DNA from: Vulcanimicrobium alpinum
Lineage (GTDB): Bacteria > Vulcanimicrobiota > Vulcanimicrobiia > Vulcanimicrobiales > Vulcanimicrobiaceae
Length of the DNA: 64,000 bases
Direction of reading: 5' to 3'
NCBI RefSeq assembly: GCF_027923555.1
Contig: NZ_AP025523.1
Span: forward strand, 1,178,001-1,242,000
Part shown: positions 1-64,000 of the stretch, one piece after another
Numbering within the stretch: position 1 is the first letter of the stretch
Layout of the letters: the number at the start of each line of letters is the position of its first letter
Position numbers and translations under genes: made by a program
Notes under the pieces: model-generated
What the model was told of the DNA's origin: nothing
Database searches by the model: none
Seen by the model: only the letters and a program-made list of their open reading frames with translations

Positions 1-187
1 GGCGCGCCACAGTTCCGGCCGGAATCCGGCGACGAAGTTGACGCCGCCGACGGTGGTGCGCGGTTCGTGGATGTCGGCGACGATGCGCGCGACGTCCGGC
101 GGCGCGACGCCGGCGGCGAGACGAAATTCGAGGTACGTGTGCGCCGCGTCGGCCCAGCGCGAAGATCCCCGTTTGCGGTGCGGCCAT
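1..187 (-). pseudogene. DyP-type peroxidase, 5' fragment with frameshift
   Basis: Read on the minus strand, ATG at 187 opens MAAPQTGIFALG. The reading then continues in a different frame as AAHTYLEF, followed by REPRTTVGGVNF-like and GFRPELW, which resembles the N-terminal part of dye-decolourising (DyP-type) haem peroxidases. Removing one base near 150-153 (in ggccc) joins the two frames into one protein. The gene runs off the left edge, so the haem-binding half is not visible. The family call rests on remembered motifs. The frameshift could be true decay or an assembly error. Confidence 0.4.
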
Positions 188-289
188 CAGCGGCCCATCG
201 GTCCGAAAAGCACGCGCGTACGTTCCGTGCCGAGCCGACGGTGCCTTGCGCGGGGCGGCGCGCGCGCGGCGCGCGGCGAAGGCGCCGGG

Positions 290-1435
290 GTGAAGACCGA
301 ACCCGCAGCATCGCAGGCGACCCGCGTCGTGCACGCGGCCGCCGGCGGACCCGACGCCCTGCGCGCGGTCTCGCCGCCGCTCTATCTTTCGACGACGTTC
401 GAGCGCGACGAGCACTACGCGTTTCCCGGCGGCTTCGACTACGCCCGCGAAGCGAACCCCAACCGCACGATGCTCGAGGAGGCGCTCGCGCAGCTCGAAG
501 GCGGTGTCGAGGCGGCGGCGTTCGCGAGCGGGATGGCGGCGGCGATGACGCTGTTTCAAGCGCTGCAGCCGGGCGATCGCGTCGTCGTCGCGCACGACAC
601 GTACTACGGCGTGCGCGCGATGCTGAACGAGGTCTTCGTCCCGTGGGGGCTGCGCGTCGAGTACGTCGACGCATCCGATCCGCATGCGCTCGCGGCAGCG
701 CTCGCGCGTCCGGCGCGTCTGATCTTTGTCGAAACGCCGTCGAACCCGATGCTGCGCGTGACCGATCTCGCCGCCGCGGCGCGGCTCGCGCACGACGCGG
801 GCGCGCTGCTCGCCTGCGACAACACGATGGCGACGCCGGTCTTCCAGCAGCCGCTCGCGCTCGGCGCCGACATCGTGGTGCACGCGACGACGAAATATCT
901 CGCCGGCAATCACGACGCGATGGGCGGCGCGCTCGTCACCGCGCGAGCCGATGCCTTCTGGGACGGGATCCGCCGGCGGCAGAAGCTCTGCGGCGCGATC
1001 CCGTCGCCGTTCGCGTCGTGGCTGACCCTGCGCGGGATCAGCACGCTCGTCCCGAGGATGCGCTGGCACGACGCGACGGCGCTCGCCATCGCGCACGCGC
1101 TCGCCGGAGATGCGCGCGTCGCCGAGGTGCTCCATCCCGGCCTGCGGTCGCACCCCGCGCACGCGGTCGCGGCGCGGCAGAGCAGCGGCACCGGCGGGGT
1201 CTTTTCGATCCGCGTCGCCGGCGGCCGCGACGCCGCGCTCCGCGTCGCCTCGCGGCTGCGGCTCTTTCGCCGCGCGACGAGCTTCGGCGGCGCCGAGAGC
1301 CTCGTCGAGCACCGTGCGACCGTCGAAGGCGCCGGCTCGCCGACGCCGCCCGATCTGCTGCGGCTCGCGATCGGCCTCGAGGCCGCCGACGACCTGATCG
1401 GCGACCTCGACCGTGCTTTGGAACCCCGGCGATGA
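290..1435 (+). CDS. Trans-sulfuration PLP enzyme (cystathionine gamma-synthase/lyase family)
   Basis: A 381-residue cytosolic fold-type I PLP enzyme of the Cys/Met metabolism family, which adds or removes sulfur groups on homoserine- or cysteine-derived substrates. Visible family marks are the SGMAA stretch that binds the PLP phosphate, VETPSNPM, the CDNT aspartate that contacts the pyridine nitrogen, and the Schiff-base lysine in HATTKYL followed by GNHDAMGG. The open frame extends upstream to 38, but that part is low-complexity Arg-rich. GTG at 290 matches where the family alignment begins. Length fits the family (about 380-400). Whether it acts as synthase, gamma-lyase or sulfhydrylase cannot be decided from motifs alone. 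Confidence 0.85.
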   Translation: MKTEPAASQATRVVHAAAGGPDALRAVSPPLYLSTTFERDEHYAFPGGFDYAREANPNRTMLEEALAQLEGGVEAAAFASGMAAAMTLFQALQPGDRVVVAHDTYYGVRAMLNEVFVPWGLRVEYVDASDPHALAAALARPARLIFVETPSNPMLRVTDLAAAARLAHDAGALLACDNTMATPVFQQPLALGADIVVHATTKYLAGNHDAMGGALVTARADAFWDGIRRRQKLCGAIPSPFASWLTLRGISTLVPRMRWHDATALAIAHALAGDARVAEVLHPGLRSHPAHAVAARQSSGTGGVFSIRVAGGRDAALRVASRLRLFRRATSFGGAESLVEHRATVEGAGSPTPPDLLRLAIGLEAADDLIGDLDRALEPRR

Positions 1436-1515
1436 ACGACGGTCGGGGAACGGACAGACGCGGGCCTGCTGGTGTGCTACGATGGATGCCCGTCAGCGAG
1501 CGTCGAGAGGCTCCC

Positions 1516-1812
1516 GTGGCACAGCAGGTTCCGGTGGTCCGCCTGATCGGCGAGTACGACGTCTACTCCGCGTCCGCTCTCGCCGAGATGCTGCAGCCGA
1601 TCACGGGCCGCGGGATCGTCGACCTCACTGCGGTCCGGTATCTCGACTCCGCCGGCCTCGCGCAGCTCGCACGGTTGGCGAACCGCGTCGGTCCGCACGC
1701 CGTCGTGCTGGTAGCGCCGAACCCGCAGATTCGCCGCGTGCTCGCGCTGGCGCGATTCGACCGGCTCTTCGTCGTGGTCGACGAACTCGACGACGCACGC
1801 CGAGTGCTGTGA
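1516..1812 (+). CDS. STAS-domain protein, anti-sigma factor antagonist type
   Basis: A 98-residue single STAS domain. It has the beta-strand opening VVRLIGEYD and the switch loop YLDSAGLAQL, whose serine is the residue phosphorylated in SpoIIAA/RsbV-type antagonists. Such proteins bind an anti-sigma kinase when dephosphorylated by a PP2C/SpoIIE phosphatase, and a candidate phosphatase lies at 5555. GTG at 1516 was chosen because gagagg sits six bases before it; in-frame ATGs at 1432 and 1486 would add a poorly conserved leader. The partner kinase is not in the window, so the partner-switching role is inferred. Confidence 0.75.
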   Translation: MAQQVPVVRLIGEYDVYSASALAEMLQPITGRGIVDLTAVRYLDSAGLAQLARLANRVGPHAVVLVAPNPQIRRVLALARFDRLFVVVDELDDARRVL

Positions 1813-1822
1813 GCGCACGCGC

Positions 1823-3907
1823 GTGAGCGCGCTGCGCGACGGGATCCACCTGCGGGCCTGCAACCTGTGCGAGGCGATCTGCGGGCTCGCGATCACGGTC
1901 GAGGGCGGCGCGGTCGTCGACCTGCGCGGCGATGCCGCAGATGTGTTCTCGAAGGGCCACATCTGCCCGAAGGGATCGGCGCTGATCGATCTGCACGCCG
2001 ATCCCGACCGCCTGACCGCGCCGCTGCGCCGGCGCGGCACGCAATGGGAGCCGATCGGCTGGGACGACGCGTACGATCTGGTCGTGCGTGGGCTGCAGGA
2101 CGTCGTCGCTCGCTGCGGCGACGATGCCGTTGCGATCTACCTGGGCAACCCGAACGTCCACAACAGCGGAACGATGCTCTCGTCGGGCGGATTTCTGCGC
2201 GCGCTGCGCACGCGCAACCGGTTCAGCGCGACGAGCGTCGATCAATTGCCGCATCACCGCGCCGCACTCGAGATGTTCGGTCACCCGCTGCTGCTCCCGA
2301 TCCCCGACGTCGACCGCACCGATCACTTCCTGGTCCTCGGTGCCAATCCGCTCGTCTCCAACGGGAGCATGCTGACGGCGCCGGGGATGCGCGACCGCGT
2401 GCGCGCGATCCGCGAGCGCGGCGGCCGCGTCATCGTGATCGATCCGCGGCGCAGTGAGACCGCGGCCGCAGCCGACGAGCATCACTTCATCCGGCCCGGC
2501 ACCGACGCGCTCTTCCTGCTCGCGCTGATGAACGCGATCGATGCGGCCGGCGAGGCGCGCCTCGGCCGCCTCACGCCGTTCACCGACGGCTTCGACGCGC
2601 TGCGCGCGGCGGCGCGCGCGTTTCCGCCCGAACGCGTCGCCGCGCCCACCGGGATCGATGCCGCGACGATCCGCCGGATCGCGCGCGCGTTCGCGAGCGC
2701 GCCGCGCGCTGTTGCGTACGGACGCATCGGGCTCTCGACGCAGCCCTTCGGCGGCCTCTGCCAATGGCTCCTCAACGCGCTCAACGCGGTGACGGAGAAC
2801 CTCGACGCGCCGGGCGGCGCGATGTGGCCGCTGCCGGCGTTCGATCTGCTGCAGGGAGCGAAGCGCGGCCAGGCGCACGCCGGCCGCTGGCGCTCGCGCG
2901 CGCGCGGCCTGCCCGAATTCGACGGCGAGTTCCCCGTCGCGACGCTGATCGACGAACTGCGCACGCCGGGTCCGGGCCGCGTGCGCGCGTTCGTCACCGT
3001 CGCCGGCAACCCGGTCCTCTCGACGCCCTCCGGCGCAGAGCTCGACGCGGCGCTCGCGGATCTGGAGTTCATGGTGAGCGTCGATCCGTATCTGAACGAA
3101 ACGACGCGTCACGCCGACGTGATCCTTCCGCCGGCGATCGGCCTGGAAGTCGAACACTACGACGTCATCTTCCATCACCTGGCGGTGCGCAACACCGCGC
3201 GCTACAGCGAGGCGATTGCCGTGCTCGACGAAAGCCAACGGTACGACTGGCAGATCTTCGAGGCGCTGCGCCTGCGCATGACCGGGGCGACCGGTGCTCC
3301 GCCGCACGTGCGGATCGATCGGGCATTGCGCGCCGGACCGTACCGTACCAACCTCGACGACGTGCGCGCGCATCCGCACGGCGTCGACTACGGCCCGCCC
3401 AAGCCCGTGCTGCCCGAGCGGTTGCTCACGGCAGACAGCAGGGTGCAGCTTGCGCCGCCTGCGATGCTCGCCGACCTACCGCGGCTCGAGACGATGTTCG
3501 CCGAACCGCCTCCGGCGCTGAGCCTGATCGGGCGCCGGCAGCTGCGCAGCAACAACTCGTGGATGCACAACGCGCCGCGCCTGATGCGCGGCGGCGATCG
3601 CTGCACGCTGCAGCTCCATCCGCTCGACGCGGATGCGCGCGCGATCGGCGACGGCGATCGCGTCGAGGTCCGCTCCCGCACCGGTGCGGTCGTCGTACCC
3701 GCGGAGATCACCGACGCGGTGATGCCGGGTGTCGTCAGCCTCCCGCACGGTTTCGGTCACGGGCACGGCGGAACGCGGCTTTCGGTCGCATCGGAGACGC
3801 CCGGCGCAAGCATCAACGATCTGACCGATCGCGAACGGATCGACGAACTCACCGGAAACGCCGCATTCAGCGGAACGCCGGTCGAGGTCGTGCGCTATCC
3901 GGCGTGA
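1823..3907 (+). CDS. Molybdopterin-dependent oxidoreductase, DMSO reductase superfamily
   Basis: A 694-residue catalytic subunit. Residues 13-48 hold a 4Fe-4S ligand set (CNLCEAIC, then HICPKG). The central region has VLGANPLVSNG, VIVIDPRRSETA and the VTVAGNPVLS and ETTRHADVILP stretches that bind the two pyranopterin guanines. A molydopterin-binding beta-barrel lies near residues 560-690 (LHPLDA, VRSRTG, VSLPHGFGH). There is no Tat signal, so it is likely cytosolic, close to formate-dehydrogenase-like or BisC-like enzymes of unknown substrate. Around the expected metal-ligand position the sequence reads FSATSVDQLPHH, so a serine or non-protein ligand is possible. No partner subunit is adjacent. 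Confidence 0.85.
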   Translation: MSALRDGIHLRACNLCEAICGLAITVEGGAVVDLRGDAADVFSKGHICPKGSALIDLHADPDRLTAPLRRRGTQWEPIGWDDAYDLVVRGLQDVVARCGDDAVAIYLGNPNVHNSGTMLSSGGFLRALRTRNRFSATSVDQLPHHRAALEMFGHPLLLPIPDVDRTDHFLVLGANPLVSNGSMLTAPGMRDRVRAIRERGGRVIVIDPRRSETAAAADEHHFIRPGTDALFLLALMNAIDAAGEARLGRLTPFTDGFDALRAAARAFPPERVAAPTGIDAATIRRIARAFASAPRAVAYGRIGLSTQPFGGLCQWLLNALNAVTENLDAPGGAMWPLPAFDLLQGAKRGQAHAGRWRSRARGLPEFDGEFPVATLIDELRTPGPGRVRAFVTVAGNPVLSTPSGAELDAALADLEFMVSVDPYLNETTRHADVILPPAIGLEVEHYDVIFHHLAVRNTARYSEAIAVLDESQRYDWQIFEALRLRMTGATGAPPHVRIDRALRAGPYRTNLDDVRAHPHGVDYGPPKPVLPERLLTADSRVQLAPPAMLADLPRLETMFAEPPPALSLIGRRQLRSNNSWMHNAPRLMRGGDRCTLQLHPLDADARAIGDGDRVEVRSRTGAVVVPAEITDAVMPGVVSLPHGFGHGHGGTRLSVASETPGASINDLTDRERIDELTGNAAFSGTPVEVVRYPA

Positions 3908-4530
3908 TGCAGCAGCGGTGAACTGACGAGGCCGTTGATGACGAACTGCACCGCCAGCGCCGCCAGGATGATCCCGAGCAGCCGCGTCACGACGTGAATT
4001 CCGGTGTTGCCGATCACGCGGTGCACGTACGTCGCCGAGCTCATGCACAGCCACGTGACGGCGAGCGCCGCGGCGTAGGCGCCCGCGACGGTGAGAACGC
4101 GCGCCGGCTCGCCGCGCGTCAGCCCGCCGAGCAGCAGCACCGTCGCGATCGTCCCCGGACCCGCGATCATCGGCACCGCCAGCGGAAAGACCGCGGGGTT
4201 CTCCGCCTCCGAGGCTTCGCGCGTTTCCTCGGCGGTCTGCTTCGCGCCGGTTTGACGCGCGAAGAGCATGTCGATCGCGATCAGAAACAGCAGCACGCCC
4301 CCGGCGATCGTGAACGCTGAAAGCGTGATGCCGAGATACGCGAGAAGCGGATGCCCGATGAGCGCCATGACCGCGATGATGATCGCGGCGACGAGCACGG
4401 CTTCGTTCACGATGCGCTGGCGCCGTCCCGGCGTCGACGCGGTCGCCACCAGCGTCAGCGGGATCATCCCGACCGGATCGATGATGGTGAACGCGGTCGC
4501 AAACGCGGTCGCGGCGAACGGAAAGTCCAC
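3895..4530 (-). CDS. MarC family integral membrane protein
   Basis: A 211-residue protein with about six hydrophobic helices, typical of the MarC/UPF0056 family (inner membrane, function unsettled). Family marks are the first-helix stretch FTIIDPVGMIPL and the mid-protein PLAVPMIAGPGTIATV. The loop at roughly residues 95-115 is hydrophilic and acidic (QTAEETREASEAEN). Its 3' end overlaps the molybdopterin oxidoreductase by 13 bases in convergent orientation, so the two genes cannot share a conventional terminator. Despite the name, the family is no longer thought to mediate multiple antibiotic resistance. Confidence 0.85.
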   Translation of the reverse strand: MDFPFAATAFATAFTIIDPVGMIPLTLVATASTPGRRQRIVNEAVLVAAIIIAVMALIGHPLLAYLGITLSAFTIAGGVLLFLIAIDMLFARQTGAKQTAEETREASEAENPAVFPLAVPMIAGPGTIATVLLLGGLTRGEPARVLTVAGAYAAALAVTWLCMSSATYVHRVIGNTGIHVVTRLLGIILAALAVQFVINGLVSSPLLHHAG

Positions 4531-4576
4531 TGCTGCTGGTTGCGGCGGCGGCGCGCACTCTCCTCGGCGCAGGGCG

Positions 4577-5434
4577 TCAGGAGGCGTCGGGGACGACGAG
4601 CAGTTCGTCGGACGGCGGTTCGGCGATCGCCCAGCCGTGCAGCGCGTCCTCGCTCGTGATCAACGCGGCGCTCGCGAGCCGCTGCAGCACGTCGATCGCG
4701 TCGAGCGCCGCACGATCGGGGATGCCGAGTTCCAGCGAGGCGACGCCGAACATCGCGCGGCACGTACCGCCGGCGGCAATCTGCGCTGCGGCGTAGCTCT
4801 GGACGCCGAGGACGTCGCGGCGCTCGCGCATCTCGTCGGTATCGATCCGGCGCAAATCCGGACAGATCGAGATGCGCGCGCGCAGTGCGCAGTTCCAGCC
4901 GGGATGCTGCTGCTCTTCGCGCCGCCCCTCGAGATACGATGCGCCCCCGCCGCCCGCGACCGTGTAGAGCAGCGCATGCGGCAGCGTCACGCAGCCCCAG
5001 GTATCGTACCGCTCACCGCACGCATCGTGGAGCGCGCGCGCCGCGATCCGGACGATCTCCTCGGGCGTCGTCGCGCTCCACATCCGGCGTGCGACCGCGG
5101 CCGCGGCGCCGAGCGACGAGCGCACGTCGCCGCGCGCGAGGCGATCGAGTTCGGGCCGCGCGAGCCGCGCGAGCTCGCTGCGCTCTTCGGCGCCGAGCCG
5201 CAAGGCGTCACCGATCCGCTCGAGCGCGTTGAGCGAGACTTGCGCGACGCCGGTCTCGAAGCGCGTGTACCAGGCGACGCTGATCTGCGCGAGCTCGGCG
5301 ACCTCCTCGCGCCGCAGACCGCGCGTCCGGCGCCGGCCGTACCAGCGCAGGCCGGCCTCGGCGGGGTCGACCCGGCGCCGGGCTTGCAGCAGAAACCCGC
5401 GCAGGGCGCGGCGCCGCTCATCGTCGCGAAGTAT
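4577..5434 (-). CDS. MmyB-like XRE-family transcriptional regulator
   Basis: An N-terminal HTH (RRRTRGLRREEVAELAQ, then VAWYTRFETG) is followed by a ligand-binding MmyB/PAS-like domain (residues about 95-280). The motif RGLRREEVA...WYTRxE is the hallmark of this actinobacteria-like regulator family. The start is a problem: no ATG, GTG or TTG lies in frame between the HTH and the upstream stop at 5447-5449. The conserved sequence reaches back to the ATA codon at 5434, and CTG at 5404 is the other option. Either a rare start codon or a small sequence error must be involved. It is divergent from the SpoIIE-type phosphatase gene. Confidence 0.75.
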   Translation of the reverse strand: MLRDDERRRALRGFLLQARRRVDPAEAGLRWYGRRRTRGLRREEVAELAQISVAWYTRFETGVAQVSLNALERIGDALRLGAEERSELARLARPELDRLARGDVRSSLGAAAAVARRMWSATTPEEIVRIAARALHDACGERYDTWGCVTLPHALLYTVAGGGGASYLEGRREEQQHPGWNCALRARISICPDLRRIDTDEMRERRDVLGVQSYAAAQIAAGGTCRAMFGVASLELGIPDRAALDAIDVLQRLASAALITSEDALHGWAIAEPPSDELLVVPDAS

Positions 5435-5554
5435 CGGAGGATCAGGTTACCACCCGCGCCCGAAGCGGTGGAGGGGTGAAGATGTGCCCCCCTTGAGGAG
5501 CCCGGCACATTTTGTTGGGTTTTCGCGGCCCCATGCAACGCGGTAGCATCGGCT

Positions 5555-6241
5555 ATGGAGTTGCGTCTGCCGCCGCCGCCACGGCGCACGGCAGAAGATC
5601 GACCCCGGGTGTGGGCGCGCGCCGGCTCGCCGTGCGGACGGGGCGGCGACCGCGCGCTGGCGATCGACTGTCCCGACGAAAACCGCTTCGTCTTCGTCGC
5701 CGACGTCGCGGGGCGCGGGCGGGGCGCCGAACGGCCCGCCGACTTTCTCGCCGACGCGGCGCGCTTGCTGGTGTGCCAGGGGATGGGCGTCGCGACGGCG
5801 CTGGAGACGCTGAGTCTCGCGTTCGGCCACTATTTCGGCGGACGCTTCGCCTCGGCGTTCCTGGCGTGCATCTGCGACGACGGCACCGTCGCGTGGGCCT
5901 CGGCGGGACATCCCGACGCGTTGATCGTGCGCGCCGAGGGCGAACACGAGCATCTCGGGGCAAGCGGCCCGCTGTTGGGCGTCTTTCGCGATCCGTCGTA
6001 TCGCGAGTCGTCGTCGGCGCTCCACGACGGCGATCTGCTCGTGGTGACGACCGACGGGGTCTCCGACGCGCTGCTCGACGACGGCACCCGGATCGGTGAG
6101 CGCGGCGTCGCGCGCTGCGCGCACGCGGTCCGCGACGCCGCGCGCGATCCGGCCGGCGCGTTCGTGTACCACCTGTTCGGCGCGATGCGGGCGCGGCTCG
6201 ACGACGACTGGGCGGTGCTTGCCGCGCGCCGCGCGGGCTAG
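5555..6241 (+). CDS. PP2C/SpoIIE-family protein serine phosphatase
   Basis: A 228-residue stand-alone phosphatase domain with no sensor or membrane part. Metal-binding aspartates are seen in VADVAGRG (near residue 50), VTTDGVSDA and DDDWAVL, and the central ASAGHPDALI is typical of RsbU/SpoIIE enzymes. Such enzymes dephosphorylate STAS antagonists, and a STAS protein is encoded 3.7 kb upstream. The 120-bp gap to the divergent MmyB regulator holds the promoters of both. Since no input domain is fused, regulation would have to come through transcription or a partner protein. Confidence 0.8.
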   Translation: MELRLPPPPRRTAEDRPRVWARAGSPCGRGGDRALAIDCPDENRFVFVADVAGRGRGAERPADFLADAARLLVCQGMGVATALETLSLAFGHYFGGRFASAFLACICDDGTVAWASAGHPDALIVRAEGEHEHLGASGPLLGVFRDPSYRESSSALHDGDLLVVTTDGVSDALLDDGTRIGERGVARCAHAVRDAARDPAGAFVYHLFGAMRARLDDDWAVLAARRAG

Positions 6242-6759
6242 CGCCGGGCGGCGCGGCGCCGCGGCCCCGCGCCGGGACCGCGTTCGCGATGCGCCCGCAC
6301 GTTGTCGCGCACGCGGTGCAGCAGGTCGCGCAGCATCTCGATCTCGTCTGACGAAAACCCGTCGACGGCGATCTCGTTGATCTCGACCGCGTAGCCGAGC
6401 AGCACGTCGCGCAGGCGGCGCCCGCGCAATGAGAGGTGCAGGTGAATCTTGCGGCGATCGGCGGTGCTGCGGCGGCGCTCGACCAGACCGCGTGCTTCCA
6501 TCGCGTCGATCGCGGCGTTCGTCGAGTTCTCGAAGAGTCCGATGCGCTCGCTGAGCTCGCGCTGCGTCATCCCGTCGGCGTCCCACAGTTCGCGCATGAT
6601 GAAGTATTGCCCGAGCGTGACGTCGTGGCGTTCGATCCGTTCCTGGAGGTCGCGCATCATCGCCCGCGACGATTCGCGCAGCAGGTAGCCGACGCTGCGG
6701 TTGCGGTCCAGGTGAAAGCCGCGCGTCTGTTCCAGCCGGGTATCGCTCGCTCGTCTCAT
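6238..6759 (-). CDS. MarR family transcriptional regulator
   Basis: A winged-helix dimeric repressor of about 173 residues. It shows the family layout: a helical start (VGYLLRESSRAMMRDL), TLGQYFIMRELWDADGMTQ, the recognition helix ENSTNAAIDAMEARGLVER and the wing RRSTADRRKIHLHLS. ATG at 6759 is preferred over the far ATG at 6846, because a minus-strand -10 (TATACT, 6839-6834) and a palindrome lie at 6834-6862 and would otherwise fall inside the start. It is divergent from the importer operon, and the palindrome between them suggests it represses that operon and itself, with a pathway substrate as inducer (inference). Confidence 0.85.
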   Translation of the reverse strand: MRRASDTRLEQTRGFHLDRNRSVGYLLRESSRAMMRDLQERIERHDVTLGQYFIMRELWDADGMTQRELSERIGLFENSTNAAIDAMEARGLVERRRSTADRRKIHLHLSLRGRRLRDVLLGYAVEINEIAVDGFSSDEIEMLRDLLHRVRDNVRAHRERGPGAGPRRRAARR

Positions 6760-6833
6760 CGCACCGTATCTCGTCTCGGTCGTCGCCGGGACTCCGCCCC
6801 ATGCGGCCCCTCTTGCGCGCATTCGCGGTCCGG

Positions 6834-6862
6834 AGTATAGTTCCATGCTAGAACGGTTCTAG
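6834..6862. promoter_or_regulatory. Putative MarR operator palindrome with overlapping -10 box
   Basis: The sequence ctagaacggttctag (6848-6862) is a perfect inverted repeat with 7-base arms and a central G, the size and form typical of MarR operators. On the minus strand TATACT lies at 6839-6834, a consensus -10, with its -35 position falling inside the palindrome. Binding there would block marR transcription and would also sit upstream of the ABC transporter operon. Confidence 0.65.
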
Positions 6863-6948
6863 TATCGAAGTAAATGAACGGTGACGACGATGCGCGTGAA
6901 AACGACGATGGACCGGGGTGTGGGCGGCCGCTGCGCGGCCGGGGCGGC

Positions 6949-7788
6949 ATGACGACGGCCGTCCCGGCCGCGGAGCAGGCGGCGCAGGCGCGCGAAGGCG
7001 CGGCGCTGGTGCTCGACCGCATCGCCAAGACCTATCGCGGTGCGGGCGGCGGCGTCGCCGCGCTGGGACCGGTCGACCTGGAGGTGTGGCGCGGCGAGTT
7101 CGTGTCGATCGTCGGCCCGAGCGGTTGCGGAAAGTCGACGCTGTTTTCGATCGTCGGCGGGCTTGCGGAGGAGTACGACGGCCGGGTGCTGATCGACGGC
7201 CGCGCGGTTCGCGGCCCGCAGCGCGAGATCGGGATGGTGTTTCAGGAAGAGTCGACGTTTCCGTGGCTGAGCGCGCTGGAGAACGTCGCGTTTCCGCTGC
7301 GGGTCGCGGGCGTGGCGCGCGCCGAACGCGAGACGCGCGCACGGCGCATGCTGCGGCTGGTCGGCCTCGAGGGATTCGAGGGCGCGCGCCCGGCGAAACT
7401 GTCGGGCGGGATGCGCCAGCGCACGGCGTTGGCGCGCACGCTGATCGCGCAGCCGCGCATTCTGCTGATGGACGAGCCGTTCGCCGCGCTCGACGAGCAG
7501 ACGCGGCTCCTGCTCGGCGATCGTCTGCTCGACGTGTGGCGCGAACTCGAACAGACGACATTGCTGATCACGCACAGCATCGCCGAAGCGGTGCAGCTCT
7601 CGGACCGCGTCGTCGTGATGACGTTCCGGCCCGGCCGCGTCAAGCGCATCGTCAAAATCGATCTGCCGCGCCCGCGCACCTCCGCGATCTTGGGGAGCGA
7701 GCGCTTCGGGCACTTCGTCAGCCTGATCTGGAGCGAACTGCGCGACGAAGCGCTGCGCGGACTCGACGCGCGGGAGGAACGCTGCTGA
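6949..7788 (+). CDS. ABC transporter ATP-binding protein, NitT/TauT (SsuB/TauB) type
   Basis: A 279-residue nucleotide-binding subunit. Walker A is GPSGCGKST, the Q-loop region is MVFQEESTFPW, the signature is LSGGMRQRTALARTL, Walker B is LLMDEPFAALDE and the switch histidine is in LLITHSIAEA. The EEST-FPW and switch-region wording matches importers of nitrate, taurine, alkanesulfonates and aromatic acids. ATG at 6949 starts where family members do; an in-frame ATG at 6874 would add a Gly/Asp-rich leader immediately after the palindrome. It overlaps the binding-protein gene by one base, as first gene of the operon. Confidence 0.9.
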   Translation: MTTAVPAAEQAAQAREGAALVLDRIAKTYRGAGGGVAALGPVDLEVWRGEFVSIVGPSGCGKSTLFSIVGGLAEEYDGRVLIDGRAVRGPQREIGMVFQEESTFPWLSALENVAFPLRVAGVARAERETRARRMLRLVGLEGFEGARPAKLSGGMRQRTALARTLIAQPRILLMDEPFAALDEQTRLLLGDRLLDVWRELEQTTLLITHSIAEAVQLSDRVVVMTFRPGRVKRIVKIDLPRPRTSAILGSERFGHFVSLIWSELRDEALRGLDAREERC

Positions 7789-8750
7789 TGGACCGTTCGC
7801 TTTTCATCGCGTCGCTGGCCGCCGCGACGGCGCCGCAGATCGTGCCGCGCCGAACGGAGGAACTCCAGCCGCTGCGTGCCGCGATCGGACAGCGCGGGGC
7901 GTGGGACACGATGATCGTGCCGCAGGGGGTCGAGGAGGGGATTTTCCGCCGCGCCGGGCTCGACGTCCAGCCGACGTTCACCGCCGGGGGATCGGACACG
8001 CTGCAGGCGGTGACGACCGGCAGCGCCGACGTCGGCATCGGCGTCGGGACGACCGGCGCGATCGGCGCGTTCGCGAAAGGCGCGCCGTTGCGCATCATCA
8101 GCGGCGAGTTCACCGGCGCGAGCGACATCTTTTTCTACGTCCGCGCCGACAGCAGCATCCGATCGATGGCGCAGATGCAGGGCCGCACCCTCGGTTTTTC
8201 GCGCCCCGGATCGTCGTCGTTCATCGCCGCGCATCTCCTCGCGACCCGCGCGAACGTCGTGCCGTCGTTCGTGCCGTCGGGCGAGACGGCGGCGACGTTC
8301 ACTCAGGTGATGTCGGGTCAGCTCGATGCGGGCTGGGCCGTGCCGCCGCTGGTGCTCGACGCGCTGCGCGACGGCAAGGTGCGCATCCTGGCGCGCGCAT
8401 CCGAACTCCCGGACCTGCGGCATCAGACGATCCGCGTCAACGTCGCCAACGCGACGTACGCGCGCGACCGTCACGATCTCCTCGCGCGCTTCGTCGGGGC
8501 ATACCGCGAGACGGTCGCGTGGATGTATCGCGACCGTCGCGCCGCGCTCGCGCGCTACGCGCGCTACAACGGGATCGCGCCGGCGATCGCCGCCGACGCG
8601 CTGGGATTCTATCCGCAAGCGGCGGTCGCGACGCTCTCGATCGCCGGCTTCCGCCGCAGCCTCGACGACGCGCTCGCTTATAAGAACATCACCAAGCCGC
8701 TGGACGCCGATCAGGTGCGCGACCTCTTCGACGTCGTCTACACGCGATGA
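7788..8750 (+). CDS. ABC transporter substrate-binding protein, NMT1/TauA-like
   Basis: A 320-residue periplasmic-type binding protein. It contains GIFRRAGLDVQ, TGSADVGIGVGTTG, LGFSRPGSSS and GQLDAGWAVPP, the usual order of the two lobes in SsuA/TauA/THI5-like proteins. The N-terminus (MDRSLFIASLAAATAPQIV) is a short hydrophobic segment consistent with a signal peptide, without a lipobox cysteine. It is translationally coupled to the ATPase upstream and the permease downstream (ATGA overlap). The ligand is unknown; this fold accepts sulfonates, pyrimidine precursors, nitrate and aromatic acids. Confidence 0.85.
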   Translation: MDRSLFIASLAAATAPQIVPRRTEELQPLRAAIGQRGAWDTMIVPQGVEEGIFRRAGLDVQPTFTAGGSDTLQAVTTGSADVGIGVGTTGAIGAFAKGAPLRIISGEFTGASDIFFYVRADSSIRSMAQMQGRTLGFSRPGSSSFIAAHLLATRANVVPSFVPSGETAATFTQVMSGQLDAGWAVPPLVLDALRDGKVRILARASELPDLRHQTIRVNVANATYARDRHDLLARFVGAYRETVAWMYRDRRAALARYARYNGIAPAIAADALGFYPQAAVATLSIAGFRRSLDDALAYKNITKPLDADQVRDLFDVVYTR

Positions 8751-9496
8751 ACCCGCGCGGCACGGCCGCCGCGCTGCCGGCGCTCGCGATCCTCGTCGCG
8801 GCGCTCGCCGCGCTCGCCGCGGCGTCGGCGGCGGGCGCGCTCCCGGCGACGGTCGTTCCGTCGCCCGCGGCCGTCGCGCGCGCGTTTGCGGTGCTGTTCG
8901 CCGACGGCGACATTGTCGTGCCGTTCGCGACGACGGTCGGGCTCGCGACGGCGTCGACCGCCTTGGCGGCGGCGTTCGGACTTCCGCTGGGGCTCCTGCT
9001 GGCACGCCGGGCCTCCCTCGGCAGAGCGTACGAGGCCTGGCTCGGCGCGGCGTTCGCAGCGCCGGTCGCGCTGCTCTACCCGCTCTTCCTCGTCGTCACC
9101 GGACGTTCGCTGCGCACCGTTGTCGTGATGGCGGCGCTCGCCGCGGCGATCCCGATCGTCATCAAAACGCGCGAAGCGTTCGCGGGAGTCCCGCGCGTCT
9201 TTACCGACGTCGCCTCGAGCTTCCGACTGAACGCGCGGACGCGGTTCGCGCTGGTCGAACTGCCGGCCGCCGTCCCGGTGCTGTTCGACGGCCTGCGGCT
9301 CGGATTGATCTACGCGCTGGTCAACGTCATCGGGGTCGAATACCTGGTCGATCTGGGCGGGCTGGGGCGCGTCGTCTCCGATCGCTATGCGGTCTACGAT
9401 ATCCCCGAGACGTACGCCGCGATCGTGCTGGTGCTGATCGCGAGTTTCGCGTTGCTGTACGCGCTCGATCGGCTGCAGCGGGCGGTGCACGAATGA
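8747..9496 (+). CDS. ABC transporter permease, SsuC/TauC type (first)
   Basis: A 249-residue inner-membrane subunit with six predicted hydrophobic helices. The cytoplasmic coupling loop typical of the family is visible (SSFRLNARTRFALVELPAAVP, about residues 160-180, equivalent to the EAA motif). It overlaps its neighbours by four bases on each side. Because the next gene is also a permease, the importer is likely a heterodimeric channel rather than the homodimer common in taurine systems. Confidence 0.85.
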   Translation: MNPRGTAAALPALAILVAALAALAAASAAGALPATVVPSPAAVARAFAVLFADGDIVVPFATTVGLATASTALAAAFGLPLGLLLARRASLGRAYEAWLGAAFAAPVALLYPLFLVVTGRSLRTVVVMAALAAAIPIVIKTREAFAGVPRVFTDVASSFRLNARTRFALVELPAAVPVLFDGLRLGLIYALVNVIGVEYLVDLGGLGRVVSDRYAVYDIPETYAAIVLVLIASFALLYALDRLQRAVHE

Positions 9497-10224
9497 GCGC
9501 GGTGCTGCGCATCCGGCTCGTCACCGCCGCCGCCGTGCTGACGGCGTACGAAGCCGCCGCGCGCAGCGGGCTGTTCTACCAGGGCGTATTTCCGCCGCTC
9601 GGCGCGGTCGGGCGCGCGCTCGCGGCAACGCTGGCGGCGCCGCAGTTCTACGCGAACCTCGAAGTGACCGCGACGGAGATCGCGGCCGGGTTCGCGATCG
9701 GCGCGGTGCTCGGCGTCCCCGCCGGCGTCGCGCTCGGCGCCGGCCCGCGGCTGCGCGCGGCGTTCGCGCCGTACGTCGACGCGTTCGCGACGGCGCCGAA
9801 AGTGATCTGGCTGCCGATCGCGATGCTGGCGCTCGGCGCCGGGCCGGCGTCGAAGGCGGCGCTCGCCGCGGCCGCCGCGTTCTTCCCGATCGTCATCGCG
9901 GTCGCGGCCGGGACGCGCCACGTTCCGGCGGTGTACGTGCGTGTCGCGCGCGTCGCGCACGCGTCGGCCTGGCAGCGCCTGCGCTGGGTCTACCTGCCGG
10001 CGCTGCGCGTTCCGATCGTCACCGGTTTGCGGTTGGGCTTCGGCCTCGCGGTCACGATCGTGCTGCTCGCCGAGATCAAGATCTCCGACCGCGGCGCCGG
10101 CTTCCTCGTCATCGACGCGTACAACCATTTCCGCATCGCAGAGATGGATGCGCTGCTGATCGTGCTCTTCGCGCTCGCCGTGGCTGCGAACGGCGCGATG
10201 GGACGCCTGGCGGAGGAGACGTGA
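9493..10224 (+). CDS. ABC transporter permease, SsuC/TauC type (second)
   Basis: A 243-residue membrane subunit similar in plan to the upstream permease but clearly diverged. It has an N-terminal helix, then TATEIAAGFAIGAVLGVP, FATAPKVIWLPIAMLALG and the EAA-like loop HASAWQRLRWVYLPALRVP (about residues 155-175). The pairing of two different permeases with one ATPase gene points to an ATPase homodimer below a permease heterodimer. ATG at 9493 overlaps the previous stop. Confidence 0.85.
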   Translation: MSAVLRIRLVTAAAVLTAYEAAARSGLFYQGVFPPLGAVGRALAATLAAPQFYANLEVTATEIAAGFAIGAVLGVPAGVALGAGPRLRAAFAPYVDAFATAPKVIWLPIAMLALGAGPASKAALAAAAAFFPIVIAVAAGTRHVPAVYVRVARVAHASAWQRLRWVYLPALRVPIVTGLRLGFGLAVTIVLLAEIKISDRGAGFLVIDAYNHFRIAEMDALLIVLFALAVAANGAMGRLAEET

Positions 10225-11132
10225 GCTGGGAGCGCGGCGCCGGCCGCCCGGCTACGGTCGGCGTGCTTGGTGCGGGCCGGATGGGTCTGCCGATCGCGCG
10301 TCAGCTCGTGGGCGCCGGGTTCCATACGATCGCGTACCGCCGCGGCGCGGGCGACGAACTTCGCGCCGCCGGGGCGCGCGTCGCGGGTTCGGTCGCGGAA
10401 CTCTGCGTCGGTGCCGAAGTCGTGATCTCGCTGCTCCCCTCCGCCGACGCGGTGCACGCCGTACTGCCCGAACTCGTGCGGGGCTTGCGTCCCGGCTCGG
10501 TGCTCGTCGACATGGCGACGCTCGGCCTCGCGGTGAAGAAGCAGGTACGAGACGCGCTCGAGCCGCGCGGCGTCGCGATGCTCGATTGCCCGATCAGCGG
10601 CGGCCCGATGATGATCCCGCGCCGCGAGAACGTCGTCCTCGGCAGCGGCGAGCCCGACGCATTCGAGCACGCGCGACCGCCGCTCGAGTCGTTCTCCGCG
10701 AACGTGCTCTATCTGGGCGTCTTCGGCACGGGATCGCGCGTGAAATTCATCGCGCAGCAGCTCGTCGCCGTGCACAACCTGGCCGCCGCCGAGGCCCTGC
10801 GCTACGCGATGCGCAGCGGGATCGACGCAAATACGGTGATCGCCGCGATCGTCCCGAGCATCGCGTCGTCGCGTTTCTTCGAACAGCGCGCGCCGATGAT
10901 GGTCGAGCGGCGGTTCTCGCCGGCGCTCGGACCGATCGGGATGCTCGCGAAAGATCTGCCTCCGGTGCTCGACGATGCCGACGAGATCGGCGTCGCAATG
11001 CCGCTGCTGCGGACCGCGCAGCGTTACTACGCCGCGGCGCTCGAGGCCGGGATGGGCGAGCTCGACGTCGCCGCGATGATCGACGCGCTCGAACTCGACG
11101 GTGCTGCGCTGCAGCACGAGGTGAACCGATGA
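10221..11132 (+). CDS. NAD(P)-dependent beta-hydroxyacid dehydrogenase (HIBADH family)
   Basis: A 303-residue oxidoreductase. The N-terminal Rossmann motif GVLGAGRMGLPIARQL is followed by the substrate-binding signature LDCPISGGPMMIP (near residue 117) and the catalytic-lysine region GTGSRVKFIAQQLVAVHN (near residue 175), where the asparagine of family members is also present. Known relatives oxidise 3-hydroxyisobutyrate or reduce tartronate semialdehyde, and some act on gamma-hydroxybutyrate or imines. GTG at 10221 overlaps the permease stop. Its place in the operon suggests it acts on the imported compound or an intermediate. Confidence 0.85.
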   Translation: MSWERGAGRPATVGVLGAGRMGLPIARQLVGAGFHTIAYRRGAGDELRAAGARVAGSVAELCVGAEVVISLLPSADAVHAVLPELVRGLRPGSVLVDMATLGLAVKKQVRDALEPRGVAMLDCPISGGPMMIPRRENVVLGSGEPDAFEHARPPLESFSANVLYLGVFGTGSRVKFIAQQLVAVHNLAAAEALRYAMRSGIDANTVIAAIVPSIASSRFFEQRAPMMVERRFSPALGPIGMLAKDLPPVLDDADEIGVAMPLLRTAQRYYAAALEAGMGELDVAAMIDALELDGAALQHEVNR

Positions 11133-11620
11133 TCGACAACATCGCACAGCGCGGGTGCCGAAGCGGCTGCTGCGTCTCCATGGTCGGCGACGTCTACGTG
11201 TTTCTCGCGACCGGCGCGGAGACGAACGGCGCCTATTTTCTGATGGACGGGATCGTCCCGCCCGGCGGCGGCCCGCCCCTGCACGTGCACTCGCGCGAGG
11301 ACGAAGCGTTCTACGTCGCCGCCGGCGAGTTCGAAATCGAGTACGGCGAGCGCACGCAGCGGCTCGGGCCGACCGGATTCGTGCATTGCCGGCGCGGCGT
11401 CGCGCACCGCTTCCGCAACGTCGGCACGCAGCCCGGACGCTTGCTGCAGATGTTCACGCCGGCGGGGATCGAGCAGTTTTTCTACGCCGCCGGGACCGAG
11501 GTCGCCGGCGCGGATGCCGAGCCGCTGCCGGTGACGCCGGCCGACATCGAGCGGCTGCTGCTCGCCGCCGCCGAACACGGGATCGAGATCCGTCTGCCTG
11601 AGGGCGATCATCATGGGTGA
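11129..11620 (+). CDS. Cupin-domain protein
   Basis: A 163-residue single-domain cupin. Metal ligands are visible in PPLHVHSREDEAFYV (two His and one Glu of cupin motif 1) and GVAHRFRNVG (the His of motif 2). Single-domain cupins include dioxygenases, isomerases and sensor proteins. In this operon, between a hydroxyacid dehydrogenase and an aldehyde dehydrogenase, a small-molecule enzyme is likelier than a regulator. The reaction cannot be told from the sequence. Confidence 0.8.
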   Translation: MIDNIAQRGCRSGCCVSMVGDVYVFLATGAETNGAYFLMDGIVPPGGGPPLHVHSREDEAFYVAAGEFEIEYGERTQRLGPTGFVHCRRGVAHRFRNVGTQPGRLLQMFTPAGIEQFFYAAGTEVAGADAEPLPVTPADIERLLLAAAEHGIEIRLPEGDHHG

Positions 11621-12530
11621 CACCAGGATGACCGTCGCGATCGTCGCGCCCGCTTTCGTGTACATGCCGTTGTGGGCGGCCGCGTCGGAAGGGCTGTTTC
11701 GCGATGAAGGTCTCGACGTCACGATCGAGGTCGCGGGCGGGACGACGCACGGCGTCACGGAGCGTCTGCTCGACGGCCGCGCGCAGATCGGGATCGGGAC
11801 CCCCGAGGGCGTGCTGCTCGACGGAAGCGGCGATCTCGTCATCATCGCGGGCCATGCGAACCGCGCCGCGCTCTCGCTCGTCGCGCAGCCGCGTTTTCGC
11901 AACGTTGGCGAACTGCGCGGCGCGCGCTTCGGCGTCGCCTCGCTCACCGAAGGGACGGCGTACATCCTGCGCGAGATGCTGGCTCAGCGCGGGCTGCACG
12001 ACGGCGACTACGCGCTGCTCGAAGTCGGAACGCATCCGGTGCGCTGGGAAGCGCTCAAAGCGGGGACGCTCGACGCGGCGCTGCAGCTCGTGCCGTTCAA
12101 CTACATGGCCGAGGACGCCGGCTTCGCGATACTCGCGCAGGCCTACGACGACGTCCCCGACTACGCGTTCACCACGGTGAACGTGCGGCGCTCCTGGGCC
12201 GGCGCGCAGCCCGCGATCGTCGAGGCGTTCTTGCGCGCGCTGCTGCGCGGCACGGCCTGGATCTACGACCATCCCGCCGCGAGCGTCCGCGTCGCGGCCT
12301 CCGCCTCCGGCGTTCCGGAAGCGTACGTCGAGCGCGCGGTGCGCGAGTTCGTCGACCGCCGCGTCGTCGCGCGCGATCTGTCGCTGAGCCGCGCCGGGCT
12401 CGCCAAGGTGGAAGAGACGCTCGCTCATGCCGGCGCGACGCGCGCGGCCGACGCGGATCGCGCGATCGACCTGCGCGCGCTCGAACGCGCCCGCGCTTCC
12501 CTCGCCCAACTTTCCCGGAGCACTTCATGA
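11613..12530 (+). CDS. Second NMT1/THI5-like substrate-binding protein
   Basis: A 305-residue protein with the periplasmic-binding-protein layout: FRDEGLDVTIEVAGG, LLDGRAQIGIGTPEG, LRGARFGVASLTEGT and TLDAALQLVPFNYMAEDAG. The start lacks a clear signal peptide (MGDTRMTVAIVAPAFVYMPL). It may therefore be cytosolic, as in THI5-like enzymes or ligand sensors, or may be exported by another route. It is unlike the first binding protein of the operon in sequence, so it is not a recent duplicate. Alternatives are a second specificity for the importer or an enzyme of the pathway. Confidence 0.75.
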   Translation: MGDTRMTVAIVAPAFVYMPLWAAASEGLFRDEGLDVTIEVAGGTTHGVTERLLDGRAQIGIGTPEGVLLDGSGDLVIIAGHANRAALSLVAQPRFRNVGELRGARFGVASLTEGTAYILREMLAQRGLHDGDYALLEVGTHPVRWEALKAGTLDAALQLVPFNYMAEDAGFAILAQAYDDVPDYAFTTVNVRRSWAGAQPAIVEAFLRALLRGTAWIYDHPAASVRVAASASGVPEAYVERAVREFVDRRVVARDLSLSRAGLAKVEETLAHAGATRAADADRAIDLRALERARASLAQLSRSTS

Positions 12531-14014
12531 GTACGACCATCGCCATGTCGACGCAGGACGTGCACGCGCGCGCCTTCGCCGAACCGTTCGCCATGCTGAT
12601 CGACGGCGCGCTGTGCGGTGCCGAGGACGGCGCGACATTCGCCACCGTCAACCCCTCGACCGAAGCCGCGCTCGCCGACGTCCCGCTCGCGGGCCGCGAG
12701 CAGGTCGCGCGCGCGGTCGACGCGGCGCAGCGCGCATCGGCGGCGTGGCGGGGCGCCTCGCTTCCGGAGCGGATCGCCGCGGTCACCCGCACGATCGAGA
12801 TCCTGCGCGAACATGCCGAAGAACTGAGCTATCTCGACGCGCTCGACGGCGGACTCGTCCTCGCCGAGGCACGCAAGGACGTCGCGCTCGCGGGCGCCTG
12901 GATCGGCTACATGCTCGGCGCGGCGATGGAGGTGAAGGGGCACACGCTCCCGTTCGCCGACCGCGGCTGGCTGCTGACAAAGCGCGAGCCGTACGGCGTC
13001 GTCGCGCGGATCGGCGCGTTCAACCATCCGCTGCTGTTCACCGCCGGGAAGATCGCCGCGCCGCTGCTCATGGGGAACGCGGTCATCGTCAAGACGCCCG
13101 AACAGGCGCCGCTCTCGTCGCTGCTCTTCGGCCGACTCGTCCGGGACGTCTTTCCGCCGGGGGTGCTGCAGATTCTCAGCGGCGACGGCCCGACGACCGG
13201 CGACGCGCTCGTACGGCACCCGCGCGTCAAACGCATTGCGCTGATCGGCAGCGTCGAGACGGCGATGCGCATCCAGCGAAGCGCCGCCGAGACCGCGGTC
13301 AAACACGTCACGCTCGAACTCGGCGGGAAGAACGCGATGATCGTGTTCCCCGACGCCGACCTCGACCGCGCGGTCGAAGGCGCGACGTCGAGCACGAACA
13401 TGCAGCAGAGCGCCGGCCAATCGTGCGGTTCGATCACGCGCCTCTTTCTCCACGAGTCGGTCCACGACGCGTTCGTCGAGCGCCTGGCGGCGCGCGTCGC
13501 GCAGATCGCGGTCGGCGATCCGCTCGCGCCCGGGACGCAGATGGGTCCGCTGGTGTCGGAGGCGCAGTACCGGCGCGTACTGGGGTACATCGACGCGGGG
13601 CGCTCGGAGGGCGCGTCGGTGGTGACCGGCGGCGTCGCGCCGGCGTGGCGCGAGAAGGGCTTCTTTGTCGAGCCCACCGTCTTCGGCGGCGTCACGCCGG
13701 CGATGCGCATCGCGCGCGAAGAGATCTTCGGGCCGGTCCTCTCGGTTCTGCGCTGGTCGGACCGCGAGGCGATGCTCGCGCAGGCCAACGCCGTCGAACT
13801 CGGGCTCACCGGATCGGTGTGGACGCGCGATCTCGCGACCGCGATGGAGTGCGCCGATGCGCTCGACAGCGGCTACGTGTGGGTCAACGGGGCGGCGCGC
13901 CACTTCATCGGCGCGCCGTTCGGCGGCCACAAGAACAGCGGCGTCGACGTCGAGGAGAGCATCGAGGAACTCTACAGCTACACGCAGTCCAAGACGATCA
14001 GTCTGTGCGCATGA
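12527..14014 (+). CDS. NAD(P)-dependent aldehyde dehydrogenase
   Basis: A 495-residue ALDH-superfamily enzyme that oxidises an aldehyde to the acid. Motifs are VARIGAFNHPLLFT, the cofactor lysine in VIVKTPEQAPLS, the general base in LELGGKNA and the catalytic cysteine in GQSCGS, with EEIFGPVLS near the C-terminus. Length is standard. It follows the second binding protein with an overlap and is coupled to the ThDP enzyme, consistent with decarboxylation to an aldehyde followed by oxidation. Confidence 0.9.
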   Translation: MSTTIAMSTQDVHARAFAEPFAMLIDGALCGAEDGATFATVNPSTEAALADVPLAGREQVARAVDAAQRASAAWRGASLPERIAAVTRTIEILREHAEELSYLDALDGGLVLAEARKDVALAGAWIGYMLGAAMEVKGHTLPFADRGWLLTKREPYGVVARIGAFNHPLLFTAGKIAAPLLMGNAVIVKTPEQAPLSSLLFGRLVRDVFPPGVLQILSGDGPTTGDALVRHPRVKRIALIGSVETAMRIQRSAAETAVKHVTLELGGKNAMIVFPDADLDRAVEGATSSTNMQQSAGQSCGSITRLFLHESVHDAFVERLAARVAQIAVGDPLAPGTQMGPLVSEAQYRRVLGYIDAGRSEGASVVTGGVAPAWREKGFFVEPTVFGGVTPAMRIAREEIFGPVLSVLRWSDREAMLAQANAVELGLTGSVWTRDLATAMECADALDSGYVWVNGAARHFIGAPFGGHKNSGVDVEESIEELYSYTQSKTISLCA

Positions 14015-15759
14015 GCGTCGCGGCGCACTGGGCCAGCGATGCGATCGCGCTCGCGCTGCGCGACGCGCTGGGCGTCGACTACGTCGCGCTCAACCCCGGG
14101 GCGAGCTTCCGCGGCCTGCACGACAGCCTGGTGCATCTCGGCGGTCCGCCGATGCTGGTGTGCCTGCACGAAGAGCATGCCGTCGCGATCGCGCACGGGT
14201 ACGCGAAGGTCGCCGAACGGCCGATGGCGGCGATCCTGCACAGCAACGTCGGGCTGATGCACGGTGCGATGGCGATCTACAACGCCTGGTGCGATCGCGC
14301 GCCGGTCGTGATCGTCGGCGCGACGGGCCCGGTCGACGCGGCGCGGCGGCGGCCGTGGATCGACTGGATCCACACCGCCGCCGATCAGGCCGCGCTGGTC
14401 CGTCCGTTCACGAAGTGGGACGATCAGCCGGCGTCGCTGCGCGCCGCACTCGACGCGCTCGCGCGCGCGGACGCCGTCGCGCGCACCGAACCGTGCGGAC
14501 CGGTCTACGTCTGTCTCGACGCGGCGCTGCAGGAGGCCCCGATCGACGCGATGCCGGCGCTCCCGCAGATGCGCCGCCATCGCGCGCCGGCGCGCGCCGT
14601 CCCCGCCGCCGCCGAGATCGCGCGGATCGTCGAGGTGCTCGACGCGGCGCAGCGTCCGGTCATCCTCGTCGGGCGGGTTTCGCGCGATCGCGCCGCGTGG
14701 GACGCGCGCGTCGCGCTTGCCGAACGGCTCGGCGCGCGCGTCGTCACCGATCTCAAACTCGCCGCAGGCTTTCCCACCGCGCACCCGCTCCACGGCGTCC
14801 CCGGCTACTTTCTCGACGACGAGGCGAAGCGGGCGATCCGCGACGCCGACGCGATCGTGAGCCTCGACGCGGTCGATCTCGCCGGGATCCTCGCGCAGGC
14901 GTACGGCGACCGGATCCCCGCCGCGACCGTCGTCTCGATCTCGCTCGATCGCTACGCGCTGCGCGGCTGGACGATGGATGCGGGCGGCCTCGCGACGATC
15001 GACGTCGACGTCGCCGCTCACCCCGATGCCGTCGTCCCGCTCGTCCTCGCCGCGCTCGAGCCGCGCCCCCGCACGCCGTTCGCGGCGGCGCACGCGGTAC
15101 CATTGCCCGCAGCGCCGTTGCATGGGCCGATCCGTCTTCCCGGTCTTGCCCGCGCGCTCGCCGGCGCACTCGGAAACCGGCCGTACACGCTGACGCGCGT
15201 CCCGCTCGGGTGGGGCGGCGATCTGATACCGTTCGCGGATCCGCTCGCCTATCTCGGATACGACGGTGGCGCGGGGGTCGGTTCCGGTCCCGGGATGGCC
15301 GTCGGCGCCGCGCTCGCATTGCGCGGGACGGGACGCGTCCCGGTCGCCGTGCTCGGCGACGGCGACTTTCTGATGGGGTGCACCGCGCTGTGGACGGCCG
15401 TGGCCAACGCGATTCCGCTGCTCGTGGTCGTCGCCGACAATCGCGCATATTACAACGACGTCGTCCATCAGGAACGCATCGCGCGCGAACGCGGGCGTCC
15501 GCTCGAAAACCGCTGGACGGGCCAGCGCATCGACGATCCGCCGGTCGATCTCGTCGCGATGGCGCGCGCGCAGGGCGCGCACACCTTCGGGCCGGTCGCC
15601 GATGCGGCGGATCTCCCCGGCGTGCTCGCGCAGGCCGTCGAAGCGACCGCCGCCGGCGCGGTGTGCTTCGTCGCCGTAGCAGTCGAAGCGGAGTACGATG
15701 CGGCGATGACCGCAGCGCTTTCGCGGGACGCCGGAGCGAACGGAGCGCTGCGCGGCTGA
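14011..15759 (+). CDS. Thiamine diphosphate-dependent decarboxylase/synthase-like enzyme
   Basis: A 582-residue ThDP enzyme. The N-terminal Pyr domain has the catalytic glutamate in CLHEEHAVAIAHGYAK. A central Rossmann-like domain spans about residues 190-340, and the C-terminal PP domain carries the ThDP/Mg motif GDGDFLMG...VADNRAYYND. Relatives include acetolactate synthase, benzoylformate decarboxylase and phosphonopyruvate decarboxylase. With an aldehyde dehydrogenase directly upstream, a 2-oxoacid decarboxylase role is a fair inference. It is the last gene of the MarR-linked run. Confidence 0.85.
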   Translation: MSVAAHWASDAIALALRDALGVDYVALNPGASFRGLHDSLVHLGGPPMLVCLHEEHAVAIAHGYAKVAERPMAAILHSNVGLMHGAMAIYNAWCDRAPVVIVGATGPVDAARRRPWIDWIHTAADQAALVRPFTKWDDQPASLRAALDALARADAVARTEPCGPVYVCLDAALQEAPIDAMPALPQMRRHRAPARAVPAAAEIARIVEVLDAAQRPVILVGRVSRDRAAWDARVALAERLGARVVTDLKLAAGFPTAHPLHGVPGYFLDDEAKRAIRDADAIVSLDAVDLAGILAQAYGDRIPAATVVSISLDRYALRGWTMDAGGLATIDVDVAAHPDAVVPLVLAALEPRPRTPFAAAHAVPLPAAPLHGPIRLPGLARALAGALGNRPYTLTRVPLGWGGDLIPFADPLAYLGYDGGAGVGSGPGMAVGAALALRGTGRVPVAVLGDGDFLMGCTALWTAVANAIPLLVVVADNRAYYNDVVHQERIARERGRPLENRWTGQRIDDPPVDLVAMARAQGAHTFGPVADAADLPGVLAQAVEATAAGAVCFVAVAVEAEYDAAMTAALSRDAGANGALRG

Positions 15760-15773
15760 CTGGTGCGGTCGGA

Positions 15774-16244
15774 TCAGACCCGAGCGTCGCGCGGCGGTCC
15801 GACGAAGATCGCCGCTTCGCGCGCGGCGAAACGCAGGCCGTCGACGCCGTCGTCGTCGGTGCGCGTCACGATCGCGGCGTAGCGCATCCGCTCGAGGATT
15901 GCATGCGGCATGCGCGCGTCCGAATGCGCTTCGCAGTGCGAAGGCGCCCGGCGATCCCAGCGCCCGGCGACGCGAAACCGGCGGCTGCCGACCGACCAGA
16001 TCGGTTCGCCCGATCCGTCGAGCGCCAGCAGCGTGAAACCGATGCCGACGACGCCGATCCGGTGTGCGCCGGCGAATGATGCGCGCATCGCCACGCAGCC
16101 GTCCGGCGCGATCGTGACCTGCACGCGGGTGTGAACGCCGCGTACGAAGTCGCGGCGCTCGAGCGCGATCGGCGATGACCGGCGCTGAGCAGGGCGCGAA
16201 ACAGGCGCCTCGGGGAAAGCAGGGGATGCCGTGAATTGATGCAT
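15774..16244 (-). CDS. Hypothetical protein, 156 residues
   Basis: A minus-strand frame starting MHQFTASPAFPEAPVSRP, convergent with the ThDP gene. No family is recognised. Visible content is a beta-rich central part (RVQVTIAPDGCVAMRASF, VGIGFTLLALDGSGEPIWSV) and a C-terminal RMRYAAIVTRTDD segment. There is no signal peptide or membrane helix. Codon use matches neighbours. The frame continues upstream to an ATG at 16337, but that extra part looks non-coding. Confidence 0.55.
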   Translation of the reverse strand: MHQFTASPAFPEAPVSRPAQRRSSPIALERRDFVRGVHTRVQVTIAPDGCVAMRASFAGAHRIGVVGIGFTLLALDGSGEPIWSVGSRRFRVAGRWDRRAPSHCEAHSDARMPHAILERMRYAAIVTRTDDDGVDGLRFAAREAAIFVGPPRDARV

Positions 16245-16414
16245 GACGTAGAAAACTCCGCAGGAAGGTGGCGGACCGAGCGTAGAGCGGATCGGTCCGG
16301 CGGAGTATCCGTGCGGGTGCGGAAGTTGGTGCCACACTGCAGGTTCGCGCCTACGTACGCCGGCGGCAATGTGCGGCGGCGCGGATCATAACGAGATCGA
16401 ATATGGAGGCGGCG

Positions 16415-16795
16415 ATGAACTGGGGCGTCGCCGGCGCGATCCTGCTCGCCGCCGCCGTGCTGATCGGCGCGTTCGGCGCGCACGCGCTGCGGGAGCGGCT
16501 CGATGCGTACGCAACCGGGATCTACGAGCGCGCGGTGTTCTACCATGCCGTCCACGGGCTGGGCCTGCTCGCGCTTGGAATCGCGACGAGCGCGCGGGTC
16601 GCCGCTCAGCCCGCGGCGGATGCGGCGGGCTGGCTGATCGCGGCGGGGATCATCGTGTTCTCGGGGAGTCTGTACGCGCTCGCGCTTACCGGGATGCGCC
16701 GGCTGGGCGCAATCACGCCGCTGGGCGGGCTGGCGTTCGTCGCGGGCTGGTGCGCGTTCGCGCTCGCATTGAGCGGCGGTTTCGCGACGCGCTGA
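16415..16795 (+). CDS. DUF423 family small membrane protein
   Basis: A 126-residue protein with about four hydrophobic helices. It carries the DUF423 signature GAFGAHALRERL near the start, ERAVFYHAVHGLGLL in the second helix and SGSLYALALTG in the third. The family is widespread in bacterial inner membranes with unknown function. ATG at 16415 was preferred to 16403 because ggagg lies five bases before it. Confidence 0.85.
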   Translation: MNWGVAGAILLAAAVLIGAFGAHALRERLDAYATGIYERAVFYHAVHGLGLLALGIATSARVAAQPAADAAGWLIAAGIIVFSGSLYALALTGMRRLGAITPLGGLAFVAGWCAFALALSGGFATR

Positions 16796-16804
16796 GCCGC
16801 GACG

Positions 16805-17014
16805 TCACTCGCCGTGCGCGGAGGCGACGGTGCGTTTGGTTTTGCGCCGCTCGTGACGGCGGCAGAGATTGTAGGCCAGCGGCGTCCTGGCGTCGTGCCG
16901 TTCGATCTCGCAGCCGCACGGCCACGACATCACGAGCGGGTGACCCGATGGTCCAAGCTTGACGCGGCCTGGTCCGACATCCCGGTACAGCCAGCCTGGT
17001 ACTTGCAGAAGCAT
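16805..17014 (-). CDS. Small hypothetical protein, 69 residues
   Basis: A short minus-strand frame beginning MLLQVPGWLYRDVGPG, with ggag eight bases before its ATG. It contains a cysteine pair and a Cys/His pair (WPCGCEIERH, then NLCRRHERR), which could form a small metal site. The C-terminal end is basic. It is not recognised, and is kept because of the ribosome binding site and the spaced cysteines. Confidence 0.45.
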   Translation of the reverse strand: MLLQVPGWLYRDVGPGRVKLGPSGHPLVMSWPCGCEIERHDARTPLAYNLCRRHERRKTKRTVASAHGE

Positions 17015-17270
17015 CGTGCGCTCCGGAGGCGTCGAGGTTGCTCGGTAGACAACTATCCGAAGGACTCCCCTTTTGTTCCGCACGCCGGGGGTGCGGGCCC
17101 TTGCCGCTGGGCAACGGTCTCGTAAACAGTGATCCGCGCACGGCGTCCGGCGCGAGGGAGATCGCCCGCACGCATCTGATACCGAAGCAACCGCCGGAGA
17201 GTTCGCATGGAACAGATCGCGTCGTGCACGCACGTCATCGAACCGTCGCCGCCGTTTCGGCTTCGCGCGC

Positions 17271-17888
17271 GTGCGGCGGGCGGCGCGGCGGATCTCGGCG
17301 ATGCGCAGAAAAAGCGTCGCGCTGACGTTCGACGACGGCCCGTCCGGCTGGGGCTCGACGGACCGCATCCTGGCCCTGCTCGACGGCTTCGGGATCAAGG
17401 CGACGTTCTTCGTGGTCGGCGGGATGATCGACAGCAACCCGCAGCTCGCGCAGCGGGAAGCGAATGTCGGGCATCTGGTCGAGAACCACAGCATGACGCA
17501 CCCCGAGTTCTCGACGCTCGGACGGGACGCGATGATCGCCGAACTCGACGGCACGACGCAGCGCATCGTCGACCTCGGCGTCGACAGCCCGCAGTTTTTC
17601 CGGCCGCCGTACGGCGACCGCGACGGATCGACGCTGACCGATCTGCTTGACGAGCGCGGTCTCACGCCGATGCTGTGGACGATCGATTCACGGGACTGGG
17701 AGATCCCCGACGCCGATACCGTGCATCAGAACGTCCTGCGCGATCTGCGCGCGGCGTGGAGTGCCGGCGAGATGACGAACGTCGTACTCTTTCACGACAT
17801 CCAGCCGCACACGCCGGACGTCATCGAAGCGCTCGTCCCGGATCTCGTCGACGAAGGCTGCGTCTTCGTGCGGGTCGACGCGGTTTAG
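17271..17888 (+). CDS. Polysaccharide deacetylase (NodB domain)
   Basis: A carbohydrate esterase 4 domain, about 205 residues. Metal and catalytic residues are visible in TFDDGP, NHSMTHPEFS, RPPYGD, the DSRDWEIP tryptophan and VLFHDI. Such enzymes remove acetyl groups from chitooligomers, peptidoglycan or exopolysaccharide. The start is uncertain: GTG 17271 and ATG 17301 are in frame. ATG 17207 has a better ribosome site (ggagag) but is in another frame, so a one-base indel near 17270-17300 is possible. No signal peptide is evident with the present start. The stop overlaps the convergent gene. Confidence 0.85.
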   Translation: MRRAARRISAMRRKSVALTFDDGPSGWGSTDRILALLDGFGIKATFFVVGGMIDSNPQLAQREANVGHLVENHSMTHPEFSTLGRDAMIAELDGTTQRIVDLGVDSPQFFRPPYGDRDGSTLTDLLDERGLTPMLWTIDSRDWEIPDADTVHQNVLRDLRAAWSAGEMTNVVLFHDIQPHTPDVIEALVPDLVDEGCVFVRVDAV

Positions 17889-19636
17889 GGCGCCGGTGCG
17901 AATGCCGGCACGACGGTCACGCCTCCGTACACCGCCTGCGTCCCCGCGGCGACTTGCAGCTTGACGCGCGCAGGAACGGCGCCGTCGCGGCCAGGGGTGC
18001 CGAGTGCGAACAGGTACTCCCATTGACCGTTCCCGCTGTGCTCGGCGCGCCCGAAGTCGGTCCAGGTGTCGGTGGTCTGCAGGCGGATCGTCGCTCCGCG
18101 CGACGACGCGCGAACCCATGCGCCCGCGCCGTAACGCGTGCGTCCGTCGAGCGAGAGATCGGGGCGTCCGGCCCACGTCTCCCCGGTGCTCGCGTCGATG
18201 CGCGCGAGGACGGGCTGCGGCGCGAAGCGGAACGTGTTCGCGTTCGCATCCTCGTCGGGATCGGCGGCGTCGAGCGTGCCGTCGCCGTCGATCGTCCAGA
18301 ACGCGGGAAGGTCGCCGTTCCAGTCGGAGAAATCGGCGTTGGGGATCGCGAGCGGCTGCACGGGTGCGGCCGTCAGTGCGCGCAGCACGTTGGAGGCGAT
18401 GGTGTCGACCACGTTCGTGCCGCCGGCGCTCAAGCCGCCTGCCCAGTTGACGGTGCCGGCGGTGAAGACGACGCCGCGGCGCTGGTACCAGCCCAGCGAT
18501 GCCCCGCCGCCTTGACCGTGCGGCGCCCAGTCTCGCAGATCGGCCCGTGCGACGACGCGGAAATCCGGCGGCGTCCCGTCGCCGACCGCATCGGTTTCGT
18601 AGCCCAGGATCGCGTCGTCGACGCTGGTGCCGGCGCCGAACATGTCGCCGTTGCGCGCGCCGGTTCCGGCGAGGGTCCAATCGCCGGCGTCCGCGACGGT
18701 GTAGCCGCGGTAGCGCTGCGCGGGGACGGTCGGGTCGATCCACCAGCCCGCACCGTACTTGTAGCTCACGCCGGTGAGGCGGCTCTCGGGCCGGTTCACG
18801 GGCGGTTCGTACCAGCGCACCGTGACGCGCCGCGGATCGTCGCGCGAGGGATCGGGCGGGTTGCCTTCGGTCTCTTTGTAGCATGTCATGATGCGGGCGC
18901 CGTCGAGGGCGAGACGGATCTGCCAGTAGCACGTGTTCGCGCTGAAGAACGCGACGTTGCCGCCTGCGGCGACGAACGCTTCGACGGCGTCGCGCATCTC
19001 GAGCGACCAGTACTCGTCGTGCCCGATGCTCACCAGCAGGCGATACGGCGCAAGCAGCTGCGGATCGCGGTGGAGATCGAGGCTCGAGCAGAGATCGTAC
19101 GCGATGCCGCGCGACTCGAGCCACTGCAGAAACGGGACCTGATAGCGCTCGAAGAGCGCGAGATCGTCGTAGGGCCGGTCGAAGGAAATGTGCGGTGCGT
19201 GCGGCGCGGTGTAGAGACTGCGGCCGCCCCAGGCGGTGTAGGCCTGCGCCGTCGCGTCGCTCATCTTCACGAGGATGCGCGACTGCGCGCCGGGGTTCGC
19301 CGCGCGGACAAAAAACGGGATCCACGTCTCCGCACCGCCGGAGCTGACGTGGGCGAGATAGTAGCCGCTGCGCCAGTCGGCCGGGACCGTGATGCGCAGG
19401 CCGTCCGCCGCAGGCCAGTTGCAGCCCGCCACCGCGAGCGCCGCGTCGTCCTGCACGCCGTCCGGGACGAACGCGTCGCCGGTTGTGGCGAGCATCGGTT
19501 CGTCGGTACGGCCGCGGCGCACGACCTGCATCGCGACGTGCGCGAACGCAGCGCTCGATGCGCGCACGTGCAGATCCAGCGTGTCGCCCGGCGCGACCGA
19601 GGTGGCCGACGCGTACCCTTCGAGCGCTGCCGCCAT
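17885..19636 (-). CDS. N,N-dimethylformamidase beta-subunit-like protein
   Basis: A 583-residue protein resembling the C-terminal two-thirds of the large subunit of N,N-dimethylformamidase. It has an Ig-like N-terminal part (GDTLDLHVRASS, DWRSGYYLAHVSS), the central domain with SIGHDEYWS, AFFSANTCYWQ and GTVNWAGGL, and an extra C-terminal domain from about residue 445 (NADFSDWNGDLPAFWTIDG) that looks like a beta-sandwich carbohydrate- or ligand-binding module. No small alpha subunit is adjacent and no signal peptide is seen, so amidase activity is not established. It may be a secreted or surface beta-rich protein reached by another route. Confidence 0.7.
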   Translation of the reverse strand: MAAALEGYASATSVAPGDTLDLHVRASSAAFAHVAMQVVRRGRTDEPMLATTGDAFVPDGVQDDAALAVAGCNWPAADGLRITVPADWRSGYYLAHVSSGGAETWIPFFVRAANPGAQSRILVKMSDATAQAYTAWGGRSLYTAPHAPHISFDRPYDDLALFERYQVPFLQWLESRGIAYDLCSSLDLHRDPQLLAPYRLLVSIGHDEYWSLEMRDAVEAFVAAGGNVAFFSANTCYWQIRLALDGARIMTCYKETEGNPPDPSRDDPRRVTVRWYEPPVNRPESRLTGVSYKYGAGWWIDPTVPAQRYRGYTVADAGDWTLAGTGARNGDMFGAGTSVDDAILGYETDAVGDGTPPDFRVVARADLRDWAPHGQGGGASLGWYQRRGVVFTAGTVNWAGGLSAGGTNVVDTIASNVLRALTAAPVQPLAIPNADFSDWNGDLPAFWTIDGDGTLDAADPDEDANANTFRFAPQPVLARIDASTGETWAGRPDLSLDGRTRYGAGAWVRASSRGATIRLQTTDTWTDFGRAEHSGNGQWEYLFALGTPGRDGAVPARVKLQVAAGTQAVYGGVTVVPAFAPAP

Positions 19637-19689
19637 AACCGCGCCTTCGCGGCGCTCGCACGGCGCACCCGCGCACGAAATGAGGAGTG

Positions 19690-21405
19690 ATGGACGAACT
19701 GCAGTACGACATCGTGATCGTCGGCGCGAGCCTCGGCGGCGTCGCCGCGGCGCTGCGCGCGGGCGGGATGGGCGCCGACGTGTGCGTGCTGGAGGCGTCG
19801 ACGTGGGTCGGCGGACAGTACACGGCGCAAGGCGTCTGCAAACCCGATGAAAACAAGTACATCGACTCGGTGGGCAGCACCGCGCTCTACCGCTGGTTCA
19901 AGCATCTGGTGCGTGCGTATTATCGGTCGAACTACCGGCTGACCGCTGCCGCCGCCGCGATGCCGCTCTTGAATCCGGGCGGCCCGTATCCGGGCTTCGC
20001 CGTCGAACCGAAAGTCGCGGATCGGGTGCTCAAGCAGATGCTGCAGGGCGACGCGAAGGTCCACCTGCGGCTGAAGAACCGCGTGACCTCGGCGGAGACG
20101 AACGGCGACAGCGTCACCGCGGTGATCGCGACCGGCCCCGACGGGGTCGCGACCCGCTACAAAGCGCAGATGTTTTTGGATGCGACGGATCTGGGCGATC
20201 TGCTGCCGCTGGCCGGCGTCGAGTTCGCGATCGGCGCGGAGAGCCGCGCGCAAACCGGCGAACCGCTGGCGAACGACGCGCACCCGGAGTGGATCCAGCC
20301 GATCACCGTGCCGATCGCGCTGGAACGGCGTCCCGGCGGCGAGAACCACACGATTCCGAAGCCGGCGAACTACGACGCGCTCAAAGCGCAGCAGCGCTAC
20401 GATCTCAAGGACGGCTACATCAGTAAGATGTTCACGCCCGGGATCGACCTGTGGAGTTATCGCCGGTTCATCGCCGCGAGCAATTTCCACGATCCGGCGT
20501 TTCCGTGCGATCTCTCGATGCTCAACATGGGCTTCAACGATTATCAGGGCGGGACGCTGCCGACCGGCGATCCGGCGCGCGACCTGCAAGTGATCGAAGG
20601 CGCGCGGCAGGCGACGCTGGGATACCTGTACTGGCTGCAAACGGAGTGTCCGCACGACGACAACCCCGCGGTGCGCGGCTATCCCGAACTGCGGCCGCGT
20701 CCCGACGTCTTCGATACTCCCGGCGGTACCGCGCCGCAGCCGTACATCCGGGAAGGCCGCCGTATCCTCGCCCTCACGACGATCGTCCAGCAGGACGTCG
20801 ACACGAACGAACCGCGCGCGCGCAACTTCGGCGACGCGTGCGGCATCGGGTACTACGGCGGTCTCGACATCCACGCCAACGACGCGGTGGGAATGCCCCA
20901 GAGCTTCTCCGGCGTGAAGCCTTTTCAGATCCCGGTCGGCGCGCTGGTCCCGAGGCGCGTGACCAACGTGCTGGCGGCGTGCAAGAATCTCGGCGTCACG
21001 CACATCACCAACGGTGCGTACCGGCTGCATCCGGTCGAGTGGAATACCGGCGAGTCGGCGGGGGCGCTGGCGGCGTTCGCGATCCAGCACGGCACCCTGC
21101 CGCGCAACGTCGCGACGAGCGCCGATCTGCTCGAGCAGTTCCAGAAAACGCTGCTCGACGTCGGGGTGCCGGTGTTCTGGTGGACCGATGTCCCGTACGG
21201 CGATCCGCTGTTCGCCGCGGTGCAGATGCTCGGCGTGCGCGGGATCGTCAGCGGCTACGACGACATGCGGTACGGCCCGCACGACGTGCTGGAGAAGGCC
21301 GACCAGGTCGCGATCGACGAGCGGCTCGGCTCGCCGACCGACTGGCCGTCCGACCCGATCACGCGCGGTGACGCCGCCCAGCTCATCGCAAGTCAGCTGG
21401 CGTAG
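19690..21405 (+). CDS. FAD-dependent oxidoreductase with SLH-like C-terminal segment
   Basis: A 571-residue protein. The FAD-binding Rossmann motif is IVIVGASLGGVAAALRAGG, followed by EASTWVGGQYTAQGVC, and a second FAD contact is near DATDLGDLLPLAG. This matches the FAD_oxidored group often found in exported or carbohydrate-linked enzymes. Residues about 497-571 are extra and read like an S-layer-homology repeat: DPLFAAVQMLGVRGIVSGYDD, then ITRGDAAQLIAS. ATG at 19690 is used; GTG at 19687 directly precedes it. No N-terminal signal peptide is visible. The substrate is unknown. Confidence 0.8.
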   Translation: MDELQYDIVIVGASLGGVAAALRAGGMGADVCVLEASTWVGGQYTAQGVCKPDENKYIDSVGSTALYRWFKHLVRAYYRSNYRLTAAAAAMPLLNPGGPYPGFAVEPKVADRVLKQMLQGDAKVHLRLKNRVTSAETNGDSVTAVIATGPDGVATRYKAQMFLDATDLGDLLPLAGVEFAIGAESRAQTGEPLANDAHPEWIQPITVPIALERRPGGENHTIPKPANYDALKAQQRYDLKDGYISKMFTPGIDLWSYRRFIAASNFHDPAFPCDLSMLNMGFNDYQGGTLPTGDPARDLQVIEGARQATLGYLYWLQTECPHDDNPAVRGYPELRPRPDVFDTPGGTAPQPYIREGRRILALTTIVQQDVDTNEPRARNFGDACGIGYYGGLDIHANDAVGMPQSFSGVKPFQIPVGALVPRRVTNVLAACKNLGVTHITNGAYRLHPVEWNTGESAGALAAFAIQHGTLPRNVATSADLLEQFQKTLLDVGVPVFWWTDVPYGDPLFAAVQMLGVRGIVSGYDDMRYGPHDVLEKADQVAIDERLGSPTDWPSDPITRGDAAQLIASQLA

Positions 21406-21441
21406 CGCTTCTCCGGCGGCCGGCGTTCGCCGGAGAAGCGC
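21405..21441. terminator. Strong hairpin between convergent genes
   Basis: Perfect 14-base arms (gcgcttctccggcg and its complement) enclose a nine-base loop. The hairpin sits just after the oxidoreductase stop and eleven bases before the stop of the convergent phosphatase gene. There is no T-tract, so it may act in both directions or as an mRNA 3'-end stabiliser. Confidence 0.65.
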
Positions 21442-21451
21442 CCCGCGTCGA

Positions 21452-23041
21452 TTAGTGCGCGACGCTGTTGAAAATGTTCAGCTCCGGCAGATCCGGCGTG
21501 CCTTCGGCCGAGACGGCCTGCAGCCGGGTGCGCTCGATCCCGAGCAAGCGGAGGATGGTCGGCGCAACCTGCGTCGTTTCCACCGCCTGCGACGCGACGT
21601 GAGGCTGCTGGCTCGGAAACGAGATCAGCAGCGCGACGTGCGTGTCGTCGTCGGCGAATCCGCCGTGTTCGGCGCGCTTCGTTCCGCTGGTGTAGATCGT
21701 CCCGTGATTCGGTTCGACCGCGATGTCGGGGGTGCGGCCGTCGGAGGGCGATCCGAAGCCGGCGGGCAGCGACGACGGACCGTAGACGGTGCCCTGGTCG
21801 AAGTGCAGGGTCGCGGCGACGGGACGGAGGTTGGCGAGCGCGCTGTTCACGTTCGCCGCGCGCTGGTCTTGGAGCCAGATCAAGGCGACGTCGTCGGTTT
21901 GATAGCGCCCGTTGCCGAGGTTGCCGGCGAGTGCGGTGCCGTACGGGCCGTCGTCGACGGCGGCGCGCAGCTGCGGATCGATCGGCGATTGGCCGTGCTT
22001 CGCGGTGACGATCACGAGCGTCGAGTCACGCAGTCCCTTTGCGGTCAGTTCGGCGAGCATCTTCCCGATCGACGCATCGGTGTGTTCCAACTCGGCTTCG
22101 AGATTCGCGGTCGGCGTCGCCGACGCGTCGAGGTAGCCGCCGCCAAGCAGCTTCTGGCCGACGCTCACTGCCTGAAAGTTCATGCCGAAGATCGCCGGCG
22201 TGCCGACGACGTGCGTGCCGGTGTGATCGTAGCCGTCGATCTGCTTGAGCGTGGCGAGCACCTTGAGGTCGTCGTAGGTCCGGATGGTGTCGAAGTGCTT
22301 GGTGTAATCGCCGTTCGCCGCGATCTCCGGTGTGTAGAGATCATCGACGCCCGTTCCCGAGGGGCCGTTGACGAGCTCGTAGGAGAGGTGCTTGTCGGTC
22401 CAGGCCGTTCGGCCGCCCGCAGCTTTGATCACTTCGAAGATCGTGTTGACGCGCAGGAAGCTGTGCGGGTAGACGGCGGTGCAGGCGCCGCCGTTCTTGG
22501 CGAGCGGCAGTTTCGTGGCATCGATGGAGCCGCCGCCGTCGAGCACGGTGTCGTTGCGATCGATCGACTCGTCGTAGACGACTTCGGTCCCCGGTCCGGT
22601 CGTGCTCGTGCAGTTCGAACCGGGCGGGTACAGCGCGCGATCGAAGGAGTCGTCGTAGTACACGCCGGTCGAGCGCGGATGGCCGCCGGTGACCAGCGCC
22701 AGCAATCCGGGAAACGAGTCCGAAGGATACGGCGCGTGCGCGTTCGTGTAGGTCACGCCGCTGCTCGTCAGGCTTGCGAGCGCCGACTGCGGATGCGACG
22801 AGACGAAGCGCTGCAGGTCGACGGCGTGCATCCCGTCGATGCTGAGCAGCAGCACGTGCCGGATCGTGGAGTTCGCACTCTGCGTGGAGCGGGAGTTTGA
22901 TGCCGCGGCGGCACCTGGCGCTTGCAGAACGGACGACTGGCCGCCGCCGCAGGCGGTGAGCAGCGACAGCGCGGTGATCCCGGCGATCCCGGTGATGATG
23001 TGCGAACGGCGTCGCATCGATACGTCGAGCAAAAGACTCAT
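21452..23041 (-). CDS. Alkaline phosphatase-superfamily lipoprotein (phosphodiesterase/nucleotide pyrophosphatase type)
   Basis: About 529 residues, an exported metal-dependent phosphodiesterase or phosphatase. The lipobox is in ITALSLLTACGGG, so it is probably a membrane-anchored lipoprotein. The nucleophile region is seen in LLSIDGMHAVDL and PYPSDSFPGLLALVTGG, with later metal ligands in EHTDASIGKML, VTAKHGQSP and RAEHGGFADDD. The start is ambiguous: ATG 23041 lies immediately after ggaggag, TTG 23032 has that box at ideal spacing, and ATG 23017 begins the best signal peptide (MRRRSHIITG). The natural substrate is unknown. Confidence 0.8.
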   Translation of the reverse strand: MSLLLDVSMRRRSHIITGIAGITALSLLTACGGGQSSVLQAPGAAAASNSRSTQSANSTIRHVLLLSIDGMHAVDLQRFVSSHPQSALASLTSSGVTYTNAHAPYPSDSFPGLLALVTGGHPRSTGVYYDDSFDRALYPPGSNCTSTTGPGTEVVYDESIDRNDTVLDGGGSIDATKLPLAKNGGACTAVYPHSFLRVNTIFEVIKAAGGRTAWTDKHLSYELVNGPSGTGVDDLYTPEIAANGDYTKHFDTIRTYDDLKVLATLKQIDGYDHTGTHVVGTPAIFGMNFQAVSVGQKLLGGGYLDASATPTANLEAELEHTDASIGKMLAELTAKGLRDSTLVIVTAKHGQSPIDPQLRAAVDDGPYGTALAGNLGNGRYQTDDVALIWLQDQRAANVNSALANLRPVAATLHFDQGTVYGPSSLPAGFGSPSDGRTPDIAVEPNHGTIYTSGTKRAEHGGFADDDTHVALLISFPSQQPHVASQAVETTQVAPTILRLLGIERTRLQAVSAEGTPDLPELNIFNSVAH

Positions 23042-23177
23042 CTCCTCCATCGATGAAGCCGGTCGCGGACGTGCGACGGCTTCGAGCACAGGCTAAGAGA
23101 TCGAGGTTAACCTGCAGTTATGCCGGGCTGCCGAGCCTCCCGCAACGCTCGACGGCACGCTGCGGTTCAGTATTTCG

Positions 23178-23702
23178 ATGAGTCTATCAACGAACGCAAC
23201 GACGGAACGCGCGATTCTCGCCGGGGGCTGCTTCTGGGGCGTGCAGGAACTGGTGCGCCGGTATCCGGGCGTCATCTCCACGCGCGTGGGCTATTCCGGC
23301 GGCTACGTCCCCAGCGCGACGTATCGCAATCACGGCACGCACGCCGAGGCGATCGAGATCATCTTCGACCCGGCCCGGCTCAGCTACCGGCAGCTGCTGG
23401 AGTTCTTTTTCCAGATCCACGATCCGTCGACGCTCAACCGTCAGGGCAACGATCGCGGTTTGAGCTACCGGTCCGCGATCTTTTACACGAACCCCGAGCA
23501 GAAGCGCGTCGCCGAGGATACGATCGCCGACGTCGACGCGTCGGGCCTGTGGCCGGGGAAGGTCGTGACCGAGGTCGCGCCCGCGGGCGACTTCTGGGAA
23601 GCGGAGCCGGAACACCAGGACTACCTCCAAAAGTATCCGTCGGGATACACGTGTCACTTCATCCGTCCTGATTGGAAATTGCCGGCCCGCGCGCGGGCGT
23701 AG
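23178..23702 (+). CDS. msrA: Peptide methionine-S-sulfoxide reductase
   Basis: A 174-residue repair enzyme that reduces the S-form of methionine sulfoxide in proteins. The catalytic motif GGCFWGVQE is near residue 17, followed by [15 protein letters not shown] and the [17 protein letters not shown] stretch that frames the active site; a second cysteine lies in GYTCHFI. It is cytosolic, with no leader. Length and motif order are standard for MsrA. It stands alone, divergent from the phosphatase lipoprotein. Confidence 0.95.
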
Positions 23703-23721
23703 CGCAGCGGCCCGGTTGACG

Positions 23722-24669
23722 ATGCGGATCGCGATCGTCGGCGCCGGCGGCGTCGGCGGATACTTCGGCGGATCGCTAGCAGCGGCCGGCGCCGACGTCA
23801 CGTTCGTCGCGCGCGGCGCGCACCTCGAGGCGCTGCGTGCGCGCGGCTTGCGCATGCTGAGCGATCGCGATGATCGGACGGTGCCGGTTCGTGCGACGGA
23901 CGCTCCGGGCTCGATCGGCCCCGTCGATCTGGTAATCGTCGCCGTAAAGCTGTGGGATACGGAAGGCGCGCTGCGCAGCATCGCGCCGCTGGTGTCCCCG
24001 CGGACGGCGGTGCTCTCGCTGCAGAACGGGGTGGCCAAGGACGATGCGCTGCGCGAAGCATTCGGTGCCGATCGGGTGCTCGGCGCACTGTGCTATATCG
24101 GCGCGACTATCGTAGAACCCGGGGTCGTGAAGCGGACGGGTGCGCTCGCGAAGCTCGTCGTCGGCGAATTCGACGGCGCGCGCACGGCGCGTCTCGAGGA
24201 ATTTGCCGGCCTGTGCCGGCGGGCGGAGATCGACGTCGCGGAAAGTCCCGACATCGCGCGCGCGACGTGGGAAAAGTTCGTGTTCCTGGTGGGCTTGAGC
24301 GGGGCGACGTCGGTGGTGCGGCAGCCCATCGGGCCGATTCGCGCGAATCCGCGATCGCGTGCGCTGCTGGCCGCGCTGTTCGGCGAAACGGTGGCAGTCG
24401 GACGCGCCCGCGGAGTCGGGATCGACACGGCGTTTGCGTCCGATCGTCTGGCGTTCTGCGATACGCTCGACGTGGCGTTCACGTCGTCGATGTCGACGGA
24501 CCTCGCGCGCGGGAACCGGCTCGAGGCACCGTGGCTGCAGGGCGTCGTTTCCCGATTGGGCGCGGAGTGCGGCGTGCCGACGCCGGCCGACGACTTCGTG
24601 CTCGATGCGTTGGCGGTGTACGTCGACGGAGCACCGGACGCACCGCGCGTCGCGGTGCCTGCTCGCTGA
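23722..24669 (+). CDS. 2-dehydropantoate 2-reductase (ketopantoate reductase family)
   Basis: A 315-residue NADP-dependent reductase. It has the N-terminal Rossmann motif IAIVGAGGVGGYFGGSLA, VDLVIVAVKLWDTE, LSLQNGVAKDD, and the C-terminal helical domain with WEKFVFLVG and the TSSMSTDLARGNRLEAPWL active-site segment (family pattern SSMxxDxxxGRxTE). In pantothenate synthesis the product is pantoate. Several paralogues of unknown role exist in many genomes, so the symbol panE is not asserted. ATG 23722 is preferred to TTG 23716. Confidence 0.85.
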   Translation: MRIAIVGAGGVGGYFGGSLAAAGADVTFVARGAHLEALRARGLRMLSDRDDRTVPVRATDAPGSIGPVDLVIVAVKLWDTEGALRSIAPLVSPRTAVLSLQNGVAKDDALREAFGADRVLGALCYIGATIVEPGVVKRTGALAKLVVGEFDGARTARLEEFAGLCRRAEIDVAESPDIARATWEKFVFLVGLSGATSVVRQPIGPIRANPRSRALLAALFGETVAVGRARGVGIDTAFASDRLAFCDTLDVAFTSSMSTDLARGNRLEAPWLQGVVSRLGAECGVPTPADDFVLDALAVYVDGAPDAPRVAVPAR

Positions 24670-24680
24670 CCGTTGCTACG

Positions 24681-25114
24681 ATGGGCGAGATCGATGTAAT
24701 GCCGCTGCCTTCGCACGCCTACCGCGCTTAGCTGGCAGACGGCCAGAAATACGTCGGCGCGACCACGATCGATGAGCAGGCGTTGTGCCGCTGGTTAGCA
24801 GCGGAAATCTTCACGGGCGACGGGGCCTTCGTCGAGTTCGGGCCGTGGCTTGGGTCGTTGACGAGATCGTACTGCGAGGGCTTGTTGCGTAACCCGCGTG
24901 CCGCGGCTAGGGTAAAACCGGCGCACGTGTACGTCTTTTTCGTTTGGAGCGACATCTTCGAGCAGTGGTCGTGCGGGACGGCACACGCCGGTCTGCACGC
25001 GAGCGGCATCGTTCGAGGAATATTTTGTGACTCTGCACGACGAGTATCGCGATCTGCTCACCGTTGTGCGATCCGATCTTGCCGAGACCTCGTGGTCGGG
25101 CGGACCGATCGAGC
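24681..25114 (+). pseudogene. Decayed methyltransferase-like gene, interrupted by insertion sequences
   Basis: From ATG 24681 the frame gives MGEIDVMPLPSHAYRA, then a stop TAG at 24729. The same frame continues as LADGQKYVGATTIDEQALC and EIFTGDGAFVEFGPWLGS, resembling TylF/macrocin-type or related class I methyltransferases (the FVEFGPWLGS loop fits the SAM-binding motif). Near 25010 the coding shifts one frame and goes on as SFEEYFVTLHDEYRDLLTVV and SWSGGPIEL. It then ends abruptly at the insertion-sequence border. With one nonsense codon, one frameshift and one truncation it cannot be functional. The family assignment is moderate. Confidence 0.6.
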
Positions 25115-25134
25115 TGATGACGTGTGTGCGCGAG

Positions 25135-25463
25135 TTATACCGCAGCTAAGTACGAAAGTGGTGGGTTTAGGTTGGCGCAGAACTCGTCGGGCGTCAAGCC
25201 TCCGAGGGCTGCATGCGGACGATGGGCGTTGTAATCGAGCCGCCATTCTTCGATGTTTGCGCGGGCTTCGTCGAGGGTGACGAACTCGTGCCCATTCAGG
25301 CATTCGTCGCGAAACCGGCCGTTGAAGCTCTCGATGTAGGCGTTCTGAGTTGGCTTGCCGGGCGCGATGTGATGCAAGCGGACGCGATGCTCGGCTGCCC
25401 ATCGCAACATGGCCAGACTGGTCAGTTCTGTGCCGTTGTCCATCACCAGCGTCTGCGGAATCT
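25135..25463 (-). pseudogene. IS3-B transposase OrfB, C-terminal half
   Basis: Encodes [38 protein letters not shown] and [18 protein letters not shown], that is the second Asp and the catalytic Glu of the rve integrase core of IS3-family OrfB, ending at TAA 25137-25135 inside the terminal repeat. The N-terminal half lies 3 kb away on the other side of IS3-A. Confidence 0.8.
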
Positions 25464-25507
25464 GTCAAGGTGTTTGGTCCTGTTAGTCATCTGCTTTTTG
25501 TGAGCGC

Positions 25508-25600
25508 CTACACGGCGACCCCGTCGTGAGCGGGCGGATTTATCCACACCGCGGGCGGTAACACGATCCGCTTTGGCGATCCGCCGATGAATCGTTCCGG
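25508..25600 (-). pseudogene. Displaced 3' end of IS3-A orfB
   Basis: Read on the minus strand from 25600 this piece gives PERFIGGSPKRIVLPPAVW and ends at TAG 25510-25508. Joined to the codons before 26984 it restores ...LAAYRAK-PERF..., the usual C-terminus of IS3-family OrfB. The join requires removing the IS256-type element together with one 8-base duplicate. Confidence 0.8.
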
Positions 25601-25608
25601 TTTGGCGC
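25601..25608. repeat. Target-site duplication, left copy
   Basis: TTTGGCGC directly before the IS256-type left end, identical to 26977-26984. Eight bases is the usual duplication length for the IS256 family. Confidence 0.9.
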
Positions 25609-26976
25609 GATCGTGTCCCCAGCCGTGGTGTACGAGCGGTGGCTCGGCGAGGGTAGCGCTCAGCCGTTAATCACGGCGGAGAGCTTGGCGGGCTGATTAT
25701 CGCTGACGGCACTGAGTCCTTCGAGTTGCATGTAGCGCCGCTGCAGTTGCCATTCGTCGTTCTGTTCCAGTAGGAGCGCACCGACGAGGCGTACGATGGC
25801 AGCATCGTTCGGGAAGATACCGACGACATCGGTGCGCCGCTTGATCTCCGCGTTGACCCGTTCGAGCGGATTGGTTGAGGCGATCTGCTTGCGGTGCGCC
25901 TTGGGAAAGTCCATGTACGCGAGCACGTCGTTCTCGGCGTCGTCCATCATCGCCGCGAGCTTCGGGAACTTCTGCCGAAGCTGCTCGGAGACGATACGCC
26001 ATTGCTCGTGCGCAGCTTCCGCTGTCTCTTGCGCGAATACCGTGTTGATCAACGCGAGGACCATCTGCCGTTGCCCTTTACCCGCATGTGCGAGCGCGTT
26101 TCGCATAAAATGCACGCGGCAGCGCTGCCACGTTGCTTTGAATACTTTCGCGATGGCCGCTTTCAGGCCGACATGCGAGTCGGAAATGACGAGCTTGACA
26201 CCGCGCAATCCGCGGCGGCTCAAGCTGCGAAGAAAGTCGATCCAGAACGGCTCTGCTTCGCTCGGACCAACCGCGAGGCCCAACAATTCCCGTGTCCCAT
26301 CGGTGTTTACGCCGACGGCCAGTATCACGGCGACCGAGACGATGCGTCCGCCGGAGCGCGTCTTCACGTACGTCGCGTCGATCCAAAGATAGGGCCAGTC
26401 GCCTTCGATCGGCCGGGTAAGAAATGCGTTCACGCGTTCGTCGATCTCTTCGCACAGCCGTGAGACCTGACTCTTGGAGATGCCTGTCATCCCCATCGCC
26501 TTGACGAGCTCGTCGACCGAGCGCGTGGAGATGCCCTGGATGTAGGCCTCTTGGATGACGGCGGTGAGCGCCTTCTCCGCCGTGCGGCGCGGCTCGAGGA
26601 ACGCGGGGAAGTAGCTACCTTTGCGCAACTTGGGGATGCGCAGTCCGATCGTGCCGGAACGCGTCTCCCATTGGCGCTCGCGGAAGCCGTTGCGGGCGTT
26701 CTGTCGGCCGGGGCCGCGCTCGCCGTAGGGCAAGCCGCAGAGTTCCTCAACATCGATCTCCATGATCCGCTGCGCGGCGTACTGGAGCATCTCGCGAACG
26801 AAGTCGACGTCGCCGCCCTTTTCGACGAGCTCGGAAAGTGCGATACTGGGTTTGGCCATCGTGGATCCCTTTCGGTCGGTTATTTGTTGCAAAAACAACC
26901 TTCGCCGAAAGCCACGATGGCCGCTCTCTATGCTACAAGGGCGACCCTCTCATACACCACGGGCCGGGACACGATC
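25609..26976. mobile_element. IS256-family insertion sequence, 1368 bp, apparently intact
   Basis: The left end begins gatcgtgtccccagccgtgg and the right end, in complement, gatcgtgtcccggcccgtgg: about 24 bases of inverted repeat with few mismatches. It holds one transposase gene on the minus strand and is flanked by TTTGGCGC on both sides. Intact ends, duplication and gene suggest it is the youngest insertion in the stack. Confidence 0.9.
25660..26859 (-). CDS. IS256-family (mutator-type) transposase
   Basis: A 399-residue DDE transposase. Catalytic residues are visible in [11 protein letters not shown] (first Asp), [13 protein letters not shown] (second Asp) and [20 protein letters not shown] (Glu), and the C/H region [13 protein letters not shown] is typical of the family. 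ATG at 26859 ([11 protein letters not shown]) follows aaaggga at a good distance; the open frame reaches 26898. No frameshift or stop interrupts it, so the element may still be mobile. Its C-terminus ([11 protein letters not shown]) closely resembles a fossil copy at 29010-29137. Confidence 0.95.
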
Positions 26977-27888
26977 TTTGGCGCGGTAAGCCGCGAGCAT
27001 CACGTCGTGTCTGGCGGCGAGCACGCGGTCCGCCTGGCCGTGATGCACCATTGCCGGCGTCAGCATCGCGATTCCGGAGTGCCGGTGCTCGTTGTTGTAC
27101 CAGGTCATGAACTCACCAACGAAATCGTGCCCGTGCTCAAACGACCCAAATCGATCGGGGAATTCGGGATGGTACTTCAGCGTGCGGAACTGGGACTCCG
27201 AGAAGGGGTTATCGTCGCTAACGTGCGGACGGCTGTGCGAACGTACGACGCCGAGCTTGTCCATCAGGGCGCACACGGGTTGCGCCGTCATCTCCGCGCC
27301 GCGATCGGCGTGAACGATCGCGTGCCCGGGCTGGATGCCTTCACGTTCCAGCGTCTGCGCGATGAAGTGCCGTGCGAGTTCGGCGTTGGCCCGATGCACG
27401 AGCATCCAGCCGACGACAAACCGGCTGAAGATGTCGAGCATCACCAGCAGCGAGAACCACTCACCCGGGTGCGGGCCGCGCAGCTTCGTGATATCCCACG
27501 AGAAAACTTGACGCGGACCGGTGGCCACCAGTTCGGGCTTACGGTACTCCGGATGACGTGCAATACGGCGACGTTCGCGCACCTCCGCGTTTGCTCGCAG
27601 CAGGCGGTACATCGTGCTCACCGAGCACAGGTAGATACCTTCGTCCAGCAAGGTCGCGTGGATCGTCGCCGGCGCGCGATCGGCAAACCGCTCGCCATGC
27701 AGCACCGCGAGCACCTCAGCTTGCTCGTGTTCGCTCAGTGCTCTTCTCGAGCGCCGGCGCGAGATCACGGACGGAAGTCGTTCCGGCGTGCCGTTTAGGC
27801 GGCGCCGCAGCGTCGAGCGGCTGATGCCCGCTGCAGTGCACAACGCGCGCTGCGGAATCTCGTGGGCAAGTTCCAGCGCCGCACTCAT
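26950..27888 (-). pseudogene. IS3-A transposase OrfB, 3' end cut off by IS256
   Basis: A 312-residue frame, nearly complete: an HTH-like N-terminus, then the rve core with VFSWDITKL, IVHADRGAEM and DNPFSESQFRTLKYHPEF as the D-D-E residues, and TWYNNEHRHSGI. After AAYRAK the frame runs into the IS256 end and stops as DRVPARGV. The catalytic core is whole, so residual activity cannot be excluded. The true C-terminal 30 codons lie at 25600-25508. ATG overlaps the orfA stop (ATGA). Confidence 0.85.
26977..26984. repeat. Target-site duplication, right copy
   Basis: TTTGGCGC immediately after the IS256 right end, matching 25601-25608. Confidence 0.9.
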
Positions 27889-28304
27889 TCTGCGTTCTCG
27901 TTCGTCTCGGGGCTCTCCAGATCGACGCCCAGGAGCCCCGCAAATTTTTTTTGGATATCGTTTATGAGCTCGGCGCGCGCCAACTGGCGACGGAGTTTCC
28001 GGTTTTCCCGCTCGAGTTCTTTGAGCCGCTGCGCAACCTCGTCGGCTTGCATTTTGGCTTTTGCACGTTGGCGCACCGCACCTGGATCGAGGTCGCCTTG
28101 ATCGCGCTGCCTTCGCCAGGCATAGAGCTGCGATGAGTAAATACCTTCGCGCCGGAGAAACGCTCCGATCGTGCCGGCTGGACGCGCATCAGCCTCGCGC
28201 ACGATGCGCAGCTTCTCGGCGGCGGAGAACCGACGTCGCTGAGGTTTTTGGGGTGAACTGGTTGCCTTGATTTCCGTTGAAACGGTTCCGTTCGAGGACT
28301 GCAT
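27885..28304 (-). CDS. IS3-A OrfA (HTH transposase subunit)
   Basis: A 139-residue protein. The HTH is in RRRFSAAEKLRIVREAD and REGIYSSQLYAWRRQRDQ, and a leucine-zipper coiled coil follows (AQRLKELERENRKLRRQLAR). It ends LESPETNENAE. A run of eight A residues (minus strand, 27952-27945) lies near its end; the -1 frame after it is open into orfB, so a programmed frameshift could make an OrfAB fusion, as is known for the IS3 family. The stop also overlaps the orfB ATG. Confidence 0.85.
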   Translation of the reverse strand: MQSSNGTVSTEIKATSSPQKPQRRRFSAAEKLRIVREADARPAGTIGAFLRREGIYSSQLYAWRRQRDQGDLDPGAVRQRAKAKMQADEVAQRLKELERENRKLRRQLARAELINDIQKKFAGLLGVDLESPETNENAE

Positions 28305-28446
28305 CTGTTGCAGGACTTTCTCGCCCCCGCGTGCTTTGCATCGTTCCGGATGTTTTCCACAGTATCCCCGTTATCCACAGCTCTGCTGCTGCGACGAACG
28401 TTGTACAAAAAACTCCCTATGCTACCGGTACCACTCTATCTTGACA

Positions 28447-28997
28447 CGGGGGGCTGTGGGTAGCCGCGGGCGCCCGCAATTGCGTCGAGCACGCGGGTGA
28501 CACGAGCTCCGGACAGGGAGGTATCGACTTCGATTGCAAGGCTTTCCCGGCTGCAGTCGTCGACGATGGTGAGCGATCGAAAGCGGCGCCCCGATCGCAA
28601 CGTGTCGTGCACGAAATCCAGCGACCAACGTTCATTTGGCGCCGATGCCATCGGCTTCACTTCTCCGGCCAAATGCCACGCGGCGTTTGACCCGTTTGCG
28701 GACCTGCAAATGAGCCGCTCGATAGACCCGCAGCAATCGCGTCATCCCGACAACCACGCCCTCACGACGCAACATGATCGCCAAACGTCGAGATCCAAAC
28801 CGACGGCGCTCAACGGCGAGCGCGTGCAGCTTCGCCAGCAGTTCTGCGTCGTCGCGAACGATGCGGACGTAGCGAACCATTCGCCGATTTGCGCCAACGT
28901 ACCGGCACGCGGAACGTTCGCTGACTTGGAGTGCTTCTCGCACCGCCATTGCTGATTTGCGCCGCTGTGCCGGCGTTAGAAGTTTCCCGAGGCGACA
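28447..28997 (-). pseudogene. IS3-B transposase OrfB, N-terminal half, frameshifted
   Basis: Encodes LTPAQRRKSAMAVREALQVS, then the HTH_21 region SACRYVGANRRMV and FGSRRLAIMLRREGV. Near 28670 the frame changes: upstream it ends VRKRVKRRVAF, and downstream it is VKPMASAPNERWSLDFVHDT with RSLTIVDDCSRESLAIEV. It breaks off at GARGYPQ where IS3-A entered. There is no single open frame. Confidence 0.75.
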
Positions 28998-29009
28998 ATC
29001 TTGAGCGCG

Positions 29010-29137
29010 GATCGTGCCCCGCGGAGTGGTGTACGAGTAACTCTCGACGCGGGTCGTTTCTCAGCCCGTAATCACGGCTGAGAGCCGCTGGTTCTGGTTG
29101 TCGCTGATCGCTCCGAGTCCTTCGAGCGAGAGGTACC
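29010..29137 (-). mobile_element. Fossil end of a second IS256-type element
   Basis: It starts gatcgtgccccgcggagtgg (29010 on), close to the end repeat of the intact IS256 copy. It encodes on the minus strand the last residues of a related transposase (RYLSLEGLGAISDNQ, then LSAVITG). Only about 130 bases remain, fused directly to OrfA of IS3-B, so the rest was lost by deletion. Confidence 0.75.
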
Positions 29138-29245
29138 GCCGCTGCTGATGCCGAGCTTGCGGCAAATGTCCGGGGTCTTGGCACCGGCCTCGGACTCCTT
29201 GAGCGCGGCGATGATCTGGCCTTCGGTGAACCGCGATTTCTTCAC
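29137..29245 (-). pseudogene. IS3-B OrfA, N-terminal fragment
   Basis: From GTG 29245 the minus strand reads VKKSRFTEGQIIAALKESEA, then TPDICRKLGISSGGT, the standard start of IS3-type OrfA (HTH_Tnp_1). It is fused at about 29137 to the IS256 fossil. The rest of OrfA up to its usual stop is missing. Confidence 0.8.
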
Positions 29246-29341
29246 GTGCGTCTCCTGGCGAGGCGTGAGCCTCAGAGATTCGCACTTGTCCGCGGGATAC
29301 TTTCACCCGCACACGTCACCACGAAGAAGTGCTGATAATGG

Positions 29342-29365
29342 AAAAAACCGCGCCGTAGCGCGGTT
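29342..29365 (-). terminator. Rho-independent terminator after the tRNA genes
   Basis: On the minus strand an eight-base stem (aaccgcgc with gcgcggtt) and a tacg loop are followed by T residues. The terminator lies five bases beyond the CCA end of tRNA-Glu and closes the tRNA transcript. Confidence 0.85.
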
Positions 29366-29369
29366 CCTT

Positions 29370-29445
29370 TGGTAGCCCCAACGGGATTCGAACCCGTGTT
29401 ACCGCCGTGAGAGGGCGGCGTCCTAGGCCTCTAGACGATAGGGCC
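29370..29445 (-). tRNA. tRNA-Glu (anticodon CTC)
   Basis: A 76-base cloverleaf on the minus strand with encoded CCA. The anticodon stem is ccgcc/ggcgg with loop ctctcac, giving CTC, which reads GAG. The T-arm acggg-ttcgaat-cccgt is perfect. The acceptor has two wobble pairs. It lies two bases from tRNA-Gln and in front of a clear terminator. Confidence 0.93.
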
Positions 29446-29446
29446 G

Positions 29447-29520
29447 TGGCTCCCGGGCAGAGACTCGAACTCCGATAAGCAACTTCAGAGGCTGCTGTCC
29501 TACCATTAGACGACCCGGGA
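29447..29520 (-). tRNA. tRNA-Gln (anticodon CTG)
   Basis: A 74-base cloverleaf with encoded CCA. The acceptor tcccggg/cccggga is perfect. The anticodon stem is gcagc/gttgc with loop ctctgaa, giving CTG, which reads CAG. It is the first gene of a Gln-Glu pair. Its 5' fifteen bases overlap the end of the HNH endonuclease frame. Confidence 0.93.
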
Positions 29521-30073
29521 CCGCGCTCGATTGTATCCAGCGAACGTGTCGGTTTGACTATGACAATTGGGGCAGAGCATCCGGAGATTCTCCAACCGAT
29601 TGTCGTGTCGAACGCCGTTGATGTGGTCGATTTGGATGCTCAGGGGCTTCCCCCTCCACTCGGAGATGCCGCAGAACTCACACCGATTTTCCAGTATACC
29701 AGCTAGGATCAAGCGTTGTTTGATGTTCTGGCGGCTCTTGCCGCCGGCAAGCAATGCGTGCAGCGGCTTTGCGAGCGGTAGTGTCCGGATTCCGCCGCGC
29801 TGCCGAGCTTTGAACCACGACATTGACTCGAACCCGAAGCGTTTGCGGCATTCCCGGTAGGAGTGCCCTTCATCGTAGTAGCGCTGAATCGCAGACCAAT
29901 CGTATTTGCGACGCCGATCCGCGAAGGGTGCGGGGCGAAGCGTGAGCGCGCCGCGACGGACCGCTTTGATCCAAGCCGTATGCGAAAATCCGAATCGTCT
30001 CTGACAGGAGACGAACCCGTTTCCCCGCATCGTAAAACCGCTGCACCTCCGCCCAGTCGTATCGCACCCGCAC
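29506..30073 (-). pseudogene. HNH endonuclease with tandem HTH-like repeats, frameshifted
   Basis: The C-terminal half is a clear HNH nuclease: CEFCGISEWRG, then IQIDHINGVRHDNRLENLRM and CPNCHSQTDTFAG, with two CxxC pairs binding a structural zinc and IDHINGxxxDNRxENL as the catalytic ββα-metal unit. Before it stand two similar blocks of about 38 residues, YDWSAIQRYYDEG...CRKRFGFESMSW and YDWAEVQRFYDAG...CQRRFGFSHTAW. The first block changes frame near 30010-30016, so the intact protein needs a one-base correction. The coding end runs into tRNA-Gln. Free-standing homing-type nucleases look like this; the role is inference. Confidence 0.7.
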
Positions 30074-30223
30074 CGAACAAGCGTACGCCTGCGCTGTGCC
30101 ACCTGCCGGTCACTCCAGCCGCCCGTTGCTCGGCAGGCGCGAAGCCGTAGATTACGATAGTAGGGCCGGTCCCGCCGCCGCACGCGATGCGGGCCGTTTC
30201 GTGCACAGCCCTCAGGAGAATCC

Positions 30224-31291
30224 GTGCAGGCAGTCGTCCTCGTCGGCGGAGAGGGGACGCGGCTCCGTCCGCTGACCCTGGAGACCCCGAAGCCCATGAT
30301 CCCGGTGATGAACATGCCGTTCCTCGAGCGGACGCTGCGCCGGCTCAAGGAGGCCGGGATCGAGGACGTCATCCTCCCCGCCGGCTACCTCCCCGAGGCG
30401 ATCACCTCGCACTTCGGCGACGGCTCGTCGCTCGGGCTGCGCGTGCGCTACGTAATCGAAGAGACGCCGCTCGGCACCGCCGGCGCGCTTAAAAACGTCG
30501 CCGACTTCATCACCGGACCGTTTTTCGTCCTCAACGGCGACGTTCTCACCTCCCTCGACCTGCGGGCGATGCTGGCCGCGCACCGCGAGAAGGGCGGCCT
30601 CGGGACCCTGCATCTCATCCGCGTCGACGACCCGAGCGCCTTCGGCTGCGTCGTCCACGATCCCGACGGCCGGATCTCCGCCTTCGTCGAAAAACCCGAG
30701 CGCGACAAGGCCCCGACCAACGAGGTCAACGCCGGCACCTACCTCCTCGAACGCGAAGTCCTCGACGCGATCCCCGCCGGCCGCCCCGTCTCGATCGAGC
30801 GCGAGACGTTCCCGCAGCTGATCGCCGCCGGGCGCCCGCTCTACGGCTACACCACCGACGACTACTGGATCGATCTCGGGAAGCCGGAAGCGTACCTCGG
30901 CGCCCACCGCAATGTCTTCGACGGGGTGATGCCGCTCGGGCTCACCCCCGACATCGACGGCCCCGGCCGCGAAAGCGTCCCCACGACGGCGATCCGCCCG
31001 CCGGTCTTCATCGGAAACGGCTGCGCCGTCGATTCGTCGGCCGTCATCGGCCCCTACACGGTCCTGGGTGACGGCTGCTCGGTTGGAGCCGGTGCGGTGG
31101 TCGCCGACTCGCTGCTCTGGGACCGGGTCACCGTCGACGCGGGCGCTCGCGTTGATGCTGCGATCGTCGCGAGCCGCGCCCGGATCGGCGCCGGCGCGCG
31201 CATCGCCCACGGATCGGTGATCGGCCACGACGCGGTCATCGAGCCGGGGACCCACGTCGAGGAAAACGCCCGCATCGTCGCCGTCGACTAG
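30224..31291 (+). CDS. Sugar-nucleotide pyrophosphorylase (mannose-1-P guanylyltransferase-like)
   Basis: A 355-residue nucleotidyltransferase. The N-terminal catalytic domain starts VVLVGGEGTRLRPLTLETPKPM, with FFVLNGDVLTSLDL and ETPLGTAGALKNV. The C-terminal part from about residue 245 is a left-handed beta-helix with hexapeptide-like repeats (SSAVIGPYTVLGDGCSVGAG). It activates a hexose-1-phosphate with NTP for polysaccharide or glycan synthesis. GTG 30224 is preceded by aggaga. Substrate choice between GDP-mannose and a dTDP- or UDP-sugar cannot be made here. A second, distinct copy lies at 40739. Confidence 0.88.
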   Translation: MQAVVLVGGEGTRLRPLTLETPKPMIPVMNMPFLERTLRRLKEAGIEDVILPAGYLPEAITSHFGDGSSLGLRVRYVIEETPLGTAGALKNVADFITGPFFVLNGDVLTSLDLRAMLAAHREKGGLGTLHLIRVDDPSAFGCVVHDPDGRISAFVEKPERDKAPTNEVNAGTYLLEREVLDAIPAGRPVSIERETFPQLIAAGRPLYGYTTDDYWIDLGKPEAYLGAHRNVFDGVMPLGLTPDIDGPGRESVPTTAIRPPVFIGNGCAVDSSAVIGPYTVLGDGCSVGAGAVVADSLLWDRVTVDAGARVDAAIVASRARIGAGARIAHGSVIGHDAVIEPGTHVEENARIVAVD

Positions 31292-31476
31292 ACCGGCCGG
31301 CGTAGAACGGTAGCGCTCAAGGCCCTCGCCGGGGCCCGTTTGGCCCAACCCCGATTTCGGGTACGAAACTGTTGAGACAAGCGAGCGTGTTCTCACGTAG
31401 TACGTGCCGTGTGCACGTGCGTGGAACATCCGTCTCGCCGGCGCTGCGCCAGCGCCGGCTCCACAAGGGGACGACG

Positions 31477-32658
31477 TTGATTAGCCAAGCGCCACGACTG
31501 CTCTTTCTCGGGTCGTATCCGCCGCGGGAATGCGGGATTGCGACCTTTACGAAGGATGTCGTCGACAGTTTCGACGCTGCCTACGCGACGCACAGCAAGG
31601 TCATCGCTATCGACGAGCCGGGCGGTGAGGATCGCAGCTATCCCTCGCAGGTGGTTGCTCGCCTCGTCCAGCAGGACCGCGAGTCCTACGACGAGATCGC
31701 GGACTTCATCAACGCCGATGCGTGCGACGCGCTGAACATCCAGCATGAGTACGGGCTCTTCGGCGGCGACGACGGTGAATGGGTCGTCGCGCTCATCAAC
31801 GCGGTCCGCAAGCCGGTGATCACCTCCCTGCACACCGTCCTGCCCGACCCGAGCCCGCAGCATCTTCGCACCGCGCGCGCCTTGTGCGCGAGTTCCACGC
31901 GCGTCGTCGTCCTCTCGGAGACCGGCCGCGATCTGCTGATCAACCGCTACGGCGTCGACGCGGCGAAGATCCGCGTCGTGCCGCACGGCGTCCCGGACGT
32001 GCCGTTCCGCGAGACCGATGCCGAGAAGCGCCGTCTGGGCCTCGACGGGCGCATGACCATCTCCACCTTCGGCTTGATCAACCGCGGCAAAGGCCTCGAG
32101 TTCGCGATCGAAGCGATGGCCGCGGTCGTCGCGTCGCATCCCGAAGCGATGTATCTCGTTCTCGGCCAGACGCATCCGGTGATTCGCCGCCGCGAGGGCG
32201 AGTCGTACCGCCGCGAACTCGAAGCGGAGATCGCCGCGAGCGGTCTCGCCGACAACGTACGCCTCGTCGACAAGTATCTCGACTTCGACGAACTGCTCTG
32301 CTACCTGGGCGCGACGGATATCTATCTCACGCCGTACCTCAACCCGACGCAGATCGTCAGCGGGACGCTCGCGTACGCGATCGGTTGCGGCAAAGCCGTC
32401 GTCTCCACGCCGTATCTCTACGCGCAGGAACTGCTCGCGCACGGCCGCGGTTTTCTCGTCCCGTTCCGCGACGCGTCGGCGATCGCGACGACGCTCGTCG
32501 CCCTGCTCGACGATCCCGCGCTGCGCGAGAGCACCGAACGCCGCGCGTACCGCTACGGCCGGCAGATGACGTGGCCCACCGTCGCGCGCGCCTACGGCGA
32601 TCTCTTCACCGAACTGCTTCCGGCGACGCGCCGTACGGCGCTCGCGACATCCGCGTAG
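31477..32658 (+). CDS. GT4-family glycosyltransferase
   Basis: A 393-residue GT-B fold enzyme. The N-terminal acceptor domain has LFLGSYPPRECGIATFTKDV and INIQHEYGLFGG-like wording (NIQHEYGLFGGDDGEW). The C-terminal donor domain has FGLINRGKGLEFAIEAM, LYLTPYLN-type IYLTPYLNPTQIVSGTL and a Glu-containing acceptor loop. TTG at 31477 follows aagggg at a good distance; the open frame continues to 31372 without conserved sequence. It is likely part of an exopolysaccharide or trehalose/mannan-like pathway with the neighbouring pyrophosphorylase and the downstream barrel protein. Confidence 0.85.
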   Translation: MISQAPRLLFLGSYPPRECGIATFTKDVVDSFDAAYATHSKVIAIDEPGGEDRSYPSQVVARLVQQDRESYDEIADFINADACDALNIQHEYGLFGGDDGEWVVALINAVRKPVITSLHTVLPDPSPQHLRTARALCASSTRVVVLSETGRDLLINRYGVDAAKIRVVPHGVPDVPFRETDAEKRRLGLDGRMTISTFGLINRGKGLEFAIEAMAAVVASHPEAMYLVLGQTHPVIRRREGESYRRELEAEIAASGLADNVRLVDKYLDFDELLCYLGATDIYLTPYLNPTQIVSGTLAYAIGCGKAVVSTPYLYAQELLAHGRGFLVPFRDASAIATTLVALLDDPALRESTERRAYRYGRQMTWPTVARAYGDLFTELLPATRRTALATSA

Positions 32659-32675
32659 CACCGCGAGCCGTACCG

Positions 32676-33755
32676 ATGCGCGCGCACCGCTGGCCGTCGC
32701 TCGATCATCTCCGGGCGCTCACCGACGACGTCGGGATCCTCCAGCACGCCACCCTCGACGTCCCCAACCGTTCGTGCGGCTACTGCACCGACGATGTCGG
32801 GCGCGCGCTGATCGTCGCCTGCGAGTCCGCCGCGAGCGATCCGCACGATCGCGACGCGGCGCGCCTGGTGAGCACGTACCTCGCGTACCTGCACGACGCG
32901 CAGCTCCCCGACGGCTGGTTCCACAACTTCATGGGCTACGACCGGCGCTGGCAGGACGACCGCGGCACGCCGGACGCCGTCGGCCGCGCGATCTGGGGAC
33001 TCGGGCACGCGGAGCGCTATGCCACCCGCGCCACGTGGCGCGCGCTTGCGGGCTCGCTGCGTCGACGCGCGCTCGACGGCGTCGCGCAGATGGAGTACGT
33101 CCGCTCGCGCGCGTACGCGATCCTTGGTCTCGTGCAGTCGCTCGCGACGCATCCTGACGACGAACTCGCGCTGCGTGCCGCGATCGACGCGGCCGCGGCC
33201 GCGATCGCCGACGAGTACGATCTTCACCGCGCCGCCGACTGGGAGTGGTGCGAGCCGACGATGACCTACGACAATGCGCGCATCCCCGAAGCGCTGCTGC
33301 GCGCCGGCGAGGCGCTGCGCAGCGAACGCTATCGCGCCGCCGGTCTCGCGATGCTCGCGTTCTACGCGCGCGTCACGATGGTGCCCTCGCCGCACGCGCT
33401 CGGTGCGACGATCTTCGAACCGGTCGGGAACGCCGGCTGGTATCCGCGCGGCGGCACGAAGGCGCGCTTCGGCCAGCAGCCGCTCGAAGCGGCCGCGATG
33501 GTCGACGCCGCGATCGCGGCGCACGCGCTGCAGGACGGCGCGGGATGGCTCGACGTCGCCGAGACCGCCCACGCATGGTACCTCGGCGCCAACGCGCACG
33601 GTGCCACGCTCGCGCACGACGGCGGCTGCTGCGACGGGCTCGACGCCGAAGCGATCAACCCGAACCGCGGCGCCGAGTCGACGGTGAGCTATCTGATGAG
33701 CGCGATCGCGCTCGCGAAGCGGTCGCCCGCTACGCTCCGGATCGTGACCGGCTAA
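32676..33755 (+). CDS. Six-hairpin glycosidase-like protein next to the glycosyltransferase
   Basis: A 359-residue soluble protein rich in Ala/Trp helices. The patterns VPNRSCGYCTDDVGRAL, LPDGWFHNFMGYDRRW, WGLGHAERYATRATW and NAGWYPRGGTKARFGQQP fit an (alpha/alpha)6-barrel as in glycosidases or phosphorylases. No signal peptide is present. It follows the GT4 gene by 17 bases and is likely cotranscribed. Such proteins commonly sit beside GT4 genes of this type, but their reaction is not known to me. Confidence 0.65.
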   Translation: MRAHRWPSLDHLRALTDDVGILQHATLDVPNRSCGYCTDDVGRALIVACESAASDPHDRDAARLVSTYLAYLHDAQLPDGWFHNFMGYDRRWQDDRGTPDAVGRAIWGLGHAERYATRATWRALAGSLRRRALDGVAQMEYVRSRAYAILGLVQSLATHPDDELALRAAIDAAAAAIADEYDLHRAADWEWCEPTMTYDNARIPEALLRAGEALRSERYRAAGLAMLAFYARVTMVPSPHALGATIFEPVGNAGWYPRGGTKARFGQQPLEAAAMVDAAIAAHALQDGAGWLDVAETAHAWYLGANAHGATLAHDGGCCDGLDAEAINPNRGAESTVSYLMSAIALAKRSPATLRIVTG

Positions 33756-33865
33756 ACCTTTACGGGCCGGGGAAGGGACATTCCAACGGTCCCGAGGTAG
33801 GTGCCTGGCTCCGGGTCTGCAGCGCCTGCTAGGCCGTACGGCCTCGCGCGGCGAAGTATCGTGTG

Positions 33866-36028
33866 ATGCTGGCGCAGACCGAACTCCTCAATGACGTCCA
33901 GCGCGCGGCCGTCGAACACTCCGACGGCCCGGTGCTGATCTTCGCAGGCGCCGGATCCGGAAAGACGCGCGTTCTCACCCACCGTATCGCGTATCTGCTC
34001 GAAAAGAAGCAGGTCTTCCCCGACCGGATCCTGGCGGTAACGTTTACCAACAAGGCGGCCGGAGAGATGAAGGCCCGGCTCGAGCTGATGGTTGGTGCGC
34101 CGGCTCGCGACCTCTGGGTCGGGACGTTCCATGCCATGTGCGTGCGGATGCTCCGCCGCGACGGCCGCAAGATCGGGATCGCCCCGAACTTCGCGATCAT
34201 GGACGACGCCGATCAGCGGGCAATCGTCCGCGAGGTGATCGCCGATCTCGATTACGACGAGCGGCAGATCGCCCCGGGCGCCGCGCTCGCCGAGATCTCC
34301 AAGGCGAAGAACAACCTCTGGTCGCCCGAGCAGTACGAGGAGAAGAACCCCTCGTTCGCCGGCGAGCGCTACGCCAACGTGTATCGCGAGTACGACCGCC
34401 GCCTGGCCGAATCGAACGGCCTCGACTTCGACGACCTGATCGCCAACGCGATCAAGCTGCTCGACGAAGACGACGACGCGCGCGCGCGCTACCAGACGAA
34501 GTTCAAGTACATCCTGGTCGACGAGTACCAAGACGTGAACTACGCGCAGTATCGCCTCGTCGCGACGCTCGCCAAGGAACACGGCAACATCACGGTCGTC
34601 GGCGACGACGATCAGTCGATCTATTCGTGGCGCGGCAGCGACTACCGCATGATCCTGCGGTTCGAAGAAGACTTTCCGGGCGCGACCGTCTTCAAGCTCG
34701 AAGAGAACTATCGCTCGACGCAGACGATCCTCACCGCGGCCAACGAGCTCGTGGCGAACAACCCGAACCGCTCGCAGAAGAAGCTCTTCACGAAGCGCGA
34801 TCCGGGCGAACCGCTGACGGCGTTCCAGGCCGAGTCCGAGCGCGCCGAAGTGCGTTACGTGATGGAGAAGATCAAGGAGCACGTGCGCGAAGGCGCCGCG
34901 TACCGCGATTTCCTCGTCCTCTACCGCACCAACGCGCAGTCGCGCTACTTCGAAGAAGGCTTCCTCGCCGAGGGGATTCCGTATCGCGTCGTCGGCGGCG
35001 TCGGGTTCTACGCGCGCACCGAGGTCAAGGACATGCTGTCCTACCTCCGCTACATCGTGAACCCGTCCGACGCGGTGGCGTTCCGGCGAATCGTCAACGT
35101 CCCGCGCCGCTCGATCGGCCAGCAGACGCTGGCGTCGCTGCTCGAAGCCGCGAACCAGTCGGGCGTCTCGGTCGGCCAGGCCGTCTTCGACTCGAACCTG
35201 CTCAAGCGCGCGGTGCCGAAGAAGCAGCGCGAACTCGAGCGCTTCGCTGAACTGATCAACGACCTGCGCGAGAAGGCGCAGTCCTTCTCTGTCAGCGATC
35301 TGCTCGTCGCGGTGATGGAGGAGTCGGGCTACCTGCGCGAACTGCAGGCCGATGAAACGGCCGAAGGCCGCGCGCGGGTCGAGAACCTGCAGGAGCTCGT
35401 CGGCGTCGCTCGCGAGTTCGAAAACAATCCCGAAACCGGCAACACGATCGACGATTTCCTCTCGCAGATCGCGCTGATCTCCGACATCGACACGCTCGAT
35501 CCCGAGTCGTCGTTCGTCACCCTGATGACGATGCACGCGGCGAAGGGCCTCGAGTTCCCGATCGTGTTCCTCACCGGGCTCGAAGAGGGCGTCTTCCCGC
35601 ACACGCGCGCGCTGACCGACATGACGGAGCTCGAAGAAGAGCGCCGTCTCGCCTACGTCGGCGTCACCCGTGCGATGGACCGGCTCTACCTCTCGTTCGC
35701 GGCGCGGCGCACGCTCTTCGGCAACACGTTCTCGCATCCGAAGTCGCGCTTCATCGAAGAGATGCCGTCGATCGAAGTGATCGGCGGGATCGGCATCGGT
35801 CCGCGTCCGGGCGGCGGCCGTTGGCGCGAGGTCTCGATCCACGAGAACGCCGGCGCCGGCGTCGGGATGGACCTCAACCCCGGCGACAAGGTCCGTCATC
35901 CGAAGTGGGGCGAGGGCACCGTGGTCGACGTCGTCGGCGCGGGCGGCGACGGCCTGCTGACGATCAACTTCCCGAACGTCGGACAAAAGATGGTCATGCT
36001 CAAATACGCGCCGCTGGAGAAGGTTTAG
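33866..36028 (+). CDS. pcrA: UvrD/PcrA-type ATP-dependent DNA helicase
   Basis: A 720-residue superfamily 1A 3'-5' helicase for repair and replication restart. Motifs in order are GAGSGKT (Walker A, near 28), LAVTFTNKAAGEMKARL, VGTFHAMCVRMLRR, LVDEYQDVNYAQY (motif II), VVGDDDQSIYSWRGSDY (III), LEENYRSTQTIL (IV), MTMHAAKGLEFPIVFL (V) and EERRLAYVGVTRAMDRLYL (VI). The last 60 residues form the Tudor-like tail seen in PcrA (GDKVRHPKWGEGTVVDVVG), which contacts RNA polymerase in known cases. ATG 33866 is chosen over the adjoining GTG 33863. Confidence 0.95.
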   Translation: MLAQTELLNDVQRAAVEHSDGPVLIFAGAGSGKTRVLTHRIAYLLEKKQVFPDRILAVTFTNKAAGEMKARLELMVGAPARDLWVGTFHAMCVRMLRRDGRKIGIAPNFAIMDDADQRAIVREVIADLDYDERQIAPGAALAEISKAKNNLWSPEQYEEKNPSFAGERYANVYREYDRRLAESNGLDFDDLIANAIKLLDEDDDARARYQTKFKYILVDEYQDVNYAQYRLVATLAKEHGNITVVGDDDQSIYSWRGSDYRMILRFEEDFPGATVFKLEENYRSTQTILTAANELVANNPNRSQKKLFTKRDPGEPLTAFQAESERAEVRYVMEKIKEHVREGAAYRDFLVLYRTNAQSRYFEEGFLAEGIPYRVVGGVGFYARTEVKDMLSYLRYIVNPSDAVAFRRIVNVPRRSIGQQTLASLLEAANQSGVSVGQAVFDSNLLKRAVPKKQRELERFAELINDLREKAQSFSVSDLLVAVMEESGYLRELQADETAEGRARVENLQELVGVAREFENNPETGNTIDDFLSQIALISDIDTLDPESSFVTLMTMHAAKGLEFPIVFLTGLEEGVFPHTRALTDMTELEEERRLAYVGVTRAMDRLYLSFAARRTLFGNTFSHPKSRFIEEMPSIEVIGGIGIGPRPGGGRWREVSIHENAGAGVGMDLNPGDKVRHPKWGEGTVVDVVGAGGDGLLTINFPNVGQKMVMLKYAPLEKV

Positions 36029-36046
36029 AGCCCGGCGGTGTCAGCA

Positions 36047-36760
36047 ATGCGCGTCGGGGTGGCCGGCGCGCTCGGGAGACTGGGGCGCGTGGCCTGCGCC
36101 GCGATCGAAGCGGCGAATGAGATGACGCTCGCCGCGGTGTACACGCGCCGCGGCGATTCGCCGTTGCCGCACGTACACGGCTTCGAAGACCTCGATGCGT
36201 TCGTCGCCGCGGGGCTCGACGTGATCGTCGACTGCACCGTCTATCCGGCGACCGTCGACGTCGCGCGTGCCGCGCTCGATTCCGGGATCTCGCCGGTGAT
36301 CGGTGCGACCGGCTGGACCGACGAAGACCTGCTCGTCCTCGCCGACCGCTGCGACGACGCCGGGATCGCAGCGATGTTCGTGCCGAACTTCTCGTTCGGC
36401 GCGGCGCTGATGATGCGGTTCGCGGCGCAGGCGGCGCGCGTGATGCCGCGGGCGGAGATCGTCGAACTCCACCATGAAACGAAGCGCGACGCGCCGAGCG
36501 GGACGGCGAAGCTGACCGCGCGGCGCATCCACGACGCGGGGGCGCCGCTGCCGGCGATTCACAGCGTCCGGCTGCCGGGGCTCGTCGCGCATCAGGAGAC
36601 GATCTTCGGCGGGATCGGCGAGACGCTGACCCTGCGCCACGACTCGCTCGCGCGCGACTCGTTCGGACCGGGGATCGTCGCCGCCGTGCGCGCCGTGCGC
36701 ACGCAGCCGCCGGGCTTGACCGTCGGTCTCGACGCCGTCGTCGAAAGGATGCTCGCGTGA
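36047..36760 (+). CDS. dapB: 4-hydroxy-tetrahydrodipicolinate reductase
   Basis: A 237-residue NAD(P)H-dependent reductase of the diaminopimelate/lysine pathway. The N-terminal Rossmann motif is VGVAGALGRLGRVAC, VIVDCTVYPAT follows, and the signature ELHHETKRDAPSGTAKLTA near residue 143 holds the catalytic His and Lys. ATG 36047 is used; GTG 36038 would add three residues. It opens the compact set dapB-asd-lysC-dapA, which supplies DAP for peptidoglycan and lysine. Confidence 0.92.
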   Translation: MRVGVAGALGRLGRVACAAIEAANEMTLAAVYTRRGDSPLPHVHGFEDLDAFVAAGLDVIVDCTVYPATVDVARAALDSGISPVIGATGWTDEDLLVLADRCDDAGIAAMFVPNFSFGAALMMRFAAQAARVMPRAEIVELHHETKRDAPSGTAKLTARRIHDAGAPLPAIHSVRLPGLVAHQETIFGGIGETLTLRHDSLARDSFGPGIVAAVRAVRTQPPGLTVGLDAVVERMLA

Positions 36761-36776
36761 ACCCGGTGCTCCTCGC

Positions 36777-37835
36777 ATGAAGCTCGGACTGATCGGCGCG
36801 ACCGGCGTCGTCGGCGGAACGATCCTGCGCGTGCTCGACGAGCGCGAGATCGCCGTCGACGAACTGCTCGCCTACGCGTCGCGCGATCGCGCCGACGGGC
36901 TAATGTTTCGCGGGCGCACGGTCTCGGTCGTCGCGGCGACGCGCGAACGTCTGCTCGCCGACCGGCCCGACGTCGCGTTCTTCGCCTCCAGCGACGACGC
37001 CAGCGCTGAGCTGGCGACGGCGCTGGTCGACAACGGCACGGTCGTCATCGACAACACCTCGACGTTCCGGCTCGCAGCCGACGTGCCGCTGGTGATCCCC
37101 GAGGTGAATCCGCATGCGGTCGGGCCGGAACACCGGCTGTTTCCGGTTGCGAACTGCACCGCGATCGTGCTTTCCGTCGCGCTCGCGCCGATCGAACGCG
37201 CCGTCGGGCTGCGCAGCGTGCGCGTCGCGACCTATCAGGCGGTGAGCGGTGCGGGCCGCGCGGGGCTCGACGCGCTCGCCGCCGAGGAACGCGGAGCGAC
37301 GCCGAACGGGACGTTCGCGGCGCCGATCCATCACAACGTGGTCCCGCAGGTCGGATCGTACGACGGCGACGGCGATACCGGCGAGGAGCAGAAGGTCGTG
37401 GCCGAGACGCGCAAGATGCTCGACCGGCCGGACCTGCGGATGGCCGCGACGACGGTGCGCGTCCCGGTGATGCGGGCGCATTCCGAGGCGGTCTTCATCG
37501 AGACGGCGCGCGCGACGTCGGTCGAGGAACTGCAGAGCGCGCTGCGCGGTGCGCCCGGTGTCGTGCTGCACGAGCGCGGGATCGTAACACCGCGCGACGT
37601 CGAAGACACCGACCTCGTGCACGTCGCGCGCCTCCGCCCCGAACCCGACGATCCCTCGCACACGCTCTTCCAGCTGTGGGTTGTGGGCGACCAGCTCCGC
37701 AAAGGCGCCGCGACCAACGGCGTGCAGATCCTAGAACTGCTGATCGCGCAGGGACGCTTTGCGTCACGCACCGGCGAAGTCACGCTGAGCTTGTCGAAGC
37801 GCGGCCGCGGCCTCGGCCACGGAGCGGACGCATGA
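36777..37835 (+). CDS. asd: Aspartate-semialdehyde dehydrogenase
   Basis: A 352-residue enzyme that makes aspartate semialdehyde from aspartyl phosphate. It shows LGLIGATGVVGGTILRVLDE at the NADP site, VPLVIPEVNPHA, the catalytic cysteine in FPVANCTAIVL, TYQAVSGAGRAGLDAL and VRVPVMRAHSEAVFIE with the active-site His. The last 15 residues (LSLSKRGRGLG) are not family sequence: they are coded by a gtcacgctgagcttgtcgaa repeat that has extended the end of the gene. The stop overlaps lysC. Confidence 0.93.
   Translation: MKLGLIGATGVVGGTILRVLDEREIAVDELLAYASRDRADGLMFRGRTVSVVAATRERLLADRPDVAFFASSDDASAELATALVDNGTVVIDNTSTFRLAADVPLVIPEVNPHAVGPEHRLFPVANCTAIVLSVALAPIERAVGLRSVRVATYQAVSGAGRAGLDALAAEERGATPNGTFAAPIHHNVVPQVGSYDGDGDTGEEQKVVAETRKMLDRPDLRMAATTVRVPVMRAHSEAVFIETARATSVEELQSALRGAPGVVLHERGIVTPRDVEDTDLVHVARLRPEPDDPSHTLFQLWVVGDQLRKGAATNGVQILELLIAQGRFASRTGEVTLSLSKRGRGLGHGADA
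37779..37800. repeat. GTCACGCTGAG...TCGAAGC repeat, copy 1
   Basis: The sequence gtcacgctgagcttgtcgaa and two further bases lie within the 3' end of asd. It is the same motif, in reverse, as ttcga...ctcagcRtgac found near 45432, 48861 and 55970. It is imperfectly palindromic in spirit (cttcga / tcgaag ends) and looks like a dispersed REP-type element. Confidence 0.6.
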
Positions 37836-39046
37836 ACGTCGTCGTGATCAAGTTCGGGGGGTCGTCGCTCTCGACGCCGGAGCTGCGTGAGATCGCGGCG
37901 TCGCGCGTCCTCGACTCGGTGCGGCGCGGTGAGAAGCCGGTCGTCGTCTGCAGCGCGATGGGACGCGCGCCCGAGCCCTACGCCACCGACTCGCTGGCGT
38001 CACTGCTCGGTCCGGTCCGCGGCGGACCGAATCGCGATCTGCTGATCGCCTGCGGCGAGACGATCTCGTGCGCCGTCTTCGCCGAGCTCCTCACCGCGCT
38101 GGGCTTCCCCGCCCAGGCGATGACCGGGATGCAGGCCGGGATCGTCACCGACGAACGCTTCGGCGACGCCGAGATCGTGCAGGTCGATCCGGGCGCGATC
38201 CGCGCACTGCTCGCGCGCGACGTGATCCCGGTCGTCACCGGCTTTCAAGGCGGGACGCGCGACGGCGCGATCACGACGCTCGGGCGCGGCGGGAGCGATC
38301 TCACCGCGGTCGCGCTGGGCGATGCGCTCGGCGCGTCGTCGGTCGAGATCTACACCGACGTCTCCGGCGTGATGACCGCCGATCCGCGCCGCGTCGCCGG
38401 CGCGCACGCACTCGACCGCGTCACGCAGCGCGAGATGGTCGAACTGGCCGGGAACGGGGCGAAGGTGATGCACCACAAAGCGGCCGAACTCGCGCACGCC
38501 ACCGCGACCCCGTACGCGGTGAAGGGCCTGCGCAGCAACGTCGGCACGACCGTCGACGACGGCGCGCCGGTCGATCCCGACCGCCCCGTCACCGGGCTCG
38601 CGGTGATCCCGGACGTCACGTTCTGCCGGATCATCCAGGGGCTCACCGACGACCTCGATCGCGCCGACGTCGACCGCGACGTCCTCGCGCGGATCGCCGA
38701 ACGCGGGATCTCGATCGACATGATCAACGTCAACGATGCGGGCGTGTTCTTCATCTGCGACGACGAAGCGGCCGACGCGATCCGCCCCGCGCTCAGCGAC
38801 CTGAACCTCGCGCTGCGGATGCGGCCGCACTGCGCGAAGATCTCGATCGTCGGCGCCGGGATGCGCGGCACGTCGGGCGTCATGTACCGCGTCGTCCGCA
38901 CGATCACCGACGCCGGCGTCGACATCATCCACTCGACGGACTCCAACATCACGATCTCGATACTCGTCCCGGCCGATCAGGCCGTGCAGGCGGAACAGGC
39001 GCTGCACGACGCGTTCGGCTTGGGCCAAGGAGCGGTGGCACGATGA
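37832..39046 (+). CDS. lysC: Aspartate kinase
   Basis: A 404-residue monofunctional aspartokinase. The nucleotide-binding start is VVVIKFGGSSLSTPE, followed by VVCSAMGRAPEPYATD, TLGRGGSDLTAVALG and EIYTDVSGVMTADPR. The C-terminal third has two ACT domains (RIAERGISIDMINV; AKISIVGAGMRGTSG) that usually bind the feedback inhibitor lysine or threonine. ATG overlaps the asd stop and the stop overlaps dapA, so all three are likely translated from one mRNA. Confidence 0.95.
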   Translation: MNVVVIKFGGSSLSTPELREIAASRVLDSVRRGEKPVVVCSAMGRAPEPYATDSLASLLGPVRGGPNRDLLIACGETISCAVFAELLTALGFPAQAMTGMQAGIVTDERFGDAEIVQVDPGAIRALLARDVIPVVTGFQGGTRDGAITTLGRGGSDLTAVALGDALGASSVEIYTDVSGVMTADPRRVAGAHALDRVTQREMVELAGNGAKVMHHKAAELAHATATPYAVKGLRSNVGTTVDDGAPVDPDRPVTGLAVIPDVTFCRIIQGLTDDLDRADVDRDVLARIAERGISIDMINVNDAGVFFICDDEAADAIRPALSDLNLALRMRPHCAKISIVGAGMRGTSGVMYRVVRTITDAGVDIIHSTDSNITISILVPADQAVQAEQALHDAFGLGQGAVAR

Positions 39047-39957
39047 GAACGCTCGGCCGAATCCTCACGGCGATGATCACGCCGTACGACGCCAACGGTG
39101 AGGTCGATCTCGCCGAAGCCGGACGGATTGCGCAGTTCCTCGTCGCGCGCGGGAACGACGGCGTCGTCGCCGCCGGTTCGACCGGCGAAGGCAATATGCT
39201 CGACGACGACGAGAAGCTCGCGCTCTTCGGCGCCGTCAAAGCGGCGCTCGGGACGACGGGGACGGTGATCGCCGGCACCACCGGGATCAGCACGCGCCAA
39301 TCGATCGCGCTGACCAAGCGCGCCGAACGGACCGGGATCGACGCGATCCTCGCGACCGTTCCCGCCTATGTCAAGCCGACGCAGGAGGGGATGCTCGCGC
39401 ACTTCGGCGCAATTGCCGAGGCGACGTCGTTGCCGGTCGTGATCTACAACATCCCGGGTCGTACCGCGGCGAACATGCTCCCCGCCACCTTTTCGGAACT
39501 CACGCGCCGCCATCCGAACATCGCCGGGATCAAAGAGTCGACCGGCGACGTGAACCAGTTCACCGCGATCCTGCGCGAACGCACGCGCGAAGACGTCACG
39601 TTCTGGTGCGGCGACGACTACATGTTTCTCCCGTCGCTCGCCGTCGGCGGACACGGTTTGATCTCCGTCGCGGGACATCTCGCGTCGGCCGAACTGCGCG
39701 CGCTCGCCGACGCGTTCGACGGCGGCGATGCCGATACGGCGGCGCGGATCCACCAAGACCTCGCGCCGCTGGTCGCGGGGCTGTTCGCGGTCAGCAACCC
39801 GATCCCGGTGAAGTGGGCGATGTCGACGTACGGGTTCACCGTCGGCGCGTGCCGTTCGCCGCTCAGCCCGATGCCCGACGCGCTCACAGCGACGCTCGAA
39901 CCGCTGATCGCGCCCTATCGACCGGCGCAGCGCGCCTCGAGCCTGCGGGAAGCATAA
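39043..39957 (+). CDS. dapA: 4-hydroxy-tetrahydrodipicolinate synthase
   Basis: A 304-residue class I aldolase condensing pyruvate with aspartate semialdehyde. It has the start LTAMITPYDANGEVD, AAGSTGEGNML, VVIYNIPGRTAANM with the catalytic tyrosine, IAGIKESTGDVNQF with the Schiff-base lysine, and WCGDDYMFLPSLAVGGHGLIS. It ends the dapB-asd-lysC-dapA run; the WecG-type gene starts six bases on. Confidence 0.95.
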   Translation: MRTLGRILTAMITPYDANGEVDLAEAGRIAQFLVARGNDGVVAAGSTGEGNMLDDDEKLALFGAVKAALGTTGTVIAGTTGISTRQSIALTKRAERTGIDAILATVPAYVKPTQEGMLAHFGAIAEATSLPVVIYNIPGRTAANMLPATFSELTRRHPNIAGIKESTGDVNQFTAILRERTREDVTFWCGDDYMFLPSLAVGGHGLISVAGHLASAELRALADAFDGGDADTAARIHQDLAPLVAGLFAVSNPIPVKWAMSTYGFTVGACRSPLSPMPDALTATLEPLIAPYRPAQRASSLREA

Positions 39958-39963
39958 CACGAC

Positions 39964-40716
39964 GTGACCTCGGCGATGATCTTAGGTTGCCGCGTCGACG
40001 CGGTCGGCCGCGACGCGGCCGTCGAGCGGATTGCCGAGCTCGCGCACGGAGACGAACCCGGCATCGTGGTGACGCTCGGCGTCGAGATGGTGATGGCGGC
40101 GCAGCGCGACGCGCAGTTCCGGCGCATCATCAACAACGCGGCGCTCGTCACCTGCGACACGATCGGCTTGCTGCTCGCATCGCGCGCTCGCGGCGGCCCC
40201 TTGCGCGAACGGGTCACCGGCGTCGAGCTCGTCGGCGCGCTCGCCGCGCGGTCCGCGGCGCGCGGCGACCTGCGGCTCTTTCTGCTCGGCGGCGCCGCCG
40301 ATACGGCGCGGCGCGCCGCAGCCTCGCTGCGCCGCCAGTATAACGGCGTCACCGTCTCCGGCCTGCGCGACGGATTCTTCACCGAGGACGAGAGCGCGCG
40401 GGTCGCCGCCGAGATCCGCGCGAGCGGCGCAAACGTGCTGCTCGCCGGTCTGGGCTCGCCCAAGCAGGAGTACTGGCTCGTTCGCCATCTCGCCGAGACG
40501 GGCTGCAGCGCAGGGATCGGCGTCGGCGGTTCGTTCGACGTCTACGCGGGGAACGTCCAGCGTGCGCCGGCGCTGGTGCAGCGTGCTGGCCTCGAGTGGG
40601 CATACCGGCTGGTGACGCAGCCGCGCCGCTGGCGGCGGCAGCTCGCGCTGCCGCGGTTCGCCGTCGCCGCGTCGCGCGAAGCACTCGCCTTGCGCAGGAA
40701 AGGACAGTCGGAGTGA
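39964..40716 (+). CDS. WecG/TagA/CpsF-family glycosyltransferase (GT26)
   Basis: A 250-residue protein. Family marks are LGCRVDAVGRDAAVERI, GIVVTLGVEMVMAAQRD, FLLGGAADTARRAAASLR, the active-site region VLLAGLGSPKQEYWL and GVGGSFDVYAGNVQRAP. It transfers an N-acetylmannosamine-type sugar onto a polyprenyl-linked acceptor in teichoic acid, enterobacterial common antigen or capsule synthesis. It is likely peripheral at the inner membrane. GTG 39964 or ATG 39976 may start it. Confidence 0.9.
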   Translation: MTSAMILGCRVDAVGRDAAVERIAELAHGDEPGIVVTLGVEMVMAAQRDAQFRRIINNAALVTCDTIGLLLASRARGGPLRERVTGVELVGALAARSAARGDLRLFLLGGAADTARRAAASLRRQYNGVTVSGLRDGFFTEDESARVAAEIRASGANVLLAGLGSPKQEYWLVRHLAETGCSAGIGVGGSFDVYAGNVQRAPALVQRAGLEWAYRLVTQPRRWRRQLALPRFAVAASREALALRRKGQSE

Positions 40717-40738
40717 GCGCACCACCGTCGGGTAACGT

Positions 40739-41770
40739 ATGCGCGCGATGATCCTCGCCGGCGGGATGAGCACGCGGCTCTACCCGCTCACCAAAGAAGT
40801 TCCCAAGCCGATCGTTCCCGTCGCCGGCGAGCCGATCAGCGGCCACGTGATGCGCTGGCTGTCGTCGCACGGCTACGACGAGGTCGCGATCAACGTGTTC
40901 TACCTCGCTGAGAAGGTCGAGGCGGCGTTCGGTGACGGCAGCGGCTTCGGCGTCGCGCTGCACTACCTGCGCGAACCCGAACTCACCGGAAGCGCCGGCG
41001 GCCTCAAGCAGATGGAGGGCTGGTTCGACGAGACGTTCGTTGTCGTCGGCTGCGACGACCTGACCAACGCCGACATCGGCGGGCTGGTGCGCTTTCACAA
41101 GGAGCGCAAGGCGCTCGCGACGATCGGGCTGCTCGAAGTCGAGGACGTCGATCAGTACGGCGTCGTCCTGCTCGATCGCGACGGCCGCATCACCGGCTTC
41201 CAGGAGAAGCCGCCGAAGGGCACCGAGCAGTCGAAGCTCGCGAACACCGGGATCTACGTCTTCGAGCCGGCGATCTTCGATCGCATTCCGGCCAAGACGT
41301 TCTACGATTTCGGCAAGCAGGTCTTCCCCGAACTCCTCGCCGACGGTCTGCCGTTCTACGGGATGCAGTTGCACGGCGCGTACTGGCGCGACGTCGGCAC
41401 GCCCGAGGAGTACCGGCGCGCGAACGCCGACGTCCTCACCGGCGCGGTGCGGATTACCGGCGAGCGCGCAACCGGCGTTCCGCCCAGCGCGCAGGTCGAG
41501 CGCGACGCGGAAATCGCCGGCGCGGTGCGCGTCGGCGAACGCGTGCGGATCGGTGCCGGCGCGCGGATCGTCGGCCCGAGCGTGGTCGGCGACGACGCGG
41601 TCGTGGGCGCTGGCGCGCTCGTCGAGCGGACGATCGTGTGGAACGGCGCGCGCATCGGAGCGGGCGCCGTCCTGCGTGACGCGATCGTCGGCGAACGCTA
41701 CGCGGTCGCGGACGGCGCGCGCCTCGACGGCGCGATCGTCGCGAACGAGCCGGAAGCCGTTTCGCGCTAG
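40739..41770 (+). CDS. Sugar-nucleotide pyrophosphorylase (second copy)
   Basis: A 343-residue nucleotidyltransferase starting MILAGGMSTRLYPLTKEVPKPI. VVVGCDDLTNADIGGLV replaces the usual GD metal motif, GVVLLDRDGRITGFQEKP follows, and hexapeptide repeats run from about residue 250 (AGAVRVGERVRIGAGARIVG). It acts in activation of a hexose phosphate for glycan synthesis, probably with the WecG-type enzyme 22 bases upstream. It is clearly diverged from the copy at 30224, so the two may handle different sugars. Confidence 0.87.
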   Translation: MRAMILAGGMSTRLYPLTKEVPKPIVPVAGEPISGHVMRWLSSHGYDEVAINVFYLAEKVEAAFGDGSGFGVALHYLREPELTGSAGGLKQMEGWFDETFVVVGCDDLTNADIGGLVRFHKERKALATIGLLEVEDVDQYGVVLLDRDGRITGFQEKPPKGTEQSKLANTGIYVFEPAIFDRIPAKTFYDFGKQVFPELLADGLPFYGMQLHGAYWRDVGTPEEYRRANADVLTGAVRITGERATGVPPSAQVERDAEIAGAVRVGERVRIGAGARIVGPSVVGDDAVVGAGALVERTIVWNGARIGAGAVLRDAIVGERYAVADGARLDGAIVANEPEAVSR

Positions 41771-41801
41771 CCGTTCGCCGCGCTCGGCGTGAACGACGGG
41801 C

Positions 41802-42425
41802 GTGCTCGATCGTGCTCGCCGTTGGCTCTTTCCTTCCGCCTGCGTCGCTTGCGACGCGCCCGGTCCGGGGCTGTGCGCGTCGTGCGCACCGTCGCCGCGC
41901 GAGGCGATCGCGTTCGCGATCGACAGCGTCCCGGGGTTCGCGCTGGGCGCATACGACGGGCCGCTCCGCGACGCGATCGTGGCGATGAAGCACGGCCTGC
42001 GCGATCCGCTCGACGCGTTCGTCGCGCTCCTCGACCGCGCGCAGCTCGACGCGCCGCTGGTTCCGCTGCCGACGACGCGCCGCCGCGCGGCGGAACGCGG
42101 CTTCGATCAGAGCGTCACGATCGCGCGGCGGGTCGCGGCGCGCCGCGGGATCGGCGTCCAGGAGCTGCTGGTGAAACGCGGCGCTCCGCAGGCCGGGCGT
42201 GACCGCCGCGAGCGGCGCGCGGCGACCGGGCGCTTCGCGGTGCGCGACGACGCGCCGCGGCCGCGGGCGGTGACGCTCTTCGACGACGTCTGCACCACCG
42301 GCGCGACTGCCCGCGACGCGATCGAGGCGCTGCGCCGCGCCGGCGTCGGGGTGCGGCGCCTCGTCGTGCTGGCGCGGGCCGGCGGAACCTCCGCCGCCGC
42401 GCGCGGGTCGATACCGACGCAATGA
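41802..42425 (+). CDS. ComF family phosphoribosyltransferase-like protein
   Basis: A 207-residue protein. An N-terminal zinc-type cysteine cluster (CVACDAPGPGLCASC) is followed by the PRTase fold with the PRPP loop VTLFDDVCTTGAT near residue 160 and FDQSVTIARRVAARRG earlier. ComF proteins assist DNA uptake in naturally competent bacteria, and other members have unknown roles. GTG 41802 fits the family start. Its stop overlaps the DUF427 gene. Confidence 0.85.
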   Translation: MLDRARRWLFPSACVACDAPGPGLCASCAPSPREAIAFAIDSVPGFALGAYDGPLRDAIVAMKHGLRDPLDAFVALLDRAQLDAPLVPLPTTRRRAAERGFDQSVTIARRVAARRGIGVQELLVKRGAPQAGRDRRERRAATGRFAVRDDAPRPRAVTLFDDVCTTGATARDAIEALRRAGVGVRRLVVLARAGGTSAAARGSIPTQ

Positions 42426-42703
42426 AAGCCACCTGGAACGGCGCCGTCCTCGCCGAGAGCGACCGCACCGAAGTCGTCGAGGGCAACCACTACTTCCCGC
42501 CCGACGCCATCAACACGCAATACTTCACGCCCTCGCCGACGCATTCGGTCTGCCCGTGGAAGGGGACGGCGAGCTACTACACCGTCGAAGCGAACGGACA
42601 GCAGAACCGGGACGCGGCGTGGTACTACCCGCAAGCAAAAGACGCGGCGAAGAACATCGAGGGCTACGTCTCGTTCTGGAAGGGCGTCAAGGTCGAGCCG
42701 TAA
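42422..42703 (+). CDS. DUF427 domain protein
   Basis: A 93-residue single-domain protein matching the DUF427 pattern: WNGAVLAESDRTEVVEGNHY, PPDAI..., PTHSVCPWKGTASYYTV, AAWYYPQAKDAAKNIEGYVS and FWKGVKVEP. The family is a small beta-barrel of unknown biochemical function, common in actinobacteria and proteobacteria. It overlaps comF upstream, and its TAA lies within the likely start of ribD. Confidence 0.9.
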   Translation: MKATWNGAVLAESDRTEVVEGNHYFPPDAINTQYFTPSPTHSVCPWKGTASYYTVEANGQQNRDAAWYYPQAKDAAKNIEGYVSFWKGVKVEP

Positions 42704-43824
42704 GCCCGGCAGCGACGTACCTGGCGCGCGCGTGCGAACTGGCCGCGCGCACGATCGCCGACGCGGCGCCGAATCCGCCCGTCGGCTGCGTGATCGTCCG
42801 CGACGGCGTGACGCTCGGTGAGGGCGGGCATCGCCGCCGCGGCGAGGCGCATGCCGAAGTCGAGGCGCTGCGCGACGCACAGGCGCGCGGCAACGACGTG
42901 CGCGGCGCCACCGCGTACGTCTCGCTCGAGCCGTGCAGCCACCACGGCCGCACGCCGCCCTGCGCCGAGGCGCTGATCGCGGCCGGGATCGCTCGCGTCG
43001 CGATCGGCGCGCTCGATCCCAACCCGCACACGGCGGCGGGCGGCGTGCAGCGTCTGCGCGATTCCGGCATCGACACCGTCGTGTACGACACGCCGGAAGC
43101 GCTCGCGCTGATCGAGCGCTTCGCGTGGACGATCGTGCACGACCGTCCGTACGTGACGCTGAAGATGGCGATGTCGCTCGACGGCTGCGTCGCGTCGCGG
43201 CCCGGGACGCAGCAGTGGCTCACCGGTCCGGCCGCGCGCGAGCGGGTGCGCGAACTGCGCGCCGAGCACGACGCGGTCATGGTCGGCGCCGGGACGATCC
43301 GCGTCGACGATCCGCAGCTCACCGTTCGCCCGCATATCACGCGCCGCAAACCCTACGCCCGCGTCGTGCTGTGCGAGACGGCGCCGATTCCGTCGTCGGC
43401 CGCGGTCCTTGCGACGCCGCCCGATGCGCCGCAAGATGCGTACGCCCGCACGATCGTGCTCGCACCGGCCGGCGCGCGCGCGGAGTTCGCGCCGCTCGCC
43501 GAGCGTGCCGACCTCGTCTTCGTCGGCGGCGACGGCGATCGAACGATCGATCTCACCGCGGCGCTCCGGGCGCTGCGCGAACGCGAGGTATCGAGCGTCT
43601 TGTGCGAAGGCGGCCCGACGCTCGCGGGGCGTCTGCTCGCCGGCGGTCTTGTACAGCGCATCGTCTGGCTGATCGCGCCGACGTTCCTGCGCGGCGAGAC
43701 CGCGGTCCCCGTGCTGGCGGGCGCCGACCTCGCGGGGCGCGACGGGTGGCGGTTCGATCGCATCGAACGGCTCGGCGACGATATGCTGCTCTCCGCCGAC
43801 CTGACCGCATGTTCTCCGGCCTGA
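42700..43824 (+). CDS. ribD: Bifunctional riboflavin biosynthesis deaminase/reductase
   Basis: About 374 residues. The N-terminal deaminase has APNPPVGCVIV, the zinc site GEAHAEVEAL and LEPCSHHGRTPPCAEAL. The C-terminal reductase begins near residue 145 (PYVTLKMAMSLDGCVA), with VGAGTIRVDDPQLTVR and VLCEGGPTLAGRLL. It converts the GTP-cyclohydrolase product to the ribitylamino intermediate. No ATG, GTG or TTG lies near the family start: the conserved reading begins at a GTA codon at 42700, overlapping the DUF427 stop. The next in-frame start upstream is GTG 42556. A non-canonical start or a lost base is implied. Confidence 0.88.
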   Translation, partial: VSPAATYLARACELAARTIADAAPNPPVGCVIVRDGVTLGEGGHRRRGEAHAEVEALRDAQARGNDVRGATAYVSLEPCSHHGRTPPCAEALIAAGIARVAIGALDPNPHTAAGGVQRLRDSGIDTVVYDTPEALALIERFAWTIVHDRPYVTLKMAMSLDGCVASRPGTQQWLTGPAARERVRELRAEHDAVMVGAGTIRVDDPQLTVRPHITRRKPYARVVLCETAPIPSSAAVLATPPDAPQDAYARTIVLAPAGARAEFAPLAERADLVFVGGDGDRTIDLTAALRALREREVSSVLCEGGPTLAGRLLAGGLVQRIVWLIAPTFLRGETAVPVLAGADLAGRDGWRFDRIERLGDDMLLSADLTACSPA

Positions 43825-44414
43825 TCGTTCACGACGGCCGCGTCGTCTCGGTCACCGGAACGCGCGATGACGGGCTCACGCTCGTCGTCGAATCGCCCAG
43901 CGCGATCGCCGACGGGGTCGCGCTCGGCGATTCGATCGCGATCAACGGCGTGTGCCTCACCGTCGTCGGGTTCGACGAGCGCACGATGCGCTTCGACGTC
44001 GTCCCCGAAACCGTCGACCGCACCGGGTTCGACGCGCTGCGGCCCGGCGATCGCGTCAACCTCGAACTGTCGCTGCGGCTGGGCGACCGGCTCGGCGGCC
44101 ATCTCGTCTACGGTCACGTCGACGGCAACGCGCAGATTCTCGCGAAGGAAACGGAAGGGCAAGGCTATCGCCTGCACGTTGCGTTGCCCGGCGCGCTCGC
44201 CGCGTACATCGTGGAGAAGGGCTACGTTGCGGTCGACGGCGTGAGTCTGACCGTCGCGTCGACGACGCAGGATGCGTTCACGATCGCGCTCATCCCCGAG
44301 ACGGCGCGGCGCACGACGCTCGGCACGAAAGGCGCCGGCGACCGCGTCAACCTCGAGATCGATCCGGTCGCGCGCTACGCGCAAGGTGCGATCGCCGCCT
44401 ACGCGCGCCGATGA
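43809..44414 (+). CDS. ribE: Riboflavin synthase alpha chain
   Basis: A 201-residue enzyme of two tandem lumazine-binding halves. The start MFSGLIVHDGRVV, the first-half motif SIAINGVCLTVVGF and GHLVYGHVDGNAQIL are matched in the second half by YVAVDGVSLTVAST and NLEIDPVARYA. It dismutates 6,7-dimethyl-8-ribityllumazine to riboflavin. ATG 43809 lies within the last 16 bases of ribD, so translation is probably coupled. Confidence 0.95.
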   Translation: MFSGLIVHDGRVVSVTGTRDDGLTLVVESPSAIADGVALGDSIAINGVCLTVVGFDERTMRFDVVPETVDRTGFDALRPGDRVNLELSLRLGDRLGGHLVYGHVDGNAQILAKETEGQGYRLHVALPGALAAYIVEKGYVAVDGVSLTVASTTQDAFTIALIPETARRTTLGTKGAGDRVNLEIDPVARYAQGAIAAYARR

Positions 44415-44827
44415 GCGCGGATGCGCTGCGCCGCGGTCCCGACGTGCGCGAGCGCGTGCGCTGGCGCGACGTCGACATGATGAGCGTCGTCTACTACGGC
44501 GCGTATCTGCGCTTCATGGAAGCGGCGGAAGACGAGTTTTTCCGTACGCTCGGCTTTCCGTACGCGCGGATCGCCGAGGAGTTCGGCGTGTGGATCGCGC
44601 GCGTGCGGGTTGAGGTCGACTATCGCGTGCCGGCACGGCTCGGTGACGACCTCGTGTGCCGAGCCGATCTAGTCGCACTCGGCGGATCGTCGCTGCGCTT
44701 CGCGTTCCCGATCGATCGCGGCGACGGAACGCGGCTCGCGGACGGCGCGCTCACGCTGGCCGCACTCGACCGCACGACGCTGCGACCGGCGCGGTTGCCG
44801 GACGCGCTGCGTTCGCTGCTGCGCTAG
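44411..44827 (+). CDS. 4HBT-type acyl-CoA thioesterase
   Basis: A 138-residue hotdog-fold protein. The 4-hydroxybenzoyl-CoA thioesterase signature is RVRWRDVDMMSVVYYGAYLR, with the catalytic Asp in its usual place, followed by FMEAAEDEFF and VWIARVRVEVDYRVPARLGD. Relatives include YbgC. The acyl-CoA substrate is unknown. It is coupled to ribE by an ATGA overlap although no functional link is obvious, and it is convergent with padR (four-base overlap). Confidence 0.85.
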   Translation: MSADALRRGPDVRERVRWRDVDMMSVVYYGAYLRFMEAAEDEFFRTLGFPYARIAEEFGVWIARVRVEVDYRVPARLGDDLVCRADLVALGGSSLRFAFPIDRGDGTRLADGALTLAALDRTTLRPARLPDALRSLLR

Positions 44828-45378
44828 CCTTCGTCGGCGGCGAGGATCGCGTAGATCTCTTTGCGCGCCCTGTCGACGACCGCGCGGATCCTGTCGAGCG
44901 TCGCGTCGTCGGCCCCGCGCGCGCTCATCACCGCCGCGCCGAGTTTGAACGCGGCTTCCTTGAGCCGGTGGCGCGGGTCGGGTTCGCCGTCGCCGTCGTC
45001 GGGGTCTGCGCCTTCGCTCGCGCGGTTCGTCAGCAGCTCGCGACCGCTCTCGGTGATCGTGTAGACGCGCTTGCCTTCGATCTGCTCGGAGGTCACGTAG
45101 CTGCCGTCTTCGAGCAGTTGGAGGGTGGGGTACACGGAGCCCGCGCTCGGGCGGACACCGCGACGTTCTTCGATCCAGCGGATGATCTCGTAGCCGTGCT
45201 TCGGGCCTTCCGCGAGCATCTCGAGGACCAGGTACTTCACGTCGCCGCGCCGCTGCCGGCCGCCCCAGCCCGGTCCCCAGCCGCCGCCCCACGGGCCGCC
45301 GCCCGGCGGACCCCAGGGCCGGCCGCCCCGGCCGTGCCCGTGCCGGGAGAATGCCCGGCGCATCATCAAATTCATCAT
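44824..45378 (-). CDS. PadR family transcriptional regulator
   Basis: A 184-residue winged-helix regulator. The N-terminal part is unusual, about 40 residues rich in Gly/Trp/Arg (GRGGRPWGPPGGGPWGG). The PadR domain follows (VKYLVLEMLAEGPKHGYEII, GSVYPTLQLLEDGSYV, KRVYTITESGRELL), with an Asp/Glu-rich C-terminal helical part. Many PadR proteins with such glycine-rich starts repress efflux or stress genes next to them. Here the divergent neighbour is the HTH-RibBA gene, and palindromes lie between them. Confidence 0.88.
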   Translation of the reverse strand: MMNLMMRRAFSRHGHGRGGRPWGPPGGGPWGGGWGPGWGGRQRRGDVKYLVLEMLAEGPKHGYEIIRWIEERRGVRPSAGSVYPTLQLLEDGSYVTSEQIEGKRVYTITESGRELLTNRASEGADPDDGDGEPDPRHRLKEAAFKLGAAVMSARGADDATLDRIRAVVDRARKEIYAILAADEG

Positions 45379-45414
45379 ATCGCGATACTATAACGATATA
45401 TCGTTTACGTAAAC
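45378..45414. promoter_or_regulatory. Three adjacent palindromes upstream of padR and the rib genes
   Basis: Perfect palindromes tatcgcgata (45378-45387), acgatatatcgt (45393-45404) and gttta-cgt-aaac-type gtttacgtaaac (45403-45414) form a dense cluster that starts at the padR start codon. The A/T-rich cgata/tatcg half-sites stand out from the GC-rich background and fit a PadR operator for autoregulation. The site could also control the divergent ribBA-ribH operon. Confidence 0.6.
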
Positions 45415-45431
45415 CCCCTCGCGATCACGCG

Positions 45432-45445
45432 GGCTCAGCGTGACA
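45432..45445. repeat. GGCTCAGCGTGACA repeat, partial copy
   Basis: ggctcagcgtgaca matches the core of the dispersed ttcga...ctcagcRtgaca motif also found at 37779, 48861 and 55970. Only this half is present, in the padR-ribBA gap. Confidence 0.45.
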
Positions 45446-45486
45446 GCGTTGACAACTGTTAAGCGCGGGACGCAGTCTAAGATGGC

Positions 45487-46902
45487 ATGCAGCGATTCGC
45501 GGACGACCTTCGGTCGGCGATGGCGGCGGCCGAGTTGACCTCGGCCCAGTTGGCCCAGCGGTCCGGCCTCACCGAGGCCGCGATCTCGTTGCTGCGCAGC
45601 GGCCGGCGGGAGCCGTCGTACCGGACGATCCGGTCGCTCGCTGCGGTGCTGCCCGTCCTCGGGCGGCGGCTCGACGCAGAATGGAGTGCAATGGACTCGA
45701 TCGAGTCGGCGATCGCCGATATCCGCGACGGCAAGATGGTCGTCGTTCTCGACGACGAGGATCGCGAGAACGAAGGCGACCTCGTGATGGCGGCCGAGAA
45801 GGTTACCCCCGAAGCGGTCAACTTCATGCGCAAGGAAGGCGGGGGGCTGATCTGCGTGCCGATGACCTCGGAGCGGCTCGACGCACTCCAGATCCCGAAC
45901 ATGGTGAACGACAACACCGCGCCGCTGGGTACCGCGTTCTCCGTCTCGGTCGAAGCGCGCGGACGCGTCACCACCGGCATCTCCGCGCAGGATCGCTCGA
46001 ACACGATCCGCGCGCTGATCGACGAGTCGTGCGGACCCGCCGATTTTCTGCGGCCCGGCCACACCTTTCCGCTGCGCGCGCGCGAGGGCGGCGTGCTCGT
46101 GCGCGCGGGGCAGACCGAGGCGTCGGTCGATCTCGCGCGGCTCGCGGGACTCTATCCGGCCGGCGTGATCTGCGAGATCATGGACGACGACGGCTCGATG
46201 ATGCGCAAGCCGCGGCTGGAAGCGTTTTCGAAGAAGCACGGCCTGCGCATGATCACGGTGAAGGATCTCATCGCGTACCGGATGCGTCACGAGAAGCTCG
46301 TCGAGCGGATCGCCGAGTTTTCGCTGCCGACGGCCTACGGCGCGTTTCGCGGCGTGGCGTACGAGTCGAAGACCGACAAGATCGCGCACGTCGCGCTGGT
46401 GATGGGCGAGATCGGTGACGGCAAAGGCGTGCTCGTGCGCGTGCACAGCGAGTGCCTCACCGGCGACGCCCTGCACTCGCTGCGTTGCGACTGCGGACCG
46501 CAGCGCGACGCCGCGCTCGCCGCGATCGCGCGCGAAGGACGCGGTGTTTTCCTCTACCTGCATCAGGAAGGCCGCGGGATCGGCCTCGCCAACAAACTGC
46601 GCGCGTATGCGCTGCAAGATGCCGGCGCCGACACGGTCGAAGCGAACGTGCTGCTGGGGCTGCCGCCCGACAAGCGCGACTACGGCATCGGTTCGCAGAT
46701 CCTCGTCGATCTCGGCGTGCGCGAGATGCGCTTGCTCACCAACAACCCGAAGAAGATCGCCGGGCTCGAAGGCTTCGGTCTCACGATCGCCGAGCGGGTC
46801 CCGATTCAAATCGCGCCGACGCCGTTCAACGTCCATTACATGGAGACGAAGCGCGACAAGATGGGCCACATGTTCGGCGCACCCAATCCGGTGGAAGCAT
46901 GA
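45487..46902 (+). CDS. ribBA: XRE-type HTH fused to bifunctional RibB-RibA
   Basis: A 471-residue protein. Residues 1-66 are a helix-turn-helix (LTSAQLAQRSGLTEAAISLL, then REPSYRTIRSLAAVL). From residue 69 follows RibB, 3,4-dihydroxy-2-butanone-4-phosphate synthase (LDDEDRENEGDLVMA, EGGGLICVPM, GHTFPLRAREGGVL). From about residue 275 follows RibA, GTP cyclohydrolase II, with zinc cysteines 323, 334 and 336 (ECLTGDALHSLRCDCG) and LHQEGRGIGL. The frame is continuous. An internal ATG (45691) with ggag four bases before it could also yield plain RibBA. The HTH may tie the enzyme to DNA or to its own promoter (inference). Confidence 0.9.
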   Translation: MQRFADDLRSAMAAAELTSAQLAQRSGLTEAAISLLRSGRREPSYRTIRSLAAVLPVLGRRLDAEWSAMDSIESAIADIRDGKMVVVLDDEDRENEGDLVMAAEKVTPEAVNFMRKEGGGLICVPMTSERLDALQIPNMVNDNTAPLGTAFSVSVEARGRVTTGISAQDRSNTIRALIDESCGPADFLRPGHTFPLRAREGGVLVRAGQTEASVDLARLAGLYPAGVICEIMDDDGSMMRKPRLEAFSKKHGLRMITVKDLIAYRMRHEKLVERIAEFSLPTAYGAFRGVAYESKTDKIAHVALVMGEIGDGKGVLVRVHSECLTGDALHSLRCDCGPQRDAALAAIAREGRGVFLYLHQEGRGIGLANKLRAYALQDAGADTVEANVLLGLPPDKRDYGIGSQILVDLGVREMRLLTNNPKKIAGLEGFGLTIAERVPIQIAPTPFNVHYMETKRDKMGHMFGAPNPVEA

Positions 46903-47390
46903 AGACCGAGAAGGCCCACGCGCTCCCCGACGCGAGCGGCAAGAGGTTTGCGATCCTCGTCGCCGATTTCTACGCCGATCTCGCCGCTCAACTCGAAGAC
47001 GGCGCGCGGCGCGCGCTGCGCGACTGCGGCGTCGCTGCCGATGCGATCGAGACGGTGCGCGTCCCCGGCTGCTTCGAGTTGCCGATCGCCGCGCGGCGCC
47101 TCATCGCGGGCTCGCAGCTCGACGGCGTGGTCGCGCTGGGCGTCGTGATCCGCGGTGACACTCCGCACTTCGACTTCGTCGCCGGGGAGTGCGCGCGCGG
47201 GATCATGGACGTCATGCTCGGCAGCGGGATCCCGATCGGATTCGGCGTGCTGACGACGGAGAATCGCGCCCAGGCCGAGGAGCGCGCCGACCCGGCGCGC
47301 GGCGACAAAGGGTACGAGGCCGCGGTCGCGGCGGCCACCGTCGCGACGATCGAGCCGAAGCGCGAGACGGCCCGGGTCGGGTTCCGCTAG
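46899..47390 (+). CDS. ribH: 6,7-dimethyl-8-ribityllumazine synthase
   Basis: A 163-residue lumazine synthase. Motifs are FAILVADFYADLAAQLEDGA, VRVPGCFELPIAARRL, VALGVVIRGDTPHFDFVAGE with the catalytic His, and IPIGFGVLTTENRAQAEER. It forms icosahedral or pentameric shells that condense the RibA/RibD-derived pyrimidine with the RibB product. ATG overlaps the ribBA stop. With ribD and ribE 2 kb upstream the whole riboflavin pathway is present locally. Confidence 0.95.
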   Translation: MKTEKAHALPDASGKRFAILVADFYADLAAQLEDGARRALRDCGVAADAIETVRVPGCFELPIAARRLIAGSQLDGVVALGVVIRGDTPHFDFVAGECARGIMDVMLGSGIPIGFGVLTTENRAQAEERADPARGDKGYEAAVAAATVATIEPKRETARVGFR

Positions 47391-47394
47391 CGCG

Positions 47395-47426
47395 CCGAGG
47401 GAGCCGCACGTCGACCGCTCCCTCGG
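47395..47426 (+). terminator. Hairpin after ribH
   Basis: Ten-base arms ccgagggagc and gctccctcgg enclose a 12-base loop five bases after the ribH stop. No T-tract follows, so efficiency as a rho-independent terminator is unclear. Confidence 0.5.
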
Positions 47427-47546
47427 GCGATTGCCAAGAGACCCGTGCTACCGTATACTCCCCCCTACGACGCAGCCCTAGGCGGCGCCGTGTTTCTCAT
47501 CCGCTACCCAGGGGGGCCAGGGCGGCTGACCGTCCGGCCGAGGTCG

Positions 47547-47858
47547 GTGTATCAGAACAGAGTTTTGACCTGTAAGGACTGCGGCAACACGTTCGACTTC
47601 ACGGTCCGCGATCAGATGTTCTACGCGGAGAAGGGGTTCGAGAACGAGCCGCAGCGGTGTCGCGACTGCCGCGCTGCGCGCAAGTCGCAACGGACGAACG
47701 GCATGGGCGTGCCGTCGTCGACGGCCGGTTTGCGCGAGATGTTCGACGCGGTGTGCGCGCAATGCAACGCCGAGACGACTGTGCCGTTCCGTCCGCGCGG
47801 TGACCGCCCGGTGTACTGCCGCAACTGCTACTCCGCGATGAACGCCGTGCGGGCGTAG
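47547..47858 (+). CDS. Zinc-ribbon protein, probable nucleic-acid binding
   Basis: A 103-residue protein with two treble-clef/ribbon units. The first is CKDCGNTFDFTVRDQMFYAE...CRDCR (the zf-trcl type). The second is CAQCNAETTVPF...YCRNCYS. Both are Cys4 sites. Such small proteins are common near translation or stress genes; the exact function is unknown. GTG 47547 gives the natural start; the frame remains open further upstream without conserved sequence. Confidence 0.8.
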   Translation: MYQNRVLTCKDCGNTFDFTVRDQMFYAEKGFENEPQRCRDCRAARKSQRTNGMGVPSSTAGLREMFDAVCAQCNAETTVPFRPRGDRPVYCRNCYSAMNAVRA

Positions 47859-47884
47859 CCTCGTCCTGCGCCGAATCCGCGGGT

Positions 47885-48871
47885 GTGGATTCGGTCTGGT
47901 ACGACGGCGACGCCGTCGGATATCTCGATCAGCGCGCGCTCCCGCGCGAGGTCGTGCGCAAGCGCGCCCGGAGCGTCGACGACGTCGTCGACGCGATCGC
48001 GACGCTTGCGGTGCGCGGCGCGCCGGCGATCGGCATCTTCGGCGCCTACGGCGTCGCGCTCGCCGCGCAGCTGCACGCGGGCGATCGCCCTGCATTCGAA
48101 GCGGCGGCGCAGCGCATCCGCGGGGCGCGTCCCACGGCGGTGAATCTCGCGTGGGCCGTCGACCGCGTCCTGCAGTCGCCGGGAGCGGAGCGTGAAGAAG
48201 CGCAGCGCATCCACGAAGAACAGCGCGACGTCGACCGGCGCATCGGCGAAGCGGCGATCGAGCTGTTTCCGGCGATCGGCAACGTGCTCACGCACTGCAA
48301 CACCGGCCCGATCGCGACCGGCGGCGACGGCACGGCGCTGGGCTGCTTCGTCGCCGCGCATCGTGCCGGGAAGAAACTGCACGTGTTCGTCGACGAGACG
48401 CGCCCGCTGCTGCAGGGCGCGCGGCTGACGATGTTCGAGCTGCGCGAAGCCGGTCTGCCGTGCACGCTGATCGTCGACAGCGCGGCTGCGATCACGATGC
48501 AGCGCAAGGATGTGCGCGCGATCGTCGTCGGCGCCGACCGCATCGCGCGCAACGGCGACACGGCGAACAAGATCGGCACCTACGGCGTCGCCATCGCCGC
48601 GGCGCATCACGGCATTCCGTTCTACATCGCCGCACCGCGCTCGACGTTCGATTTCGCGATCGAATCCGGCGATGCGATCCCGATCGAGGAGCGCAACGCC
48701 GACGAGGTGCGCATCGCCGCCGACGATCCGGTCTACAACCCCGCCTTCGACGTCACGCCCGGCCGCCTCATCACCGGCTTCATCACGGAATACGGCGTAC
48801 TCGCCCCGCCCTACGCCGACGCCGTCCCCGATCTCGAACACCGCCCCTGCCTCGCCGCGTTGTCACGCTGA
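47885..48871 (+). CDS. mtnA: S-methyl-5-thioribose-1-phosphate isomerase
   Basis: A 328-residue aldose-ketose isomerase of the methionine salvage pathway, related to eIF-2B subunits. Motifs are RGAPAIGIFGAYGVALAA, NVLTHCNTGPIATGG with the catalytic Cys, VFVDETRPLLQGARLT, VVGADRIARNGDTANKIGTY with the catalytic Asp, and PFYIAAPRSTFD. GTG 47885 fits the family start. No other salvage gene is in the window. Some relatives act on ribose-1,5-bisphosphate, but the CNTG and DETRP wording favours MtnA. Confidence 0.92.
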   Translation: MDSVWYDGDAVGYLDQRALPREVVRKRARSVDDVVDAIATLAVRGAPAIGIFGAYGVALAAQLHAGDRPAFEAAAQRIRGARPTAVNLAWAVDRVLQSPGAEREEAQRIHEEQRDVDRRIGEAAIELFPAIGNVLTHCNTGPIATGGDGTALGCFVAAHRAGKKLHVFVDETRPLLQGARLTMFELREAGLPCTLIVDSAAAITMQRKDVRAIVVGADRIARNGDTANKIGTYGVAIAAAHHGIPFYIAAPRSTFDFAIESGDAIPIEERNADEVRIAADDPVYNPAFDVTPGRLITGFITEYGVLAPPYADAVPDLEHRPCLAALSR

Positions 48872-48887
48872 GGGCGGGAGCGCTTCG
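48861..48887. repeat. TGTCACGCTGAG...CTTCG repeat, copy between mtnA and holA
   Basis: tgtcacgctgagggcgggag followed by cgcttcg spans the mtnA stop and the holA start. It shares tgtcacgctgag and the cttcg end with the other dispersed copies. Confidence 0.5.
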
Positions 48888-49873
48888 TGAAGTACTACGA
48901 GTTCGTCGATAAGGAGCCGAAGATCGATGGTTTGGTCGTCATCGAGGGCGACGAACCGATGCTGGCGCAGCGCGCGCTCGATGCGATCCTCGATCGCCTG
49001 CTCCCGCTCGACATTCGCCAGCTCAACTGCGACGTCGTCGAGGGACCGGAGACCGACGCCGTCGGGCGCGTCGTCGGCGACGCGGTGAATGCGATGCCGT
49101 TCCTGGCCGAGCGCCGCGTCGTCGTCGTGCGCAACTGCCACCGCATGCGCGCGCAGCCGCGCCGCGATCTCTGGGCTGCGGCCGAAGGGGTCCCTGCCGG
49201 CAACACGCTCGTCCTCGAAGATCTTTTTCCGCCGAAGAAGGCGACGAAGCCCGAGCCGTTCGGTCAGCTCGCGGGGCGCAAGGCGCTGCGCATCGATACG
49301 ACGCCCAATGCCGACGTGCGCGAACGCTTCGTCCACGAAACGCTCGCGCGGCTCGGCGCGAAGGCGCAGCCGCGCGTGGTTGCCGTCCTCTCTGACGGCG
49401 ACGCTTCGCTCGGCGCGATTCAGAACGATCTCGAGAAGCTGGCACTCCTCGGCACCACGATCACCCTCGCCGATCTCGAGCGCGAGAGCCTCGACGTGGA
49501 GGACGCCAAAGCCTGGCACTACGCGCAGGCGCTCGTCGAGGGACGCCCCGACGAGGCGCTGGCGATCGCGTTCGAACTCTTCGCGAACGATCCGCGCGGC
49601 GCGGCGATCCCGCTGGCGAGCGCGCTCGCGAACGACTTCGCGTTGCTGTGGGAGCTCGCACGCCCCGGCGGCGGCGCGATCCCGGCGCGCCATCGCTGGC
49701 GCGAGCGCGCGCTGCGCCCGATCGCGCGGCGGATCGGCGAACGCCGCGCGCGCTACGGTTACGAGGCCGCGGTGCGCGGCTTCGAAGCCGTGGTGACGGG
49801 GCGTATCGACGATCCGCGCGCAATGATCGAATTGCTCACCGCCGACCTCGCGGCGCGCCTCGCATCACGGTAG
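48887..49873 (+). CDS. holA: DNA polymerase III delta subunit
   Basis: A 328-residue clamp-loader subunit with the delta layout: VVIEGDEPMLAQRALDAIL at the N-terminus, FLAERRVVVVRNCHRM, VLEDLFPPKKATKP, then VAVLSDGDASLGAIQNDLEKL, the domain-II/III linker and the C-terminal collar helices (RPIARRIGERRARYGYEAAV). It opens the sliding clamp. Family sequence identity is always low; the match is by pattern and length. GTG 48887 is used. Confidence 0.85.
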   Translation: MKYYEFVDKEPKIDGLVVIEGDEPMLAQRALDAILDRLLPLDIRQLNCDVVEGPETDAVGRVVGDAVNAMPFLAERRVVVVRNCHRMRAQPRRDLWAAAEGVPAGNTLVLEDLFPPKKATKPEPFGQLAGRKALRIDTTPNADVRERFVHETLARLGAKAQPRVVAVLSDGDASLGAIQNDLEKLALLGTTITLADLERESLDVEDAKAWHYAQALVEGRPDEALAIAFELFANDPRGAAIPLASALANDFALLWELARPGGGAIPARHRWRERALRPIARRIGERRARYGYEAAVRGFEAVVTGRIDDPRAMIELLTADLAARLASR

Positions 49874-50012
49874 AGGCCGGGATTCCCCTTTCGGCTCGCT
49901 CCCCAAAGGATTCATTTTGCGTAGAATCCAACGTCGGCCACGAACGCGGGTCCGCTAATCGCTGACCTGCGTCGCCGCTCGTCATTCGGCTCCTTGAGAG
50001 GTCACTCCACGC

Positions 50013-50921
50013 ATGCGTAGTCTCCTCGCCCGTTTTGCCGTCCTCGGCACCTTCGCAGTCTCGCTCGCCGCGTGCTCGAGCGGCAACGGCTCGACCCTGC
50101 CGTTCGCCGGGACGCCGAACGCCGCGGGCGCCAATTCCGGCACGTTCCAGGCCGGCGCGTCCGGCTCGGCTCTGCTGCGGTTCATCCAGGGCTCGCCGGA
50201 TTCCGGAACCGGCGCCGCGGGCGCGGTTGACGTCTGCCTGGATCAGCAGCCGCTGACCCCGGCGGCCGGCGCCGTCTCGGTCGCCTACAAGGGCGCCTCG
50301 ACCCTGCAGACCATCACGTCCGGCATTCCGCACACGATCTCGGTCTACGCGTCGCTCGGCGGGAGCAACGTCGGCGCGGAATGCGCGAACGCGCCGAACC
50401 CCTACCTGGGCAGCGCGGCGATCAAGACGACCAGCTTCACCCCGGCCGCGAACACGCGGTACGACCTGGTGCTGGCGGGGACTCAGGCCAGCAAGACCGC
50501 GCAGCTCATCCTCTTCACGATCGGCGCGAACGTGTTCGCGACTGCTCCGGCCGGCGCCGAGACGATCTCGCTCAACGCTGCGCCGGCGTATACCGCGATC
50601 AACAAGGGCATCGGCTTCGGGCAGTGCACGACGGTCGCGGTCGCTCCGGCGACGTGCGGCACGCCGACCGTCCTCGCGGGCGCCGGCAACCTCGCCTCCG
50701 GAAGGTTCGCGACCTCGCCGATCAACGGGATCCCGGCCGGCGGCTTCTACGACGGCATCGGCGTCGCGGCGGGGAACCCCGTCCCGGTGACGGTGATCGC
50801 GGCTCCGGCCGCGGCGGCCGGCCAGCCGTACGTGATCAACCTGGTCGCCGTCGATCAGATCGGCGCGACGACCCTCGGGCTGATCGCGATCCAGGAGTCG
50901 ACGCTCGGCTACGGCTTCTAA
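50013..50921 (+). CDS. DUF4397-type lipoprotein
   Basis: A 302-residue exported protein. The signal peptide and lipobox are visible (FAVLGTFAVSLAACSSGNG, cysteine at about 21). The rest is beta-rich and low in charge, with two similar parts beginning LLRFIQGSPDSG and, later, AGAETISLNAAPAYTAINKG, in the style of DUF4397 domains (cell-surface proteins of unknown role). It sits alone behind a promoter-like gap and is closed by a hairpin. High Ala/Gly/Thr content is typical for such surface proteins. Confidence 0.75.
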   Translation: MRSLLARFAVLGTFAVSLAACSSGNGSTLPFAGTPNAAGANSGTFQAGASGSALLRFIQGSPDSGTGAAGAVDVCLDQQPLTPAAGAVSVAYKGASTLQTITSGIPHTISVYASLGGSNVGAECANAPNPYLGSAAIKTTSFTPAANTRYDLVLAGTQASKTAQLILFTIGANVFATAPAGAETISLNAAPAYTAINKGIGFGQCTTVAVAPATCGTPTVLAGAGNLASGRFATSPINGIPAGGFYDGIGVAAGNPVPVTVIAAPAAAAGQPYVINLVAVDQIGATTLGLIAIQESTLGYGF

Positions 50922-50948
50922 GCTGAATCGGATCCGTCTCACCACCTG

Positions 50949-50978
50949 CGAAGGGGTCGCCGAACGGCGGCCCCTTCG
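50949..50978 (+). terminator. Terminator after the DUF4397 gene
   Basis: A 13-base stem with one G-T pair (cgaaggggtcgcc against ggcggccccttcg), loop gaac, followed by ttgctt. It separates the lipoprotein gene from purB and rules out a start of purB upstream of it. Confidence 0.8.
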
Positions 50979-51041
50979 TTGCTTCCTACGTTGGTCGTCG
51001 AGGCCGTTCCGGAACACGGCGCGAAAGCGACGCGCCGGACC

Positions 51042-52439
51042 GTGAACGATACGTCATACGCCTCGCCGTTCTCGTGGCGCTACGCGCGCCCAGCGCTGCG
51101 CGAGATCTTCTCCGAACGCGAGCGACGCAAGCTCTGGCGTGCCGTGTGGATCGCGCTCGCCGAAGCGCAGCAGCGTGCCGGCCTGGTCAGCGCGGCCGAG
51201 GTCGCCGACCTGCGCGCGCACCGCGACGAGATCGATCTCGACGCGGCGCTGGCGATCGAGCGAGAGATCGGGCACGATCTCATGGCGGAGATTCGCGTCT
51301 TCGCCCGCCAGGCGACGGTCGGCGGCGGGAAGATCCACCTCGGCGCAACCTCGATGGACATCGAGGACAACGTCGAGACGTTCCGGATGAGGCTTGCGCT
51401 GGCGCGCATCCTCGAGGCGCTCGACGAGCTGCTGCTCGCGTTCGCCGCACGGATCGAGCGCCACGCGGACCTCGTGTGCATGGGCTACACGCACCTGCAG
51501 CCTGCCGAACCGACGACGCTCGGCTACCGGCTGGCGGTCTACGCGCAGGATCTGCTGATCGATCGCGCGATGCTGCACGCCGCACGCGAGCAGTTGACGG
51601 CGAAGGGGATCCGCGGCGCGGTCGGCACATCGGCGTCGTACACGCGTCTGCTCGACGGCACCGGCCATTCGCCGCAGGAACAGGAAGACGAGGTCCTCGC
51701 GCACTTCGATCTGCAGGCGCGCGACGTCGCAACCCAGACCTATCCGCGCAAGCTCGACTACCTGCTGCTCTCGACGCTCGCCGGGATGGGCGCGTCGCTG
51801 TCGAAGTTCGCCTTCGACGTGCGCATCCTCGCGAGCCCGGGGTTCGGCGACATCGCCGAACCGTTCGGCGCCAAGCAGGTCGGCTCGAGCGCGATGCCGT
51901 TCAAACGCAACCCGGTGATGGCCGAACGCATCGACTCGCTCGCGCGTCTGCTCCCCGGCTACGCCGACGCGGCATGGCAAAACGCGGCGACGAACCTGCT
52001 CGAGCGCACGCTCGACGACAGTGCGAACCGCAGAACGATCCTGCCGGAAGCGCTCCTGTGCAGCGACGAGATCCTCACCCTCGCGAAGAAGATCGTCGAG
52101 GGGCTGCGCGTCGACGAGCGCCGCATCGCAGAGAACCTGCGCACCTACGGCCCGTTCGCGGGGACCGAAGCGATTCTCATGGAGGCCGCCAAGCGCGGCG
52201 GCGACCGTCAGGAGCTGCACGAAGTGATTCGCGAGAGCGCGATGCACGCATACGACGCGCTGGCCGCCGGCGAGACCAATCCGCTCGCGCGCCTGCTCGC
52301 CGACGACGAACGGATCGGACGCTGGGTCGACCCCGCCGAAGTCCGCGAACGTCTCGACCCGACCTCCCACGTCGGCGACGCCCCCGAACGCGCGCGCCGC
52401 CTCGCGAAGCGCATCCGCGACACCGTGCCGAAGCAGTAA
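51042..52439 (+). CDS. purB: Adenylosuccinate lyase
   Basis: A 465-residue fumarase-superfamily lyase that acts twice in purine synthesis (SAICAR to AICAR, and adenylosuccinate to AMP). Motifs are FSWRYARPALREIFSE, GKIHLGATSMDIEDN with the general acid His, MGYTHLQPAEPTTLGYR, and the signature loop GSSAMPFKRNPVMAERID. GTG 51042 starts it; an earlier TTG abuts the terminator. Its stop overlaps the start of purC. It is first in the purine cluster. Confidence 0.95.
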   Translation: MNDTSYASPFSWRYARPALREIFSERERRKLWRAVWIALAEAQQRAGLVSAAEVADLRAHRDEIDLDAALAIEREIGHDLMAEIRVFARQATVGGGKIHLGATSMDIEDNVETFRMRLALARILEALDELLLAFAARIERHADLVCMGYTHLQPAEPTTLGYRLAVYAQDLLIDRAMLHAAREQLTAKGIRGAVGTSASYTRLLDGTGHSPQEQEDEVLAHFDLQARDVATQTYPRKLDYLLLSTLAGMGASLSKFAFDVRILASPGFGDIAEPFGAKQVGSSAMPFKRNPVMAERIDSLARLLPGYADAAWQNAATNLLERTLDDSANRRTILPEALLCSDEILTLAKKIVEGLRVDERRIAENLRTYGPFAGTEAILMEAAKRGGDRQELHEVIRESAMHAYDALAAGETNPLARLLADDERIGRWVDPAEVRERLDPTSHVGDAPERARRLAKRIRDTVPKQ

Positions 52440-53668
52440 TGGCGATGAAGAAAGGGCACGAGATCGCGCGCGGTAAAACCAAGGTGCTCTACGAGCTCGA
52501 GGGCCAGCCCGACGTGCTCGTCGTGCAGCAGCAGGACGCGATCACCGCCGGCGACGGCGCGCGCCGCGACGTCATCGAAGGCAAGGGCCGCATCGCGGCC
52601 AAGACGACCGCGCGCGTCTTCCGTCTGCTCAACCTCTGCGGTCTGCCGACGCACTATCTCTCCGGCGGCGAAGACGACGACGACAACGAGATGCTCGTGC
52701 GGCGCGCGCAGATGATCCCGCTCGAGGTCGTCGTGCGGGGCGTCGCCGCGGGCTCGCTGGTGCGCCGGCGGCCGGGGATCCAGCGCGGATCGCTGCTCGT
52801 CCCGCGGCTGATCGAATTCTTTCTCAAGGACGACGCCAACCACGATCCGCTGATCGATCCCGACACGATTGTCGCGCAGGGGATCGCGTCGCCGTCCGAC
52901 GTCGCGACGATGACCGAGCTCGCGCGCATCACCTACGAGATCCTCGCGCACGCGTGGCGCCGCCGCGACGCGCTGCTGGTCGATCTGAAGATCGAGTTCG
53001 GCCGGCTCGCAAGCGGCGAGGGGAAGGGCCAGCTCGTCATCGCCGACGTCATCGACAACGACGCGTGGCGCGTGTGGCCGCAGGGCCGCGAAGACCTGAT
53101 GCTCGACAAGCAGATGTACCGCAACCTCGAGACCGTCACCCCGGCCGATCTCGAGCACGTCAAGGCGCGCTACGAGCAGGTCGCCGAAATCGTGGGAACG
53201 TTTCCGCAGATGCGGCCGGGGATGGTCGCGGTGCTGATCGACGGTCCGGAGAACGTTCCGCTCGCCGAACCGGTCGCCCAGGAGCTCTCGCGCTACGGTC
53301 TGCCGATCGTCCGCCACGTCGTCTCGGCGGCGCAGACGCCGGGCTACGCCCTGCAGCTGCTCGCGCAGCTCGATGCCACGTTCGCCCGGATCATCTATAC
53401 GGCAGTCGGCGCGCAGCCGGGCGTCGCCGTGCTCGGCGCGATGCTTGCCGCGAACACCGCGAACGCCGTCGTCGCGACCGCGACGTCGCCGGTGCAGGCT
53501 GCGAGCGAAGCCGCGCTGCAGATCGCGAAGACGTTCGCGCTCGACGACACCGTGCTGTTCGGGCGCGTCCTGCTGATGCAGGCGAACGCGCGCAGCGAGG
53601 TGCTCTCGGCGGACGCACGGCTCAACGCGCCGCCGCCGGCGCCTCCGCCGGGAGTCGCGCGGGCATGA
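52439..53668 (+). CDS. purC: SAICAR synthetase fused to a degenerate PurE-like domain
   Basis: A 409-residue protein. Residues 1-250 are PurC (GHEIARGKTKVLYELEGQ, MIPLEVVVRGVAAGSL, LLVDLKIEFGRL, VIADVIDNDAWRVW, the last being the signature of the family). Residues about 260-397 align along their whole length with class I PurE, N5-CAIR mutase: VAVLIDGPENVPLAEPVA, IVRHVVSAAQTPGYAL, YTAVGAQPGVAVLGAM. The expected GSxSD phosphate loop is DGPEN and the catalytic SAHRTP is SAAQTP, so it should be inactive as mutase. A linker rich in Pro/Ala ends the protein. The domain may be structural or regulatory (inference). Confidence 0.9.
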   Translation: MAMKKGHEIARGKTKVLYELEGQPDVLVVQQQDAITAGDGARRDVIEGKGRIAAKTTARVFRLLNLCGLPTHYLSGGEDDDDNEMLVRRAQMIPLEVVVRGVAAGSLVRRRPGIQRGSLLVPRLIEFFLKDDANHDPLIDPDTIVAQGIASPSDVATMTELARITYEILAHAWRRRDALLVDLKIEFGRLASGEGKGQLVIADVIDNDAWRVWPQGREDLMLDKQMYRNLETVTPADLEHVKARYEQVAEIVGTFPQMRPGMVAVLIDGPENVPLAEPVAQELSRYGLPIVRHVVSAAQTPGYALQLLAQLDATFARIIYTAVGAQPGVAVLGAMLAANTANAVVATATSPVQAASEAALQIAKTFALDDTVLFGRVLLMQANARSEVLSADARLNAPPPAPPPGVARA

Positions 53669-55968
53669 CCGCGGCCGCGCACGACGACGCCGTCGCGCTC
53701 GGCCGCCGGCTCGGCGTCGCGCTCTCCGGCGACGAACTGCACCGGATCGCCGCGCATCTCGGCCGCGTCCCGACGCCGACCGAACTCTTCGCGTTCGACG
53801 CGCAATGGAGCGAGCATTGCTCCTACAAATCGTCGCGCGAGCACTTGAAGAAACTTCCAACCGACGGGCCGAGCGTACTCCTGGGCGTCGGCGAAGACGC
53901 CGGCATCGTACGGCTGGGCGAATGGCAGGGCGAAACCTACGGGATCGTCGTCGCGCACGAGTCGCACAACCATCCCTCGCAGGTCGTCCCGTTCGAAGGC
54001 GCCGCGACCGGGATCGGCGGGATCGTCCGCGACGTGCTGTGCATGGGCGCCGAGGTGATCGGCGTCGCCGATCCGCTGCGCTTCGGGCGGCTGGAGAACG
54101 AGCATTGCCGGTACGTCGCGCAGCAGGTCGTCGACGGGATCGCCGCCTACGGCAACGCGATCGGCGTCCCCAACGTCGGCGGCGACGTGTTCTTCGACGA
54201 CTCGTTCGACGACAACGTGCTGGTCAACGTCGTCGCGCTTGGGCTGGTGAAAGAGAAGGAGATCATCCACTCGCGCGCTCCCGAGAACAGCGTCGGCTGG
54301 GACATCGTCCTGGTGGGAAAAGCGACCGATCGCAGCGGATTCGGGGGCGCGTCGTTCTCGTCGCTCACGCTCGACGAAGACGATGCGGAACAGAACAAGG
54401 GCGCCGTGCAAGTCCCCGACCCGTTCCTGAAAAACGTGATCATGCGCGCGTCGTATGCGGTCTTCGCGGCGCTGCGCGAGCAGAAGATCGTCGCGGGATT
54501 CAAGGACCTCGGTGCCGGCGGGCTGGCGGGCTGCAGCGCGGAACTCTGCGCCGCCGGCGGCAAAGGCGCCGAGGTGGAACTCGAGCGCGTCGCGACGGCG
54601 CAGCGCGATCTGCCGCCCGAAGTGATCGCGATCGGCGAGACGCAGGAACGGCTGTGCTGGATCGTGCCGCCTGCGTTCACGCCGACGCTGCTCGCGATCT
54701 ACAACGAGATGTACGCGCTGCCGCGGGTCGCGCGCGGCGCATGCGCGGCGGTGATCGGGAAAGTGACCGACACGCGGCGGTACGTGGCGCGGCTGCACGG
54801 CGAGACGGTGATGGACGTCGATCTGGAGTTTCTCACCGGCGGGATCCGGTACTCGCGTCCGTTCACAATCGCCCCGCCGCCGGTCGACGATGCGGCCGAA
54901 CGCGACCGCGAACTGCGCGACGTCGCGGCCGCGGGACACCCGACGCTCGGCGCGCTGCTGCGCGACGTGCTGGCGCATCGCGACGTCTGCTCGCGCGCGA
55001 CGATCGTGTGGCGCTACGACGGCGTGGTGCGCGGCGCGACGTCGATCCCGCCCGGTTATGCCGATGCGGGCGTGCTCGTCCCCGTCGCCGGCGCGCCGCT
55101 GGGCGCGGCGACGGCGATCGGCGGCAACCCGCGCTACGGAAAAATCGACGCACGTCGCGCGGCGCAGCTCGCCGTCGTCGAAGCGATCGGCCGCGTATCG
55201 GCCGTCGGGGCGATCCCCGCCGGGCTCACCGACTGCTTGAACTTCGGCGATCCGACGGTTCCCGAGCAGATGGGCGCGTTCGTCGCGGCCGTCGACGGCC
55301 TCGCCGACGCGGCGCGCGCGTTCGACGTTCCGTTCGTGTCGGGGAACGTCTCGCTCTACAACCGTTCGTCGTCGGGAAATCACGTCGCACCCTCGCCGAT
55401 CGTCGCCTGCATCGGGACGCTCGCCGACGTCGCAGTCTCCGCGACGCGCGGTTTCAAAGTTCCCGGCGCGGCGATCGTCGTGACGGCGCCGCTGCAGGAC
55501 GCGCTCGGCGGCTCGGTGATCGCCGAACGTCTCGCTTTGCGGACGCGCGCGCTGCCGCGGATCGACGAGCGGCGGTTCGCCGCGGAGTGCGCGCTTGTGC
55601 GCGCGGCGCTGGAGCGCCGTGTGGTCGCGTCCGCGCATCTCGTCGGCGACGGCGGCCTGCTTACCGCGATCGCAAAGATGGCGCTCGCATCGGAGCGCGG
55701 CTGCGGCTTCCGCGTCGATCCGAAGCCGCTCGCCGAACCGCTCGGACACGAAGTGCTGTGGTTCGCCCAGACGCCGGCGTTCGTGCTCGAGGTCGTCGAC
55801 GCCGATGGGTTCGCGCGGTTGACGGCCGAGATGCGCGTCGCTGCGTACGACGCCGGCGAAGTACTGGCCGACCCCGTCGCCGCGATCGGCGACGAACGGA
55901 TCGCGATGGCGGAGCTGCGCGAAGCGTGGGAAGCGCCGCTGCGCGACTTCTACGGAGCGGCGGCGTGA
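53665..55968 (+). CDS. purL: Phosphoribosylformylglycinamidine synthase, large (PurL) subunit
   Basis: A 767-residue subunit of the small, multi-chain FGAM synthase (needs PurQ and PurS). Motifs are AQWSEHCSYKSSREHLK, IVVAHESHNHPSQVVPFEGAATG, RDVLCMGAEVIGVADPLRFG, GVPNVGGDVFFDD, KDLGAGGLAGCSAEL and FVSGNVSLYNRS. The overall AIRS-like duplication is clear. Its start overlaps purC and its stop overlaps purQ. It converts FGAR to FGAM with ammonia from PurQ. Confidence 0.96.
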   Translation: MTAAAHDDAVALGRRLGVALSGDELHRIAAHLGRVPTPTELFAFDAQWSEHCSYKSSREHLKKLPTDGPSVLLGVGEDAGIVRLGEWQGETYGIVVAHESHNHPSQVVPFEGAATGIGGIVRDVLCMGAEVIGVADPLRFGRLENEHCRYVAQQVVDGIAAYGNAIGVPNVGGDVFFDDSFDDNVLVNVVALGLVKEKEIIHSRAPENSVGWDIVLVGKATDRSGFGGASFSSLTLDEDDAEQNKGAVQVPDPFLKNVIMRASYAVFAALREQKIVAGFKDLGAGGLAGCSAELCAAGGKGAEVELERVATAQRDLPPEVIAIGETQERLCWIVPPAFTPTLLAIYNEMYALPRVARGACAAVIGKVTDTRRYVARLHGETVMDVDLEFLTGGIRYSRPFTIAPPPVDDAAERDRELRDVAAAGHPTLGALLRDVLAHRDVCSRATIVWRYDGVVRGATSIPPGYADAGVLVPVAGAPLGAATAIGGNPRYGKIDARRAAQLAVVEAIGRVSAVGAIPAGLTDCLNFGDPTVPEQMGAFVAAVDGLADAARAFDVPFVSGNVSLYNRSSSGNHVAPSPIVACIGTLADVAVSATRGFKVPGAAIVVTAPLQDALGGSVIAERLALRTRALPRIDERRFAAECALVRAALERRVVASAHLVGDGGLLTAIAKMALASERGCGFRVDPKPLAEPLGHEVLWFAQTPAFVLEVVDADGFARLTAEMRVAAYDAGEVLADPVAAIGDERIAMAELREAWEAPLRDFYGAAA

Positions 55969-56762
55969 TGCTTCGAGGGGCTCAGCATGACAGGGCGCGG
56001 GTCGCCGTCGTCGTCTTCCCGGGGACGAACAGTGAGGACGAGACGCTGCGCGCGGTGCGCGCCGTGGGCCTCGACGGCGCAATCGTCCATTGGTCGCAGC
56101 CCGAAGCGCTCGCGCACTTCGACGCGTTCGTCCTGCCCGGCGGGTTTGCGTACGAAGACCGTATCCGCGCCGGCGCCGTCGCCGCGCACGACGCGGTGAT
56201 GGATCCCGTGATCGACGCGGCGCGGGCCGGCAAGTTCGTGCTCGGCATCTGCAACGGCGCGCAGATCCTCGCGGAAGCGGGGCTCGTCCCCGGAACCGGT
56301 CCGCTGCGGCGGCCGACGGCGGCGTTCGCACCGAACGCGGGCGGCCGCTTTCAATCGGTGCATGTGTACGTGAAACTCGTCGTCGCGCCCGCGCGCGTCC
56401 CGATCCTCGCGGGGATCGAACCGGGCGCCGTGATCCCGGCCTGGGCCTCGCACGGCGACGGCCGCCTTGTCGCGCCGCCGGAGGAACTCGAACGGATCGT
56501 ACGCGACGGTCATCTCGCGTTCGTGTACGCGGATCGTGACGGCACGACGACAGCGGCACCGAACGGTTCGGCGCTCGACTGCGCCGCGCTGGTCAACCGC
56601 GCGGGCAACGTCCTCGCGCTCATGCCCCATCCGGAACGCGATGCGTGGACGTTTCAGCACCTCGACGGCACGCGCGACGCTGCAACGATGCTCGCGCCCT
56701 CGGGCGGGATCCGCTTCTTCGAAGCGTTCGCGCGGGCCGTGCGCGGCATGGTGACGGCGTGA
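55968..56762 (+). CDS. purQ: Phosphoribosylformylglycinamidine synthase, glutaminase (PurQ) subunit
   Basis: A 264-residue class I glutamine amidotransferase. The start proper is VAVVVFPGTNSEDETLRAV, followed by FVLPGGFAYEDRIRAGAVAA, the nucleophile Cys95 in VLGICNGAQILAEAG, and the catalytic His/Glu in LMPHPERDA. The first ten residues (MLRGAQHDRA) are not family sequence and are coded by the dispersed cttcga-ggctcagcatgac repeat inserted across the start. It is 264 long against about 225-260 usual. It feeds ammonia to PurL. Confidence 0.95.
   Translation: MLRGAQHDRARVAVVVFPGTNSEDETLRAVRAVGLDGAIVHWSQPEALAHFDAFVLPGGFAYEDRIRAGAVAAHDAVMDPVIDAARAGKFVLGICNGAQILAEAGLVPGTGPLRRPTAAFAPNAGGRFQSVHVYVKLVVAPARVPILAGIEPGAVIPAWASHGDGRLVAPPEELERIVRDGHLAFVYADRDGTTTAAPNGSALDCAALVNRAGNVLALMPHPERDAWTFQHLDGTRDAATMLAPSGGIRFFEAFARAVRGMVTA
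55970..55993. repeat. GCTTCGAGGGGCTCAGCATGACAG repeat, copy at purQ start
   Basis: gcttcgaggggctcagcatg and the next four bases lie across the first codons of purQ. The copy contains both halves (cttcga and ctcagcatgac) seen in the asd, mtnA/holA and padR/ribBA copies. Confidence 0.55.
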
Positions 56763-57199
56763 CGCGCCGCACGTTCACCGTCTCGCTCACGATCCCCGAC
56801 AACGAAGCGTTCACCGCCTACGAGACGCTGGCGCGGCTCGGCCTCCCGGTCGCGCGCGTCGTGCGCAGCGACGTGTGGCTCTTCGACACCGACGGCGACC
56901 TGCCCGAACTCGCGACCACGATCGCGTCGATCGAGACGATACACAACCCCAACAAGCACCGCCTGGCCGAACGGCCAAGCGACGCACCCGCTCCCGGCGA
57001 GGTATGGATCGCCGCCCGTGACGAAGCCCCGGCGACTCTCGTCGCGGGTCGCGCGATCCCCGGCGTGCGCGCGATCCGTCGCCGCACGGCGTGGCGCCTG
57101 CTCGACGAAGGCGGCCGCGACGTCGATCCCGGCGTATTGACCAGAGCGGTCGAGACGTTTCTCTGCAATCCCGCGTTTCAGGTGGCAACGACAGCATGA
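56759..57199 (+). CDS. PurS-like subunit, enlarged
   Basis: A 146-residue protein in the place where purS usually sits. The first half (FTVSLTIPDNEAFTAYETLA, then VVRSDVWLFDTDGD) resembles PurS-type dimeric alpha/beta domains that bridge PurL and PurQ. The second half (GEVWIAARDEAPATLVAGRA, then RRTAWRLLDEGG) is additional and may be a second, diverged copy of the same fold. Usual PurS is 80-85 residues. It is coupled by overlap to purQ and purP. The assignment is by context and weak motif likeness. Confidence 0.6.
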   Translation: MTRRTFTVSLTIPDNEAFTAYETLARLGLPVARVVRSDVWLFDTDGDLPELATTIASIETIHNPNKHRLAERPSDAPAPGEVWIAARDEAPATLVAGRAIPGVRAIRRRTAWRLLDEGGRDVDPGVLTRAVETFLCNPAFQVATTA

Positions 57200-58278
57200 C
57201 GATGATGGTAGAAACCTACGCCGAGGGGCGGCAGCGCGACAGCGGCGTGGGCGAGATGTATACGATCGCCACGCTCGGGTCGCACTCGGCCCTGCAGATC
57301 CTCAAAGGCGCGCACGACGAGGGGTTCAAGACGCTGGCGATCGCGAACCGCGAGACCGAGCGTCTGTATCGATCGTTCGCGTTCGTCGACGAAGTGATCA
57401 CGATCGACAAGTACAGCGACTTCATGCTGCTCGTCCCCGAGCTCGAGAAGCGCAAGATCATCATCGTCCCGCACGGCTCGTTCGTCGCGTACCTCTCGCT
57501 CGAAGACCACAAGAAGATGCGCATCCCGTACTTCGGGAACAAAGCGGTTCTCGATTGGGAAGCGAGCCGCGAGCTGCAGCGCGACTGGCTGCTGCGCGCG
57601 GGGCTGAAGCTGCCGCGCCAGTTCAAGACCGGCGCCGAGATCGACCGGCCCGTCATCGTGAAATTGTACGGTGCGCAGGGCGGCAAGGGCTACATGTTCC
57701 TGCGCGACGCGATGGACTTCGAGGAGCGCGCGTCGCTGCTCGCGCGGCAGAATTACATCCTGCAAGAGTACATCATCGGCGTCCCGCTCTACATCCACTA
57801 TTTCTACTCGTCGCTCACCGGCAAGCTCGAGATCATGTCGATGGACCGGCGCTACGAGACAAACGTCGACTCGCTCGGCCGCATCCCCTCGCAGGCGCAG
57901 GCCGGGATGGACGTCGACCCTTCGTACGTCGTCGTCGGCAACCAGCCGATCAGCCTGCGCGAGTCGATGCTCGCCGAAGCCTACCGGATGGGCGAAGACG
58001 TCGTGCGGGTAAGCCAGGAGATATGCGGACCCAAGGGGCTCTTCGGCGCGTTCTGCATCGAGACGATCATCACGCCCGACACGAACTTCTACATCATGGA
58101 GATCTCGGCGCGCATCGTCGCCGGGACCAACCTCTTCATCGACGGCTCGCCGTACTCGTATCTGAACTACAGCGAACCGATGTCAACGGGACGGCGTATC
58201 GCGCGTGAAATCAAGAATGCTCTGCTCTCCAACTCGCTCGACACGATCCTCGACGATTCGACGATTCAGCATCACTAG
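57196..58278 (+). CDS. purP: Formate-dependent FAICAR synthetase (PurP)
   Basis: A 360-residue ATP-grasp enzyme that makes FAICAR from AICAR, ATP and formate, the archaeal alternative to the transformylase half of PurH. It has the PurP start IATLGSHSALQILKGAHDEG, FVDEVITIDKYSDF, the glycine-rich ATP loop VKLYGAQGGKGYMFLRDA, LQEYIIGVPLYIHYFYS, and C-terminal FCIETIITPDTNFYIMEISA with metal ligands and ARIVAGTNLF. All expected motifs are present. In a bacterial purine cluster this gene is unusual. It overlaps the exported-protein gene. Confidence 0.93.
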   Translation: MTMMVETYAEGRQRDSGVGEMYTIATLGSHSALQILKGAHDEGFKTLAIANRETERLYRSFAFVDEVITIDKYSDFMLLVPELEKRKIIIVPHGSFVAYLSLEDHKKMRIPYFGNKAVLDWEASRELQRDWLLRAGLKLPRQFKTGAEIDRPVIVKLYGAQGGKGYMFLRDAMDFEERASLLARQNYILQEYIIGVPLYIHYFYSSLTGKLEIMSMDRRYETNVDSLGRIPSQAQAGMDVDPSYVVVGNQPISLRESMLAEAYRMGEDVVRVSQEICGPKGLFGAFCIETIITPDTNFYIMEISARIVAGTNLFIDGSPYSYLNYSEPMSTGRRIAREIKNALLSNSLDTILDDSTIQHH

Positions 58279-59365
58279 GGCCGCGGCCGCGCTGGCGGCG
58301 CTGCTCGTCGCGGCGGCGCCGGCGCTTCCGGCGCGAGCCGCGCTCGACATCGACCCCGCCGTCATGTACAAGACGATGAAGGCGGTGTATGACAAGGGCG
58401 CCGCGTCGGGCTGGCATCTCGCGGACAAGCTCGACTATTTCTCGACCGTCCTCGACGCAGGCCGCGCGTACGAACTGCGTCGCCGCGACGACCCGCAGAA
58501 CGCCGCGCTCAAAGGGATCACCGTCGACCTCGCCTCGCAGCTCCAGTACGATCCGCTGATCAGCAACGACGCGGCGGAGTGGTACGTGCGCCTTTCCGCG
58601 ACGGCGTACGCGAACGACCCGCAGCGCGGCGCCGCGGCGCAGGCGATCATCGCGAAGCTCGACGCGGAGGATGCCGACCCGGGCCGGCTCGCACGCGACG
58701 CCGACACCGACGCCGCGGCGCTCGCGCAGCAGTTCCCGAACGACGTCCAGGCGCTGCTGGGTCAGGTCGATGCGGATCTGCGCGCATACAACCTCACGCA
58801 GGATACCGCGTGGCGGACGCTCGCGCTGCAGCGCGCGGCGCAGGCGACGTTCCCGATCGCCTCGGTGCCGCAGGATTTGGGGCGCGAACTCTTCCCGATC
58901 GTGGACTCGGCGCGCAACGCGGGGGCCGGTTATTCCGACGCGGAGCGCGCGGCGGCGCGGGTCGTGGCATCGCACCGGGCCTCGGCGCACGGCTTGCCGG
59001 TGATCGGCCGCGTCCTCTCGCACAATGTCTACCTGGTGATCACGGCGCCCGCCGACGAGTACTTCGGGCGCACGAAGCTCTCGCCGATCGGCGTGCGCAA
59101 CGAGATCACCCGGATCGGCAAATACCTCGACGCCGGCTGGGGCGGCCGCATGACGCAGGACACGCTGTACGTGATCGACTCGCTCGAGGATTGGCAGCAT
59201 CAATATCCGCGAGACTACGAACTGCCGCGCCTCTACAAGCGCGTGTACGATACGCTCGCGCGTGAGGATACCGAGGCGGCGAAGGAGGCCGGCAAGGAGG
59301 TCCGCCGGATGCTGATCGTCGCGTATCCCAACTCAACCGAGGCGCGCAGCTTCCTCTCGTCGTAG
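58217..59365 (+). CDS. Exported hypothetical protein overlapping purP
   Basis: A 382-residue protein with an N-terminal Arg-rich region and a hydrophobic stretch ending in a likely signal peptidase site (RAAAALAALLVAAAPALPARA). The mature part is mainly helical with repeat-like helices (TEAWY-type AEWYVRLSATAYAND, LLGQVDADLRAYN, GYSDAERAAARVVASHRAS), perhaps TPR-like. No family is recognised. The best start, ATG 58217 (GTG 58205 also possible), lies 62-74 bases inside purP in another frame, since no later ATG or GTG precedes the signal peptide. Confidence 0.65.
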   Translation: MLCSPTRSTRSSTIRRFSITRAAAALAALLVAAAPALPARAALDIDPAVMYKTMKAVYDKGAASGWHLADKLDYFSTVLDAGRAYELRRRDDPQNAALKGITVDLASQLQYDPLISNDAAEWYVRLSATAYANDPQRGAAAQAIIAKLDAEDADPGRLARDADTDAAALAQQFPNDVQALLGQVDADLRAYNLTQDTAWRTLALQRAAQATFPIASVPQDLGRELFPIVDSARNAGAGYSDAERAAARVVASHRASAHGLPVIGRVLSHNVYLVITAPADEYFGRTKLSPIGVRNEITRIGKYLDAGWGGRMTQDTLYVIDSLEDWQHQYPRDYELPRLYKRVYDTLAREDTEAAKEAGKEVRRMLIVAYPNSTEARSFLSS

Positions 59366-59375
59366 TGGGTTCGGC

Positions 59376-60530
59376 GTGCCGCCGAACCCCTCACCGGCTT
59401 TCGACCTGCCGGGCACGCTGACGTCCTACGACTCCGGCCGGCTCGCGCTGTGCTCGATCGGCAGTCACTCGGCGCTCGAGGTCGCGGCGGGCGCGCGCGC
59501 GCAGGGTCTGCGCAACCTGATCGTCACCGAACGCGGCCGCAACGCGACCTACGACCGGTACTACGCCCGCCGCTTCGACGGACCGCCGCGCGGGTGCGTC
59601 GACGCGACGCTCGAGCTCGAACGTTTCGCCGGCATCCTCGACGACGACGTGCAGGAGAAGCTGCGCGCCGCGCACGTCGTGTTCGTGCCGAACCGGTCCT
59701 TCGAAGTCTATCTGCACCAGCGCTACTCGTACGCGGAGATCGAAGCGCGGATGCGGGTGCCGTTCTTCGGAAATCGGCGGCTGCTGCGCGCCGAGGAGCG
59801 CGACGAAGCCGACAACCAGTACGCGCTGATGGCCAAGGCCGGGATCCGCTTTCCGCGTCAGTTGTCCTCGCCCGATCAGATCGATCGGCTGGTGATGGTG
59901 AAGGCGCCGCACGCGACCGTCTCGTTCGAGCGCGCGTTCTTTCTCGTCCGCACCGAGCGCGAGTACACGCACATGGCGCAGCGGCTTCTCGAGGCGGGAA
60001 CCGTCACGCCCGAAGGGCTGCGCGGTGCGGTGATCGAGGAGTACGCGCTCGGGCCGACGATCAACCTGAACTTCTTTTGGTCGCCGATCATCGGCGAGCT
60101 CGAACTGATGGGGACCGACACGCGGCGTCAGACGAACAAGGACGGGTTCGTCGGCTTGCCGTTCGCGCAGGCGCGCGACTTGGCCGACGAGCCGATGCGG
60201 ATGGAAGAAGCGGGACACATCGCGGCGACGCTGACCGAATCGATGCTCGAAAAGGCGTTCGATTTGGGAGAGCGGTTCGTGCGCGCCGCGCGCGAGGTCG
60301 ACGGCGTCGGCGTCATCGGTCCGTTCGCGTTGCAGTGCGTGATCGTCAGCGGTCCGCCGAAGGACTTCGTCGTCTACGACGTCAGCCTGCGGATCCCGGG
60401 CTCGCCCGGGACGCGCTACACGCCGTATTCCTCCTACCGCTGGGGCCGCGATGTCTCCGTCGGCGAGCGCATCGCAATGGAAGTCGTCTGGGCCCGCGAC
60501 GCCGGCCGGCTCGCCGACGTGCTGACCTAA
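59376..60530 (+). CDS. PurP-like paralogue with altered ATP loop
   Basis: A 384-residue protein with the PurP plan: LALCSIGSHSALEVAAGARA, VFVPNRSFEVYLHQRYSY, RVPFFGNRRLL, VIEEYALGPTINLNFFWSPI, GELELMGTDTRRQTN and GPFALQCVIVS. Where PurP has the GAxGGxGY loop this copy has VKAPHATVSFERAFFLV, so ATP binding may be lost or changed, and the C-terminal metal Glu region reads FVVYDVSLRIPGSPGTRY. Archaea often have two PurP-type genes of different groups. It may be a second synthetase or a non-catalytic partner (inference). GTG start. Confidence 0.8.
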   Translation: MPPNPSPAFDLPGTLTSYDSGRLALCSIGSHSALEVAAGARAQGLRNLIVTERGRNATYDRYYARRFDGPPRGCVDATLELERFAGILDDDVQEKLRAAHVVFVPNRSFEVYLHQRYSYAEIEARMRVPFFGNRRLLRAEERDEADNQYALMAKAGIRFPRQLSSPDQIDRLVMVKAPHATVSFERAFFLVRTEREYTHMAQRLLEAGTVTPEGLRGAVIEEYALGPTINLNFFWSPIIGELELMGTDTRRQTNKDGFVGLPFAQARDLADEPMRMEEAGHIAATLTESMLEKAFDLGERFVRAAREVDGVGVIGPFALQCVIVSGPPKDFVVYDVSLRIPGSPGTRYTPYSSYRWGRDVSVGERIAMEVVWARDAGRLADVLT

Positions 60531-61018
60531 GCGTCCTCGAAGAATCGGCGCATCAGCACCATCGGCGAACGCGTGAACCCCGCCCGCCCGTAGAACCGCT
60601 GCGCGTTCACGTTGTCGGCATCGGTGAGCAGGCTGACGCGCGCGCAACCGTGCCTCTGCGCGCAGGCAACGGCGTGCGCGATCAGGGCGTCCCCGACCCC
60701 GCGCGCCCGCGCAGGGCGGGCGACGACCATGTCTTCGAGCCAGGCAACGCGTCCGCCGAGCGCCGTGCTCAGGGTGTAGAGCAGGCTCACCATCCCCACC
60801 GTCGCGCCGGCGACCTCCGCGACGAAGAGCGTGCCGATCTGCGGCGCCCCGAGCAACGCGACGAGCGCGCGTCGCTGCACGGCCGGATCGGGCGCGAACT
60901 CTGCTTCCAGCGCGAAGAGTTCGGCGAGCAGATCGACCATCGTGTCGATGTCGGCCGCGCGCGCCTCGCGCAAACGTGGGCGAAGCGTGCCGGGAGCGTC
61001 CATGCGCAGAGGATTCAC
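60527..61018 (-). CDS. GNAT family N-acetyltransferase
   Basis: A 163-residue acetyltransferase on the opposite strand between purP-like and guaA. The acetyl-CoA motif A is seen in MVVARPARARGVGDALIAHA, with motif B in NVNAQRFYGRAGFTRSPMVL and the N-terminal LRPRLREARAADIDTMVDLL. The substrate is unknown. It is convergent with, and overlaps, the end of the PurP-like gene. It does not belong to the purine operon by strand. Confidence 0.88.
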   Translation of the reverse strand: MNPLRMDAPGTLRPRLREARAADIDTMVDLLAELFALEAEFAPDPAVQRRALVALLGAPQIGTLFVAEVAGATVGMVSLLYTLSTALGGRVAWLEDMVVARPARARGVGDALIAHAVACAQRHGCARVSLLTDADNVNAQRFYGRAGFTRSPMVLMRRFFEDA

Positions 61019-61063
61019 CGTGCGCCCGCGGAGTCATCGGACCCTCCGGCGAACCTTCTCGCG

Positions 61064-62638
<1,575 letters not shown>

Positions 62639-62836
62639 CGCGATGACGCTGCCGTGCAGGTGGCTCGAAGCCGCGCCGCTCTCCCGCATCACGTCGCAGT
62701 AAACGCGTTTCACGCGCCGACATTCGTCGCACCTGCGCTGCGAAACGCAGATGTACGGATGAATGCGTCCTCGCGGCGTCTATCGTGTGAGGGGATTACT
62801 TGCTGCGAAGCTGCGCCAACGCGCGTGGAGCGAACA

Positions 62837-63622
62837 ATGTCTCAACTCACGGTCGGTCAGTACCAGTTCATCTACAACGCCTTCTCGTTTTCGATCGCGA
62901 CGATGGGCGCTGCGACGGTATTCTTCTTCCTCGGCCGGGGGCAAGTGTCGAAGGGGTACCGGACGGCGATCACCGTGACCGGACTGGTCACGCTGATCGC
63001 CTTTTATCACTACCTCCGCATCTTCTCGAGTTGGGAAGCCGCGTATTCGGTCGTCAACGGCACGATCCGGGCAACGGGTGCCGCATTCAACGACGCCTAT
63101 CGGTACGTCGATTGGCTTCTGACGGTGCCGCTGCTGCTGATCGAGCTCATCCTGGTGATGAAACTGTCGGGCGCCGAGACGACGGCGAAGGGAACGCGCC
63201 TGGGCGTGCTGGCTGCGATCATGGTCGCACTCGGCTATCCTGGTGAGATCGCCTCGTCGCTCGGAATGCGCTGGATCTTCTGGGTGTTGGCGATGATCCC
63301 GTTCCTCGCGATCGTCATCGAACTCTTCGTCGGGCTGCGTGCGTCGATCGACAAGCAGCCGCAGGAAGTTCGGGGGATGGTCAGCGCCGCGCGATGGATC
63401 ACCGTCCTCTCGTGGTGCTTCTATCCGGTCGTGTACATCTTCCCGATGATCGGTTTCACCGGCGGCGCGGCGACGACCGCGGTGCAGGTCGGCTACACGG
63501 TGGCCGATATCGTCGCGAAGGTCGCCTTCGGCGTCTTCATCTACGTGATCGCGGTGAAGAAGTCGGCCGCGGAGATGCCCGAGGTGCCGCTCACCGTACC
63601 GCGGCTCGTCGACGTCAGCTAG
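62837..63622 (+). CDS. Proton-pumping microbial rhodopsin (DTE type)
   Basis: A 261-residue, seven-helix retinal protein. Helix C reads YRYVDWLLTVPLLLIELIL, giving R89, D92 (Schiff-base counter-ion), T96 and E103 (proton donor): the DTE motif of outward proton pumps. Helix B has AFYHYLRI with His58 equivalent to His75 of proteorhodopsin. Helix G has VADIVAKVAFGVFIY with D224 and the retinal lysine K228. Leu100 at the spectral-tuning position predicts green absorption. ATG 62837 follows ggagcgaac. It is directly followed by crtY. Confidence 0.95.
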   Translation: MSQLTVGQYQFIYNAFSFSIATMGAATVFFFLGRGQVSKGYRTAITVTGLVTLIAFYHYLRIFSSWEAAYSVVNGTIRATGAAFNDAYRYVDWLLTVPLLLIELILVMKLSGAETTAKGTRLGVLAAIMVALGYPGEIASSLGMRWIFWVLAMIPFLAIVIELFVGLRASIDKQPQEVRGMVSAARWITVLSWCFYPVVYIFPMIGFTGGAATTAVQVGYTVADIVAKVAFGVFIYVIAVKKSAAEMPEVPLTVPRLVDVS

Positions 63623-63628
63623 AACGCC

Positions 63629-64000
63629 GTGCGCGCGGAGATCGCGATCTTGGGCGGCGGCTGCGCCGGCCTGAGCCTCGCACATGCGCTCGCGACCGCG
63701 GACTCCGCGCGTGCGGTGGTCGTCGTCGAACGGCGAACCCAGTACGACGAAGATCGAACCTGGTGCGGTTGGGCGATCGAACCGCATGCTTTCGCCTCGT
63801 GCGTGCGCCGGCGTTGGGACCGCTGGCGCGTCTCGACCGCGGAGGCGCAGCACGAGATCGCGGCCGGGACCATCGCCTACGAGTCGGTCGGTGCCGGTGC
63901 GTTCTATGCGACGGCGCTCGCGAGCGTCGATGCATCGCCTGCAGTGACGCTGCTCGCGGGTGCCGCGGTCGCGGACGTTGCGGAACTCGATGCGTGTTCG
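63629..64000 (+). CDS. crtY: Lycopene cyclase (CrtY type), 5' part
   Basis: From GTG 63629 the frame reads IAILGGGCAGLSLAHALA (dinucleotide-binding motif), VVVVERRTQYDEDRTWCGWA, the DRTWC/W region typical of CrtY-type lycopene beta-cyclases, and RVSTAEAQHEIAAGTIAYES, and then runs off the right edge. The enzyme makes beta-carotene, from which a cleavage dioxygenase makes retinal for the adjacent rhodopsin. Seven bases separate it from the rhodopsin stop, so cotranscription is likely. The C-terminal two-thirds is outside the window. Confidence 0.85.
   Translation, partial: MRAEIAILGGGCAGLSLAHALATADSARAVVVVERRTQYDEDRTWCGWAIEPHAFASCVRRRWDRWRVSTAEAQHEIAAGTIAYESVGAGAFYATALASVDASPAVTLLAGAAVADVAELDACS

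Follow-up and report, generated by a model that had tools for sequence, protein, structure and literature searches.

A run of nine genes behind a palindrome and a divergently oriented MarR-family gene, found in a 64,000-nucleotide stretch of Vulcanimicrobium alpinum DNA (the window), raises the question of which compound these genes take up and how it is degraded. A preliminary description had gone no further than an unnamed acid. The analysis below leads us to propose that the operon serves the MarR-controlled uptake and side-chain trimming of an aromatic acid, a reading that rests on sequence and fold comparison and to which we assign a probability of roughly 0.58.

Operon organization and regulation

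The nine genes fill positions 6949–15759 of the + strand, and all of them are present and intact, each with a Pfam assignment far above cut-off. Successive genes overlap by 1, 4, 4, 4, 4, 8, 4 and 4 bases, so that one transcript is the most straightforward interpretation, and the gap-free arrangement noted in the preliminary description is borne out. The MarR-family regulator lies on the − strand at 6238–6759 (longest frame from 6846; Pfam MarR, E=7e-14). It is 53% identical to the MarR of the host's own dioxygenase-like locus (L063, see below) and 29–47% identical to the MarR genes beside related loci of the ThDP enzyme encoded by the last gene.

Between the divergent genes lies the perfect palindrome CTAGAACGGTTCTAG (15 bp, 6848–6862), which is a candidate MarR operator. 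In the whole 3.5-Mb genome it has one exact copy, no further site at one mismatch and one site at two. It is important to note that perfect 7-1-7 palindromes are not rare as a class, with 27 of them in the 64-kb window, and an operator function is therefore argued from its place between the divergent genes and from its AT-rich letters in 70% GC DNA. The palindrome was not found at the relatives' loci, where different repeats are present. The divergent gene and the inverted repeat support the MarR control that had been suggested.

Importer and binding proteins

The first four genes encode a complete importer of the NitT/TauT type, namely an ATPase (6949–7788, alternative start 6874; +; Pfam ABC_tran), the NMT1/THI5-like binding protein SBP1 (7788–8750, +; Pfam NMT1, 1e-15) and two permeases (8747–9496 and 9493–10224, both +; Pfam BPD_transp_1). 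The earlier designation as a full NitT/TauT importer thus holds for the set of components, while the NCBIfam models of the subfamily match only below their curated cut-offs. Counterparts are found in related modules: the ATPase is 54–67% identical to theirs, permease 1 is 40–53% identical to ThDP-linked permeases, permease 2 is 38–53% identical to permeases of related importers, and SBP1 is 36–48% identical to the binding proteins of ThDP-linked importers and of genome G092. SBP1 is present in only 2 of the 149 genomes of the phylum, and its plasmid matches at E<=1e-20 are confined to two Agrobacterium records and one from Rhizobium. ABC-type uptake of an aromatic dicarboxylate has precedents in the phthalate importers PatDABC of Rhodococcus and OphFGH of Burkholderia (PMC10973024), a likeness drawn from their description.

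The taurine-type importer could also suggest sulfonate catabolism, as the NCBIfam models for importers of taurine and of aliphatic sulfonates, and that for sulfoacetaldehyde acetyltransferase (Xsc), give matches. However, the scores are far under the curated cut-offs (83 vs 676 bits for Xsc, 66 vs 163.5 for SsuA), the operon has neither a phosphotransacetylase nor a sulfite exporter, and its relatives adjoin aromatic genes. We have rejected the sulfonate or taurine reading on account of these scores and consider it highly improbable.

The second NMT1/THI5-like protein, SBP2 (11613–12530, +; Pfam NMT1, 7e-19), has no signal peptide in its stop-to-stop frame and no room for one upstream, which does not support a role as an ordinary periplasmic receptor. 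Its relatives at three loci (L031, L044 and L024; 37–38% identity) do have N-terminal extensions. The predicted structure of SBP2 (pLDDT 52) is too poor a model for use.

Enzymes of the operon

The last gene (14011–15759, +; Pfam TPP_enzyme N/M/C) encodes a ThDP-dependent enzyme with the three domains of this class and the fold of an arylglyoxylate decarboxylase. Its AlphaFold model (pLDDT 84.6) is nearest to benzoylformate decarboxylase (BFDC): in the PDB it is best matched by the benzoylformate and 4-hydroxybenzoylformate decarboxylases of the mandelate pathway (1bfd, 6qsi and 7orx; TM 0.77), and nearly all the fold matches are arylglyoxylate decarboxylases. The catalytic Glu58, His81, GDG and Asn481 are kept (numbering of P0010, which begins 4 residues ahead of Met), and Glu58 and His81, the equivalents of Glu47 and His70 of BFDC, are conserved in every aligned row that has residues there. 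There are also differences. The identity to the solved decarboxylases is ca 23%, the NCBIfam BFDC model gives 137 bits vs a cut-off of 493, Ser26 of BFDC is replaced by Ala, and residues 117–126 carry a near-invariant motif, RRPWIDWIHT, that is specific to this family. Since the equivalent of His281 is a Leu in the alignment, we prefer to say that the enzyme works like a BFDC rather than that it is one. The decarboxylation of a 2-oxo acid, as previously suggested, is supported by the sequence and fold matches.

These solved relatives would also fit a plain mandelate-type pathway, in which an unsubstituted or hydroxylated benzoylformate is converted to benzoate or hydroxybenzoate; there too an arylglyoxylate gives an aldehyde that is then oxidized by an ALDH, and the host's protocatechuate 4,5-cleavage would accept a 4-hydroxybenzoate-derived product. 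The low identity, the absence of His281 and the family-specific motif argue against this pathway, as do the genes found next to the relatives across taxa, which are those of phthalate and not of mandelate or benzoate. We regard it as unlikely. The dedicated ABC importer is a further difference from the mandelate-pathway systems.

Upstream of the decarboxylase lies an aldehyde dehydrogenase (ALDH; 12527–14014, +; Pfam Aldedh, 1e-146), whose catalytic Cys and Glu motifs support the proposed aldehyde oxidation step. It is 44–51% identical to the ALDH genes adjoining related ThDP genes, and its nearest solved structures are of betaine aldehyde dehydrogenase. The fifth gene (10221–11132, +, GTG start; Pfam NAD_binding_2 and NAD_binding_11) encodes a HIBADH/LtnD-like NAD(P) dehydrogenase of the beta-hydroxyacid dehydrogenase family, which retains the catalytic Lys and the SGG motif. 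Its best NCBIfam model is L-threonate dehydrogenase (3e-48, below cut-off), and it is also near the tartronate semialdehyde reductase models.

With these affinities of the dehydrogenase and the ALDH, one could envisage that the three enzymes act on a short aliphatic 2-oxo or 3-hydroxy acid, threonate- or tartronate-like, and that the phthalate link in the relatives reflects enzyme reuse. The arylglyoxylate decarboxylase fold speaks against this, and orthologues of the importer accompany the ThDP enzyme in aromatic clusters, which makes the aliphatic option quite improbable.

The remaining gene encodes a single-domain cupin (11129–11620, +; Pfam Cupin_2, 5e-16) with an intact metal-ligand motif (HxH...E...H) and a weak match to quercetin dioxygenase. 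In eight genomes of the phylum no plausibly linked window gene adjoins it. The HIBADH-type dehydrogenase and the cupin are absent from the module in other organisms, and since most of the relatives' cores have no cupin gene, the ring or side-chain chemistry once attributed to the cupin finds no support. Together with the signal-less SBP2, these two genes are local additions to a core module.

Genomic context of the relatives

In Alpha- and Betaproteobacteria, relatives of the ThDP enzyme (46–58% identical) are found repeatedly in company with this ALDH, MarR and NitT/TauT importer. The ThDP gene is accompanied by the ALDH, MarR and/or an orthologous importer in Bosea, Rhizobiales, Ancylobacter, Burkholderiaceae, a betaproteobacterium, Agrobacterium and Rhizobium. 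At least 12 of the 22 sampled ThDP loci adjoin phthalate genes. Those genes encode phthalate 4,5-dioxygenase, 4,5-dihydroxyphthalate dehydrogenase and a decarboxylase-like protein; in two betaproteobacteria the anaerobic set takes their place. Solved relatives identify the dioxygenase (7fjl, E=1e-186), the dehydrogenase (7wzd, E=8e-143) and the phthaloyl-CoA decarboxylase (8pmk, 1126 bits). Plasmids carry roughly one DHP-decarboxylase-like gene in 73 Mb, which puts the clustering far above chance. Moreover, the residues S182, R207, R244 and I256 that contact phthalate in PDO_KF1 (PMC12445078) are kept in all nine ThDP-linked oxygenases of this type that were tested.

In Bosea and Ancylobacter, the ThDP/ALDH/MarR/importer core is directly linked to orthologues of the aerobic PDO_KF1-type cluster (dioxygenase, reductase, Pht4 and Pht5); in Maritimibacter, Marivibrio and others, such orthologues are directly linked to ThDP, ALDH and MarR genes. 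The pathway as described takes phthalate as its starting compound and includes no ThDP-dependent step. Parts of the anaerobic cluster of Aromatoleum and Thauera (succinyl-CoA:phthalate CoA-transferase, phthaloyl-CoA decarboxylase and UbiX) are found at two loci: at L046, phthaloyl-CoA decarboxylase, two CoA transferases and UbiX adjoin the ThDP/ALDH/importer module, while L045 has two CoA transferases and a partial UbiD. On the EbN1 plasmid, no ThDP gene lies closer than 14 kb to the anaerobic phthalate cluster. At L051 and L085, the ThDP gene has alpha-hydroxyacid oxidase genes in its vicinity.

Because the relatives of the core sit with phthalate genes, both aerobic and anaerobic, the range of candidate acids shrinks to aromatic ones of the 2-oxo or 2-hydroxy type. 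For the proteobacterial relatives we take phthalate as the probable product, which makes 2-carboxyphenylglyoxylate (phthalonate) the predicted substrate. As an origin of phthalonate we considered the naphthoquinone lawsone and discarded it, as a published lawsone-degradation route runs via salicylate and does not include phthalonate.

The view that no operon with exactly this order has been described stands for the literature searched, which contains no description of the module and yielded nothing pertinent on phthalonate, carboxybenzoylformate or ThDP enzymes in connection with phthalate operons. Among sequences, however, near-identical modules exist. On plasmid pAt2 of Agrobacterium tumefaciens cl001, a divergent MarR gene is followed in one run by genes for a class II aldolase-type protein, ALDH, the ThDP enzyme, the ATPase, two permeases and two binding proteins. 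This operon differs from ours in opening with the aldolase-type gene, in ending near a phenol-hydroxylase-type monooxygenase, in having neither HIBADH nor cupin, and in that both its binding proteins resemble SBP1.

Ring-processing genes of the host

The ring-processing genes are not inside the window operon, which counts against the aromatic-acid reading: of those met in the proteobacterial relatives, it has no dioxygenase, Pht4-type dehydrogenase or Pht5-type decarboxylase, and the genes of the anaerobic cluster are absent as well. Diverged versions of the dioxygenase pathway lie elsewhere in the host genome, ca 1.4–1.8 Mb away. The dioxygenase-like locus L063 encodes a Rieske oxygenase, a DHP-decarboxylase-like protein and a class II aldolase-type decarboxylase, whose counterpart is within the ThDP operon in Agrobacterium (52%) and adjoins it in Cupriavidus (60%). 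A protocatechuate 4,5-cleavage operon (L080) is complete, with LigA, LigB, LigK and oxalomesaconate tautomerase above curated cut-offs. The intact Rieske protein of L063 keeps S182, R244 and I256 of PDO_KF1 and has no equivalent of R207, so that phthalate itself may not be the product in the host. These two operons, the first lacking one phthalate arginine, make an aromatic acid likely and phthalonate itself uncertain.

A narrower form of our reading would have phthalonate or 2-carboxymandelate converted to phthalate in the host too. It would agree with the finding that the core's proteobacterial neighbours handle phthalate by an aerobic and an anaerobic route, which are unrelated, and with the host's 49% homologue of 4,5-dihydroxyphthalate dehydrogenase and its 46% DHP-decarboxylase-like protein, which in the congener G124 share one operon with the Rieske gene. 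Besides the missing arginine, two observations weigh against it. The second Rieske copy of the host, beside a Gfo gene, is frameshifted, and the ThDP enzyme of the window groups, on weak support (84/92), with same-family paralogues that have no clear adjoining phthalate genes and not within the phthalate-linked clade; this placement also counts against our main reading. We find the narrower form rather doubtful.

Proposed pathway

The sequence shows the genes with their families and catalytic motifs, the recurring core with phthalate genes beside it, and downstream genes at other sites in the genome; the step order, substrate class, effector and link between operons given here are what we infer. 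The ABC importer would bring in an aryl acid of the 2-hydroxy or 2-oxo type, probably one whose ring has a carboxylate in the ortho position relative to the side chain, and the HIBADH-type dehydrogenase would convert the 2-hydroxy form to the arylglyoxylate. Decarboxylation by the ThDP enzyme would then give an aromatic aldehyde, which the ALDH would oxidize to an aromatic acid (a benzoate). This acid would pass to the host's separate dioxygenase-like operon and on to the protocatechuate 4,5-cleavage operon, and either the substrate or a pathway acid may relieve the repression by MarR.

Implications

Phthalate pathways are commonly framed as a response to plasticisers of human origin, and little is known of the substrates they act on in nature. 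We tentatively raise the possibility, which we hold to be less probable than not, that a horizontally spread and previously undescribed module supplies the aerobic as well as the anaerobic pathway with phthalate made from 2-carboxyphenylglyoxylate or 2-carboxymandelate, with the window operon as a diverged branch in a distant phylum. If so, natural ortho-carboxylated arylglyoxylates, and not plasticisers, would be an original source of phthalate for both pathways, and the occurrence of the module next to both routes gives a concrete candidate for a natural precursor. It would also assign a function to many genes annotated merely as 'thiamine pyrophosphate-binding protein' or 'ABC transporter substrate-binding protein'.

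The nine-gene run and its divergent MarR gene (6238..6759, minus strand) lie where the preliminary description had placed them. The first gene starts at 6949, with an in-frame ATG at 6874 as a possible alternative, the last ends at 15759, and successive genes overlap by 1, 4, 4, 4, 4, 8, 4 and 4 bases. According to Pfam, the order is an ABC ATPase, an NMT1-type binding protein (SBP1, 7788..8750), two BPD_transp_1 permeases, a NAD_binding_2/NAD_binding_11 dehydrogenase (HIBADH, 10221..11132), a Cupin_2 protein (11129..11620), a second NMT1-type protein (SBP2, 11613..12530), an Aldedh protein (ALDH, 12527..14014) and a protein with three ThDP-enzyme domains (14011..15759). The short hydrophobic N-terminus of SBP1 could be a signal peptide. 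SBP2 is probably cytosolic in V. alpinum, since it starts straight at the mature domain and no signal peptide was found in the open frame upstream; its relatives at L031, L044 and L024 carry N-terminal extensions. The cupin retains its metal ligands, and no conserved partner gene was found for it. A SpoIIE-type phosphatase gene (5555-6241, plus strand) is convergent with the MarR gene and overlaps its end by four bases, while downstream of the operon lies a gene for an N,N-dimethylformamidase beta-subunit-like protein (17885-19636, minus strand; DMFA2_C, E=9e-83).

The perfect palindrome reported earlier, CTAGAACGGTTCTAG, is indeed present at 6848-6862, as the single exact copy in the 3,508,363-base genome. 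Because palindromes of this shape are common in the GC-rich window DNA (n=27), its standing as a candidate operator rests on place and base make-up, not on shape alone; conservation in relatives was not found. A conserved non-coding element, AAATGTTTGAGAG..CAAGCGAGATAATCTTGGACCT, is located between the MarR and ATPase genes, upstream of the importer, in L031, L032, L034 and L044, and is possibly a regulator site in these Bosea-type loci.

We now turn to the ThDP enzyme, whose closest characterised relatives, which the preliminary description had left to be found, are benzoylformate-type decarboxylases. The AlphaFold model (pLDDT 84.6) matches these structures with a TM of 0.77 at about 23% identity; the 50 PDB matches listed are benzoylformate and 4-hydroxybenzoylformate decarboxylases with engineered variants, the only others being the putative ThDP enzyme 4q9d and a ThDP-dependent HKA synthase (rank 50). 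Glu58, His81 and Asn481 are conserved, as is the GDG motif. In the alignment, His281 of benzoylformate decarboxylase is replaced by Leu, and the position of its Ser26 is Ser or Ala within the family. A family-specific run, RRPWIDWIHT (117-126), is almost invariant in the relatives, and one can speculate that it recognises a second carboxylate.

Searching 84,980 genomes with the ThDP protein as query detects only relatives that share short exact peptides, so the 22 loci found, mainly in Alpha- and Betaproteobacteria, constitute a sample. The gene-order comparison proposed earlier shows that ALDH (44-51%), MarR (29-47%) and importer (ATPase 58-63%) recur around them. Further examples come from plasmid records of Acidovorax carolinensis, Limimaricola, Novosphingobium KA1, Cupriavidus, Agrobacterium and Rhizobium. 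Closest in plan is the Agrobacterium pAt2 operon, with MarR divergent from class II aldolase, ALDH, ThDP, ATPase, two permeases and two SBPs. Arylmalonate-decarboxylase/maleate-isomerase-family genes also recur near or beside the ThDP gene in unrelated bacteria (L023 9930-10670, L026 4690-5394, L051 5736-6473, L039 3675-5163).

At least 12 of the 22 loci have, within about 10 kb, one or more phthalate-pathway genes, counted as phthalate dioxygenase (PDO)-type Rieske oxygenase, reductase, Gfo/Idh dehydrogenase, 4,5-dihydroxyphthalate (DHP)-decarboxylase-like protein or phthaloyl-CoA decarboxylase. The L031 oxygenase matches the solved 7fjl/7v25/7v28 over its full length (E=1e-186), and the dehydrogenase there resembles 4,5-dihydroxyphthalate dehydrogenase 7wzd (E=8e-143). 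We infer that 7fjl is PDO_KF1, since chain numbering and residues fit the published description, in which S182, R207 and R244 touch phthalate and I256 steers dioxygenation (PMC12445078); all four are kept in 9/9 ThDP-linked oxygenases tested. At L046 the UbiD protein is a phthaloyl-CoA decarboxylase (8pmk, 1126 bits), 88.8% identical to a protein encoded on an Aromatoleum aromaticum EbN1 plasmid, and its gene adjoins two CoA transferases and UbiX, which together form the anaerobic phthalate set (review PMC13040137). At L045 a partial UbiD and two CoA transferases adjoin the ThDP gene and importer. About 100 DHP-decarboxylase-like genes were counted in 7.3 billion bases of plasmid sequence; at that density, chance alone would place roughly 0.006 in 22 loci, a figure that ignores the clustering of catabolic genes and includes near-duplicate loci (three Maritimibacter, two Bosea-like). 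A conserved 148-aa protein, matching nothing in Pfam or NCBIfam, is encoded just after the DHP-decarboxylase-like gene (L029 7882-8328, L054 10548-10991) in rhodobacterial phthalate/ThDP clusters.

The aerobic and anaerobic routes are chemically unrelated and have phthalate as common entry point; the ThDP decarboxylase and ALDH would turn 2-carboxyphenylglyoxylate (phthalonate) into phthalate. In the maximum-likelihood tree, the phthalate-linked ThDP proteins form one clade with those of Acidovorax, Cupriavidus and Deferrisomatales (90/86); the window protein is not part of that clade and groups, weakly, with paralogues from the same family (84/92). Reaction type therefore transfers more safely than substrate. 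The parts of the module are of known kinds; their combination beside phthalate pathways appears new, as it was not found in the literature searched, with most subscription journals outside that search.

Away from the window, the host has an operon for a PDO-like Rieske oxygenase, a class II aldolase and a DHP-decarboxylase-like protein (46%); among curated models the aldolase comes closest to 3,4-dihydroxyphthalate decarboxylase, though below the cut-off. This operon is divergent from a branched-chain-type ABC importer, and the MarR gene there is 53% identical to that of the window. As the oxygenase lacks an R207 equivalent, its substrate is probably related to phthalate and not phthalate itself. 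Homologues of this class II aldolase gene sit inside the ThDP operon of Agrobacterium (52%), beside that of Cupriavidus (60%) and close to another in G091 (45%), which links the two host operons indirectly. Elsewhere (L079), an intact 4,5-dihydroxyphthalate-dehydrogenase-like gene lies beside a frameshifted, decaying second Rieske gene, phthalate-dioxygenase-like (7344-8395; G000:C1 about 3001343-3002394); in the congener G124, Gfo, Rieske and Pht5-like genes form a single operon. The host also has a full protocatechuate 4,5-cleavage operon (L080 5285-11196; G000:C1 about 3116284-3122195), with LigA, LigB, LigK and oxalomesaconate tautomerase above cut-offs.

Of 149 genomes searched in the phylum, only two besides the host encode a strong relative of the ThDP protein (0/10 congeners); SBP1 is equally rare. 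This patchy distribution suggests horizontal acquisition, to which base composition adds no signal of its own. In G092, a member of the same family, the importer is found alone with its gene order unchanged (ATPase 67%, SBP1 48%, permeases 51% and 53%) and no ThDP gene adjoining. G091 and G092 each encode at least 12 PDO-like Rieske oxygenases and several ThDP paralogues (e.g. L023-L028, L095), most adjoining one to five orphan NMT1-type binding proteins, which looks like a large aromatic-acid repertoire.

In the best-supported scheme, the importer would bring in the substrate, the dehydrogenase would convert a 2-hydroxy to a 2-oxo acid, the ThDP decarboxylase would turn this arylglyoxylate into an aldehyde and ALDH would yield the aromatic acid, which separately encoded enzymes would hydroxylate and decarboxylate to protocatechuate. 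In support of the first oxidation, genes for flavin alpha-hydroxyacid oxidases lie close to the ThDP gene at L051 and L085; the window operon could use its LtnD-like HIBADH for this step. The module makes a natural precursor of phthalate catabolism testable, and this is the main source of its moderate interest.
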